Shown: positions 1-64,000 of the stretch, one piece after another
How positions within the stretch are numbered: the first letter of the stretch is position 1
Layout of the letters: every line of letters begins with the position of its first letter
From: Labia minor
Taxonomy: Eukaryota > Arthropoda > Insecta > Dermaptera > Spongiphoridae
DNA length: 64,000 bases
Reading direction: 5' to 3'
NCBI GenBank assembly: GCA_963082975.1
Contig: OY720344.1
Location: forward strand, 30,849,172 to 30,913,171
Notes under the pieces: model-generated
Database searches by the model: none
Told to the model about the DNA's origin: nothing
What the model saw: the letters and a program-made list of their open reading frames with translations, nothing else
Translations under genes and position numbers: made by a program

Positions 1-838
1 AAAAGAATGTAAAATATTTATTTTTACTTTATATTCATTGGTGAAAGTATCGAAACAACATTTCAGAAGGACTATACTTTTTCTTATAAAATTTTCTTTT
101 AATACAAATTAAAATTTCTATGTAAAATTTACGTTTTATTCATTTCTCTATAGGGAAAATGAATCAGGGAGATTTCTTACTAATGAATTAAAATATCAAA
201 TTATTAATTAAAATTATAATTTATATTTATAATAATTATTAATAAGTATATTATATATTATTTATATTATCATGCTATGATATATATATATATATATTTG
301 TTTTGAATGAAAAACAATAATTTGTTTATTTTTTTTTTCTTATTTTTTAATATTAAAATTTATATTTAAATTTTGATAAACAAATTTTTGAAACACTTCT
401 CCCAAATTTTAAATTGTTATGTCATTGTTTTCAACTCATTTTATATATTCTTGTGAACATTAAATACAGAGAATTACGTTTTATGGGCTATATTATGATT
501 TAATTAATAATTAGAGTAATTAGACTTATTAGATATTTGTTATTATTTTTTCATGTGATATGAAATGATCACGAAAATAAATCTAAATTAATTAATATAT
601 CAAAAAATGAATAACACATTTCTTATACTAAATATATATGAAAGTTTTAAATAAAATAAATATAATTGGAAATATAATCACAAAATTTATATTCTTGATA
701 CTTGAAAAGACTAATAATGCCAGTTATTTTTAAATATTTTTTATTATGAAATTCTTATTTCATAAAAAATTGTACTTAAGGATACATAAAAGTGACATAT
801 ATAGAAAAAAATTGATAAAATTTATTCATGAAACTCAC
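1..838. other. AT-rich sequence, no gene seen
   Basis: Long A/T runs and a short TA repeat near 280-297. I see no exon-like GC rise, no splice-bounded open frame and no recognisable repeat. Downstream exons of the membrane-protein gene that begins at 1089 could lie here or left of the window, but none can be recognised. Confidence 0.6.
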
Positions 839-1089
839 CAGACTAGACATTCGAGGGCGGATACATAAAAGATGACATAGTGATGGAGCTGAGGGTGTCG
901 ATGGGCATGATATTTGGCCAATTTGATGATCACGCAAATTAGGGTGCATGCTGCAAGTCCTGTGAGCAACGAGCTTCGGACACAAGCGAGGGTGTCAAAT
1001 GTGTCAAAACATCCTTTGTTGGCCACATCAAGGGTGTCGTTGCCGAATTTACGACCCCTTAACGACATGTCGCCGAACTTTTCAAGGGG
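839..1089 (-). CDS. Exon of an unidentified membrane protein (partial)
   Basis: A GC-richer exon on the minus strand. An acceptor (TTTTAG) ends at 1090, an ATG lies at 1068-1066, and the frame stays open to a strong donor (CTG|GTGAGT) at 839/838, leaving phase 2. From the ATG it gives 76 codons. The first ~28 residues are polar. Then comes a hydrophobic stretch around SLLTGLAACTLICVIIKLA, a histidine-rich loop (YHAHRHPQLHH), and the start of a second hydrophobic segment (YVIFYVSALECLV). This is the pattern of a multipass membrane protein cut at its first loop. The frame is also open for seven codons upstream of the ATG to the acceptor. I do not recognise the family. Its DNA composition differs sharply from the surrounding A/T, which argues for real coding sequence. 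Later exons are not visible. Confidence 0.55.
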
Positions 1090-1340
1090 CTAAAATTGGA
1101 ATGACATAGCACCTGACTCTTACCGGTACAAAATTCAGAGTGTCATACTCAAGGAATTATCACAAATTGCGAGACGCATTTGAAAAAACTAGACTCATGT
1201 TTAATAATGAGGCGGATAATTAAATAACAAAGGAAGGCTTTGGTCATCGGCCATATGTCAAAGAATCGCAGCCTACAGAGGGCAATACCTACAAATCTAA
1301 CATCAAACCGCTATTTTCAAACAATAATTAAAAAGGAATG
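1090..1340 (-). promoter_or_regulatory. Probable 5' region of the membrane-protein gene
   Basis: A GC-elevated block directly upstream (minus strand) of the exon at 1089-839. It includes a possible donor (ACCG|GTAAGAGT) at 1124/1123. If used with the acceptor at 1091-1090 it would make a 34-nt intron, shorter than insect introns normally are. The 1250-1300 part (containing GCCCTCTGTAGG and GGCCGATG) is compositionally distinct and could be 5' UTR or core promoter. No TATA box is identifiable in this A/T background. Confidence 0.3.
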
Positions 1341-2338
1341 TAGAATGCTCATAGGTATAACTTGACACAATATAAATTTTCATATTCTATTTCTATTTAA
1401 TTGAAGAATCAACGAAACCAACTGAGGCATACAGTTTGTAGGTGAGAATAAGATATTGCCAAATTTTTAGAATTATAATTAAAATCGATTATAAAAAATG
1501 TGCTTAGGATTAGTTTTATGTTCGCATTTGACATTTTTAAATTGAAATGTTCAATTTTTCATTATTTTTTTTCAAAACTTTAGTAAAATTTTATACATAT
1601 ACATTATTTATAATTTAATTTTTTTTAATAAGATAATTTTTACTATTTGTCGTTATTTGTTAAAAAGAAATATTTCAATATTTTTTTAAAGTTTATTAAA
1701 TTTTTATAAATAGATGTTGGTTTATTCATATTTAATATTATTTTATTATATAAATAATAACTTAATTTATAAGTCAAATTAAAATAATAAAGATTAAATT
1801 TAGTATTATATAATTTCTAAAATAGCAGTTTCTAATTATATATATTCTTTTAGTAAGATGTTATATATACACTTTTCTATACACATATTAAATAAAACTG
1901 ATTTAAATTTAAATTGTTATCTTTAATGTTGTTATAATTCCATTATAATTAAATTTCATGTATAATAAATAAATGAACAAGAAGAGGATGGTAGCCTAGT
2001 AGTTTGCAATCTACCAAATTTGAATAGAATACTGCTTTATTAATAAATTAATATGGAAATTCTTTAATAAAATTATTAACAATAATAAAGTCTGTTGGTA
2101 GCTTAATAATTATAAATTATATATTGAATTTTCTTCACCATGAAATATAATAGTCAATTAATTTATTAATATATTAAGTAACCATCAAGGATAGAGAAGG
2201 GATTTCATGGAGGGAGATTCAGATCGTTATGAAATATGAACATAATAAAATCTGTTATTTTTTCAATTAATTTCAATTTAAAATTTACATAAAACATTTA
2301 TTAAATTTGTGTATAACATAAAGTGTTTTGTTTTTTAT
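1341..2338. other. AT-rich intergenic, 3' flank of the DDX18 gene
   Basis: Mostly A/T. No open frame or repeat is recognised. It contains the 3' UTR of the helicase gene (minus strand, below 2339). AATAAA-like strings are so common here that no poly(A) site can be singled out. Confidence 0.5.
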
Positions 2339-5264
2339 CTAGTAGTTCTTTTTATTTGATTGACGATTTGTTCTAATTTTATGTTTTTGATTTCTTGAAT
2401 TTAATTTATTGTTACCATATTCACATTCTCCATATTTTCTTGGTTTAATTTTTTTATTGATGGAATTTCCTAAAAATACGAATTATGATAACAACCATTT
2501 TTAAAATAATAATAATAATATAAATAAATATTATATAATGGAATCATCAAAAAATCTTAAAAAACACTTTGAAACGATTTAAAAAATAAAAATACAACTT
2601 ATAAAATTATTTTTTTTTAAATTGTGTATCTATTTGATTACTGAGCTATTATTGTTGAAAAAAATAAACAATTTAAGGTTTTATCACTATTTATATTGAA
2701 TAATTAGAAGAGTACTCACCCAAATCAACACGAGGTGGAGCTTGAAATCCAAAAGATAAAGCAACTTTTTTAAGATCAAGTGTGTCAATGTCAAATACTT
2801 CTTTTAATTGATAAGAATCGTAAGCACGAATATATGCTTTATACGCGTCCTTAGCAGCTGAATTCAAAACATAATCTGACTTGATTCTACTTTCTAACTA
2901 AAACATGAATATAATATTTTGAATTTATTTTAATTTAATTTTAGTAAATATAATTAAATTAAATAATGGTAAACTTACCACGATTTGAATATCAGCTAAC
3001 TTATTCCAATTAAAGTTAAATTCATTTAAGGGAACGTTTGCTCGTTTAAGGTATTCTAGAAAAACTAATTCTTCGGGTCTTAAAATTAAAATGGCATTTC
3101 CTTTGCCGTTTTTGCCTCTAGCAGTTCGTCCTACTCGATGGATATAAACCTAAGAAAATATTTATCAATAAATATTAGAATTTTGTGTTTGTAGTTGATA
3201 TATAAATTAATTATAATTTATATTTACCTTAGGATCACTTGGTGGATCATATTGGATAACCCAATCAAGACCTGGAATATCTAACCCTCTGGCTGCTACA
3301 TCTGTGCATAATAATATCCCGGAATCAGTTTGGCAAAATTGAAAAAATGTCGACGTTCTTTCATTTGCGCTCAATTCTCTCTAAAATTAAACAAATTTTT
3401 TGTAAATTTTATGTTAGAATTTTATTAGTTTTTATCAATTCTTACATGGATACTAATCACAGGAAGACCAATGTCGTTGAAAAGTTCATGGTGGTATTTA
3501 ACTGACATACACGAACTAAAAAATACTATTACTTTTTTTTTGCGATTCTTTTTTAAGAAAGTAAAAAGTAAAAGAAACCGTTTTTCTGAAGGGCAGAGTA
3601 TAAAACCTATACAAAAATAATTTTAAGTAAATAAGTAAATCTAGTGATTGTCAAAAGTAATATTTTGTTATTTTTTGGATATTTATTTATTTGTGTTATA
3701 AAAACTTAATTTTCTGCCTTGCCTTGTTCTAAACCATCAACAGTTGCAATATCTTGATTATCAACTTCGACATAAACTGGCTCCATTTTTAAAGCTAATT
3801 TTCGGAGTGCTTCTGTTTTTTCTGTTGTAGTAGCACTAAAAAACATTGTCTGTCTCTTTTCTATAAAATAAGCAAAAATAATGAATTTAATAATGATTTT
3901 TAATAATTAACTCATCTTAATATTTACTAGGTAATAAATTAACAATTTGTTTGAGTTGTTTTTCAAAACCATCATCCAAAATTCGATCTGCTTCATCAAT
4001 AACTAAGCATTGAAGATTTTTAGTTACAAAATTAGGAGTATTTTCTAAATGATCTATTAATCTTCCAGGTGTACAAACAATTATATTAATACCTAAAATA
4101 AATTTTACTTTTTGTTTATATTTTAAATTTTCATTTAAGAATGGATTTTTAAAAAATTGATATAATATTAATTCAATAAAGCAAATAAGAAAGAAGGTGA
4201 CTAATATCTTGATTTTACCTTTAGATAATTTTTGTGCTTCAATGTCTCGTTTAATTCCTCCCGTAACCAGTCCGTGAGTCAAGTTGTGATATTTCATTAA
4301 TTCATCTAAAACTCCATAAGTTTGAATTGCTAATTCCCTTGTAGGTGAAATAATAATACATCCTGTTCCTAAAAACAATTAAAATATTCAATAGTTTAAA
4401 TATTTATAATGAATTAGAAAATAAATAAGGTGTTTTGGAATTATATATATTTATATATATATATAAATGTAATTTTATAAATGAATATGAAAAATAATCT
4501 TTAAACTTAATTAATTACCTTTTTTTGAACTAAATTCTGATTGATAAATCATTTGGATGGCTGGTATTAAAAAGGCCAATGTTTTTCCAGATCCTGTTTT
4601 TGCTTTTGCTACTAAATCTCTCCCTTCTAAAAGATGGGGAATTGCTTTTGCTTGAATTTCTGTTAAATTTTTAAAACCCATCGCTTTTATGGCTTTCAGA
4701 GTATTTTCACAAACTTTATCTTTTAAAGATTCAAATGAAGAATGACTTAAAATTGATGATAAAGGTTCATTAGAAGCCGCCACTGAAAAATTTCATGAAA
4801 TTATAATTAATATTTTAAATATGAAAAAAATAAATTTATAACTAACAATTATCCTGGGAGTCAATGTTATTTGGTTCATTGTTAATTTTATTCTCAATTG
4901 ATTGTTCATCATTAAATTCATTAATTGTTACTTCTTCATCTTTGAGTTTCTTCTTATTTTTATTTTTCACTGAAAAATATTTGTGTAAAAAGAATGTGAT
5001 TGTAAAAGATTAATTATTAATTGTTAAAAAATATATTTTATATTTACCATTAATATTATTAGAAGCTTCTAAATGTCTTTTTTTTGCTTTCGTTTTAAAC
5101 TTGAGTAGGTTCTTTTTTTCATTTTCTAAAAATATAATTTTAATTATTTTCTTTAATTGTTTCTTTTTACTAACATTACACATACCTGTTTTTCTTAATA
5201 AGGTTAATTTTGTATTTTGAACCTTTTTAATTTGATTATTTAGATTTTCATTTTGAGAAGACAT
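2339..5264 (-). CDS. DDX18: DEAD-box RNA helicase DDX18/Has1 (Pitchoune) homologue
   Basis: An ATP-dependent RNA helicase. Has1/DDX18 proteins act in the nucleolus in 60S ribosome assembly. Twelve exons (minus): 5264-5186, 5125-5048, 4969-4847, 4782-4519, 4368-4219, 4092-3928, 3860-3723, 3606-3446, 3380-3228, 3149-2979, 2897-2720, 2469-2339. They join in phase to 1791 nt, 596 residues plus TAG. Visible motifs: Q-motif region F110 to Q137; motif I AKTGSGKT 154-161; PTRELA; TPGR 239-242; DEAD 264-267; SAT 295-297; [14 protein letters not shown] 441-449. The family-specific strings FFQFC and LSFGF fix DDX18 rather than other DEAD proteins. The N-terminus is short and lysine-rich (family members are nearer 670 aa). 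The last exon carries [11 protein letters not shown] where the family has a GGGGGFGY-type tail. The intron after exon 7 starts with GC. The helicase core is intact, so I judge the gene functional. Confidence 0.95.
3607..3722 (-). other. GC-AG intron in the helicase gene
   Basis: Exon 7 ends ...GAACAAG and the intron begins GCAAGG; it ends TATAG before GTTTTATACTC. Joining at these points gives [14 protein letters not shown], which matches the conserved DDX18 reading. Reading on without splicing meets an in-frame TAA after six codons, and there is no usable GT nearby. AG|GCAAG is the known consensus for the minor GC-AG class. Confidence 0.85.
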
Positions 5265-5620
5265 TTCAATTAATTAATATAAATATTTAGTAAATTAAAT
5301 AATAAAAATTAAAAATGTTTATTTTATAGATATTTCATAAATTAGATATATATATATATATAATATTATTTCATAATCATCATAATATAATGTGATTGTG
5401 AACTTTTTGGAACCACGTGCTCGTAAATATTTTTATCAAATGTCACTGTCACAGATTAATAGTTTGAGTTCGGATTTCTCTCATAGAGTGCGCTATCATC
5501 ATGCAAAATTTGAATTGATCTTAAACATTAGTAATATTTACAATGCTGGCCAAAAAAAATACCTAGGTCAAAGTCGTTGCGTTAATCGAGGATCGTAATG
5601 TTCTTCGTACGACAGCAACC
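5265..5620 (-). promoter_or_regulatory. Helicase gene 5' region with a CACGTG E-box
   Basis: The A/T background gives way here to a richer stretch upstream of the helicase ATG. A perfect CACGTG E-box sits at 5414-5419, 150 nt upstream of the start codon on the minus strand. DDX18 is a known Myc/Max target in vertebrates and its fly homologue responds to Myc, so the box is plausible as a functional site. A 68-codon plus-strand open frame across this region (5392-5598) is probably incidental. Confidence 0.45.
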
Positions 5621-5907
5621 CCTATTTTTTGGATGGGATTTTAATAATTAAATATAAAATAATATATTAAAAAACTATAAAAATACACAGTCCGGACAAA
5701 ACATATAAATATAATATAATAATATATTTAATAAATTTTTGAAAAGATTTTATATAAATTTAATTTCAAAATTTTTCAAAAACATTATTTTGCCTTATTT
5801 GGAGAAGTGGAATCGCGAACATTTCTGCATTAGAAAATATAGAAAAAAGTTACACTAATGTAAATTTTACTTAGGTAGCTTATTGTCAAAAAATACATAT
5901 TTTAGAG

Positions 5908-6100
5908 CAGGGGTGGGCAACCTGGTGCCCGCGAAGCCATTTTCAAGTGCCCGCATTCAAATTACTAAGTATAATATTAATTTAAAGTCATGACACAAAA
6001 AAGGTAACATTTTCGATTTTCATTCATCACTAAGTGTGGCCACACCTGTTATATTATTTCAGAGATATGCCCAACTATTGAAAAAGGTTGCCGACCCCTG
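5908..6100. mobile_element. hAT-type non-autonomous element (193 bp)
   Basis: Ends are CAGGGGTGGGCAACC on the left and GGTTGCCGACCCCTG on the right, near-perfect inverted repeats beginning CAGGGG as in hAT elements. Flanking octamers are ttttagag and atttggag, an imperfect 8-bp duplication with two differences. No coding capacity. The ends resemble those of the element at 44334-44559 but the interiors differ. Confidence 0.75.
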
Positions 6101-6229
6101 ATTTGGAGTATGAAAAATAAATAATTAGAATAAAACTTTTGCACTACACATTTGGTTCGCGTAGATTAAACATATTATAAATATATAACGAATTATATAA
6201 TAAATTGTATTAATAGGAAGTGATATATT

Positions 6230-6520
6230 CCTAAGCTTGACTTGTTAAATAAACTATATCAAAACTCTAAATAGGGTAGAGGTTAAGCAATTCTGGTAGA
6301 GATAGGCTTACTTAAGGGATGCGATCCTGCCTTTAGCGAGCCTTGATTTTCCTTTTATTAGGGGATGATCATGTCTCTCCTCTTAATTCCTATCTATTAA
6401 AACTACCTCCTATATCCTAGAAGAGCGGACCTCACCCTGATAACTACCGCGCTGATTGGACCTGAATAATGTGTGGCAGCGGTCGGTGAACCGTGGTAAA
6501 TTACTCCAAATAAGGTAAAA
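6230..6520. other. GC-elevated block, unclassified
   Basis: The stretch from about 6280 to 6490 (containing GGGATGCGATCCTGCC, GAGCGGACCTCACCCTG and GGCAGCGGTCGGTGAACC) is far more GC-rich than its surroundings. I found no continuous frame, terminal repeats or tRNA-like fold. It is probably part of a decayed mobile element. The following ~260 bases to 6780 are AT-rich with short chance frames. Confidence 0.3.
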
Positions 6521-6789
6521 ATGAAATTTTGGGGGGTAAAAATGAAGCTTTTCTGAGTAAAAAGTATATATTTTTAATTTGCTATTTTATAAACCTGATA
6601 GTATTTTTACAAATTAAATTTTTAGTTATTGTTACCTTTCAAAATTATCATGGGGCTATAATAGGAAAGATGCTAAAAAGAGGCGATTTCGTTTGTTTTT
6701 TTTGCTCTTCCCCATGGGGTAATATCAACTTACACAAAAATATTTTGGGGTAATGATTAAAAAAGTTCCCCCAAGAAAAGGAATCGTGA

Positions 6790-6905
6790 AGAATACTCAA
6801 ATTATAAATGCTGAATTTAGAAAGTGCTATGTTTCTCAAATATTAAAAATCGTGGAGGTAATCTTGATTCCAAAACCAGGTAAGCCTACTATTCTTCATA
6901 TTTGA
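6790..6905 (+). pseudogene. Jockey-type reverse transcriptase fragment
   Basis: One plus-strand frame reads ...NAEFRKCY...KIVEVILIPKPGKP and then stops at 6903-6905. The VEVILIPKPGKP string is the hallmark of jockey/CR1-type non-LTR reverse transcriptases, just before the YRPISLL motif, which is missing here. Only ~38 codons survive, so this is a dead scrap. It runs toward the hAT-type element at 7008. Confidence 0.7.
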
Positions 6906-7007
6906 AAAACTTCACAGCTTACACTTACTGGTTAATGCTGCTACATAGCGCTACGTCGTTACATCAATTCAAAGTCTTTCAATCTCTACTATATATATAT
7001 AAATATA

Positions 7008-7257
7008 CAGTGGCGTACCGTGAGAAATCAGCGCCCCCTTTCGTATATATATATATATAATTTAATTTTTTAAAGAATATTAATGACGAATAACGAAACA
7101 GGTTTAACAGATTTTAATAAGCGTATAAATAATATTTATTGACTTACACAAAATACAGTTTAACTTTAAATATTAATTCTTCTTTTGTTCCAAATTGGCT
7201 TCCCTAATTTGGCGCCCGGGGACATATGTCCCTCCCTGCTCCCCCCTAGTTACGCCA

Positions 7258-7260
<3 letters not shown>
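7008..7260 (+). mobile_element. hAT-type MITE, copy 1 (253 bp)
   Basis: Inverted ends CAGTGGCGTACCGTGAG and ...TAGTTACGCCACTG. The interior is shared, in the opposite orientation, with the copy at 22132-22437. This includes a GCGCCCCCTTTC block, the stretch around AACGAAACAGG, and a block around GGCGCCCGGGGACATATGTC. The flanks are taaatata on the left and tatatata on the right, consistent with an 8-bp duplication in TA-rich sequence. A long (TA)n run follows at 7261-7292. Confidence 0.85.
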
Positions 7261-7294
<34 letters not shown>

Positions 7295-7437
7295 GTATAT
7301 TATAATAATAAAATAAATTCAAATAGATTGTATGTGTAAAACCCTATGAAATTATGATGTCTAGTAGTTCTATTTGATTTCCCCAAACTTTTATATCTTT
7401 TCTTTTTTATATTACCTATATATTATTTTTATTTATT

Positions 7438-7544
7438 AGTACCGGGACCCCGAGCCTCGGCTCGGTACTTAAGTTAAAAAAAATGATTCATTATTATTGG
7501 GTTTGGCTGGTAATATTAATACCTGGGATACCGAGCTGTCGCTC
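7438..7544 (+). repeat. Dispersed GC-rich double-hairpin element, copy 1
   Basis: A ~107-bp unit. The first part holds GTACCGGGACCCCGAGCC followed by TCGGCTCGGTAC, which fold on each other. Then comes a spacer (TTAAGTTAAAAAAAATGATT... to GGTAATATTAA). A second, weaker unit of the same design ends it (TACCTGGGATACCGAGC, TGTCGCTCG). An inverted copy lies at 41480-41590 and a single hairpin of the family at 51135-51168. No coding frame. I do not recognise the family. Confidence 0.7.
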
Positions 7545-9524
7545 GAAAAAATATTTAGACATTATTATAGATATTTTAATAATAGTAATCAACAAAATTC
7601 AATGTTTATTTTCTTTTATTTTAATTATTTTTTAATTACAAATTTTTAAGATTGACAAAAAAAAAAATAAAACCGTTTTGTTAGCACGATTGCAGTTAAA
7701 TTCTATTTTTCTTTATGAATTATTTTTTTTGCATTGGAGAATATCTGAATAATATTTACCAAAATAAATTAAACTCAATTTAAATTTAAAAATTGCAATT
7801 TTGAAATTTATAGCATCTTTGGTAAAACAATCTTTCGATTTCATTCTATTCTCCAAAAATTTGCTTTTAAAAATTTATTTTCCCTTCTTAATTCAATTGT
7901 TTTTTATCACAATAATTACTAAAATTATTATACTGGTATTGGGATAATTAATTCAAATTACTCTTACTGTTTTAGATTTAAATCAAAAAATTTGGGAAAT
8001 TTTATTTTTGAGAAGACATTTTCTTGTTTAATAATAATTTCTTAGCTAAATATTAACTAATTTAACAAAATGATTTAACGTTCTCTGTTAATTTTGATAG
8101 ATTGGATTTGAATTATAGACATTTTAGTCGAATATCTTTTGAAGTTTAAACAATTAAAAATAATTTTTTGTGAAATAAGTAAATTACTAAATGTATTGAG
8201 AAAATTCATATTGACAGTCCTAAAGAAAAAAATGCTAGGCATTGATAAAATATTCTTAGATAAGGAAAGGAATTAGGATAATTCAAGAATTTAATTATTA
8301 AGGAAATTTAGGAAGCTTATTCTGTTAAGGTCAAATAAAAGAAAATTATTATCTCATCTCATTATTTTATTATTATTAATAAAAATTTATTTAGATTAAA
8401 AAGTAGCTAAGAAGAAAAAACATTTTTTACAATTCAATTGTGACAAATTAAAATTTAACAAATATACATCCATAATTAAAAAAATTGATTTTTTTTCTTT
8501 TTGTTTTAAAAGGTTTATCGATTTGAAAAATTTATAATATAATTAATTTCCTTATTTTATAGTTGTAGTTTTATTTATATATGTATATTTCTGGGTCTCT
8601 ATATATTTGCTTTTTCAATTACGAATCCAGTCGAAATTTGTTTTATAATAATTTATGAATATATATAATATATTTATTTACATTTATATAATTATATAAT
8701 CTGATTTCTAATTTGGAATTATTTAAAATGTGTTCAAAAATACAATCTTATAACTAGTGAGTGGGTAAAAATCAACAAGCTTAATGCCTCTATACTAATA
8801 TTAAATATATACATTGTAATAAGACACACACGACACAGCCGCTGTCTCTTTCTAGTTTCTTTTCACATTCTTCATTGCTTAACAAGAAATTATTTCATAT
8901 ACTTATATAATTTATGTATATATATATTATATATTTATTTACAAATCAACAAAGATACATTGCATCTTTTACAAGTAGCCAACAGTTAAAACCAGTTCCC
9001 AACAAAAGGGTTAGAATTAAAATTAGAGGCACTTGTGAAATATATGGGGAAATTCGTCAATGTCTTTTTCATTTTTTTTTTAATTATTTTTACCGATTTA
9101 GAAAAAGATAATGCAAATTTTTAATAAATCGAATTGATATATATTTTATAGAAAAATAAATTCTAAATATGTTATTTTAGTTATATATATTTAATATGTT
9201 TAGATTTTTTTTTGAAAGAAAAAAAATACATATTATTTGTATATTTTTTTAACTCTTCTTTTCATTTTGTTTTATAGGATGACGACTTATGAAAATAAGT
9301 ATCAATGTTATAGAATGTATTCTATTTGTAGGGTTAAATTATTTTATAAAGATAGAAAAATTAAATGCATAAGAATATAATTAAAAAATTACTTTTTCTA
9401 AAACATGGGAATAACTTATATAAAAATACAATCTCTCATCTTGAAACCAATGTACACTCGCCAGCAAAAAGGAGCTAGAATATTTACACATCTCAATGAT
9501 ACAAGATTTGCATTAACATTCTGA
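7545..9524. other. AT-rich intergenic, nothing recognised
   Basis: About 2 kb of A/T-rich DNA. A 65-codon plus-strand frame at 8914-9111 starts in TA-repeat sequence and has no family resemblance or splice context that convinces. A slightly GC-richer patch at 8820-8890 (CGACACAGCCGCTGTC) is the only compositional feature. Confidence 0.5.
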
Positions 9525-9589
9525 TTAATGTTCAGTAGAACGTCTCCAATTCCAGCATTTTAGTTTACGTCGACTTTTCACTTTTTTCT
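9525..9589 (-). CDS. Candidate terminal exon, gene unknown
   Basis: A strong acceptor (pyrimidine tract then TTTCCACAG) ends at 9590. It opens a short frame reading KKVKSRRKLKCWNWRRSTEH and a TAA stop at 9527-9525, entered after a phase-1 donor. The tryptophan- and arginine-rich peptide is unlike random A/T-rich translation. The last CRACD-like exon has its own stop at 10756, so this would need either an alternative phase-1 donor there or a different gene on the same strand. No partner exon was found. Confidence 0.3.
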
Positions 9590-9670
9590 CTGTGGAAACA
9601 AACATAAAACAAAAATTAATTAACAAAAAAATCATCCTTTATAATATTCAATAATAATAAATTATAGCTG

Positions 9671-10003
9671 GAGTGTCTCCACTCGACTATCTCGCAATTT
9701 GAATTGGATTTATTAAACCAGGGCATTTTTGGCTCTTTGTTGATGCCACCACGTCACGTGTTGGCGCGTGAGATTTGCAGTGTTAAAAAATGAATTCTGG
9801 TACTTTCAGAGATTCAATCAAGCTGAAATTCTATATATAGCAGTTTTATACAATTTCTAATCATGTGAAAAATTATCAAACATATATCTTTATTTTTACG
9901 GACACTTTAGAGGAAAAAAAATCAAAACGTAAGTAATGACCCTCTTCCGGTTGAGCTACATTTCTCAAAAGTTGATAGAAAACTACGAATTTAGCGAGAT
10001 AGT
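9671..10003. repeat. Arthropod-type dispersed repeat, family B copy 1
   Basis: Starts GGAGTGTCTCCACTCG, then ACTATCTCGCA, and ends GCGAGATAGT, so ACTATCTCGC forms terminal inverted repeats. The interior contains CTTCCGGTTGAGCTACA and the stretch GTTGATAGAAAACTACGAAT, shared with 47909-48522. Similar CTTCCGG-containing repeats with GGAGTGTC ends are found here at 31571-32219. Non-coding. Confidence 0.7.
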
Positions 10004-10755
10004 AAAAAACTAATCGGAGAATTATTAAAAATTCAATTCAGTTCACTTTCGACTATATTTGATAAAATTTTTGAGAGTAATTTATAATAAAATAAGAAAT
10101 AAATAATTTGATGTTTTTTAAAAGTTTACATAAAAAAGTTTGTATAAAGAGGTTTAAAAAACAGAATTTCTAAAAAAACATCTATAAATACTAATTTTTT
10201 TTATATAGAATGATTATATTATATATTATAAATATTATTATTATTATTAAACCGGTCAATCAAAAAGTGAACATTTTTTTAAATCTCAATTTTTTCTTTA
10301 CCAGGTTACTTAATTGATAATTTAAAGACAAATTATCTGAAACAAATTGTTGACAAACGGTTAGAATAAAATCGACTTACAAAAAAATAAATAAATAAAT
10401 ATATTATATCCTTGAAACTAAATATGATTTCTGATCCAACTTTATTAAATGATTAAAATTATATAAAATTTAATTGAAATATTTTTTATATATACATCTT
10501 ATTCTAAGTGTTTTTATAATTATTAATCAAGTGTGAGTAATTGAGAATGCGACTTTATTTCTAAATGAATTAAATCGAATAGAAATTGACAATAAATGAT
10601 ATGCATGAAAGTTAAAATATCAGCAACAGATAATTTATAATATTTAAATTATTAACATTGATTCAAGCATATTTTGTAAATATTTTGAAATGACAGATGT
10701 ATTGATAAAGCAGTTTGAAAATAATTAATAGAATAGAAAATAATATTCACCGTTT
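10004..10755. other. AT-rich 3' flank of the CRACD-like gene
   Basis: Holds the presumed 3' UTR of the minus-strand gene ending at 10756. Apart from (TTA)n near 10238-10250 and A/T runs, nothing is recognised. Confidence 0.5.
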
Positions 10756-13700
10756 TTAGGGCAGGGTGCGTTTAACTCCAACGGATGCAGCCTGTTGCGC
10801 TCTGGCCTCCCATTGCTCTTTCATTGCTTGAATTCGTTTCACCCTTGAGGCAACCGATACTGGGGAAGAAGATGATTCACCAATTTCGTTTCCAGAAGTT
10901 GAAGAAGCTATCGGCGTCGAGGGTCTCTCAGCATAATTACTTGAAGTTTCCACAGGTTCTAACGGTGTCCCGTTGCTTAATTTTTTTTCTCTTGGCAATA
11001 TCTCAGCTTCCTCTTCATTCTCTTTATCACTATCTCGAGACTTGCTTCCAGTATTAGATGAAGCAGCAATGGCGGCAGCAGTCGCAGCTGCTACAGCTTC
11101 ACATTCTGAATCTTTTAATTTAAGAGATCGTCTAGCAAATACTTTCATAAGTTCTGGTTCCTCATCTGGTCCAATACTTCCGCCTCTTGGCAAAGATCTT
11201 TTTCGAGATATCGAAGAACTATCATCAACATCATTCTCACTTTCATTATTTGTGCGACTAGGTTTTCTTCTTAAAACAACTATATTAGTATCTTCCTGCT
11301 CTTTTTTCGGAGTTAGAGTTTGTTGTTGCAGTTGTTGTTGTTGTGTTTGTTGTTGTTCATCCCGAGCAAGCAACGATCTTCTTCGTAAAAACAAATTTTC
11401 TTCAGAATTACGATCTGGTATTTCTTTAAATGAAAATTTACGAGCTGTTTGTGTTACTTTACTAGATTCTTTCTTTGTCTCTTTATCGTCTTTAATTTCA
11501 TCTTTCCTAATGATTGTTATCATTTTTTCTTTTGTTTTTTCTTCATCTTTAAATAGAGAATTTGTTACAATTTTATTTACTTTTAAAGATTTCTCCAATT
11601 CTTTTTCTTCTGCTTCTTTTTCAAGCATTCTTCTCTCTTTAAATTTTTCAGCAAGAGTTAAACCTCCAGCTCGTTTTATTGATTCATCTTTATTTATGAA
11701 CATTTTTTCTTCAATTTCACTTTCTTTTTCAGAAATTTTCCTTTCTCGTTTTTTCTCAGAAAGAGATAAATTTTCATATCGTTTAGTTAAAACTTCCAGA
11801 GGTTTCTTATCTTCTTTTTGATGAGATATGACTTCAATAGATTTATCTTCAGATTCTGTTTCTTTTTCTGACATTCTACGTTCTTTAAATTTTTCTGCTA
11901 ATGTTATACCCTCATATCGTTTATTAATTGATTCAATCTTTTTCTCTTCTTTAATTTGAGTGGGTTTTTCCTTCAACTTTTCTTCATTTTCTGTTTCTTT
12001 TTCGATTACACGCCTTTCTTTCAATTTCTCAAAAATATGATTTTCATTAAGTTTATTTAAAGGCTCGACAGATTTTTTATCTTTTTCTTCAATTTCTATT
12101 TCTTTTTCTGTGTTTCTAGGATCTTTGAATTTTTCTGCATTATTATAATTTTCGAAAACGCCTGTCTTTTTGATTAAAGAATCAGTAAGCGCTCTTTTCA
12201 TTGGGATTTTTTCATTTTTATTAACTTGCTTATTACTCTCATTATTTATTTCTTCTGAAATATTTTCTGATAATTTGCGATCTTTTAAAATTATATTTTC
12301 ATAAGAATGAGGTCTTTTGGTTTGGAGAGGTTCAATGTTTGGTTTTTTAAGTGGTTTTGAAGGAGTTGATCCAATTGGAACAATCGTGAAATTTCGTTGA
12401 TTCATTTTAACTTTATTTTCTTCATTTCCGGGTGTAACAGGCGATGATGTCCCATTAGAAGTTATAGTAGAAAGAACAACATTCACTAATGGCTTTGAAT
12501 CAACAGGATTCAGTTGCACTCGAAGAAATTCAGGAATATTTGCATTAGATTCAGGTACAGATCGACGGTGACTTGCTCGTGGAGTAACCTGTTCTAATGA
12601 ATCTTCTTGGCTATCCATAATAATTTCTTCATTAGCTTGCTCAGTCTCGCTTGTAATTTGAGTGACACTTATATGTTGACCAACACTTTCTGAAGAAATT
12701 GCTTTTGATGGGGAAGAGTTAAGATCTGGAGATCCCCTTAAACTATTGATACTATCCAAGCTTGCTGATTTTTTAACAGGGGAAACAGCTTCATTTCGAG
12801 CTTGAACTTTACTGCAGGGACTTGAATGATTTGACGCTGTGGAATTTTTGGTGAAAAAACGAGTGATTTCTGAATTATTAGTTGGAGAAGAGGGAGCTTG
12901 TTGATCATGTTGCACAAGCTGAGACTTCTGATGGGAAACTGACATTTCTTCGCCACGAAAACTTCGTGATTTGTTTAAATGTCGACGAACTTCGTTTATT
13001 TCAACATCATCCATCGGGGTATGAACAAGTGAGGTAAATTCGCGATCTCTATTTTCCAAGTTCATTAATGATGCAGGCCAAGTAGGTTTTGGAGGTGAAG
13101 GAGGAAGCGGAGGAGAAGAAGAAATTTGATGTCTTTTTGCTGTTAATTCTGGACTTGGGGGTAGTTGAATGGGTTCAATACGTTGTCTTAGACTAGCGGA
13201 GTTTCGAGTTTGAATTGACTTTCCTTTTTCTAATCGTTGAAATTTTTCAAGAAAGTCACTTTCATTTTTTTCTTGGTCCATAATTATATTTTCTTTGGAG
13301 ATTCTTGACTTTTTGCCGCTATGACGAGAAAGAAAACGGCCAAAGAAATTGGTAGAAGAACTGTTCCCATTTTCTGTAGTTTGTGATTGAGCTACATTGC
13401 TATGTGAACGTGGAAGAGATGTGCTTGCAGCCATTGCAGTACTTAGTGCGAGTCCAGGAGGTAAAGATGCTGATCGAAGTTGAACATCCGCCGGTACGAC
13501 AAGTGAAGCAGATTTAATACCGCTTACAGTTTCTGTAAAAAAAAGGAAGCCATGCAAGGCGTTAGGACAAGCAACAAGCCACATTAAGACAGGACAAGTA
13601 ACGTTAAATTGTTTGTTAGTAAGCAAAATCAAATATTATAAACAGGCATTATGAAAAGTAAATTCAATTTTTTCCAATTTTTTTTCTTTTTTTTTGAAAA

Positions 13701-13863
13701 TTTTATTAAGAGAGTAATAGTACAATTTAGTAAATTTGAAATTTGAAAAATCACCTGAACTAATTGTTGTTCCCTCTGGACTCAAGCTTCGAGCACTTAT
13801 TTCTTCATTTACTTCAGGTGTAGTAGGGAGCTAAAAAATGAATTAAGGCTATTTAGTATTTGA

Positions 13864-13904
<41 letters not shown>

Positions 13905-16218
13905 ATGTACCAAAAATTATTTGGTAAAATAATACTATAAATAAAATATATAGTATAAAAATATGTGAAGAAAAAAAATTACTTGTTGGACTCGATGTCG
14001 TTGTGGTTTTCCGTGGGTACGTTTTGGCCGAACTGCCATTTTATGCCGAGCTGCAGAATGACTGAGAGGTGTTCCCGATACGCCAATGGCTGCAAGATCA
14101 GCATTACTGATGGTGCTGTTGGCGTTGCCATCAAGAAGAGAGTTTAAAGTAGAGGAAATATTCCCATCAACAGTCATTGATGGAGAAGAAACCTGAGGTA
14201 GCGCTGATAAAGAGGCTTTAGATGATCCAAAGGAATCCTTCAAACAAAAGAAATTATAATAATTAAGAATTGTTTAACATTTTTCTTATATACGACATAT
14301 TTATGATTATGATATTTATTTTATGATGATATTAAATATTTAAATTAAAAAAATAATATTAATTAAATAAATATTTAGGTATATTTTTAATGGAAAATTT
14401 TTAAAATTCTCATTAAAATTTCGTTAAAGAAATTTTGAGTATTTTCTCTTTCTCTCTCTATATATATATATAATATATAGTTAAAAGAGCAGTCGGTCGT
14501 AAGTTTAAAACAAGTATACTTTAAGAATTGGGATATTGTTTTAAGAATTTGTGTCTGTGTCAGGGTATTTTAATAAATTTACTTGACCTAATATATTATG
14601 AATATCATTCATACCACTATTCTTTTCTTATAATTATTATATATTTGTATTGTAGTATTAAATCATTTATCGAAATATGTTAATGTATAAAGAAATTATT
14701 TATAAACCATAATAGGAAATAATTTTTGTTATGAAAGTTTTAATAAAAATGTATACACAAAACTCCGATGCCAACCTCAGTTCAGAGAACCTGTCCATAT
14801 ATGTTCAATAATAAAGCTAAAACTAATATTAATTCAAGCAATTCATAGAATTATTAAAATATTTAAATATAATTTATTTTAAAATTTAACATTTTAAATA
14901 ATTAAATCATGTTTATTCAATGTTTTATATGAGAGATTATTCTCTAAAGTATGGTAAATGAGAATTAAAATTAAAAAAAATGATTGTACAATATATATAC
15001 TAATAATAATAATATTGATATTAATAATAATACAATAATGATATTCATATAAATATAATGTTTCCTCAAGCTCCCTTGAATCATCGTAATGTTTTGATGA
15101 AGAAATTTATCGATAAATGTAATAAATCACTTTAATTATGAAAAAACTAATTAAAATAAAGGAGGTTTATACGAGATGTGTTCGAAAAGGTAACTTTTCA
15201 AATTTCGTGGGCAAAGTACTTTCGATTATCGATTTTTAACATAACGCGCCGTTTGCGAGAAGCAATACGAAGAAAACGTCCAGAATTGTGGAAAAACAAT
15301 TCATGGCTTTTGCATCACGATAATGCCCCTGCTCACTCATCTTTGCTTGTAAGAGATTTTTTGGCCAAAAACAACACCACAATCATGTCTCAGCCACCAT
15401 ATTCACCGCATTTGGCCTCATGTGCATTTTTCTTGTTCCCAAAACTAAAGAGATCTTTGAAAGGACGGAGATTTGCAACGATTGAGGAGATAAAGACACA
15501 TCGCTGGAAGAGCTCAAGGCTATACCGAAAAATGCTTATGAGAAGTGCTTTGAGGATTGGAAAAAACATAAATATTGATAAATAAATAAATATTTTTTCT
15601 TAAAAATACAAAGTCACCTTACTTTTCAAACACACCTCGTATATTAGATTAGATCGATTCTTTCCCTCAAAAACTTCGAATATTTCATAGAAACATGGAT
15701 AATTTGTGAGTTTAAAAAGACATAATTTTATATACTTATATAATATATTTAGTATTATATATATATATATATATAAGTATTGTTTCAAATATTTATATAA
15801 TTCTCTAACCAGGGCCGGTTCTAGGGTTTTGAGTGCTTCGACCAAAACAAAATTTGGGGCCCCGGGCAGTCCGTCTTGCCCGCCCTTTTATCCGGCGGTG
15901 TCTCTAACAAACATCTTTTTAATGGATTTAATATTTAAATAAAATTAGAATGTTCTTGTGGTCACTCTTCCCTAATTTGAAATCTCTCTCATAGTCACAT
16001 AATAATTAACATTAATAAAATTATTATAAATGCTCTTTATTTTACCATAATGATCACATAAAAAAGACAGTAATTTTTTTTACTAAAATAGTGTAAAATA
16101 TAAATTTATATTTATATGACTACTAGTATATAAGTAATCTTACTTCATCCATTTCCGAGCTGCCCATACTAAGAAGAGAACCATCGCTGCAAGTGCTGTG
16201 TGATTTGGCAACACCATC
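10756..16218 (-). CDS. CRACD/KIAA1211-like actin capping regulator (DUF4592-type)
   Basis: Exons on the minus strand: 16218-16144, 14237-13983, 13830-13755, 13532-10756 (stop TAA 10758-10756). Phases agree (0, 0, 1), giving 1060 residues before any 5' exon. The identifying segment, residues ~83-107 in the second exon, reads LSHSAARHKMAVRPK... and matches the conserved SAAKHKLAVKPKK block near the N-terminus of vertebrate CRACD, a cytosolic protein that binds and inhibits capping protein and so promotes actin polymerisation. The first exon is Ser-rich (STCSDGSLLSMGSSEMDE). The last exon is mostly disordered: Pro-rich PPLPPSPPKP, five charged repeats (see 11600-12170), a glutamine tract, and near the C-terminus ELMKVFARRSLKLKD and KRIQAMKEQWEARAQQ. 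The reading upstream of 13532 (MILLTNKQ...) is intronic. Function is inferred from homology, and the start lies upstream. Introns hold a mariner, an hAT-type element and a LINE scrap. Confidence 0.8.
11600..12170 (-). repeat. Five degenerate coding repeats in the CRACD-like exon
   Basis: Within the last exon the protein repeats a charged module with core LAEKFKERRMSEKE about every 36-50 residues. The cores read, in order: NAEKFKDPRNTEKE, FEKLKERRVIEKE, LAEKFKERRMSEKE, LSEKKRERKISEKE and LAEKFKERRMLEKE. Each is followed by an acidic/lysine spacer, and repeats 2 to 4 by an INKRYEG/LTKRYEN/IKRAGG-like linker. Repeats 3 and 5 are the most alike. They are expected to be helical. This looks like local tandem expansion. 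Confidence 0.8.
15170..15641 (+). mobile_element. Internally deleted mariner with TIRs
   Basis: About 470 bp in an intron of the CRACD-like gene. Inverted ends are CGAGATGTGTTCGAAAAGG on the left and the complement of CGAGGTGTGTTTGAAAAG on the right, each flanked by TATA, consistent with TA duplication. A plus-strand frame (15178-15585) preserves the transposase C-terminal part: HHDNAPAHSS (second catalytic Asp) and PPYSPHLASCAFFLFPKLK. In the latter the expected third Asp (CDFFLF) is Ala. The N-terminal DNA-binding and first catalytic Asp regions are deleted, so it is inactive but could be mobilised in trans. Confidence 0.9.
15810..15900. mobile_element. Very short hAT-type element (91 bp) with perfect TSD
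   Basis: Begins CAGGGCCGGTTCTAGGG and ends TATCCGGCGGTG, flanked on both sides by the identical octamer tctctaac (15802-15809 and 15901-15908). GC-rich interior (GGGGCCCCGGGC). The short ends (CAGGGCCGG / CCGGCGGTG) are imperfect inverted repeats. An exact 8-bp duplication is diagnostic of hAT-class insertion. Confidence 0.8.
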
Positions 16219-16276
16219 CTAAACAAAAAAAAGATAAAGATCTTTAGTGCACAATTTAATATAGTATTTATTATAT

Positions 16277-16311
<35 letters not shown>

Positions 16312-17049
16312 TAATAATAATTTTATATTATATTATATATCTATCTTATCTTATATATTATAATATTTTTGGAATAAAATAAAAGTTCAATATTAAATGA
16401 GGAATATCTTCATTCAGGCATAATAGATAACATATTACAATATATAAAATAAAAATAAATAATAATAAGGATTGAGAAATTCATTCTTCTCTTTTAAGAG
16501 ACAGGATAGATGAGATTTCAAAAAAATTATAATTTATAAATGATTGGCCAATGATAATAATATAATATACGAAAGTAACTGTAAATTTAACCCCCTTAAT
16601 AAAATTTATATAATTAATGTATACTTTCTAAGCTCAAGATGAATAACTAAAAATAAAACCAAAATAAAAAATATAAATAAATCCAATTTAATAATATAAT
16701 ATAACAATAATAATAATATAACCTCATTTGGTAATTATATTATTTTGGACTACACTACTATTTGTAACAATTTATAATAATATTCTCACTAATATTTAAG
16801 TAGGTTCTGTCTCGTTGTTGATTTTAGTTAAATTAATAATCTTTTATATTGACCTTCATCTTAAGTGTTGTCTAAACTTTTGATTATAAATAATGATTAT
16901 GTCATTATTATGTAAAATTTTAAAACATTTTTCTATTGAATAATGTAATATTTACAAATGTGAATATTTAAATTTGATAAGAAAGTGTTAATTAATAATA
17001 CAGATTATTTATCGTTTTAAACCATAAAAACAAATCTTATCTTAATTCA

Positions 17050-17600
17050 ATTATTTTAGAAGATTTTATTATTATAAATATATCTATCTCTGTGGCTATA
17101 CGGAACTCGAAAGTTCTTGGCCGCAGCAACCACACCCCTCCAAGTATTCCTATTCTGAGCCACAACCCTCCAGTCCCTATCTTCTTCCATCTCTCTTCTC
17201 CCATTCTAGCCACTTGTCTTGCCCACCGCAGCCTTCTTGATTTTATAATTCTAACTATATCTGGAGATTCATAGAGGTTATGCAATTCCTCGTTCCTGGT
17301 GACCTCATCTTTCTTTGGCCCATAAATGCTTCGCAGAATTCTATTCTCAAATACTCTAAATTAACTCTCGTCACCTAAAGTCATAGACCATGCCTCACAC
17401 CCATATAATACAACCGGTAAAATAATTGTTTGATATAATTTAATTTTTATCCTCTTTGATAATAATTTTGACGCCATAAGCCCCTTTATTGCATGATTAC
17501 AGGCGTTTCCCGATTGAAACCTCTCTTTAAACTCATCTCGAATATTATTATCTTTCGTTATCACAGAACCTAAATATTTAAATTTTTCTAAATTTTCAAA
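17050..17600 (-). pseudogene. Non-LTR retrotransposon RT C-terminus, copy 1
   Basis: The minus strand reads VITKDNNIRDEFKERFQSG..., KLYQTIILPVVLYGCEAW, a stop, then RILRSIYGPKKDEVTRNEE and LYESPDIVRIIKSRRLRW. This is the familiar end of arthropod non-LTR reverse transcriptases (thumb region VVLYGCEAW, then RRLRW...RMGE). Frames are broken by a stop and a truncated GRP-rich part. Same strand as the CRACD-like gene and inside its putative first intron. Related copies at 20920-21215 and 46550-46890. Confidence 0.85.
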
Positions 17601-17690
17601 TTCTATTTATTATTATGAATAGGAGTAAAATATTATATTTTGATAAATATAATGTCAAGGAAAAATTAATTGAGAATGGTAACAATTTAC

Positions 17691-17822
17691 TTTTAAAGCC
17701 TCACAAACATCCCAATGTAGACTGAAGACTGTCTCTAAACTTTCTCCTAAATCAGTAAAATTATAATATCGAAAAATCTTCTTAAACAAAATTAACACAT
17801 GAATGCAACCCACAGAACTCAT
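17691..17822 (-). CDS. Candidate first coding exon of the CRACD-like gene
   Basis: TTCAAAATGAGT is a good insect start context at 17822-17820. The frame stays open for exactly 44 codons (MSSVGCIHVLILFKK..., then NFTDLGESLETVFSLHWDV and CEALK) to a donor AAA|GTAAAT. Phase 0 matches the phase-0 entry of the exon at 16218, which would join CEALK to DGVAKS. That would extend the protein to 1104 residues. Against it: I see no similarity to known CRACD N-termini, and a ~1.5-kb intron with a LINE scrap separates the two. It could be the first exon of another product. Confidence 0.45.
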
Positions 17823-20139
17823 TTTGAAGAATTATTTGTGTACAAGAGAGAGATCAACTATCATGTTTCATTTATCTACGATAGTTGCCCTCCCAGATTC
17901 TCATTTTAAATAATCTTTTAACATCTTAATTTTTATACTATAATATATATGCATATCCTGTAAGTGTATTTTAGCTTAAAATAATCAGCATAACATTTAA
18001 TTATATTTTTCTAATTCTATATTGGTGAGGATGTTTGAGTTCAACTCTTACACACATTAGGAATAGTAATACAACAAACAACATTCAACATATCATATTT
18101 TAAGTTTTGTTTTGTTTTAAATAATAAATTAATAAAAAAAACTTTTTAATAAAAAATGCTCTAAAAAATAGAAAATAAAATATTAATTAAACCTTGAATA
18201 TTATCCTTTGAATATACCAACAAACAATAAAGCGTGGGCGCATATGAACATAAGTAGTAGGTAAAGAATTTAATATTATTATATGTGCACTAAATCCTTA
18301 TTTTTGAAAAATTCAAAATATTTATTTTTGATTATTGCATTGTCATCAACTTTCAATACATAATACATAAATTTGAGCGATATCGCTCGAAGAGGGTTAA
18401 AAATCAATTACAAATTTTGTTCATTACAGACAGACAGAAAAGTGAAGTTAATAAAAACGTATAAAAATAATAACATTTCAGGTGTAATATTTCGAATCTA
18501 TTTTATGAGATTTATTAGTAGGTAAAAGTAAAGGAACATGTGATAAATCGTCAGCCAATTTATATAAAAATAATGAAGAAATTTTAAATCGTTTTCTTGG
18601 TGTTTAATTAGAAAAATTAAGATATTAGATAGATGGCAGAAAATTGATCGTCGTCTGACAGTTGGGAATCTCTCTATTGTTTTCTATAAGAATAAAATTA
18701 AATTAATTAGTTAGGTATAAAGCAACCTAAATAGTTTCAGATTTTTACCAAATCATTAGCGCAAGGTTTCTTTCTTTCCTTTCTCCTTTGTAATGAAGAT
18801 AGCTGTTGGGCTACCTCAATATGGGAGCAGAACTTTTTTTTTATTATCTATTTTAATTCGACCTTAATTTCCTCTCCGGTAGACACAATTGCAAGGTTAC
18901 TTCATCTCAATATATTTGTCCTTAAAAAGAACAATCATATGGTCCTATCTTATATATACATTTGGACTATTTGAATTCTTTTGATTATTAATTATTTTTT
19001 ATATTTAAATTATGTTTTAGGATAAATATTAAGACACAGGATCTTTAATAGTTAAAATGAATTATTCATTTATCAATATTTCAATTAAAAAAAAGAAGAA
19101 AAGAAAATAAATTTTCGAGAGATGTTGATTTATAATTATTATGAAATAGTATATTCTTTTTTAAAAAAAATACTACCAGATTTAAATAATATATTAAATG
19201 ATTTTTTATATAATTAGAAATTAAATTTGTAATATTGTTTTTTCTAATCTTATGTATATGTATAAAAATATTAAATGTCTCTTAGGTTTAAGTTTTTTAT
19301 TAAAATTTTGTTACAAAAATAGAATTATCTCTCTGATTATATTATAATAATATTGTTTATTATATCACCGTTTATTATATTAATTCATTAAGAGAGAAAT
19401 ATGATTTAGAAAGATTTTTCTTTTTAAATTTTTAATTTATAATCTATTATTCTGTTTTAAAAAGATCTACTAAACTCATTTTATATATATTGAAGTTTTG
19501 ATTTTGAAAATTATACCTTCAAAAATTGGAATTTGTATAAATAACTTATATTTGTAAGAATAATATTGGCGACGAATAATAAAATAAAAATAGATGAGGA
19601 TTAAATATAAAATTATATTTAATTATTTACAATATATACAAGTACATAAGTGATAAAGAGACGCATAAACAACATAAAAAATTACATAAGGGTTTATCAT
19701 AAGTTTTATTATCATAAAGAGCGTACGTAATTTTTATCATAACATACCATCTAAAAATATAACGAGACCGCTTCAGCTCGAAAGTTCGAGAATCTATCCC
19801 ATCATTTCTCCCGCAAGAATTCATATAATATATTTCTTTATTTTTTTATATTAACAAAAAAAAGCTTATATATTAAAATTATTGTAGCAAAAGATGAAAA
19901 TTATTATTAATTTAATATATTTAATTTCTAAATCATGGTATAACTTATAATGTACAAGAGAAATATTCTTCTTACCGATTCTCAAAGAAAAGATTATAAA
20001 TAAATTGTCAATTATATCACCGTTTAACCATTAAGTCTCAATATTCTAAAAATAATAATATAAATATATATTTATCTAATTCTCATCAAATAATTCAAAG
20101 GAAATATATAATAGATCATATAAAAAGAATCTTCGGTTT
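17823..20139. other. AT-rich sequence, nothing firm recognised
   Basis: Upstream of the candidate first exon. The ~60 bases above 17822 (CTGGGAGGGCAACTATCG on the minus strand) are GC-richer and could be 5' UTR. A 14-bp perfect palindrome GAGCGATATCGCTC lies near 18377. Otherwise A/T-rich, with short chance frames only (for example 19627-19824). Confidence 0.45.
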
Positions 20140-20400
20140 TTAGCTACTTGTTGGTATTGATGGTTTCGATGTCAAAGATATACCTCGCTTTGATCGACCA
20201 GACACTGAAAAAGTCATTGAAATTTTGTCACTAGTGAAGTGACGGGTACTTAGAGGAGATAGTAAATAAATAATAAATAAAGATCAATCACATGACAGTT
20301 TGAAATTATTTGAAAAAGGCAGACTTCAAAAAGAAGTTTGGGTGCCTAATGGTACAAAAACCTCGGAGACTTTTTATATAACCCATTATATAACATTTGA
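20140..20400 (+). pseudogene. Mariner transposase N-terminal remnant
   Basis: Plus-strand pieces read GFDVKDIPRFDRPDTEKVIE and, after a break, HDSLKLFEKGRLQKEVWVPN. These correspond to the end of the first helix-turn-helix (FDVKDxPRSGRP...) and to the VLNHLxKAGxxKKLDVWVPH segment of SETMAR-type mariner transposases. Stops and a deletion separate them. No catalytic part is clearly readable, though weak similarity may continue to about 20600. Confidence 0.75.
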
Positions 20401-20919
20401 TGAAGAAAAGAGTAATAGAGTAGTTTTTTCTTATTAATAACTAGAGAAATCTAAACTCGTTTTAGTCATTGCATTTATTTTGAAATTATATTAATTAGTA
20501 TTATTAAATTGTTGAACTCGTCCTCAAGTTCGACGAACCATGACTATAGCCAATGTCTCGATCAATAAAAAAACTTCTATATTGCTACAAAAACTTTAAT
20601 TCAACTCTTACTGAATAATTTATTAAAGAAAAGAGAATTAGTTTTTTATTTTTTGTAAATAAAAAAAAAAAAAATAAAAGAATTTCTTTTAATTTCATTA
20701 AATTTTGTATTTTAAATTAAAATTGTAACTTTAATAATTTTTTGAATAGGAAATAATGTATATATATAAATTTTTACTTTATTATTCATTTTATATGTAG
20801 CCAAATTGTATAATTTTTTAACTAGCAATATAAAAAAATAATTTTTTAAGAGAGATGAGATAAATTTCAACAGGTAAATATCTACATCGAATTTCTTAGT
20901 TTTTAAATTAAATAAAGTA

Positions 20920-21215
20920 TAGCAACCACACCCCTCCAAGTATTCCTATTCTGAGCCACAACCTTCCAGTCCCTCTCCTCACCCATCTCTTTCACGTTCC
21001 TTCCCACATTATCAACCCACATTATCCAAGGACACCTTGGACTTCCAAGTAGACGTTTCCCACTCGGTCTCCCTGCCAATATATTTTTCGCCATTCTATC
21101 TTCTCCCATTCTAACCACGTGCCTCTTCTTGATTTTATATCTAACTATATCTGGAGATGCATAGAGGTCATGCAATTCCTCGTTATGCAGCCTCCGCCAA
21201 GAATAAATATATAGG
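20920..21215 (-). pseudogene. Non-LTR retrotransposon RT C-terminus, copy 2
   Basis: The minus strand reads NEELHDLYASPDIV, then RHVVRMGEDRMAKNILAG, RPSGKRLLGSPRCPW and DWKVVAQNRNTWRGVVA. It is the same end region as 17050-17600 and supplies the GRP...GRPR part missing there. The shared 3' string CTTGGAGGGGTGTGGTTGCT shows they belong to one family. Truncated, with a small deletion after YASPDIV. Confidence 0.85.
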
Positions 21216-22123
21216 TACTAATTAAATGGATTTAGTTATAATATATTCCAGTAATTGGATTTTAATAAAATTCATTTAATTGTAATTAATATCAAGTAAA
21301 ACTTAAATAAATATGAAATAATATTCTGGGATATATGAGAAAAGAGAAAAGCTTATTAAATTATATATAATAAACTTGAAATGTGGATATTTTTTCATTT
21401 GTATAATATATCTCAACTCCTTTTGATAAATTTTAAAATACTTCAAATGTTAATAAATCAGAGATTGAAACATAATAAATAATTAATACTATCTTATCAG
21501 AATTTTTTATTTATTTATTATTCTAATACACATTTATATAAATTTATATGTATTAATATATAATTAATTATGCTTTTTAAAAAATGTATATAAATCGAGT
21601 TTCAATCAAGGTTGTTTTTCATCTTTGTTAGAATCAAATATTTAAAATTCTAACTGTAATTAAAAATAAAGGAAATCTTTATTTGAATATCACCGACTCT
21701 TTCAACTGGAATCCCATCTCAAAATCGCTACAGGCAGTTGATCTACACATCTATCTATCTATCTATATATATATATATATTTATTTATTTATACGAATAA
21801 CTGTCCAGGCAGACCGAGAACACGGCCACCATTGTCCTATTCTTCATTCAAGAATATATTCTCATCGCATCTTAACATCTTAATCAGGTATTATATTATT
21901 AGCAGAAGCTTTATTCCATAAAGAATAAAGTTAAATAAATTTTTTCAAATAGGCTCAAATCTCATTAGCATTTATAAATTCTGTTTTTTTTAATAGTCCG
22001 GATGATATACAAAACCAACAAAATATGTAATTAAGGGAATGAAATGAATCATAAATCAAATACTATTCTATTCTAAAAGATATATATATATATATATATA
22101 TTTAATTGCAATAGTTAGGATAA
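21216..22123. other. AT-rich sequence with microsatellites
   Basis: Contains a (CTAT)n/(TA)n tract at about 21750-21790 and a (TA)n run at 22080-22101 just before the hAT-type element. A GC-richer patch at 21800-21840 (CAGGCAGACCGAGAACACGG) has no assignable identity. Confidence 0.5.
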
Positions 22124-22131
22124 CTCTTGTG

Positions 22132-22437
22132 CAGTGGCGTAACTAAGGGGGGGCAGGGGGGACATATGTCCTCGGGCGCCAAATTTAGGGGGCGCAAAAT
22201 TAGGGAAGCCAATTTGGAACAAAACAAGAATTAATATTTAAAGTTAAACTGTATTTTGTGTAAGTCAATAAATATTATATATACGCTTATTAAAATCTGT
22301 TAAACCTGTTTCGTTATTCGTCATTAATATTCTTTAAAAAAAAATTAAATTATATATATTTATATATATATATATAAGAAAGGGGGCGCTAATTTCTCAG
22401 TTTCCCCCAGGCGCAAGAACCTCACGGTACGCCACTG
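22132..22437 (-). mobile_element. hAT-type MITE, copy 2 (306 bp) with perfect TSD
   Basis: Begins CAGTGGCGTAACTAAGGGG and ends CACGGTACGCCACTG. The octamer ctcttgtg flanks it exactly on both sides (22124-22131, 22438-22445). The interior is the reverse complement of 7008-7260 with insertions. The exact duplication assigns the family to the hAT superfamily and indicates a fairly recent insertion. Confidence 0.9.
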
Positions 22438-22445
22438 CTCTTGTG

Positions 22446-23651
22446 GCATTCAATTATATTATTATTGTAAAATGTGAATAAAATAAATAGATAAATAGAA
22501 AATAAATTCGAATAATTATATATATAAATAAATATATATATATATAAATATTGATATATCCTGATTTCGTTTTGAATTTACCAGTTTATCGTTATTTTAA
22601 TCATAATTTGCATTTGCCTAGATATTTAATCTAATTTAGCATTAAAAATATTGAATCTGAAATAATTAAAATAAATGTTTCAAGAAATTGAATTAAAATT
22701 CGGTTATTTAAGCAATAAAAATAATGTAAACCAGGCTTGAAATTTAGGTACGTATTTCTCAACACACTCTCCTATGATAATTTAGTTTTTATAATGTTAT
22801 ATGTTTTTAAATTAGATATAAAAATATATATTTCTTTATTTTATTTTTTTAAATATTAGAAAAGGAAGACAGGAAATTTGATAATTTTTTAAGAAAAAAA
22901 ATGAAAAAATGAAAGAATTAATTAAAATTTAATATTATTATATTATTTTTCTTTAGATTTATATCAGAAGTGTCATTAAAATAGTATTTTTTTTCAGGTT
23001 TGAAAATGAATATCACGAGAGGAATGCAAAGATTATCGGGAATTCAGAAAATATAGTAAACTGCCGATAAAAAAAAGGGCATGATTAACCTAGAAGTATT
23101 ATAGGAAAGAAAGGTCAAAAGAACAGAGCAGAAAAAATTAAAATGCGGAAAATGGCGAGAGAGACAAACCTCGAAGAATTTTTACTCTCTTCATTTATTA
23201 GATAGAACTATACATGTCTGGGACAGAAGAGAAAGTAAATAATAGGAATGATTAAAATTATAATAAAATATATTAATTAATTTGAAATTCCCATATTATA
23301 TTAAAAAAATCTTATTTAAAGAATAAAAAGATAGATAACAATTAAATTTTTAAAATTTATTTATTTAAACTGAGATTATAATAGAATTTTAATTATTTAT
23401 ATAAATCTCTCTCCTTCTCTCAGAAAATCTCATTTAAAAGACATTATTAACATTTTTACAATTTTAATATTTACTTCTATATAAATAAAATTATTTATTT
23501 TAATATTTAAAGTATTCTTTCTTATTTATAATTGTCTAACGGTCTGATTGCCAATTTAATTTAAGTTCTTCAGGCGTAAGTTATCCTGATGACTCTCATT
23601 TCCGTCATTTATATAGGAAAGGTTAAATAATAGATTAGAAAAATAATTAAA

Positions 23652-23689
<38 letters not shown>

Positions 23690-24835
23690 AAGAATTAAAA
23701 TTAATATAAATAATTAAAAAAAAGACTAATTTAAAATATTATAGATTTTAATTTTTCTGAAGTTTAATTTTCCCTTGAAGCTTATTTTATAAATGTTATT
23801 ATATTAAAAATATCTTTCTAATAAAATCATTGAAATATTAATCTTATAAGCAATAACTCGATATTCTTATTCAATTTTTTATCTAATTTGGAAAATTTTG
23901 AGGAAAAAAAAATTATTAAATTTAACAAAGGAAACATTAAGGAAAGTAAAAATGAGAGAAAAAAAATTGATAATAAGAATGGATAGATTGCTTAAATGTT
24001 TTATTTTTTCTTTTGAATGTTAAAGATCATTTAATTGTTTATTTTTATTCTACTTTTGTTTTTGTTGTTTTGTTTTTTTATAATAACAATTTTTCCTTTA
24101 AAAAAAGATACATTTGTCTTTTAGCCTCTGAATGACACAATAGATGCTTTCAGAAAAAACGAAAAATACGAAGAAATCTCCGCTCTCCAGGGCACAGCTA
24201 GGTCACTCGGTAAAAGCAAACATTGAATAACGATGCCACCGATAAATCCAATACGAATTGTAATCAAGAAATACTTTTTATCCAATGAAAACTTTTAAGT
24301 CCGTAATGGGAAATAAATAATTTTCAATACCATAAAAATAGATTTTGTATTTTTCTTTTCTTTATTTTTCTTTCCAATATAATAATAGTGAAATTAATAA
24401 ACAAAAATAGTATTTTCGTTGTCTAAATGAAAATTTAATCATTTTCAATGGATATTTATTGTATTTATTTGGGTAAAAGAAATGTTAATTTCTTTATCTT
24501 AATTTTTAAAATATAAAAATATTTAAGAAAAACATAATATTCAATATTATTTAAAGACTTATATATACTATATAATTTTCTTTATATGTATAATTTATTT
24601 ATTAAAATTTGATTTGAAAATAAAGCAAAAATGAATTTAAGTTCAAAATAAAATTAAAAATATTTATTTTAATAATTAATAATATTTTATAATTTAAATA
24701 TTATTTCTTTTATTTAAGAGAAATTGAATTTCAATAAATTTACTAATGTATGTAATAAATCCATAGTTTTTAAGACATTTTTTTATTTGTGTTCCTTTAA
24801 ATTAATATGAAATTTTTTCATAAATATTTTCATTC
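22446..24835. other. AT-rich non-coding, scattered GC-richer patches
   Basis: Patches at 23000-23200, 23545-23620 and 24120-24260 (for example CTCCAGGGCACAGCTAGG) stand out from the A/T background. They lack open frames or terminal repeats and could be conserved non-coding or regulatory sequence. A (TA)n run lies at about 23657-23684. Confidence 0.35.
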
Positions 24836-25203
24836 ATTTATTTTAATTATCAGTTAATATTTATTTTATTAATTAGTTGTCTCTCTATAATTGTTTTCAG
24901 TGATGTAAATCTACTTTATATAAAAAGGAAAGAATTGTATTTTTAGTTGACATGGTTGTCATAGTTACGATATAACATATTGTAATATAGAATGTTTTTG
25001 TTAATAAAAAAACATTCTATATTAATAATATATTAATAAAAAAACATTCTATATTACAATATGTTATATCGTAACTATGACAACCATGTCAACTAAAAAT
25101 ACAATTCTTTCCTTTTTATATAAAGTAGATTTACATCACTGAAAACAATTATAGAGAGACAACTAATTAATAAAATAAATATTAACTGATAATTAAAATA
25201 AAT
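24836..25203. repeat. Perfect 164-bp inverted repeat with 40-bp spacer
   Basis: The left arm 24836-24999 and right arm 25040-25203 are exact reverse complements by eye over their whole length. The transcript of either strand would form a 164-bp hairpin. The spacer itself begins with another copy of the arm tip (AAAAAACATTCTATATTA at about 25007-25024). No terminal motifs, target duplication or coding sequence. Could be a recent inverted duplication, a hairpin-RNA source or an assembly artefact. Confidence 0.95.
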
Positions 25204-26150
25204 AATTAAAATAAATAAATAAATAATAAATTAATTAGGTTAAATAAGAAAGGGAAAAATATAGTTTATCCATTGATATTAAAATTATTTGATTATTATT
25301 TATATATCTTAATTATATGTTTTTTTGATGGATGTAGCAACGCAGGCCGGGTAAATATATAAAAAAATATAAATATGAATCTAATAAAAATATATTATAA
25401 ATATTCTATATAATATATTATAGGTATTACAATTTAAGTAAATTTTTTTTCGACCATGGTAAAGTAAAACTGTTTCTCATATGAATGAATGTATTTGAAA
25501 TGGTAATTGTTTTTATAAAAGAACAAACTCAACTGGAACACAATCCATTAGAATAATATTTAATGCATATTTATTATCTGATGGTAATAGAACACTATTT
25601 AAATAAGAAATATGCGGAAATGGGGGAGGATAAAACAAACAAATTTATAATGTAGTTTTTTTGTTGATAAAAACTGATTTTTATCTTTATCATTGATTTT
25701 TTTTTAAATTTTTTAGTAAATTATTTTTATTTATACTCATTACGTTTCATAATTAAGTTATTTTTTTTAAAATACCCTAAAATTTATTATTAAAATATAT
25801 TCATTAATAAAAATGATCTCATATAAATTTCATTTATAAAAAATATGAAAAATGAATTATGTTATGTCGTTATATAAAGGTTTTAAAATTTTTTTATACA
25901 AAATATATACGAATATTTATTGATACACCATTAATAAATAATAATTACCTGATATCATAGTTTTTTTTTTAATAAATAAAAATCATGTGGAACCATTTAA
26001 TAAATAGGAATATGAATCTGAACATTGAAGACAATATTGGACAATCCACATTTAGATGAAAAATTAAATAATAAAGATGACAATCCATTTTAACTTTTTT
26101 TCTAAATAAAAAATTTAGTTTTTAATTTTTAATACAAAATTGTTAATATT

Positions 26151-26181
<31 letters not shown>

Positions 26182-26201
26182 TAAAACGATAACAAGGCTG
26201 A
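25204..26201. other. AT-rich, ending in a poly(A) run
   Basis: No gene seen. A run of 27 A residues occupies 26155-26181, just before the GC-richer stretch described next. Confidence 0.5.
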
Positions 26202-26550
26202 ATGAAACGTTTCACCTCCAAATGGGAAGACAAGCGGGCGAAAGCGCATCTTAAGAATTTCCTGTGAATGTTTCGTAAATTGAACGGAAACGCTTTTGTA
26301 TAAAATAATGAATATCAAATAAATAAATAAATAATAAATGAATAAAAAAAAAGAATTAAAATAAATAAATAAAAAAAAAATTATGATCGAATCACAACTA
26401 AAAGAAAAAGACGGAAATGAGATAGAAAAATTAAAATTTAAAGAAATTGACACTTGGCGGGTTTTCGAAATGGGAGCTGATGAGGTGAACAGGAACAAGT
26501 TTTTTGAACAGTTATCGACCAGTGGGCCGAAGCCGAGTTTATTCAACTAA
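26202..26550 (+). CDS. Two small exon-like open frames, unidentified
   Basis: Two GC-richer islands, each open on the plus strand from an ATG. The first (26202-26267) reads MKRFTSKWEDKRAKAHLKNF and one more residue before TGA. The second (26383-26550) gives 55 residues with KEIDTWRVFEMG, ADEVNRNKFFEQLSTSG and PKPSLFN before TAA. Composition and residue mix look protein-like, but between them lies low-complexity A/T sequence and no clear splice pair joins them. I recognise no family. They may be exons, a processed-gene scrap or chance. A minus-strand frame covering both (26115-26546) is mostly Phe/Ile runs and less convincing. Confidence 0.3.
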
Positions 26551-28984
26551 AACAGTATGCAATAATAATAATAATCGGTTGGAAAGTTTTTAATTTCTTG
26601 TCATATAATCAAATGCTAGAAAACAAACAAAAATCATAACGCCATGCAAGACCACTCAAGGAAAGAATCGGTACGTTTTTGTCTAAATTTTTTGTTTTTT
26701 TGTTTTATCGTATTAAATATCCAATGATATAGATCTAAAAACAAATACAAAAATTATGTTTAATTCTTTCATGTTGCTCGATGAAAAGACAATTAATTAT
26801 ATTACAATGCTGTAGATTTATAGAGTAAATTAAATGCCTAATTATCTAGTATTATTATGTGTGAGATTTATTTCTCATGTGGGCGATGTTAAGAAAAAGA
26901 ATAAGAGAATATATTTATACTATTTGCAGTGAATAATGATGATGGATCTTAAGTTTGAAGTGTGTTCGTTACTTTTGTAAAGAAATTCTAATATTTTATT
27001 TTCTATTAAATTTGACAACCAATTATAATTTTCGCTTCATCATATGAATTTAACCGATATGTGCGGTAGATATACGACTTTCCTAAAGTATTCATCATTA
27101 AGAATGTTTTTTTGTAATTTTTGAATGTTTTCTTTTAATTAATTAATACAATGAGAATTGAATAGTTAATTTACTGGATAAATTCATGAAATTAAACGAA
27201 ATAATTTCTAAATGGGTTCCATTGTAAGTTTTTTTCTTTAAATTTAATAATATATTTTATTATTATTATTTTTTTTTTATTAGAATGTTAATAAAATTGT
27301 TAAATTTCTTTCGAAATAGTAAAGATAGTAGCAGAGAACAGATGTCAAATGTCAGTACATAAATGTGGTATATTATAATGTATTATTCAAAATAAACCAT
27401 GTTTCTATAAAATTTAATTTAATTTCCTCTTAAAGAGTTAATTCTTGTTTTTTTTATCCAAATTAGCCTTTAACTTTGACACCCTTGATATAAATAGTAT
27501 ATTGTGAAATTTTTGTTATATATTTTTCAATTGTTTTTTTTTTAAATAATAATGATTTTAAATTCATACAAGTAATATTATAACAAAATTCTGTATTAAC
27601 AATATTCCATATGAATATAATTATAAAAATGGTGTTTTATAATAATACTTTTCCAAAAACAAGTAAAGTCAATATACTGGAAATTTTTAAAATAATTTAT
27701 ACTATTAATTAACACATTATTTTAATAGAATTTTTTTTCATTTGGAAATTTAAACAAAAATAATTAATAATTTATATATTTTGAAAACTATTCGGTTAAA
27801 CTTCATGAATAATAAAGAAAAAAAAGGTTATTTGATGAATAAATTTTTAATTTGTTTTTTTTTTAATTTCAAACTTTTTAATAAATATTTTAAGGATAGT
27901 TCAAAGCTATTTCCAATTATTTTTAATGTACTGTTCATATATGTCGAATAAATAATATTAGAGTTTTATATAACTAAATCTATTTTGCGAAACCTATTTA
28001 ACTTTTCATCTCACATGATTAAATTTCTTGGAGGGTCGGTATTTATATACAATTATTTATAGTTACCAAAATATTTGAAATTGAATTATTATTATATAAT
28101 ATATTTTTAATATTTATTTATAATAACTATATTCTACTAATAATTCAATTTAGAATCTTTTCATACTTTATTTGTCTCTAAATTGTAGAAATCGTTCGAA
28201 AATTATTAGTAATCTGTACTCCATTCACGGACCGATTTCACTCCTTTTTTTAAGAAAAAAAATAGTCTTACGTGATTTGACGATTGCATTATTCAGTTTA
28301 CATAGATTTCTTTCATTAAGTATTTTGATAGTTTTAACATATTAGTTGATTAAAGAAATAATCCCAATTATATATATATTGTAAAAATATATTATTATAC
28401 CAAAGTTGGGCAAATACAACCCTTAATTATATTAAATGGGGCTCCTATGAAAATTTATTATAATTATTATAAGTTCAAAGATTGTACTGAAAGCTCTTGT
28501 TGAAATATTGTATCTTTTTGGAACTTCAATCTGAAAAATTATAGTATAGTATAAATATCTGTTGATGTCGTAGCCGTCGAAATGAACACATTAAGTTTAA
28601 TAAAAAAATTATCTTGAAACCTAATACCGTGTATTTTTAATAATCTATCATTAATTTACTGATTTTATTATTAATTTGAAATACAATTTATAAATTTAAA
28701 ATTGTTAATAAAAAAAAAAATTCAGGTTGAAGAATCAAAATTATAACTGTTATGTTTTTCAATAAATCTCGTTAAATTAATTAAATAATTATTTTATTCA
28801 TATTTAATTTTGTTACAATTCTTTGAAAAAAGCTAAAATTTTAATTATAAAAATGATTATTATTTTATATTTCCTCTCTTTAAAATTTGAATTTGTCTTG
28901 CAATGTAACTAAGGCGTGGCTTTCCATAATTTATAAAAATAACTGAATTGGCTATAGCCTTGCTCACCTCTGTATTATACCTTT

Positions 28985-29022
<38 letters not shown>

Positions 29023-29399
29023 AAATACAAATTTAATTCAAATAAAATTTAAAAGAAAATGAGAAATAATTATTGTTAAGAAGGAAAAAGGAAAAGAATA
29101 TATAATATAAATGAATATTTATAAACCGACACTAATATATAATAAATTTCTAATGTGTGACATGAAATTTTCATTGAAAAAAATATGTTTTGATTTGTAT
29201 TTGCTTAAATATTTTTATATATTTGAAATATTTGAATAATAGAGGACTAGGAATTTTCTTTTTCAGGTGGATAAATAAAGCAATAAGATTATTGTCTTAT
29301 TTAGTATTCATTGGTGGAGAGAGAAGACATATTACATCAGTAACACCCTTCAGGAATGGTAAAGCCGATTAAAAGCTTAAGAAGAAAAGAATGGTATTA
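26551..29399. other. AT-rich non-coding
   Basis: No gene or repeat recognised. A run of about 31 A residues lies at 28989-29019. Short chance frames only. Confidence 0.5.
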
Positions 29400-29890
29400 T
29401 CTAATATCACGAATGAGGGCAGCCGGTAAAGGAAGGAGGAGTCGACCACGGACCAATCCACCCGAGACTAATTCCCTATTCTTATTTAATCACATATCTG
29501 AAAAATAAATAAATAAATAATGGAAAATAAATACACTTTAGTAAGGTAAATCAATGAAGGTTGGTGTAGTTAAGGTGTAGGGTGTAAATAACAAACGAAA
29601 GAGAGCCGAGCAGGGTCAATGATCGCGAAATCGAAACGTCCAAGTGAAGAAAAGAGGCAAGCAAGTCGGTGAGTGGTAAAGGACGGAAGGAGCCAGGTGT
29701 AGTGGAGGAGGAGGAGCAAGTGTTCTCTGTGCTGGCCTTGTCCTATCGACCGACGGCTGTTGCGGTAGCGGCCCGTGCCAGGATCGGGATCAGGACGAAG
29801 AGTGGCCTGCCTCGGGCACTGCAACGCGCTTCGGAACAGTTACGCAGGCGGCTACGTTCAATTCCGCAGACCATACCCAATTAACGGAGC
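29400..29890. promoter_or_regulatory. CpG-rich island, candidate promoter/5' exon
   Basis: The richest GC block in the left half, especially 29570-29890, with many CpG steps (GCCTCGGGCACTGCAACGCG, GACCGACGGC). A donor-like AGTCG|GTGAGTGG lies at 29668/29669 on the plus strand. The plus frame across it (29669-29884) has no ATG, and the minus frame lacks any family likeness, so it is more likely 5' UTR or promoter than protein. A smaller GC-rich patch at 29405-29455 (GAGTCGACCACGGACC) precedes it. Direction is uncertain. Confidence 0.4.
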
Positions 29891-31570
29891 CAACAAAAAG
29901 CAAACTTGAAGGAAAATCAATTCATTTAGAAATTCATTGGATATCCTATGACAAAGCTATATTCAAAACAATAATTATTATTTAAATGATTAAAAAATAT
30001 TTAAGTTTTAAATAAAATTTGATTATTTTTAAAAAATATTTTTACTATAATTTATTCTTTAAAAGGGAGTATAGTAGAAAAATGTAATTATTAAATAATT
30101 CTGATAAAGAACTTCAATCTAAAATTCTATTATATTTAGAAGCTAGTTAAAATTATTTGGTATTGTAAATACACAAATAAATAAATTAATTAATTAATAA
30201 TGAAAATTAAAAATAAATTTAAATTTGTATTATGTTAAGCTATTCCTTCTATACACACATATGTTAAAAAACAAATTGAATTTTAATATTTTAATGAAAA
30301 TAAATATAAATATTTTTTATTCAAAATTGTATTTATTTACTTTATGCGTTTTAATATGTGAAAGTAAAAAATATAAATAAACAGTCATGCTCTATTTGTT
30401 TTTGTTTTTTTGATACTCCATATTAATATATAGGATATATAGGTATAAGAGAATGATCTTAAATTTATTGAACAATGAAGAAACAAGAAATGTTTCAAAT
30501 TTAGTATACTTTGGTTTTAGAAATAAATAATAAATTTATAGTATGTATTATGGCATACTAATTCGAAATCAATAATAATAAATAAAAATGGATAGTTTTA
30601 GATTATGATTTAAAATTCTAATAGTAAAAATATAGACAGATTAAAATTGATTATGATGGATTTAATTTAGCTCACTTTTTCATCGAAATTGTAAAATTTA
30701 CAAAAATAATACAAAATGATAATTAAATGTATGTTTTTTTCATATTTGTGTGTTCAAAATAGACAAAACTCATAAAAATAAATTTATAAAAGATTTTACA
30801 AGAATTATACATAAGATTGGAATTAATCTTTTATGTTTTGAAATACATGATTGTAAAGAATAACTTAAAGAAAATGAACAAAAAAACTTGATGCTGAGCA
30901 AAAAACAAGTAATTCTGGTAATTTGAGATCGAATACATAAACACTTCAATGAGGGAAACCATGAAAGTATGGATGTGATAAGGAAAGAGGGGATGTGTAG
31001 GAAGAACGAGGAAGGTGAGTTGTCTCATTTCCCACCGTCTCTCTCTCTCTGATGTGTGAACCAATTATGTTGGAAAACGAGGAACCCTCAATCGAATCGA
31101 ATCCGGGCCTCAGAACAATTCTTCAAGAATAAAAAAAGGAAAATTGTCAATCAGATTAAAACTCTCTAAATTTGTGCATGATTCCCTTGGAAGATAAAAA
31201 TCAAATTTTCATAGAAAATCCAATGAAATGAATGCATAATCAATTATTATTTAAAAAAATATATAAAAATAAATACTATGATCAATTAATTTAAATTTTA
31301 TTGTATAATATTATAGTAATATTAACAAGGAATTTGAAAAATTATTCAAAATAAATTTAATTTTAAACTTTCTAAAATCAAATAATTTTATTAAGAAATA
31401 CAATAAATGAAAGAATTTTTTTCATATAATTTCATTTATGTAAATGTTGGCACAAGAATTATAAGTAGATAAATTTATTAAGTAGATTATTAAAAATACA
31501 CTGGCATATGGATGGGCAGATTGGAATATTAGTATATTATAAGGAAAACACGTATATATAGATAATAAGC
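29891..31570. other. AT-rich non-coding
   Basis: No gene recognised. A GC-richer patch at 31005-31120 contains a (CT)n tract and CGAATCGAATCCGGGCC. A minus-strand 77-codon frame at 30831-31064 crosses it without a convincing product. Confidence 0.45.
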
Positions 31571-32033
31571 GGGAGTGTCCTCCCCTAGACTTTCCCGCAT
31601 ATAAATAGGTATAAAGAGTTGTGAATGAATATTTAGAATGTGTAAACTTGGTATTGATAAAGAGCCAGTTCGTATTAGTTTATTGTTGAAATTTGGTGTG
31701 AAAACAATACCTCCCTTACTATCGTCGGTCGGTAAAAAAGAAACGCTACTTGTATAGGTAAAATGTCACTTCCGGTAGTCAGATCATGATGAAATTTGGT
31801 ATCTGAATTTTTTTCATATTTTTAAATCTATATACAAAATAGGAAGCAAATATCTCGAAGCAAACTGGTACTTTACTTGAAAGGTAAACGCAAACAGTGT
31901 AGGTAAAGTACCACTTCCGGTTAACCGATTTTGACGAAATTTTGATAGAAATCTACAAACTGTGAATAATATCGGTGTACCAAATTTCGAAGTCCTAGCT
32001 TGATTAGTTTTTGAGTAAATTTGCTTACAGACA

Positions 32034-32064
<31 letters not shown>

Positions 32065-32219
32065 CATACATACATACATACATACACACACACAGACATA
32101 ATTCGAAAAAAGGTATTTTCCGACTCAGGGAGGTCCAAAACGTCAAGATCTATCGAAATCTTGAAGTCGAAATTTTTGACGATTCCAATACTTCCCTTAT
32201 ACGAAGTATGCGGGAAAGT
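31571..32219. repeat. Arthropod-type dispersed repeat, family A
   Basis: Starts GGGAGTGTCCTCCCCTAG, then ACTTTCCCGCATA at 31589, and ends TATGCGGGAAAGT at 32219, a 13-bp inverted pair. The interior has CACTTCCGGTTAACCG, GTACCAAATTTCGAAGTCC, an (ACAT)n microsatellite and TTTTCCGACTCAGGGAGG. This architecture (CTTCCGG half-repeats, tetranucleotide run, CCGACTCAGGGA) is widespread in arthropod genomes. Non-coding. Related to families B and C in this window. Confidence 0.75.
32034..32094. repeat. (ACAT)n microsatellite inside repeat A
   Basis: About 12 uninterrupted ACAT/CATA units followed by a short (CA)n tract. It generates spurious Tyr/Ile/His and Val/Cys/Met open frames on both strands. Confidence 0.95.
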
Positions 32220-34098
32220 AAAAATATAATTAAAATAGTTTATTTTCTTAATGGTTAGATTACTATTAAAATGGAGGAGAAATATGGTTTTAAAAAACAA
32301 TTTGAATTCGTGAACTTCAAATAATTAATTTGAGATTAATTACAAATAATTAAAAAATAAAAATTTAATAAAATAATAGCAATGTATTTTTAATGCGGTA
32401 AAAAAATATAAATATTTAAATTACCATAATATGTATAATATATATGTTTTAATTTAAAATATTTGAATTTAGATTTAGCTCAAGAAAGGGACGTTTGTTG
32501 CTGCAGCCAAGAGTTCAATAGAGCTACAGAGTTAAATATATATATATATATATTAGAATGGATAATAATCACTTCTATTTTAAATAACATTTTGATAGCT
32601 TATTTTTTTCATATTCATATCCACACACACACACACACACAAGGAAGAAATTATATTTCAACATTTAATACATGGAAAAGATATGATAATTGAAAAAAAT
32701 ATATGTAGGCATTCACATTCGATACTGTTTTCTATTATAGGACTTAACGCTGACTCACACCAGTGTCAATACATTTTACAGAAAAATGATTTTGGAAAAT
32801 TTATAAAATGCAATAAATTTTTATCATTTATAGAAAAAAATAATAATTTAATTTTATTCATAATAGAATAAATGAAAGAATAAAACATTATCCATGAAAC
32901 TCATTGAATCAATGAGATAAGTGAATCTCTACTAGCTTGTCAACTTTATCAAAAGGAACATGGATGCGTTTTATTAATTAGTACTTATTAGTATAATAGA
33001 ATTAGGAAGTATATATAGTGAATTTAATTAAAAATTAATATTATATATTATAAGTATAAATATATTACATCTTAAAAAGACCTTCATTCATTTTATTTTA
33101 TAGATTATTAATTTAAAAATAACATACTTATTATTTTAATTGATTTTAAATCATTTGTGTCGAGTATATTAAATCAACTTACATAATAGAGTTTTTATTA
33201 GCTTGTTATTTATAATATAATAATTTAAAAAATACAATTAAAAAATAAATTATTCCATATTTTATTTATTAAGTTTATTATTTTCTTTTTTTATTTTGTA
33301 AAAAAAATATCTTGTTGAAATGCTTGTTCATATTGATAAAATTTATTCAAATCTAATAAATTATTAAAATATCGAATCCCTGTCCATTATAGATGAAAGA
33401 GAATCTGGAAATATAATCCCTAAAAATGCTATAATACGATTACTATAGTTTCTTCAAATAATAATTTTTAGTAATTTTCACTTTTCATCATTTTATTTAA
33501 AGTTAAATATATTAAAGATAAATAAAATGAAAATAGAAGTATATATTTAATTAATTTATATATCGTTAACAAAGAGAATAAATAAATTAATAGCAAGAGG
33601 TTTGGTTCGAAATGGAATTTAGAATAAGAATAATTATAAAGAAAAATTAATTTGATTAATCCTCTTAAATTATATTTTATTTTATTTAAAGAAAAAAAAT
33701 ATTATAGAAATCATGCCGGTATTATATTTAATGAAAGGTAAATAAAAAATAAAATTAAGAAAGAGGAAATTAATCATCATGGATTAGCAATGGATTATAT
33801 TTAGGTTGAATATTATAAACCTTCATAAATAAACTCGATTTAATCATGAAAATAAAGTTCATTGTTCTAAGAGAAAGTGTTTTCTTAAAAACGATTATAT
33901 TAAAGAAAATTCAAAACACGTTTCGAAGTGTCATCCCAGAGACATGCTCAAGAGATGTATGAGAAAATAAATTGAACTTGAGATTGGCCTCCAACGCCCA
34001 CTATCCAGTTTTGTTTAAAAGAATTTTTGACTTTGAAACATGGGATTACCACTTATAAATGAAAATCTTGACACATTAAGTTGAATTTATATATACAT
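32220..34098. other. AT-rich non-coding
   Basis: A (TA)n and a (CA)n tract lie at about 32537-32552 and 32621-32640. Short frames at 32463-32871 are not convincing. No gene or repeat family recognised. Confidence 0.5.
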
Positions 34099-34374
34099 GT
34101 GCTGCCTAGTACCATATAGCACGCGAGATGGCGCTGCACAAAATTCATTAATAACAAAGACAGAAAATTGTATATATGTAAATATAAATAGGCAAATATC
34201 AGTTCCGATCCAGTAGGGATCTACTGATATAGATAGACGATATAATAAATCTTATTAAATACAAAGTCTCTGTATCAATTACATCTCCCCTGTGTCCGCC
34301 ATACCGTTCCAATCATCATCCCTACACTCGGACTCCACAAACTCAATAAGGAGGTTTCAGTTGATGTAGATGGG

Positions 34375-34574
34375 TAGGGTGACCAAACGTCCCGGTTTTC
34401 CGGATTGTCCCGTTTTTAGGTGCTCTGTCCCAGCGTCCCGAAAAATGTCTTCGTGACGATCTATTGTCCCGGTTTTTAAATATTTAGGACATTTCGTACT
34501 TTTTTTTCAAAATTTTTCAATTTGGTTCTAAAAAAAGGTATACCGTTTGGTGTTTTCGAAATATAGTCACCCTA
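34375..34574. mobile_element. hAT-type non-autonomous element (200 bp)
   Basis: Begins TAGGGTGACCAAACGTCCCG and ends TATAGTCACCCTA. The interior carries repeated TGTCCCGGTTTTT/TCCCGTTTTTAGG motifs. Flanks are tagatggg and ttaatggg, an 8-bp duplication with two differences. TAGGGTGACCA ends with CCCGG repeats are typical of ancient hAT-type elements. Confidence 0.75.
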
Positions 34575-34643
34575 TTAATGGGAGATAAGTGCTTAGATGT
34601 TGATTTAAAATAGGAAGTGGGCCAGATCAGGTTTTTAGAAAAA

Positions 34644-34747
34644 GTTCACAAGGCTATACAGATATTATATCTGTATAGACTTTTTCTATAATCCTGTTCA
34701 CAAGGCTATACAGATATTTTATCTGTATAGAATTTTTCTATAATCCT
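34644..34747. repeat. Two tandem 52-bp units, each a palindrome
   Basis: The unit beginning GTTCACAAGG and ending CTATAATCCT is repeated twice, head to tail. Each unit contains CTATACAGATA, three bases, TATCTGTATAG, an 11-bp-arm hairpin. The copies differ at only a few bases, indicating recent duplication. Confidence 0.9.
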
Positions 34748-34886
34748 GTTCTGGTCCATCCTCCTATTATAAATATTTGCATATTTATATTTACATAGAT
34801 ACAATTTACTATCATTGTTATTAATCACCCGATCGTTGCGAGTTGGCGCAGCGCCATCTCGCGTGCTCTGTGGTACTAGGCACCAC

Positions 34887-37264
34887 CTCTATATATATAT
34901 ATGGATAATTATAGATGTATGCTTTACAACAGTGAAGACAAGAATATTTTTTATTAGTGCATAAATTACCTATACATAATAAGGTAAAATTTATTTATAC
35001 AAGCCATCATCATTGTGTAAAAACACTGAAAATATATTTTTGTTGGCAAGGAGGATTGCAAAAACCTGAAATATCTCCTTCGTTTTATATATATAATCTG
35101 AATTTATTGTATCCAGGAAATTATATTTTAATATAACATAAATTTATATATTTATATATATTAAAATTATAATAACGGTAAAATTGATTTAAAAAAAATT
35201 AATTACAAACAATTAATTTTATTTATTTATTATTCTACAATAATATCTAATTAAAATTATTAATTTGCCATATAAAATAAATACATGATATAGAATATAC
35301 TATTAATGGACAGAATAACGAATTATTTGATTTTTGTTCTATAAAAAATTTTATTTAATACTATCTATTTAGTATATTTTTTAAATTTTAATTTAATCAT
35401 ATAATATGAGTTATCTCTAAGCTCAAGAGAATGATTATCAATTAAAAAAAGAAATAGTACATTACTGTCAAGGTTAGTAAAATAATCTTTGAATATATCC
35501 ATATCAAAAATTAGATATAATAAATTATTACAAATTAATATTCATATATATTTTTAATTAATAAATTATCACCAGATGAATTTCTTTAAAACAAAATATG
35601 AATTAAGAGATGACAAAATAAAAAAAAACAAACAAAACTAATGATAAATTAAATTTTTAAAAAATTAGAACATTGAGATAAAAAATTTTCAATGATACCG
35701 ACTAGTATTAAATTTGTCAAATAAAAATTGAACATATTAATAAAGATCTCCTATCTTCTATTCAAAACTGGTAGTTTCATATTTTTATATAATTTTTGTA
35801 TAAATTTATATTATTTAGGTAGTATATTTCACTTTAAGTGTGTTTCACATTACCTCACTTGTTTCAAATAATGAGTGTTGTATATATAAGTGATGAGATG
35901 GTTGCCTAACAAACGGAAAAGGGATGATGAAAAGAAGAGTAATAAGAACATACGCATCCACATTTGACACTCTGAAGGAACTAACATTGGGCAAATAAAA
36001 AAAAAATAGTGATGAAAATAAAGAATTGCAACCTCTTGCATTTTCCATTAATTAAGGAAGGGATGTAGCTAAGTAGCTAATGCTATCATTATGAAATTTA
36101 CTAAATTACATATTTGCTATAACTTTTATTTATTTATAAAGAAATAATATTTTAGATTTGATTATAATATAAATAAAATTATTTTCATAAATAAATACAC
36201 GCAACAAGAATAATATAAATATATTTATAAAAAAAAATGTAAAATTAATAATATAGACGTATATATTAAATGGAACACACAGTTTCTAATATTCTGTTAA
36301 AAATGATGTTTTTTTATAAATAATAAATAAAAAATAAATAAATATCCTTAATTAAATAAATGGCTAAATTATAATTGAAATATAATATAATAATAATTAC
36401 TAAGGTTATTTTTTTGAAATAAATACTCATATTATATTAATAATTAAATTAAATTAAAATATTTGAAAGTATGAGTTTTATTAATTAAATCTGAATGGGT
36501 AGAAAATCTCTGTTAATTAATAAATCAAAGAGGATGATTGCTAAAAATATATTAAATAAATAATATAATATTAAATAGTATAAATAGACTATTTAAAACC
36601 CCAAAAGGGTTATTTATATTATTTTTTAAATATTATATTTATTTAACTGTGATAATCTATATCTATACGTTCATACATATATTTTAAACCTAGATTGAGC
36701 TATTAAAATAAAATTCACAAGGATATGAACCCGAGAGTTTATATTCAGGACTTTAAAATTTTGAAATAAGAAAATAACTTATAATTAAGAATATAAGAAA
36801 CCAAAAATTTATTTTTAAAGTAAAAAGTAAAGTTAAGTAGTAACAATAGCCAAAATTTACTTTCAATCATAGTTGGTGTATATATAATTATTTTAAAAGA
36901 TAAAATATAGAGACAAACACAAGAGCCAAATATCACTATATTTTTGTTTATTGTAAATTTATTATTTTTTACAAAATTTTTTTTTAAGATTAATTAATAG
37001 AATTCCAAGTAAATAGATTCTTTAAGAGGGATTATGATTAACTTATTCCGTTAGAGATTATAAATATCATTAGAATTCGCCTTGTAATCCACTAAAGTAC
37101 AATAAAGAATGTGTGCATAATTATCTTTTGATTTGATTAATATTGTTTTTTTTTTAAATTCGAAAAAAGGTAAAATAAAATATTTTTTGTTTTGCAATTA
37201 GATTATTGGTACTTATTTTTATTAATGTGAAAGTATATTGATGATGAATATGAATTATTGAATT

Positions 37265-37300
<36 letters not shown>

Positions 37301-39599
37301 TAAAAATGTAAATAACATATGGTTAGATATTTTTGAAAAATAAAATTAATATTAGAAATCGATTAATATTTAAATGATCTTTATTTAATTATTAAATTAC
37401 TTTCTCTTGAATAGAGATTAAAAAGTGGATATTGAAAGTAATATGGAAATTTATACTAAACTCAGGCGAAACGACATCCGCATTAAAATCGATTTGTAAA
37501 TATGAACTCAAGTGAAATAACTGATGCGTTGGGTGATAAGTGGGGGGGGGGAGAGGGAAGAAGAATACGCAACGGGGGAGGGGTCAAAAGTGGATTCGCA
37601 GGAGTGATAAAAGATAATGCGTATTAGGAATATCACCCAACCACTAGATTTAATTTAAACAGGCGAGTGATTGGCATCAATCGAGTGTCAAATGAACCCA
37701 GGGAGGAAATTGAAAGACGCGATACTAATTAATTCAATCAATGATTCATTGAACGGTTAATTAAAAGGTTACCATACGATATTTCAGAATTCAATCAATA
37801 ATTATATTTAAAAACTTGAATTTATTCATAAATGAATTTGTTAGAAACTATGTATATTAATTAAAACATATCCTTATTCAATTTCTTATAATATTTATAA
37901 TTATAATTTTATTAAAAATAATCACAAAAAAGAATTAAAAACAAAGTTACTTATAGTAAATGCAATTATTTATAAAGACAAATTATATATATATATCCTA
38001 AAAGATTTAGATTTAAGAAAAATTAATTAATAAAATATTCTCACTTGATTTTAAGAAAATGGAATAAAAATTTGAAAATTTTAGTTATTTTTATTATTAC
38101 AAATTATTAATTTTTCCTTATTTAAATTTTAAATTTTATAACTTTTTTTCTAGAGTCATCGAATAAAAAAAAAATCATATATAAACCATGTTATTTAGCA
38201 TTGAATTTTAAAGTATCTATTAGTTTCTGCATAAAATAATTTAAATAATGATAAAAATGAATAGTTTAGAAATTTTGATATCTTCAGATTTTAAATGAAA
38301 TCTATCAAAAAAGTAATTTAATATATGTTTGGAAAATTAATTCACTTTTTTTTTTCTTGATTAGGTTTGAAAAATTGTAATTAATTAATTAGATGAACTT
38401 TAGTTAGATATTTTAAAGGTACATATTGATTAATACGAAGATCAAAAGTATTTATTTATTATTAACTACAAAAATTATAGTGTATAAATATTAAAAAAAA
38501 ATTTATAAGATATTGTATAAAATGGAGAACCTCAAGAGGTGGAGGGGTGGAGGTGGTTAACTTTATTTGTAAGAGGGGAACGAAATTATTATATACATAT
38601 CATTCAACATATATAAACTACTCTATAAATATTTTTATATTAAAAAAATAATAATTTTATTACAAAATTTACTTGAAAAAAAGCAAGTAAATGTAATACA
38701 TAATGTGATAGAAGACCTCAGATTGGTTTATTCAATGTCCCTGTTCAAGAGATATTACACAAATATATGAAAGAGGTTTTTGTTTTAAATTACTAATAAT
38801 ATATTTAAATGATGATTTTTATATTTTATTAATAAATATTATTTATTTAGTATCACTCAATAATAATTTGTGTGATTTTTTTATTAAATAAAATTATAAA
38901 TATAACTGTGCAAGAAATTTTCAAATGAATCAATTGAAAAAATTGAAATTTTATAATTAATTTCAGATGTTTAGATAATAATTGTAATATAAAAATATTA
39001 AACAAAGAAATATCGTGAATGTTACTGTTTGAATTAATTTTTACTTTTTTGTACATATATTATGATATTAAGGAAAAGTTTATAATATTATAATCATATT
39101 TGTAGGTTAATACAACCTTTGACAATATTACAATTGAATTTCTTCTAATCAGTTAATCAGCATTTTTAATTGAAAAATCAATTTTGATATTATCATTATA
39201 ACATGAAATTAAAATATATAATATTCTATATAAATAAAAACAAATCGATTAACGAGAGCATTTTCTATGACCTACAAAAGGAAAATGGAATACATGCGAG
39301 AGGAAGGGGAATGAATGACATGAGAAGATCTGAAACTTTATCCGGAAGTTCAACTGATCTTACTATAGAAGTTAAATGATATGTAAAATTTTATTTTCCT
39401 TCCTATAATTGATCTGATTTTTAATTGCTAATTTTAATTTCAATAAAATTTATTCTACTACATTATTTATTGATTATATTCTGAATGTTGTTTTTTTTTA
39501 GAATAATATAAAATGTAATATAATAAGTGTAGTTATAGTGAAATATATATAAGAATGAGTGATTTAAATAATTAATAGGAATTTTGCCTAAAGCTAAGA
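34887..39599. other. AT-rich non-coding with scattered GC-richer patches
   Basis: No gene recognised. GC-richer patches at 35840-36060, 37440-37700 (with a run of ten G at 37542-37551 and GCGTTGGGTGATA later mirrored by ATATCACCCAAC) and 39240-39370 could be conserved non-coding elements. A (TA)n tract lies at 37267-37296. A 29-bp string at 38387-38415 is repeated exactly at 40117-40145. Confidence 0.4.
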
Positions 39600-40110
39600 A
39601 TAATAGAATGGAAAAAAGGGGATCGATACGAAGCCTGGTTCTAATAGAATTCAATGTGAGGATCAATGGTAAAAATGTAAAAGGGTACCCGTGGTCTTTT
39701 GGGGGCATTTCCTTGGGGAGCGAGGGACCTCGGCCTCACCGTCTGCACTTCACCCTCAGCAGCCACCATGCTTCTCACGTCGTCGATGACGAGTTCATCG
39801 GGAGGGTGACACTGCACTGCGGGACTCACTGAGAACACAACAACTGCACTGTTGCCTGGCCTGGCACCGACTGACTTGGCCGTCGTTCCGTTCCCTTCGG
39901 GCTTATGCAACCTGTCGATGCCGCCGCGCGCCTTCACGTTGACGGCCACTTCGGCGACGGTGGGAGCACTACATTTACAATCCCCCCCCCTCACCACTAC
40001 ACCAATGCATTAGAAGCAAAGCGCAGAAGAAGCTGTGATGCACCCACACATTTTCTCAATCACCAAGGGATATCTCCAAAAAATTATGAAAATTCCTTAC
40101 CTCTCTTCCA
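39600..40110 (-). promoter_or_regulatory. CpG-rich island, candidate promoter and first exon
   Basis: Dense CpG sequence (GCCGCCGCGCGCCTTCACG, GCGACGG) in an A/T-rich desert. On the minus strand there are initiator-like TCAGTCGG and TCAGTGAG strings. An ATG in a strong context (GAAGCATGG, 39769-39767) opens MVAAEGEVQT and meets a donor-like ACG|GTGAGG at 39740/39739. An unspliced minus frame of 118 codons (39641-39997) also crosses the block. No partner exon or family is recognised. I favour a promoter with a 5' exon of an unknown gene running toward lower coordinates. Confidence 0.4.
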
Positions 40111-40116
40111 TATAAT

Positions 40117-40145
40117 AATTAGATGAACTTTAGTTAGATATTTTA
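40117..40145. repeat. 29-bp exact direct repeat (partner 38387-38415)
   Basis: The string that begins AATTAGATGAACTTTAG and ends ATATTTTA occurs identically 1.73 kb upstream. It borders the CpG-rich island on its right side. Origin unknown. Confidence 0.8.
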
Positions 40146-41390
40146 TCTTAGTTAAGTGAGAGAAACTCACGAAATCTCGTGATGACCGCCAATTACCAGG
40201 AATCCGGCATCCGAATTCCAACAAAATGTTTTTTTTACACTATATTAGAATGGTAAACATAGTTTAGCTAAGTCATTTAATATGTCGAAAGATCAGATTT
40301 ACAAGATATCAAATTTAATCAAATGATATTTTTGAAATGAATCATTTAGTTTAAAATGAAATAATCAAAAATTTATGAACAAATCGTACATTCAATATTT
40401 ATTTATTTATAGTAAACATTGACATTTAATTAAATAAATAATAATAAATATATTACTACTAATATATAATGCAATATATATCGTAATTGTAAAATTGGTC
40501 CATTCAATTGAGATAATCTCCTATATTTAATGTAATTATTAATGGAAATAAAATTAGATTGTCTAAAGAAAATGATAATGTCTAAACCTTTTGTGCAGAA
40601 TTTTTCAATATTTAATAATAACAAAACAAAATTTTAAAAAAATGATAATTTTGTTAGGTTTCTTTTTATGTTTATTATGTTTAATATATATATATAAATT
40701 CACTTTATGATAAAAAATAATATTAATATCAAAAATTAGAATATTTTAATTTATACATAAAAAAAATCCCTCTTATAATTATATTAATTTATTTCAATTA
40801 TATACAATAAAAATTCAATAGTTTTATCAAATTTTAAAGGGAATTATTAATTTATGAAATGAAATATGATAGTGAGAAAATTACTTTTTAAATTTTGGAA
40901 AATTATATATTCATAGATAAATACATATTAAGGAGAATGAATTATTTATTTGTTTGTTAATAAAAATAAGTTACTAGAGAGTAGTTTTAGAACCTAACTT
41001 CATTAAATATACAATTTTAAATGTTTGAGATATTAATTTCAAAATATATAAAAAAATCAATTTAATAGAGGATATTATCCCTCATCACTTTGTCTGTCAA
41101 AATACCGGTTTTCTCCTAATTGGTCTCCCTTAAGTAAATTTCACGTTAATCTCCCTCTCTCTAGTCAAACTTAGTAACCAAACAATGCTGTAATTCTTAT
41201 TTATGCAATCATCGCCATTAATGATAATTAATTTGGTCTATAAATGTTGTAAAAATAAACTTTTTCTATTTTGTATCTACATATTTCTTCAATTCAAAAA
41301 AAAAAATATATATATACATATAAATTTTAAAAACTATTTAAAATAATATTATTTCCATACTATATTACCTTATATTAGTTTCAATTTTAA
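40146..41390. other. AT-rich non-coding
   Basis: Nothing recognised. A GC-richer patch at 41085-41180 (ACCGGTTTTCTCC, GGTCTCCCTTAAG) has no assignable identity. Confidence 0.5.
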
Positions 41391-41648
41391 ATAAAATTAT
41401 TTAAACTTTAAGTAAAAAAATGAACAAATGAGAAAACATATTAAACATTAAAGAATTGTATATCAATATTTTTTAAAGGGTAGAGCGAGAGCTCGGTGTC
41501 CCAGGTATTAATATTACCAACCAAATCCAATAATAATGAATCATTTTTTTTAACTTAAGTACCGAGCCGAGGCTCGGGGTCCCGGTACTAAAATTATTTA
41601 AACTTTAAGTAAAAAAATGAACAAATGAGGAAACATATATTAAACATT
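41391..41648. repeat. ~58-bp direct duplication flanking the hairpin element
   Basis: AAATTATTTAAACTTTAAG...AACAAATGAG(A/G)AAACATAT...TAAACATT is present at about 41391-41449 and again at 41590-41648 with two small differences. The hairpin element 41480-41590 sits directly against the second copy. Either an unusually long duplication linked to insertion or a local tandem duplication. Confidence 0.8.
41480..41590 (-). repeat. GC-rich double-hairpin element, copy 2
   Basis: Reverse complement of 7438-7544. It reads GAGCTCGGTGTCCCAGGTA, the shared AT spacer, then TACCGAGCCGAGGCTCGGGG TCCCGGTA. Overall close to 90 percent alike by eye. Boundaries are set by the limits of similarity between the two copies. 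Confidence 0.75.
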
Positions 41649-43955
41649 TATAAAGTTATTAAAAAAAATCATTTTTCATAATAATTAAAAGTAGAAATAG
41701 GAAATACATAATAAACTTAAATGAATATTTATTTTGTCTGGATTAGAAATATTTTATTTTTTTTATTTTGTTTTTAAATTAATATTAATTTTTATTGAAA
41801 ATTTGCTAATGATATTTTATACAATAATAAAAGTGAAATGATTAAATAGTTATATAATTGTTAAGGGAACATATTTATTTCCTTTACGTGATGCTAAATA
41901 AAAAGGAATCACGTTTTCGTTACGAACCCATCAGGAAGGATCCATACATAATTCACATTATAATTCACCTCGGATAAGCCTGATATTTATATACATATAA
42001 AATGAAAATAAAGTTGTATATCCTAGAAAGATATTCTAAAAATAGTTTTGTCTAAATATAAGAGTTTTAAAGTCTGTTAAATGATCCCATCGGTTGAATT
42101 CTATTATATATTTTCTCAGGAGCAGATGTGAAATTAGAGGGGTTGAAAAATCTTAGGGGAGCGGATGCGTGCATCAAATTCAATGGTGGAATTAACTGAT
42201 AGGTGAATGGCGAGAATTTCATCTTAAAATGGAACATTAAAATTTAAATTTGGAATTCTAAATAATGATAAAAAATATAAAAAATGTATATATCTATGTA
42301 ACCAATTTTTATTTTATCTAGATATAAATAAAAGATGACGATAACATTTTAATTTAATTCAAGAAAAATATATAAAATAATTGATAATTATCTAATAATT
42401 ATCTTAATTTCAAGAATAGATAAGTGATGAAAGATATTTGTTTTTGTTTAAAAAAAAGCAATAATAACAATAATAAATAAAAATTAAAGAAAAATTAATA
42501 AATAAAAATTAAAAAATAAATAATAAATAAAAATAAACCAATAATAATATATAAATCCAATATTTATTTAAAATTATTTAAAATTAAAATTTAATGCAAA
42601 TTATTGTGCAATATTAATAAATTAATAGTCAATAATCTTTATGTTTTAGATTCATAAATTCTTTATTAATTATCCAACTATGATTTTGTTTTTTAATAAA
42701 TATTAAAAACAATTATTTCAATAATTTAGATTGTTAGTAAAGTATATAAGATATTTAAAAAATAATTTAAATATAAAATAATTATACAGAATTATTGTTA
42801 ATTCCACTAAATAAATTAAGAAGATCCTCTGAAACGTGTTTTTAAATCAAAGATGAAAAATTACAGTTATTATTGGCATAGTGGCATAGCGTAGGTTTCT
42901 ACTGTCTATGGTAGAGCAGATGCCACATTTCTCGTCCTCCAATCAATTCAAGAATTGAATTTTCAATAAAATTTAATTATATCCTAAAATGTAAAATTTT
43001 TAGAAAGTAAAAATACTATTTAATCGTTAAATATGATTTAGTAATGAATTTTTCTTATCACTCCTGTGCCTCGACTCCTATCAACAATTATCTCATTTCT
43101 TAATTGATGAAAATTTAAAAATGAAATTATAATATATAGATTATTTTAATTAAAAATGTATAACATCACGTAGGACAAGAACAATTAATAATATTTGCAG
43201 GGAAACTAATGTAAATTGGTAATGAATGATATTGAAGACTATGATGGAGATAAATTGAATGAAGGTGATGTGATAGCTGATAGATAGGATAGCTGGAGAA
43301 GTATTTGTTGCAGCTGCAGAAAATTTTTAACACTATAAATACTTGTCAATGAATCACTATTATTTGCGATGAAATTTTTGAATAAAGTAATTTTTTCCTT
43401 TCTTTTTCTATTAATTTTGTTTTAATGTTATTGCTAATAATTCTATGCATTAGGATTTTCTACACTTTCCAAAAATCAAAACTTAATGAAAAAAAAATGC
43501 ATCGCCTAGAATGACAAGAGAAAAATAAATCACAATAACACTTCATCAACCACAATAATTTGACCTGTAATTGATTTACTAGTAGTCCCTTGAAATATTT
43601 TATTTAGAAATGAAAATAAAATATTTGATAGAGATAAAATGATCTTTGCTTAATTCTATGATAATGTATACTAATACTAATACTATGTCTAATTAAATAT
43701 TAAATATAAAGTTAATGATGAAATACAATATTTCAAAAGAGTCACACACGCTATTTTATTAATTAAAAGATTAAAAATTATGTTTGCTAAATTGATATTA
43801 TCATAAATACACTACTATTTTATTTTTAAATTTTTAAAATTATATAGATACTGATATTAATTTAATATATAAAAAAATTTGTACAGATAAAAGAGGATTT
43901 CTATTGTATTTAAATTAAAAGAAAATATAAAATAACATTATTCGTTATCAAAAAA
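41649..43955. other. AT-rich non-coding
   Basis: No gene recognised. GC-richer patches at 41880-41980, 42110-42230 and 43200-43330 lack frames or terminal repeats. Confidence 0.45.
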
Positions 43956-44086
43956 TGAGCTGTGGCCAGGCACAGAACCGACCGACAATTTAAAAATAAT
44001 TAAAAACAAATTTATATATATATATATATATACATATATGTATATACATATATGTATGTATGAATGTATGTATGTAAAATTTTTCT

Positions 44087-44690
44087 ACTAGAATCCAATT
44101 AAACCTACCAATCACCATCTTAATCAAATCAATCTGAATCTCAATCCGTCTAATCTCACAGACCCTCTTCAAATAAACGGCCCTTCAACCACTGGTCTGA
44201 TCAGGTGTAATCCTGTTCTAAGAATAAACACCCAAGAGACAATGAACCACCACTGGTATGAGCCATGAAACACCCCTAAAAGTATCATTATCCCTAACGA
44301 TAGTTTTAACATAGTTATTATATTACTCTAACCCAGGGGTGAGCAACCTTTTTAACCCACGGGCCAATTTAAATTTTAAAATTTTGTGGCGGGCCGCACT
44401 TACTAATAATTTACAAAGCCCTATATAAATACTAATAAACATTATAATATTGTTTATAAATAATCGAGACGAATAATAAAATTCTATTTTAGAAATGTTC
44501 GGCGGGCCGCAGAAAAATATTTAAAGGGCCGCATGCGGCCCGCGGGTTGCTCATCCCTGCTCTAACCCCTTGATAATAATCATTCCCATGAGTACGAACT
44601 ATCATTACCAAAATTGATAAACCCATCGCTCCCTCACACACGGAAAATGTCAAAAACACCATTGGAAAAACTCCTAACCAGTTAGTTTAA
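44087..44690 (-). pseudogene. NUMT: mitochondrial nad4L 3' end and nad4 5' end
   Basis: On the minus strand, read in the invertebrate mitochondrial code, the right part gives [20 protein letters not shown] then [18 protein letters not shown]...VM and a stop, the C-terminal half of nad4L. After a short gap, ATG opens nad4: MLKLSLGMMMLLGVFHG..., VVEGPFIWSGSV, LDGLSFSLIW. TGA reads Trp and AGA reads Ser, and the nad4L-then-nad4 order matches the usual arthropod minority-strand arrangement. The copy is still open in that code apart from the hAT-type insertion at 44334-44559, so it is fairly young. It cannot be expressed in the nucleus. Confidence 0.9.
44334..44559. mobile_element. hAT-type element (226 bp) inside the NUMT
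   Basis: Ends CAGGGGTGAGCAACC and GGTTGCTCATCCCTG form inverted repeats. The exact octamer ctctaacc lies on both sides (44326-44333, 44560-44567). The interior holds repeated GGCGGGCCGCA motifs. It splits the nad4L stop region. The mitochondrial reading frame gives an independent record of the empty site. Confidence 0.95.
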
Positions 44691-44760
44691 TTATTAAAAA
44701 ATTTCCGACAATGAATATAAAATTAACACTTTGTAAACTACCACTTCCGGTTTCCCGATA

Positions 44761-46549
44761 TACTACTGTTTTATTTTATTTATGTAATTTTCTTATAAAA
44801 AATATAAAATGAAAATTAAGAAACTAGAAAAGAATATATTAAAATATTATATTAATACATAAGAAAAAAAATTGAATTAAATATTTTTAAATTTAAATGT
44901 TTAAAATTAACATGTAGTGTATGTTAACATTTGTTGATATATTTATAATTATAATTTGTTATATGTGTGAAAAGAAAATAGTTGAACAAATTTATTTAAA
45001 TAATGAAAAGTTTTTCATGAAATTGAAGTTTGAATTTTAATTATTATTGTATTAAACGTATTGAGAGAATATAATAATTTAATTAATGATAGGGCCATGT
45101 GTGTTTGATTATGTTAAAATCCGTCTAGGATTGAGAGCAGAATAGATACCAATAATATTTAAACAACATACTTTCACAAAAAGCTTTCATCCGATGAAAT
45201 CCTATGAAATGTCAATAACAACAGAGATGATCCTTATTAAGAGATCATTGGCTGTTCATTAACAAATGTTATTAAACTGATTTAAATGCATCATCCAGGA
45301 CATTTTGATTATACTATACTAATAATTCATAAAAAGTCAATACCAAATCTTAAATTAAATTCTATAAATAATTGGTAGACATTTTTAAATTATTAAAAAA
45401 TACCTTCACTACCAAAAATAATAAATTTTAATTTAATATCATATAAAAATAATATTTTTTCTTTAAAAGAAAGCAATTTAAAATTATAAAATGTATAAGT
45501 ATTATATTTATTTAATTTCCCCATATAAAATTTTTGAAAATTAAAACAATATTGAAAGTATACCGTATTATTAATTAATATAATATTATATGTTATACAA
45601 ATGTGAGTTTGAAATCTTCCTTTTGAAATTCATTTCGAATCGTAATCTTGCCATGTCATTGAAACTTGAATTACGAATCAAATATTTAGAAAATAACGGA
45701 GTTCATGTCTAACCAGCTCCACACCCCTGTTTATACATCAGTTGAACTCACTAAGAAATACATTAAGAAATATCCATTGGCTTGTTTGGTGTCATTACGC
45801 CATGAACTTTACAATCACTTTCATATATTTATGTTTATACTAGTTTCAATGCAACAATAAAATACAATATTGGAGTTATTCCCATTAGAAGGTTATTTTC
45901 TTATTATCTAACCATGCTATATATATAAGAGACTAAATTTAAAAATAAGTATGATAAAAATTACTTTAATAGAGTTGTTCAGAATGGAATCTTGAAAATT
46001 ACTACCTGTTTTACTTGAATATATGGAATAAATAAAGAATTGAATAAATTGAATAATATGAAATCTTGATCAATTGCATAAGGGTGATTAATTAAGGAAA
46101 TAAAGAAAAATCACATTTGTGTTTTCATTTCAATACATTTACTATTGCTAATTACTAATGATCCATATTTTTAGTCTAGCCAAATAAGAAAAATATAATA
46201 ATAGATAATATTCGCATTTTAAAGAAATTTAAATTTTTACTATCTAGCCAGAGATGGTATTGCGATCATTTTAAGAATAAAATTGCTTTAAACCTCAAGT
46301 GCCATTTATTTACAATTATACATTGAAACAAAATGTTTTAGTTTTAAATTAATTGACATTTCATTTTCATGTATTATTTATAAGTATTTTTAAATAACTA
46401 AATAGAAAAATATTAAATTGTGAGAAGATAAATTCGTCATAATTAAATGAAAGAAAACAATTTTATTGTTACAATATTTTGGTTTTTTAATCAAGGTTTA
46501 TTTAGTTTATTTATACATAATTAATATAAATTTATATTATAAAATAGAA
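44761..46549. other. AT-rich non-coding
   Basis: No gene recognised. A GC-richer patch at 45700-45800 (AACCAGCTCCACACCCC) is unassigned. Confidence 0.5.
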
Positions 46550-46890
46550 TGATTCGCAGCATTTATGGGCCAAAGAAAGATGAGGCCACCGGGAAACGGC
46601 GGAGGCTGAATAACGAGGAATAACATGATCTCTAAACATCTTCAAACATAGTTAGATTCATAAAATCGAGAAGGTTCCCATGGGCAGAACACGTGGAAGA
46701 ATAGGAGATGAAAGACTGGTGAAAAATATATTTGTGGGGAGACCGATTGAGAAAAGTCCGCTTGGAAGACCAAGGACGTGGTGGATAGTGAGAGATAGGA
46801 GAAGGTAGGAATTGGATGGTTATTGCTTAGAATAGGGACACTTAGAGAAATGTGGTTGCTGCGGCCAAGTTCCATGGAGCCTTAGAGATA
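46550..46890 (+). pseudogene. Non-LTR retrotransposon RT C-terminus, copy 3
   Basis: The plus strand reads IRSIYGPKKDEATGKRRRLN, broken pieces of the LHDL...IVRFIKSRRFPW segment and then a degraded RMGE/GRPR region, ending with TGTGGTTGCTGCGGCCAAG and AGATAGATAT. Same family as 17050-17600, opposite strand, many stops and frameshifts. Confidence 0.8.
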
Positions 46891-47908
46891 GATATTAAAA
46901 AAATTTAAAAAGAAGTTTCATCATTTTAGTTTTATTTTTAATAAATTTTATAATTTTATCCCTTATTAAACAAATATTATAAAATAAATTAGAATAATCA
47001 TCACATTTTTCAAACAAATTATATATTTTTAATACATTTTAAAAATACGGATCGTCTTAGGCCCAATTTTTTTATAAATCATTTAGATAAAATCTGCATA
47101 TATATTAATTAATTAGATAAGTAACACACATATTCAATTTTAAATGACAATTATTATTATTAATATTATTATTAATGAAAAAGACTCAAATATTCATGTA
47201 TATACTGATAAGAATAAAATAATAAAATCTATATCTTATAAATAATTATTTAGAGAAAGCATTTTTTAAAGATAAAAAATAAACTTTAAAATATTTATTT
47301 TTAATAGGTCATTTGGTACTCGATTAAATAAATACTTATATAAAAATAAATATATTAAAACTCGATAAGGACAAATTTTAAAAGTCAAGGGCAATAGTTT
47401 TGAACGAAAAGGTGTGAATTTTTTATTTTTTATTTGTCCCGCCTATAATTAATGCATACCATACTCTTTAATATATGTTATAGTAGAAGGAATTAATAGG
47501 ATGTATACACTTTTAGCCTTGGACTTTTCGGATGTATAAATTGCATAGAACTAGTGACTGCTACATAACATAAAGGTGGTACTGAATAAATATTACATAA
47601 ATTAATATTATCAATAAACTAAATAAATAATAGTAAAAATAATATTAAATTTTATGAGGTAATCAAATAAAGTGAAAGATCCAAACTAACAAAATTCATT
47701 TGTTTTCATTTATAACCTGAAACTAAATCAATTTTATGATATGATATTTTAAAGCTCAATATCATGATTTTACTCTATGGAGAATAATAATTTTTTTACA
47801 TTTCTTTCATTTGTAGGAACAAGATATTAAAGATATTAAAATATATTTTTCTCTACTATATAGGTAAAAATAATTAAAATTATTAAAATTTATATAAAAA
47901 AAAATCTG
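46891..47908. other. AT-rich non-coding
   Basis: No gene or repeat recognised beyond simple A/T runs. Confidence 0.5.
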
Positions 47909-48522
47909 GAGTGTTTCCAATCGACTATCTCGCAAATTTGAATTGGACAATCAAGCTTTTTTATATTTAAAAATTAATTAAATTAATTTATTCTATCCGA
48001 TCATAAGATTTAAGGTTTTTAACATAATTTTCACTGATAATATTTTATTGAAATAATAAGGCAATCAAATAACATTGTTTTGATTTTTTTCAACTTAAAT
48101 AAAACCTTTACCTTCATTTTTAACTCAAAATTTAAAAAATTAATTCTTGTCCTTTCAGCGATTCAATCAAGCTGAAATTCTATTTATAAGAAGTTTTATA
48201 CAATTTTTAATCATGTGAAAAACTATCAAAGATATATCTTTATTTTTATGGTATGTTTAGAGGAAATAAAACGAAAACGTGGTAGTTAATGGTCTTCCGA
48301 ATGAGCTACATTTCTCTCAAAAGTTGATAGAAAACTACGAATTTCGAATAATGCCCGTGTACCGAATTTCATTATTCTAGCTCAAACCGTTTTGTCTAAA
48401 TCTTATCTACATACACACACACAGACATTTTTCTTAACCTTAGTGAAAATGACTCAGGGACCTTAAAATCTCGACATCGAAAATTTTCGTGATCGCAATA
48501 CTATCTCTGGTGAGATGTAAAC
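47909..48522. repeat. Dispersed repeat family B, copy 2
   Basis: Starts CTGGAGTGTTTCCAATCG, then ACTATCTCGCA. It shares GATTCAATCAAGCTGAAATT, ATCATGTGAAAAA(C/T)TATCAAA and GTTGATAGAAAACTACGAAT with 9671-10003. It continues farther, to AATGACTCAGGGACC and a GTGATCGCAATACTATCTC end, so it is the longer of the two copies. Non-coding. Confidence 0.75.
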
Positions 48523-51500
48523 ATAAATTTATATTAGTTATTACTTTATAATAATCAATTATGATAACATTTCAGTAATTATACAAGAAATGATAATATT
48601 TTTCAGTTCAAATTCTTTGTTCATCTGATTGATTATTTTACAGCAAATTAGATTTCTATTTTTAAAAAAAATATGTGGTGCCTCACACCACAAATAGATA
48701 GCGCCGCGCCAACGTGGACCAACCCAGGACGATAATTTCATAAGTGAGATATTGTATATAGTGTAGATGTTGTGAAGCACAATAAGAGGAGTTTGAACTT
48801 TACGACTTTGGATATGTTATCTAGCCCTTCTTACTATCTAACATCCTGCAATCTCATACAAAACTCCACAAATATATCCTAGAGTACATATGATTTCATT
48901 CTAAGGATAAAAATGTAATATAAATTAATTATGATAGAAATTAAATTATTAATATTAATATTAAAAAAAAAATAATACAAAGAAAATATCATTAAAAGCT
49001 GGAGGCGCAGAGTGACATCAACCTGTGTGGGTTCAAGCTCAAGTACCCAATCTAGAGGCCAAGGTAAACGTAAAAACTCCTATCTAAGTTAATCTAGGTA
49101 GTAATATATTTTTTTATTTTTATATTTTATTCAATTCATATATTACTTACTAATGTGTAATGACAGATAAATTTATTAGTTAATTCATTCATTCTATTAG
49201 TTCTTAATAAATGTAATGAATAAAAGAGGATTATGGTTATAAACATTTGTTTTTCATTATTGCTTAGAATTCAACAATATCCTTCCGCACAATAAACCAT
49301 AGTTTGCTCGACGTGCATGCGCATAAAGTTCAATTTTGAAATAAACAAAATATTGTTAAAATTATACTGTTTCTATTTTTAATTATTTTATATTTTATTA
49401 AAGCATCAAGACTATAAATATGTAATTATCATTTATTTTTTCAAATATATTATATTTTATAGGATGAATAAATTTAAAACAAATCTTGATAATAAAAGAA
49501 GACTTTTTGAAAGTCTTATTGAATTGGCTTATAAAGTTTTGTGAGCCAGCTCTCGCCTTATATTAAAAACGCCAACATTTTCACATTACAAAGCATTATT
49601 TTTACTTTTCAGACAAACCTAATATTATTTTTTTAAAAGATTTTACGAATAAGAAGATGATATATAACCCAAGAAACAACTATTAATTCCGCCAAGAATT
49701 CGGATTATTTATCACTTCAAAATTTAATTTAAGAAATATTAGATATATTTTAATAAAATACAGTTGCATATATACTTTTTCTTATATTTTATGTTATTCA
49801 TTTGTTAAACCAAACACAATTACAGATCTTTTATTTAAGAAATAACTCCACATTGTTAAACTAAGAAAAGAAACATTGAAACTAAACATCCTTAATATAA
49901 TAAATTCTAATCCATGTTTTCATCTGTTCATTGATTGAATAGTAGTATAATTTTATTCTTATTAAACTTTAAATAAAACACTTTGTTAAATTTAATTTGA
50001 ATTTAACACTTAAGTTTCCTTCTTCCTGTGTTCATCATTCTAAAATGAAAGTGAAAAAAACTCATACTTAAATAAAATTAATAAAGATTATGAAAATTTT
50101 TTAATTATTATTAATTTAAGAAAAATGATAAAAAATAGAAATATTTTCTTTTAGAATCCCTTATTAAAATAAATGTATGCATATTTACTAAAAATATTTT
50201 ATCAATGATTACCAAAATCTTTAAATCATCAATAAAAATCTTCTAATTGGCATCTACAAAAAACACTGTTATAAATAAATAACGATAAAGATTTAAAATA
50301 TTTAAACATGCTAATGTATGTTTCCTTATTTGATGGATATATGAAAACACGCTTTAATCTTTTTTTTCGCTTTGTCGCCCACACATCGTCCGCCTCCATC
50401 TGCAGGTTATTTTCTTTATTTCCATTTAGTAAACGTAATTTGTTCCCAAACATAAAACTGATGGATTAAAGCGTGGCATCATCATTTTATTAGAAGATGA
50501 TAATTTTTTGAAATTTAAATTAGCTTCCACTCAGTTACCTCGATTGAAATTGTATAAACATATTATCAAAGCTCAAATATCAAATATTATCTTCTATTGA
50601 CATATGATAATTATAATATATTGAAGCACTTATATCGAATATTTCCTTATATGGATTTGAAACTTTATCAGAATAAATTAATCATTTAAGGTATTAATTA
50701 AGAATTTACGTTTTTAATTTATAATTAAAAATAATATTAATAATCATTATTTTTTCTTTTCATAATTATCAGATAGAATTAAACTTTCCTCAATGTTTAG
50801 AGATTAGATTGATAATGAGTCTTTCAAATGATAATTGCACTATTCCTTTTTTTCTCTAAGTGCAAAAATAATTTATATTAGTGCATATAACAAGAATAAT
50901 AATCATATGAAGGATTCAAATTAATATAAATCCATATTAATTTACAAAATATACCTTTAATAAATACAAATACTTTTAATATAATCAGATCATTAACATA
51001 TCATATGTAAATTAAAATAATGAAAATGATTTTGAAAATAAATTATGCAAATAGTTATTTTGTTTTTTCAAATCATCCTACTAAGAGTATTCAAAGCGTG
51101 TCAACTTTTAGTACTATTACCAATATTATAATAAGTACCTGGTTCACCGAGCCGCCACTCGGTACTTTAAAAAAATTATTCCTTATGAACTAAGAATATT
51201 TAAGATTAAAATTATTATTTAAAATAAATAAACGAGAAAAAAATTTCAGATAATTTAAAAGAACATAAATTAAAAAAATTAGCCATAAACATACCCCTCT
51301 TAAACGTATTAATACACTGAAAGACAGAAAAGTATGGACTGTGAATATAACATAATATATATTTCGTAATTGATTTGATTTATATTTAAAATATTTTGGA
51401 TTAAAGGAAGCGCTGTCTGACGTAGTTACTGACGTCATTTAAATTTCCTATTTTAAATTAAGAAAAAACTAATAAAGATAGGCCAATACAGATCGATTTT

Positions 51501-53311
51501 TCTTTATAAAAATTATCTATGGTGTGAATTTCAAAAAATCGTACGATCGGTTAATATTTCAAAAATACAAATATATTTATAAACAAATATATATATATAC
51601 AATTTTTGATAGTATAATATGATAAGTAGTTAAGGTTTATAAATACTATACTTTAGGATTTATTTCAAAACTTCCCCCATAACTTTTGATATTTTATTTC
51701 TTTTTTAAGAGAGTTATCAATTATTTATTAATTTATATGAAAAGAAATAAATGAGTTTATCTTTATACGTGTAATAAGACGCTAATAGATAAAATATTTA
51801 TAAACTCCAGAAATAGATGTTTTTAATATAAAATTTACCCTTAAACGCACTTATTATTCAATGAAAACATAATTAATTTTTCCTGGCAGTTGATTGTAAT
51901 TAGAGGGTAGAGAAAGAATAACAGAGATATAACAAAGTTTTTTTTTCTATAAAAGTGGTTTATTGCTTGTGCTCTTTAATTAATGATTGTTCTCAGCTAT
52001 CGTATGACCTTAGGCATTTTTTCCCGTGCATTTCATAGTGGCAATGTATGAATTTAAATTCACCTTAAGTATAGTAACGGCTTCTTTGAGATTAAACTAT
52101 AACATACATTCAAGAGGAAATTCATCTAATTTTTCTTTATAAATTATGCATGAATTCCATCATAAAAATCATCCAATCTTTTTAATTTCCAATCCAACTG
52201 AAATTGAACATATACTAAACAAATAAAATTTGGTGAATGAAGAGATAAAGAAATTTCGTCATTTGCTTCAAACTCCCATGGAATATTAGTGTGAGTTCAT
52301 TGTGAGAAAGTACATTATTTTAGAAAAAAAAAAAAAATTCCTTCCGACATTTTGTGATTGAGAAATCTTTTATTTCTAAACGTAATATAAGCGAAATGGA
52401 TTCTATTTACTTAGATACTTATTAGTATAAATATTATTTAATTAATAAATTGCATAGAACAATTTTAGTTTTAATAATATTAATTAAGTTCATTTTCAAT
52501 TTTTTAAGATTTTAATCTTTTATTTAATTGAGATTAACAAATCGTTAGAAAATAAATAACTATATACTACCACTGATTTTTTATAGGCATCAATCGTTCT
52601 CAATTGATTATTATTTTTAAAACATATTTTTTTTATAACTAAAGATAAAAACTTTCGAATTTAACATTTATTTTTCCTTTTTTCGTATAATAGAAATCTT
52701 AATATTGATAATATACGTGTGTATAATAAAATTAATATATTTAATAAGATTCTGGCCTTATACATCATATAAATTATTTTTTTATTTTTTATAAACCAGA
52801 TTTCGAATTCTTATTCAAGAAATATATTTAAAAATCTTTAAATATAAATTTTAAATTTATTTTTTGTTTTATAAAAATTTATTTTTCATTAAAAGTTCAT
52901 ATTTCTTATCCATCGCCCCTCAACGACGATAAAAAAATAATTTTTAAATTTTAAAAAGGAAATGAAACATCAACTAACAGTTAATCAAATTATTTAAAAG
53001 TTAAGTTGATTCGATTAGTTGATTTGAATAGTAATATCAAAATGAAATAAATCACTATCATGATTATTATTATAATTGCTGTATCTCAAAAATTAACGGA
53101 ATCCTGGTGAATGAGAGTCACGATGTTGACTGTTTTAACCTGGAGGTGAGAGTTGTGGTGACACTTAGACGTGATTGTTTTTTATAAACGAAAATTATTT
53201 TTATGTGTCGATAAATGCATTTAGATGAAAATTGAATAATATGTGCTGATATATTATAAATTTTTTTTAGGTTTTATATTAATTGTATTTAATTTACGAG
53301 TATAATAAATG
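48523..53311. other. AT-rich non-coding with unassigned GC-richer patches
   Basis: At 48675-48730 TGGTGCCTCACACCACA and AGCGCCGCGCCAACG recall the arm ends at 34.1/34.9 kb and could be another LTR- or TIR-like end. At 48995-49065 there is a GC-richer stretch with GGGTTCAAGCTC. At 51425-51445 two TGACGT cores occur (TGACGTAGTTACTGACGTCA). At 50229-50453 a minus frame (GNKENNLQMEADDVWATKRK) looks protein-like but is unsupported. No gene established. Confidence 0.35.
51135..51168. repeat. Single GC-rich hairpin of the 7.4/41.5-kb family
   Basis: AGTACCTGGTTCACCGAGCC followed by GCCACTCGGTACTT. It keeps the outer AGTACC...GGTACTT frame and the CCGAG/CTCGG pairing of the 7438 element while the middle differs. 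Surrounded by A/T-rich DNA without further similarity. Confidence 0.55.
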
Positions 53312-53755
53312 TATGAGAGCAGGTCAATAAGTCCGTGACTTTTTGAAAGTTTTTGGATAAAAAATTATATAATTTTCAACGTAGTCTGCTTTAAGCTCTA
53401 TACACCAACGTTCCTCTATTTTTTTATTCCTTCCAAAAAATAAGATTTGCCGTGACATGATTTCATCGTTGGAGTCAAATCTTTTGCGGTTAAACCATTT
53501 CTTCAGGTTTAGAAACAAGAAATAGTCACTCCGGGCTAAATCTGGAAAATAGGGCGAATGGGGGAGCAATTCGTATCCCAATTTTCACATGGAAATTCAC
53601 TCGTTTCCATTTTATTTTCAAATCACTAAGGAGTCTGTTATTAATGATTGTCTAACAAAAACTAAAAGACCCAGCTAGTTCAAATTTCGACAGGAGTCAG
53701 CTGATATTTGCCTGCTGACAGGAGCACTGTTGCCATTTCATTTAACTTATTTACC
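53312..53755 (-). mobile_element. Truncated mariner, transposase C-terminus
   Basis: The low-coordinate end carries ATGAGAGCAGGTCAATAAGT, the mariner terminal repeat shared with 57541. The minus frame 53581-53324 reads LLPHSPYFPDLARSDYFLF, NLKKWFNRKRFDSNDEI, then RWCIELKADYVENY and a stop. That is the last ~80 residues of an irritans-type mariner transposase, with the third catalytic Asp (SDYFLF) kept. Everything upstream, including the other two Asp, is deleted, and the far end has lost a clear terminal repeat (it matches the copy at 58.1 kb up to TGTTGCCATTTCATTTAA). Confidence 0.85.
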
Positions 53756-56089
53756 TGTTCTGGTATTTATAAACATTTTTATATTTTACTTTGTTATTTA
53801 AGAAAGATTCTCCCTGTAATTTTAGAGCTTGTTAGTATGAACTTCATTGATTAATAATAATAATAATAATAATAATATTGTTATTATCATGTTAATGAGA
53901 ACGATTACTATAAAATGACTATTTTTTTTACTTTTGTTCAACATAGATGTAAACTCAATTCTATGACATAGTAATTTTGCAAATGGCATGGACATAGAGG
54001 TAACTCATTCCCGGTTTGTTTTTACTTCGTCCATTATGACTTGGCCATTTTTATTATTAAATAAATAAATAAATGAGTAAGCAAATAAAATCTTTCATTT
54101 TTTTCTGTCTCTTTAAATATAATTTAATCTTTAGGTATTATTCTTTTTTTTAATATAAAATTTATAAAAATGGATGTGTATATATATGTAAAATATTATA
54201 TAATTATTTATTTAATGCAATCTTGCTATCTTTTTATTAAGATTAAAATTAATAAAAAAAAAAATAATTCCATTCGGAATCGATTATAATGGAATGTTCC
54301 GTATCTTAGATAGAAATATCTTTACCTTATCAAATATCATTTGTAGATGCATATATCGTGTTATGTTGAGTGGTTTTTGGCAGACAAAAACGATGTCACT
54401 TGTATGTATATAAATCTCACTTAATATCCGTAATATTTTAGGGAATAGGTTGATAACCGTTTAGAAGTTTAATTTTGATTAATATTTCTTTAATATTTAT
54501 TATTTTATTTGTTTTTAAATTCGAGTACATTGTTTGTTAAGAGTTATTATTTAATTTTCATAAATGAGTAGAAATATTTGGAAGATACTTTGAATTTCAA
54601 GGATGCTAAGTTTAGAAGAGATTTTTAGTTTAAGAGAGATTTTTGGTAATCAAATAATATTCTTAGCGCAAAATTTATTTAAAGAGTAAATCTCCTCTTT
54701 AAATCTGCATTAATTATTAAAATAATTAAATATGTTAAGAGGGTTGAAATATAAATTATATTTATGCAAAAATGAAGTTGGAAATTTATCTAACTATTAT
54801 TAATAATTTTAATATAAAATTATGTTCTCGATAAGGATAACTGAATAAGTGATATATTATCCCTCCTTTACTAAGTTTTATTTGGGTACCAAATTCGAAA
54901 TTATTTTCTGAAACAATATATCTTTTAAGTCTTTTGATATTATGGATTTATAGATAGAAATAATTTTTGAAAATTATAGAAGATTACATTTAGTTAAACC
55001 AGAAATTTGTCAACTAGAACAGTAAAATGTATTAAAAGATTAAATAGAATAGAATAATAAACCGTTTTATTAAAATATTAATAATATAACATGATAGATA
55101 GATATAAATATATATGAGTGAAATATTGGTTAGAAATTTAAATTTAAAAAAAATCATTTAGGATAATCTGATTTTAATTTCTTTAACAATAGCAACAACT
55201 GGGAAATATTAAAATGATATAGAATAATGAATGTTATAATTAGATTTTATTAAGAAAGAAATAATTTAAAATAAAATGTAAAATTTCAAAAACAAAAAAA
55301 AAACGAAACCGCAAATCCTTCGTTTAAATCTTATCAATAACAATTTCCTTCAAAATTAATAGTTTAATAGTTAATATTTTTTGTTTTTGTTTTTGTTTTG
55401 AGAATGATATTAAAAGTATTTTATATTTGTTTGAAAATAAATTTAGTTATTTATTTCTTTTAATTCAAATCACATTTAATATTTAAGCCTATATAAAATT
55501 CAAATTTGAAAATTAAAGAAAATATTTATTAAAAATTTATTTTTTTTTTAAATTGAACACCTGGAAATGGTTGTTTTGTGATTTTTTTTTTTAAATTTTG
55601 ACTTTAAAAAAATTAAATATTAATTAAAATAAATTAATTTTGATATTCTATTCATTATTCTTTATTGTACAACTTAGTTTAGTTAATTTATTTGAAAAAT
55701 TCAAAAATATTACATTCAGAATCGATTAAAAATTTCTATAAAAATGATATATGCTATTTTTTGAATTATGACTATCATAATTAATTTCACTGATTGTAGA
55801 TATATCTTTCTTTTATTGGCCTTGGCTTCATTTTATTTGCAAATTTAGTCACCGGAAATACATATAATTAAGCGAAAGTGAATAGAGTTAAAATTATTGA
55901 AAATGTCGAAGAAAGCCTAAAAAGTGTTACTGATAAAAATGAATTACTTTCAATTTAAAATATAAATATAGAATTAGATTGGTTTTTATAATTTTAAATT
56001 TTTTTCCGCTTTGGGTAGATAAAATTTGAATACTAATAATTCATACAATGTTCAATCAGGTTTCGCTTTCTATATACCTACTATTACAA
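53756..56089. other. AT-rich non-coding
   Basis: (AAT)n at about 53852-53875. No gene or mobile-element ends recognised. Confidence 0.5.
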
Positions 56090-56105
56090 ATTAGTAGTAG
56101 GTAAA

Positions 56106-56377
56106 TTATTGTTTACTCCATGCAGCTGTGTTGTCTCGCATGTTCAATGGCACCGAATTTACGCTTACATCATTTGAGATTGACTTTCCTTCGGAAGTTA
56201 GCTTGGCTGGTCCCAGACAAGCGCCAGTAAATCCGGACTTCCAATATAGAACATAGGTAAAACGTGTTTGCGTACTTCCGTGACAGGGATTAACTCCTTC
56301 TTCCATTACATAAGTGAAAGAAGCTACTATCTTGGTGTGTTTTAATAGCCTACTTTTTGACAGCCACTCTCACTCAT
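56106..56377 (-). pseudogene. GC-richer open frame, unidentified (possible exon or TE scrap)
   Basis: The minus strand is open from just after a TGA near 56378 to TAA at 56106: EWLSKSRLLKHTKIVASFTY, then VMEEGVNPCHGSTQTRFTYV, LYWKSGFTGACLGPAKLTSE and further to AAWSKQ. About 88 codons, well above the background GC. The first ATG is at 56306. No acceptor or donor is persuasive, and I do not recognise the family. A fragment of a mobile-element protein and a terminal exon of a host gene are both possible. Confidence 0.35.
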
Positions 56378-57020
56378 TGAGAAGGAACTTGGGGGAATTT
56401 CGGAATCAACTTTGACCTTAGTATAACAATTTACGTGCAACACGCAAGATAAAAAAATAAATATATAATAAATAATCTAGGTTGAATGAAATAAAATGTT
56501 ATCTAAAGTAGAATTTTTTTTTATTGGATGTTGAATAAAATTAAAACAAAATAAAATTGGTTTAATATTTTATTGGGTGATGGGGAAATAAACTAATATA
56601 TTAGAATATTTCATAATTTTTTTTTTATTTGTAATTAAAAAAAAAATTAATAAAATAATCAATTAACTTCTGCTAAAAAGAGATTATATTTATGAGAATT
56701 GGGGTTTACTTTTTTGTTTGTTTTTGTTTTATGCAAACCTATATAATTGTTACGTATAAAAGTTTTGTAATTTCAATATTTAAAATAAATAACATTATCT
56801 AAGTAAATAAAGAAAATGAATGTGTTTATTTTTGAAAATTGAATTATTCGAAAGTGATAAATTATCATGTTTGTTAAAAATAAAATATTTATCTAGTAGA
56901 TTTATAAAATATTCAATAAAAAAAAAGTTAGAAGAAAGTATTGATGGATTAAATTAAATTTGTAATATAATATCTTCTAACTTTAATATTCAATGAATTT
57001 TATATAATATCATATCTGAT

Positions 57021-57412
57021 TTTAAATTACATTCAAAATAAGAGACTTTTAAAGAGGGAAACTTCTACCCCAGTCTAATATTTTTTTATTCAAATTAAGA
57101 AATATATTTTTTTATTATTAATATATAAAATAATGTTTTATAAACTAAAAAATTATCTTTTTTTTATTTATTTATTTGCATTAATGATTTAACACTTATG
57201 TTATGTAATTTATTCAGACTAATGTAGTGGTTATATAACTTTATAAACTGGTGGTAGAACTTTTAGTAACGAAATCATATTAGTGGTGCCTGAATTTTTT
57301 GAGGGAAGTTTCTTTGATATCAACTTCCAAAAGCTTAAAGAGCGCTGGATAAATAATAATCGAGTGGGGTAGAAGTTTTCTTTTTTTGCTTATACTATTT
57401 TGAATGTAATTA
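57021..57412. repeat. ~390-bp unit with ~60-bp imperfect inverted ends
   Basis: The left arm has AATTACATTCAAAATA...GGGAAACTTCTACCCCAGTC. The right arm is the complement of AATTACATTCAAAATAG... and GAAAACTTCTACCCCACTCG. The interior includes TGGTGCCTGAATTTTTTGAG and AAGAGCGCTGG. Looks like a MITE or foldback element of unknown superfamily. No clean target duplication seen. Confidence 0.65.
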
Positions 57413-57540
57413 AAAAATATATTGAAAAATATATTTCATATATATCAAAAACTATGAATATTAAAGTAAGGCGATATTATTTTACAAATTTAATTTAATG
57501 AACAAAAATGTTTTAATATGATATATTCACATATTAGATA

Positions 57541-58195
57541 CGAGAACAGGTCAATAAGTCCGTGATATTTTGAATGAAACACAAGTTTTTGGATAAAAAA
57601 TTATTTTATTTTTCAACTTAGTCTCCTTTGAGCTCTATATACTTCATCCAACGTTACTCCAATTTTTTTATTCCTTTCAAAAAATAAGAGTTGTCGAGGG
57701 CATCAAAATACGTACAGTGGTGCCTCACACAACAAACTTAATTCGTTCCAGGAGCAAGTTCGTTATGCGAAAAGTTCGTTAAGTGAAACCCAAGGGGATG
57801 CAATACAACGGCAGCGGTCGTGGAAGTTCGGGCGAGTTCGTTGTGTGAAACGAAGTTCGTTGTATGAATCATGAAATTTAGTTCATTATGGTTCGTTGTG
57901 TGCAGCGTTCGCTGTGCGAGGCGTTCGTTATGCGAGGCATCACTGTATTTGTTTGTGAGATGATTTCATCGTTTTAGTCAAATCTCTTTCCGCCGAGTCG
58001 TTTCTTCAGGTTTGAAACAAGAAATAGTCACTCGGGGCTAAATTCGGAGAATAGGGTGGATGAGGGGCAATTCACTTTTTTCCATTTTCTTCTCAAATCA
58101 CAAGGTAGTCTGCTATTAATGCATGTTAGCAGTGTTGCCATTTCATTTAAAAAACAGGAAATTCAAAAAGTCATGGACTTATTGACCTACCCTCG
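57541..58195 (-). mobile_element. Non-autonomous mariner copy with both TIRs
   Basis: Left end CGAGAACAGGTCAATAAGTC, right end the complement of CGAGGGTAGGTCAATAAGTC, flanked by TA on both sides. The interior matches the 53.3-kb copy (AAATAGTCACTC-GGGCTAAAT). It is broken by frameshifts, a deletion of the transposase N-terminus and the nested element at 57715-57945. Same family as 53312-53755 and better preserved at its ends. Confidence 0.9.
57715..57945. mobile_element. pogo/Tigger-like element nested in the mariner (231 bp)
   Basis: Inverted ends CAGTGGTGCCTCACACAAC and the complement of CAGTGATGCCTCGCATAAC, with TA on each side (57713-57714, 57946-57947). The interior is full of GTTCGTTATGCGA/GTTCGTTGTGTGAA variants. 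CAGTGG-type ends with TA duplication fit pogo/Tigger MITEs. It lies wholly inside the older mariner. Confidence 0.85.
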
Positions 58196-58197
58196 TA

Positions 58198-61100
58198 TAA
58201 TTAAAGTCGATACTTTATAAATTTGTGTAGCAATATAAACTACAAAATAAAATATATGATAAAATGAAATTTCACCACACACAGTGGATTTCTTAAAAAA
58301 TAATTCTTAATGGACACAAAAAAAAATAAAATAAGAAACGTAAAGGATTAACCACTGAACTGGAAAGGAAACAAAAATTATTGTAAATAATTTAGATTTT
58401 CCTAAAAGTTCCACTCTTAATATATGTTTTTATTTTCTCTCTAGAAATTATAATAATAAAAAACAAAAACAGAAAAAAACAAAGCAATCTGATTTAGAGA
58501 AATGTCTTTTTGTCAAGTGTAAAGCATGACTTAGTTAAAAATAAAATATAAAAAGTGAGTGTTTTGAACATAGAAATCTTCGCCATTATTCACGGGAAAA
58601 GTGTAAAAGCTTTTTAAAATTAGAAAATGTCATGCCTAGCTTAATGTATAGTAATATATAAAGAATCAGATCGAATATAATATATAAAATAGAAAATTGA
58701 AAATATTTGAACTTGCAAGGGTGATTAACACGAATGGTCGCCTAATCGAGGGTGAAATTGAACCAGAATGAAACTATTTTAATTTTCAAAGGAAATTGAA
58801 AGACATTTTAGAAAGGTTTGCAATTTATTCTAGTAAAAGAATTCAAATAATTTTAAGCATAATATTTTACTTTTTTTCTTAAGCAAATCAATTTGAAAAT
58901 TGAACTCTTTTTTTAATAATTATTTTTCTTGGAAGACTTACTTAATTAAAATGATTTAAAAGGTAACATAAGTCATTTAGAATGAAAAATAATTTGTCCT
59001 TCTTTAGGTAAATGTTATTTTAGCCAATAGATATTTTTCCATCAGTTTCAGTTATTTTTAAATAATTATTTATTTTTAATTATCTGTTAAAGATTTTATT
59101 TAAATTTATTTTTATAAAAATTAAATAAATGATAATCGATGAGTTAGTTAAGTTGTTCAGTACGAACTAATATATTATTTTTTCAATTTATTTATTAAGA
59201 TTTTCCTATATAACTTTTTTTTAACATTATCTTCAATATGGAATGATAATAAAAAAATTAACTAATTAAATTTATCCTAACAATATTTTCAAACAAACAG
59301 AGTAAATAATCTAATCTTGCCTTATATGTCTTATTAATGATTAATTATGATTATTTTGATATTGTTATTGTAAGTATTTATGCGTTTTATTTTAATTAAA
59401 GTAATTATTTTTAAACAATAGTCTTATTATGAAAATATCATAAAAGATGTCGATTACTATTTTTTATGCAAATGAATTAAAAATCTCTGGTATTAAACTC
59501 CTTGGTGAACAATATGCTTCCCCTCTCTTCTATTTGTAATGATTACAAAAAAACCTTATTTGGTTAATCTTGATTATATATAAAATTCGAGTAACTGAAA
59601 GTATTTTTCAATTGAATTCTATCTTGACTTCTACAAGGTCATTTGTTAATGAACACCCTTGTGATGGGAATAAATAATAAATTTACGAAGGGAAATCATA
59701 CTAGAAAAATATTCTTTCATCGGAATGGTTTCTCTTTTTAGAATAATTTATAAATAAATCAAGAACCAGAAAAGAATGTAATTTATATATATATTTTAAA
59801 ATATAATATATTCTACTCTATTGTGAAAAAAATAACATGGAAATTAAGAGATTACGAAAATATTGCGAGGTAAATATTATTATAAATAAAAAATTGAATA
59901 TAATTATTCAATTAAAAAGAATTGTTGTTTACTTTAATTGTAAAGATAGTAATTTTGAGTAAATTTTGGAAGAAATTCAATTCCAAAATTTCAATTATTT
60001 TAATGTTGTGTAATATTTTATTTTCATTACATAAAAAAAGATGAGATACTATACTAATACTATACTAATATTATTTTTATTTTATATTAATAAAATTTAA
60101 TAATAATATTTAATTTAATAATATTTAAGAAATTAAAATATCTTACATTTTACACAATGTAAGGAGTTAAAAATAATTTAATACTATAATGACCCATTCT
60201 TTTAATTTTCTCATATTATGTTCCAAAAATTTTTGTTATTTATTTATTGATTTATTTTAATTTATATAGATAAATATATATATATATATATATATATATT
60301 TGTATTATTATACTTAATAATTTTATTTTAGTTTTAAAAAGATGAATTGACAAATATTTTTATATTAAAATATTTCTCAAATGTGTTCGATAAGAGAAGA
60401 GTTATAACTCCACCCTCTTCATTTACTTGTTGCTATGATTTTATTATAAATGTTTGGGTTATAAATTATCGGTTGTCTTTTAATGGAATTTAGTTTCATT
60501 CGTAGTCATAGGAACACAATTTGAACGTTCCAAACCAAATATTGGATTTGAAATTGAAGTGTTCTATTTTCATGTTATAATGTGTGTTATCAAATACGAA
60601 TTAAATAAATAGGAAACTGACTGAAGATGAAAGAGTAAACACATTTTTGAAAATGGAGTGGGGTTATTAAATTAACGTTACCAGAAATGATTGATTTGAT
60701 TTTTCACGTTTTATTTTATTTAATTAAAAATGAAAGCAATGTATAATTTTCTAAATAATGAGGGTTTTTTTTAGATTAAAATAAAACCCCAAAGTGTAAT
60801 TACTGAGTTGGTCAAAATATTCTATATATGATATTTATTTAATGTTGAAATTTTTATTTTAATATTAAATTTATTATTTAACTATAAGATCTAAATATTT
60901 ATTAAATATATAGTTTATTCAATATTTAATATCACCTCATCAAATCTCACTGCCTGCCCCAAGAAGACAAAACTTTTAAAAAAATAATTTCCACTATACA
61001 CTATACCTTTGATCATAAGCATTTCTTCATTTAATAAAATCACACAATTTTGAGATTGCCTTATAAATTTTTATTTTAAAATATTTCCCAAATGTGTACG

Positions 61101-62282
61101 ATAAAAGAAAAGAGTTATAACTCCATTCTCCTCATTTACTTGTTGTTATGATTTTATCACAGATGAAACACATTATATTATTACTACTATTAGTAATGAA
61201 TAGAATTTTGTTTATATTAAATGTCCATCTAATAGTAGTAAGTTATTTAAGCTAAGTAGGTTAGATGTCCTGAACATTTTCGTTTTAGACATATACTTTT
61301 GTATGAGAAATGATATTTTTGTTATTTTTCCCATCTTTCTTTACACTTCTCTTTGTGTTAGACTGCAAATGCGTCAAGAGAAGCAGGTCACCACAACAGG
61401 AAGACCTTCCACACTAACTTCAGATACCTGACGTTTGACAATTAATAAATAAAACACATTCGTAACCCTCGAATTTCTAAAGAAAACAAAGAAGAAATTA
61501 GCCGACACTCCTCTTCCTGTGAGATGACAATTTAAAAATAGAAAAATTAAATGAATCCAAGAAAAACAAAAATTTCTAGTAATTTCATGTCGAATTGATT
61601 TTTAAAAATAAAAGTGTGAACTTCCGCCATTTTCTTTAAAGAATTATTCATAAAAATATGTAATTTGTTCATTTAGTCAAAAATTTGGTAAATAAAATTA
61701 GTTCTTTTTGTAGACATGTCTCTATTAAAATATGTTTCAAAAAAGTCGTATGTTGTAGTTTGAGTTTGTTTTTTTTTAAAGGTCTTTTTTTTTTATTTCA
61801 ATTCTTACACTTGAATTAGTATATATATTTATATATTTCTTGTAAGTAAGTGAAAATATTAATGTGAAGATTTTGTATTAAAATCTAACTCAGTCATAGA
61901 AGATAAAATAGTCGCGAGTAAGTTAATCGTGACCAGGAATTAGCAAAGACTGGAAACGAAATGAGTTAAGTTGCCAGGAGTCCAGTTGATGCGTTCATGG
62001 TCCCGTTATGACCTCCGGGGAGGAGGTGACTACTTCTGAAAATTGCTTGTAATTACCTTTCAATCTGTTTTAATGAAAGTTTCAATAAACTATGGATGTG
62101 TTATTATAACTATCGATTTATTTTCGGAAATTTAATTAAGCAAATTAATGAATTATCGTCTACAATCTAATCGAAATACATCTTTGATAAAATTTGATAT
62201 TGATTGTTTTTTATAAGAACAACTTAATGTTTGTAAGAAGATAAACAGATAATTTAAAAATTATACATTAAACATTTTTCCA
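58198..62282. other. AT-rich non-coding with one diverged duplication
   Basis: An ~88-bp segment at 60367-60455 (AAATGTGTTCGATAAGAG, GAGTTATAACTCCACCCTC, TTTACTTGTTGCTATG) recurs at 61077-61165 in direct orientation with about ten differences. GC-richer patches lie at 61370-61435 and 61910-62040. No gene recognised. (TA)n at 60268-60298. Confidence 0.5.
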
Positions 62283-62730
62283 GACTGATGATAAGAAGGG
62301 AAGGTATTGTTTTCACACCAAATTTCACATGTGGAAATTTTTACATATCTCCACGAATCATGATCCATCCGTCTCTCCATTGTGTGTCCGTTTAGACGAG
62401 TTAGCTTGAAGGGCTGAAAGGATTTTGATAAAATTTGGTTTATTTACTAATACATCAGTAGCATGAATTCATCAACTTTTGGTGTATATCCGGAAACCGG
62501 AAGTGGTAGTTTACAAAGAATTAATTTTATATTTTTTAAAATATTAAAAAAATATAGTAGTAATTAATAATTGAGTAATTAAACTAAAAATAAAAACCAA
62601 GATAATATAATTTAGTCATTTTAATTCAAGTTTTAAATTTTTTTTTATAATTTATATATATTATGTTTGGAAATTAATTTATTTCAAATCGTCGGTCGGT
62701 TGTGTGCCTGGCCACAGCTCATTTTTAATT
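62283..62730 (-). repeat. Dispersed repeat family C, copy 2
   Basis: Contains GGAAGGTATTGTTTTCACAC (matched in reverse inside family A at ~31700), a GGAAACCGGAAGTGGTAGTT block, then GTCGGTCGGTTGTGTGCC and TGGCCACAGCTCATTTTT. Compared with 43956-44760 it shows the repeat before mitochondrial DNA entered that copy. Confidence 0.7.
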
Positions 62731-63385
62731 TTATCATAGTTATTATAAATAAAGAGTTTATTTGATAAATGTTCAATGTTCAATACATTTAATAATAGAT
62801 TTCTAGTACAATGGTTGAAGTTCTAAACCACTTCTTTATTTTAGTATCCCCAAATTCAATTATGTAATTTAAATAAAAATTAATATTCTAAATAAATGCA
62901 GGGTTGTTTTATAGGCTTTTCTCTCAATCAAATAAATCTGATCAAATATAAGTATAATGTTATATATAAATAAATATTTTCAAAGATAAAAAATTAGAAT
63001 TTTTACTCGGATGATTTATACTTTTATAATAATAATAAATGTAAAATAGGATTATTGAATAAAAAATATTTAATCCCAGGGGCTATATATATATTTACAT
63101 TTGTGAATATTTACTTGTAAATAAATGTAAACAATGTATAAGTATATTTTGTAAATGTACTCTAAACCACAAAAGAGTGAAATAAACAAATAAATAAATA
63201 AAAAGCAAAATGTGCAGCATCGTACACGTGGCGGAAGTGAAACTTCTTACAATCTAGAGAATAAAATAAATTTTAGTTGAGAGTGTGAGTGAGAGAGAAA
63301 TAGAGAAAAATAAAGGGATCATTTCGAAAGACATATAACAGTATAAAATTTTCGTAACAAATATTCGCTTTATTATTATTATTAT
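62731..63385. other. AT-rich, 3' flank of the endonuclease ORF
   Basis: A GC-richer stretch at 63205-63290 (complement includes AAGTTTCACTTCCGCCACG) with a (GAGT)n-like tract lies downstream of the endonuclease stop and is probably part of the same mobile element. No terminal structure identified. Confidence 0.4.
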
Positions 63386-63955
63386 CTACTCTATCATCAT
63401 ATCTACATTGCCTGTACTATTGTCGGTTGGTGCTTCAATTGGTAATACTGATATTAATGGCTTGTGATAACTAAAATAAGATATATATGTTCGTGATTCG
63501 ACATTTTCTATATAACGTGTAAAAACAGCATCTATTGTAGTTCCAGATTTTGTTGTTGATTCCTTGGGATCGTTATTTATAAGCAGACCAAATGTTTCTT
63601 GAAGAAAGTTGATCAACGGCAACGAATCATCAGATCCAAAATTTACATTAAAATCTCCCCCGAGAATTAGAGGGATTTTATCTTCGCCTCGTTCAAGTGC
63701 ATTAGCACCTGTGTGGCTATAAACCAGTAGTGAACGGTGTATGAAATAAATAATATCGTCTAAATTTTGGTCGTTATTTTTTTTCGGCATAGTGAAATCT
63801 GTGGAGTAGAGAAAAGCAGTTTTAAATGCAATAATAATTTTAAATCGATTTAGTAGTGTTAAAGTAATGTTGAGATTCGGATAAATAACGTGAATGGTCA
63901 TCGACGCACATAACTGTATGTGTTGGCGTGTGAATCGCCGACCATGTTCACACAC
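63386..63955 (-). pseudogene. EEP-type endonuclease domain of a mobile element (partial)
   Basis: The minus strand reads IPLILGGDFNVNFGSD, then LINFLQETFGLLINNDPKES, TTKSGTTIDAVFTRYIENVE and YISYFSYHKPLIS before a stop at 63386. GDFN, TIDAVF and the YHKP position are the catalytic motifs of endonuclease/exonuclease/phosphatase domains. In arthropods this version (STTKSGTTIDAVF) is known next to Helitron/PIF1-like helicases. The recognisable part begins near 63790 (FTMPKKNNDQ), right after an acceptor-like CTACTCCACAG. The upstream reading (IHVIYPNLNITLTLL) may be intronic. The N-terminal endonuclease motifs are not visible. Intact enough that the parent element may be young. Confidence 0.65.
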
Positions 63956-64000
63956 ACAATTACATGCGTCGGTATGCGTGCACGCTGTATATTTGACTTG

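Follow-up and report, generated by a model that had tools for sequence, protein, structure and literature searches.

How does a long, perfect palindrome come into being, and does it serve a function once it exists? We addressed this question at one locus in the genome of Labia minor, within a window of 64,000 nt (the whole stretch of DNA that was analyzed). A preliminary description had proposed perfect 164-bp arms around a 40-bp spacer, and its coordinates proved exact: direct comparison of both arms gave complementarity at 164/164 positions, with zero mismatches (Table 1). At the base composition of the window, a chance match of 164 bp at one given site has a probability of about 7e-83. The palindrome is by far the longest inverted repeat among the window pairs listed (25 of 28 pairs; arms of at least 40, distance of at most 3000). 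When the window and 39 further loci of the same genome (L009-L047; 162,839 bases in total, mostly chosen for Helitron matches and not a random background) were scanned for perfect arms of at least 30 with a spacer of at most 500, the next longest perfect arm was 59 bp, in L013. Beyond the right arm a looser complement goes on, at 91% over 22 nt (24829-24850 versus 25202-25223). As DNA, a single strand is predicted to fold into one long stem at -172.5 kcal/mol.

Table 1. Features of the palindrome and of the Helitron copy around it, in window coordinates.
Feature	Position	Strand	Description
Helitron part to the left, in probable ancestral orientation	24634-25009	+	80-87% identity over the whole or nearly whole segment to L009, L010, L011, L012 and L017; colinear
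Left arm, probable source copy	24836-24999	+	164 bp; whole or partial arm in 24 of the 39 fetched loci, both orientations in 0
Short inner hairpin	24983-25024	+	17-bp perfect stem (24983-24999 with 25008-25024), 8-nt loop
Spacer	25000-25039	.	40 bp; with a 24-bp direct repeat extending into the right arm
Right arm, probable new reverse-complement copy of the left arm	25040-25203	-	164 bp; not found at the equivalent place in relatives
Exact 13-bp tandem duplication, outer end of right arm	25191-25216 (units 25191-25203 and 25204-25216)	.	
Helitron 3' tail, resumed	25226-25353	+	83-87% identity to L009, L011, L012, L019, L028 and L029; matches begin at 25226-25231

To place the palindrome in its genomic setting, we searched the genome (604 Mb, 71 contigs) with positions 24700-25350 as the query. 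The search yielded 82 match rows, with 40 of 413 candidates scored, and copy numbers given here are lower bounds; the 39 matching places that were fetched are L009-L047, and L048 is the window's own place. The palindrome lies inside a truncated member of a non-autonomous Helitron family that has copies dispersed through this genome. The preliminary description had recognized a real palindrome and suggested template switching, both of which are supported below, and had overlooked this location. Five aligned copies have about 1.1 kb in common, with insertions in L009, L012 and L021, and several family copies contain sub-terminal inverted repeats. In 14 of 28 match rows at the family 3' end, CTRR followed by T stood at the predicted point (13 CTAG, including the query L012, and one CTAA); among the other 14, CTAGT was shifted in two and not shown in 12. 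By eye, a 5' TC was present in L009, L012 (the query), L017, L026, L030, L034, L042 and L045, preceded by A in six of these eight copies; rows mixing in an internal inverted copy were left uncounted. GGCGT...ACGCC was also seen by eye near the 3' terminus in several copies. The family therefore has the 3' CTRR before a host T and the 5' TC beside a host A that define non-autonomous Helitrons. One paper (PMC4344730) lists TC, CTRR, A/T flanks, a 3' stem-loop and sub-terminal inverted repeats as features of insect Helitrons, and the family resembles the Hel-2-type non-autonomous elements described there, with 5'-TC, 3'-CTAG beside T, A/T flanks and sub-terminal inverted repeats.

Unlike Hel-2-type Helitrons (PMC4344730), the window copy lacks both ends and bears a palindrome. 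Its last bases are GGGTAAATATATA where relatives have GGGTACTGCTAG followed by T, and the terminal CTGCTAG followed by T of the relatives is missing. At the other end, the element's 5' third (positions 1-354 of L011:661-1735) matched the window only weakly and in AT-rich sequence, with no colinear match upstream. Because both Helitron ends are missing, the window copy is probably unable to spread.

Two of the fetched loci contain inverted repeats of their own. The 59-bp perfect inverted repeat of L013 (L013:611-892, 164-bp spacer) is located inside an insertion of about 660 bp that splits the Helitron copy, and this insertion is likely to be a nested terminal-inverted-repeat element. The Helitron copy at L031:1088-1391 has inverted repeats with perfect stretches of 40 and 42 bp, perhaps another homogenization by template switching; the scan omitted repeats more than 500 bp apart, so that other copies are not fairly compared with this one.

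The remainder of the window was surveyed for genes. Rfam families, scanned at gathering thresholds over 20-30 kb, and tRNAs, sought over the whole window, gave no match. Six window ORFs were compared with Pfam: one has a DEAD-box helicase match above the cut-off, two gave sub-threshold matches (DUF4592 and DDE_3), and three had no match. The DUF4592 ORF (13935-14273, minus strand; 25.2 bits versus a cut-off of 27) lies beside a 959-aa ORF (10756-13635, minus strand) that has no match in Pfam or among solved structures; the two are possibly exons of one gene, with the palindrome upstream of it. The DDE_3 match (15160-15585, plus strand; 25.7 bits versus 28.6) marks a decayed transposase fragment, which we take to be mariner-like. 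By eye, the ORFs at 17037-17606 and 20903-21217, both on the minus strand, look like the C-terminal end of a reverse transcriptase from a non-LTR retrotransposon; 17037-17360 and 20903-21217 had no match when scanned against Pfam.

Relatives of the window copy were used to reconstruct its ancestral state. None of the 24 arm-bearing loci, several of which hold the arm only in part, has it in both orientations, and self-comparison of L009-L028 (20 loci) revealed no such inverted arm. We also searched the genome with the region of L011 around the hinge, a poly(T)/poly(A) sequence (TTTTT/AAAA, 24995-25009; GTTTTTGTTAATAAAA in the window). In this search 54 match rows were listed, with 40 of 206 candidates scored, and 20 of the 54 traverse the hinge (query from at most 150 to at least 230), one of them being the query's own source. 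Among the 54 matches listed, adjacent copies of the arm in opposite orientations occur at the window locus only, where this query places them 17 bp apart. A palindrome common to the whole family was thus seen neither in the 24 arm-bearing loci of the 39 nor elsewhere among these 54 matches. Of 15 aligned relatives, ten pass the hinge (TTTGTTAATAAAA) into ordinary Helitron sequence; L028 also does, briefly; L014, L015, L023 and L027 change to other sequence after it; and none enters an inverted arm. Because the relatives are single-armed and none continues into an inverted arm, the left arm is most likely the ancestral one and the right arm the later copy, as judged from paralogous copies within one genome.

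The age of the duplication was estimated from substitutions specific to the window copy. Alignment columns with at least six loci each were used, counting only the first row per locus (two L019 rows and one L018 row were dropped). At six of the 163 columns, each covered by 9 to 22 loci, the arm has a letter other than that of the family majority. Both arms carry all six substitutions, and each of these letters is found in no more than two other loci. Between the two arms, 0/164 positions differ, corresponding to a divergence below 1.8% (95% upper bound). A duplication dating from the time of those substitutions would be expected to show about 12 differences between the arms, and the probability of finding none is about 6e-6 (equal rates assumed). 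Because the arms have six rare substitutions in common, yet no mutual differences, the duplication probably postdates the decay of the copy, and it would be much younger than the Helitron copy itself unless arm-to-arm conversion erased differences. The earlier suggestion that the structure is very recent agrees with these observations: 0/24 arm-bearing loci are two-armed, and the arms carry the copy's own substitutions and differ nowhere.

These substitutions also bear on other origins of the second arm. Insertion of a second Helitron head to head is ruled out, as the right arm bears the left arm's own six uncommon substitutions. Formation of the palindrome as an intermediate of rolling-circle Helitron movement would suit its position inside a Helitron copy, in a family with natural sub-terminal inverted repeats; we find this barely credible, as substitutions rare in other copies are present in both arms, so that the event was probably post-decay, and the breakpoints are internal, away from the TC and CTAG termini. 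An old palindrome could instead have been held perfect by gene conversion from arm to arm or by repeated inter-arm template switching. Both processes are proposed for long inverted repeats in a mitochondrial study (PMC6649704), and conversion would likewise yield six common uncommon substitutions and zero differences. We nevertheless regard such maintenance as unlikely: it needs an extra ongoing process, none of the 24 arm-bearing loci preserves the arm in both orientations, and the spacer retains its 24-bp direct repeat without a mismatch and a perfect inner stem of 17 bp, as would suit a young event.

We then asked what the right arm had replaced, by mapping the flanks onto single copies (18 measurable rows from 15 loci). 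The distance between the two switch points (25009 to about 25226) is 217 bp in the window and 172-218 bp in eight copies (L010, 196; L011, 218; L013, 209; L017, 180; L019, 205; L025, 205; L029, 190; L037, 199 or 172). Seven rows with distances of 415-934 bp (L009, L012, L014, L027, L035 and the second rows of L010 and L025) seem to come from copies that hold insertions. In L028 the distance is 57 bp, and in L039 the flanks lie on opposite strands. The flank distances in single copies indicate that about 200 bp of Helitron sequence was exchanged for 217 bp of inverted arm and spacer, a nearly length-neutral replacement.

Perfect inverted repeats are a recognized class of artefact. Nonetheless, an assembly or library artefact (a mirror read or an amplification chimera) is quite improbable here, because a simple read mirror would not be followed by the Helitron tail with about 200 bp of the element exchanged: beyond the 13-bp tandem duplication the flank is not mirrored, and the tail resumes in the same orientation. 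In addition, at 368 bp the structure is small relative to long reads, and the contig spans 126 Mb.

The spacer retains further traces of the event. Positions 25008-25024 read AAAAACATTCTATATTA and are perfectly complementary to 24983-24999. There is also a 24-bp direct repeat in a 32-base register (25001-25024 and 25033-25056), the second unit of which reaches into the right arm. A third copy of the arm tip had been noted in the spacer; it is present and longer than stated, comprising 17 nt inside the 24-bp direct repeat. The inner hairpin formed by this copy reads as the trace of a first, abortive snap-back, and the piece 24985-25025 folds with a 15-bp stem. At the hinge itself, a weak stem was predicted in six of seven relatives tested (-0.4 to -2.2 kcal/mol), and L019 folded none. 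We also considered a pre-existing quasi-palindrome corrected by template switching. This candidate was rejected: long quasi-palindrome scores at the hinge were no better than shuffles in six of the seven relatives and borderline in L016 (7 of 300), with a routine that reverts to a plain shuffle where the dinucleotide path fails.

A template switch is recognized when a nearby stretch has been inserted as its reverse complement and the ancestral sequence remains colinear to either side, which is the arrangement found in the window. We consider it highly probable that the palindrome arose by a local template switch, in replication or repair synthesis, within an old and probably immobile Helitron copy. 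A switch is supported by relatives that have one arm only, by Helitron sequence that is colinear on either flank, by a replacement of almost equal length, by uncommon substitutions present in both arms and by hinge stems in 6/7 relatives tested. The more specific proposal of repeated template switching gains support from the single-arm relatives, the identical arms and a spacer with an apparent short first snap-back. In such a scheme, synthesis proceeding from left to right would arrive at the hinge, where a weak hairpin is predicted in most of the relatives tested. The new 3' end, ...TTAATAAAA, would pair with the freshly made TTTTT, copy back about 17 nt and detach. After re-pairing, a second pass would copy back 164 nt or more, to 24836, and synthesis would then rejoin the original template about 200 bp farther downstream. 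A small slip at this step would have left the 13-bp tandem duplication, which is possibly the scar of the return switch. In four-point notation (PMC7954356), the order would be 3-2-1-4, giving one inverted repeat. The setting may be a fork or repair synthesis; we infer the direction of synthesis, the order of the two passes and the template, which may be the same nascent strand or another fork arm. The usual eukaryotic Okazaki fragment is about 165 nt, and the copied length is close to this size, which in a single case is only a thought.

Some observations count against a switch. The 8 bp between the snap-backs (25025-25032) are without a clear source, one of the seven hinges tested is stemless and another reaches only -0.4 kcal/mol, and the ancestor is reconstructed from paralogous copies of a single genome instead of from an allele or sister species. 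The copied length of at least 164 also exceeds 128, the longest 2->3 fragment of the great-ape gold-standard set (PMC7954356). According to the same study, copied lengths in that set have a median of 12 and a maximum of 128, and great-ape switches have AT-rich, poly(dA:dT) surroundings and mostly produce single inverted repeats. Our locus likewise combines an AT-rich, poly(dA:dT) setting with microhomology at the switch, features that are associated with such events without strictly defining them. Like the four-point template switches described in two reports (PMC7954356, PMC8794818), the event at this locus would comprise an adjacent reverse-complement insertion, an AT-rich/poly(dA:dT) switch site, a single perfect repeat and resumption of the template. 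Unlike the great-ape gold-standard switches (PMC7954356), it has a longer copy and apparently two passes at the hinge, and its ancestor is taken from repeat copies and not from a species alignment. Similarly, the inverted repeats of nematomorph mitochondrial genomes are perfect, with arms of at most 142 bp and a mean arm distance of 37 bp, and template switching is proposed for them; those 110 repeats lie in mitochondrial coding genes of four genomes, whereas ours is one nuclear case in a transposon fragment (PMC6649704). A narrow check of the literature found no report of a palindrome arising within a Helitron.

Whether the palindrome acts as a source of RNA was considered next. It could be a hairpin-RNA (hpRNA) or endo-siRNA locus kept by selection and silencing the Helitron family; more specifically, a newborn hairpin-RNA gene, in which one switch would have made a dead Helitron fragment into a perfect 164-bp source of double-stranded RNA, with siRNAs matching family copies. 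As in an hpRNA locus, the long inverted repeat is predicted to form double-stranded RNA: the strand folds as RNA into one stem at -239.4 kcal/mol (z -38). Of 144 arm 21-mers, 87 have an exact match in one or more of the 24 arm-bearing loci; 18 of these loci contain exact arm 21-mers and six contain none. An hpRNA with transposon arms in Drosophila simulans, hp-ODox2, is in print, and Drosophila hpRNA loci of this kind are inverted repeats of transposon sequence, as the palindrome is (PMC10317233). On the other side, any perfect or neutral palindrome in a repeat would score much alike, youth alone accounts for the zero mismatches, and the window copy is a fragment. We therefore give both the selected silencing locus and the newborn gene a very slim chance. 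The palindrome is most likely a neutral scar, and this is far more likely than a hairpin-RNA function.

Taken together, these findings describe a new, unusually long and legible case of a known kind of mutation. They offer a clean view of the birth of long perfect palindromes, in which siblings give the likely ancestor, the breakpoints are readable to a few bases, and an apparent aborted first pass is still visible in the sequence. The same process is proposed as a source of new RNA hairpins in one report (PMC8794818), and the stem at this locus, if transcribed, could feed RNA interference. Surveying repeat families systematically for aberrant copies of this sort would show how often the process acts in this genome and over what range of lengths.
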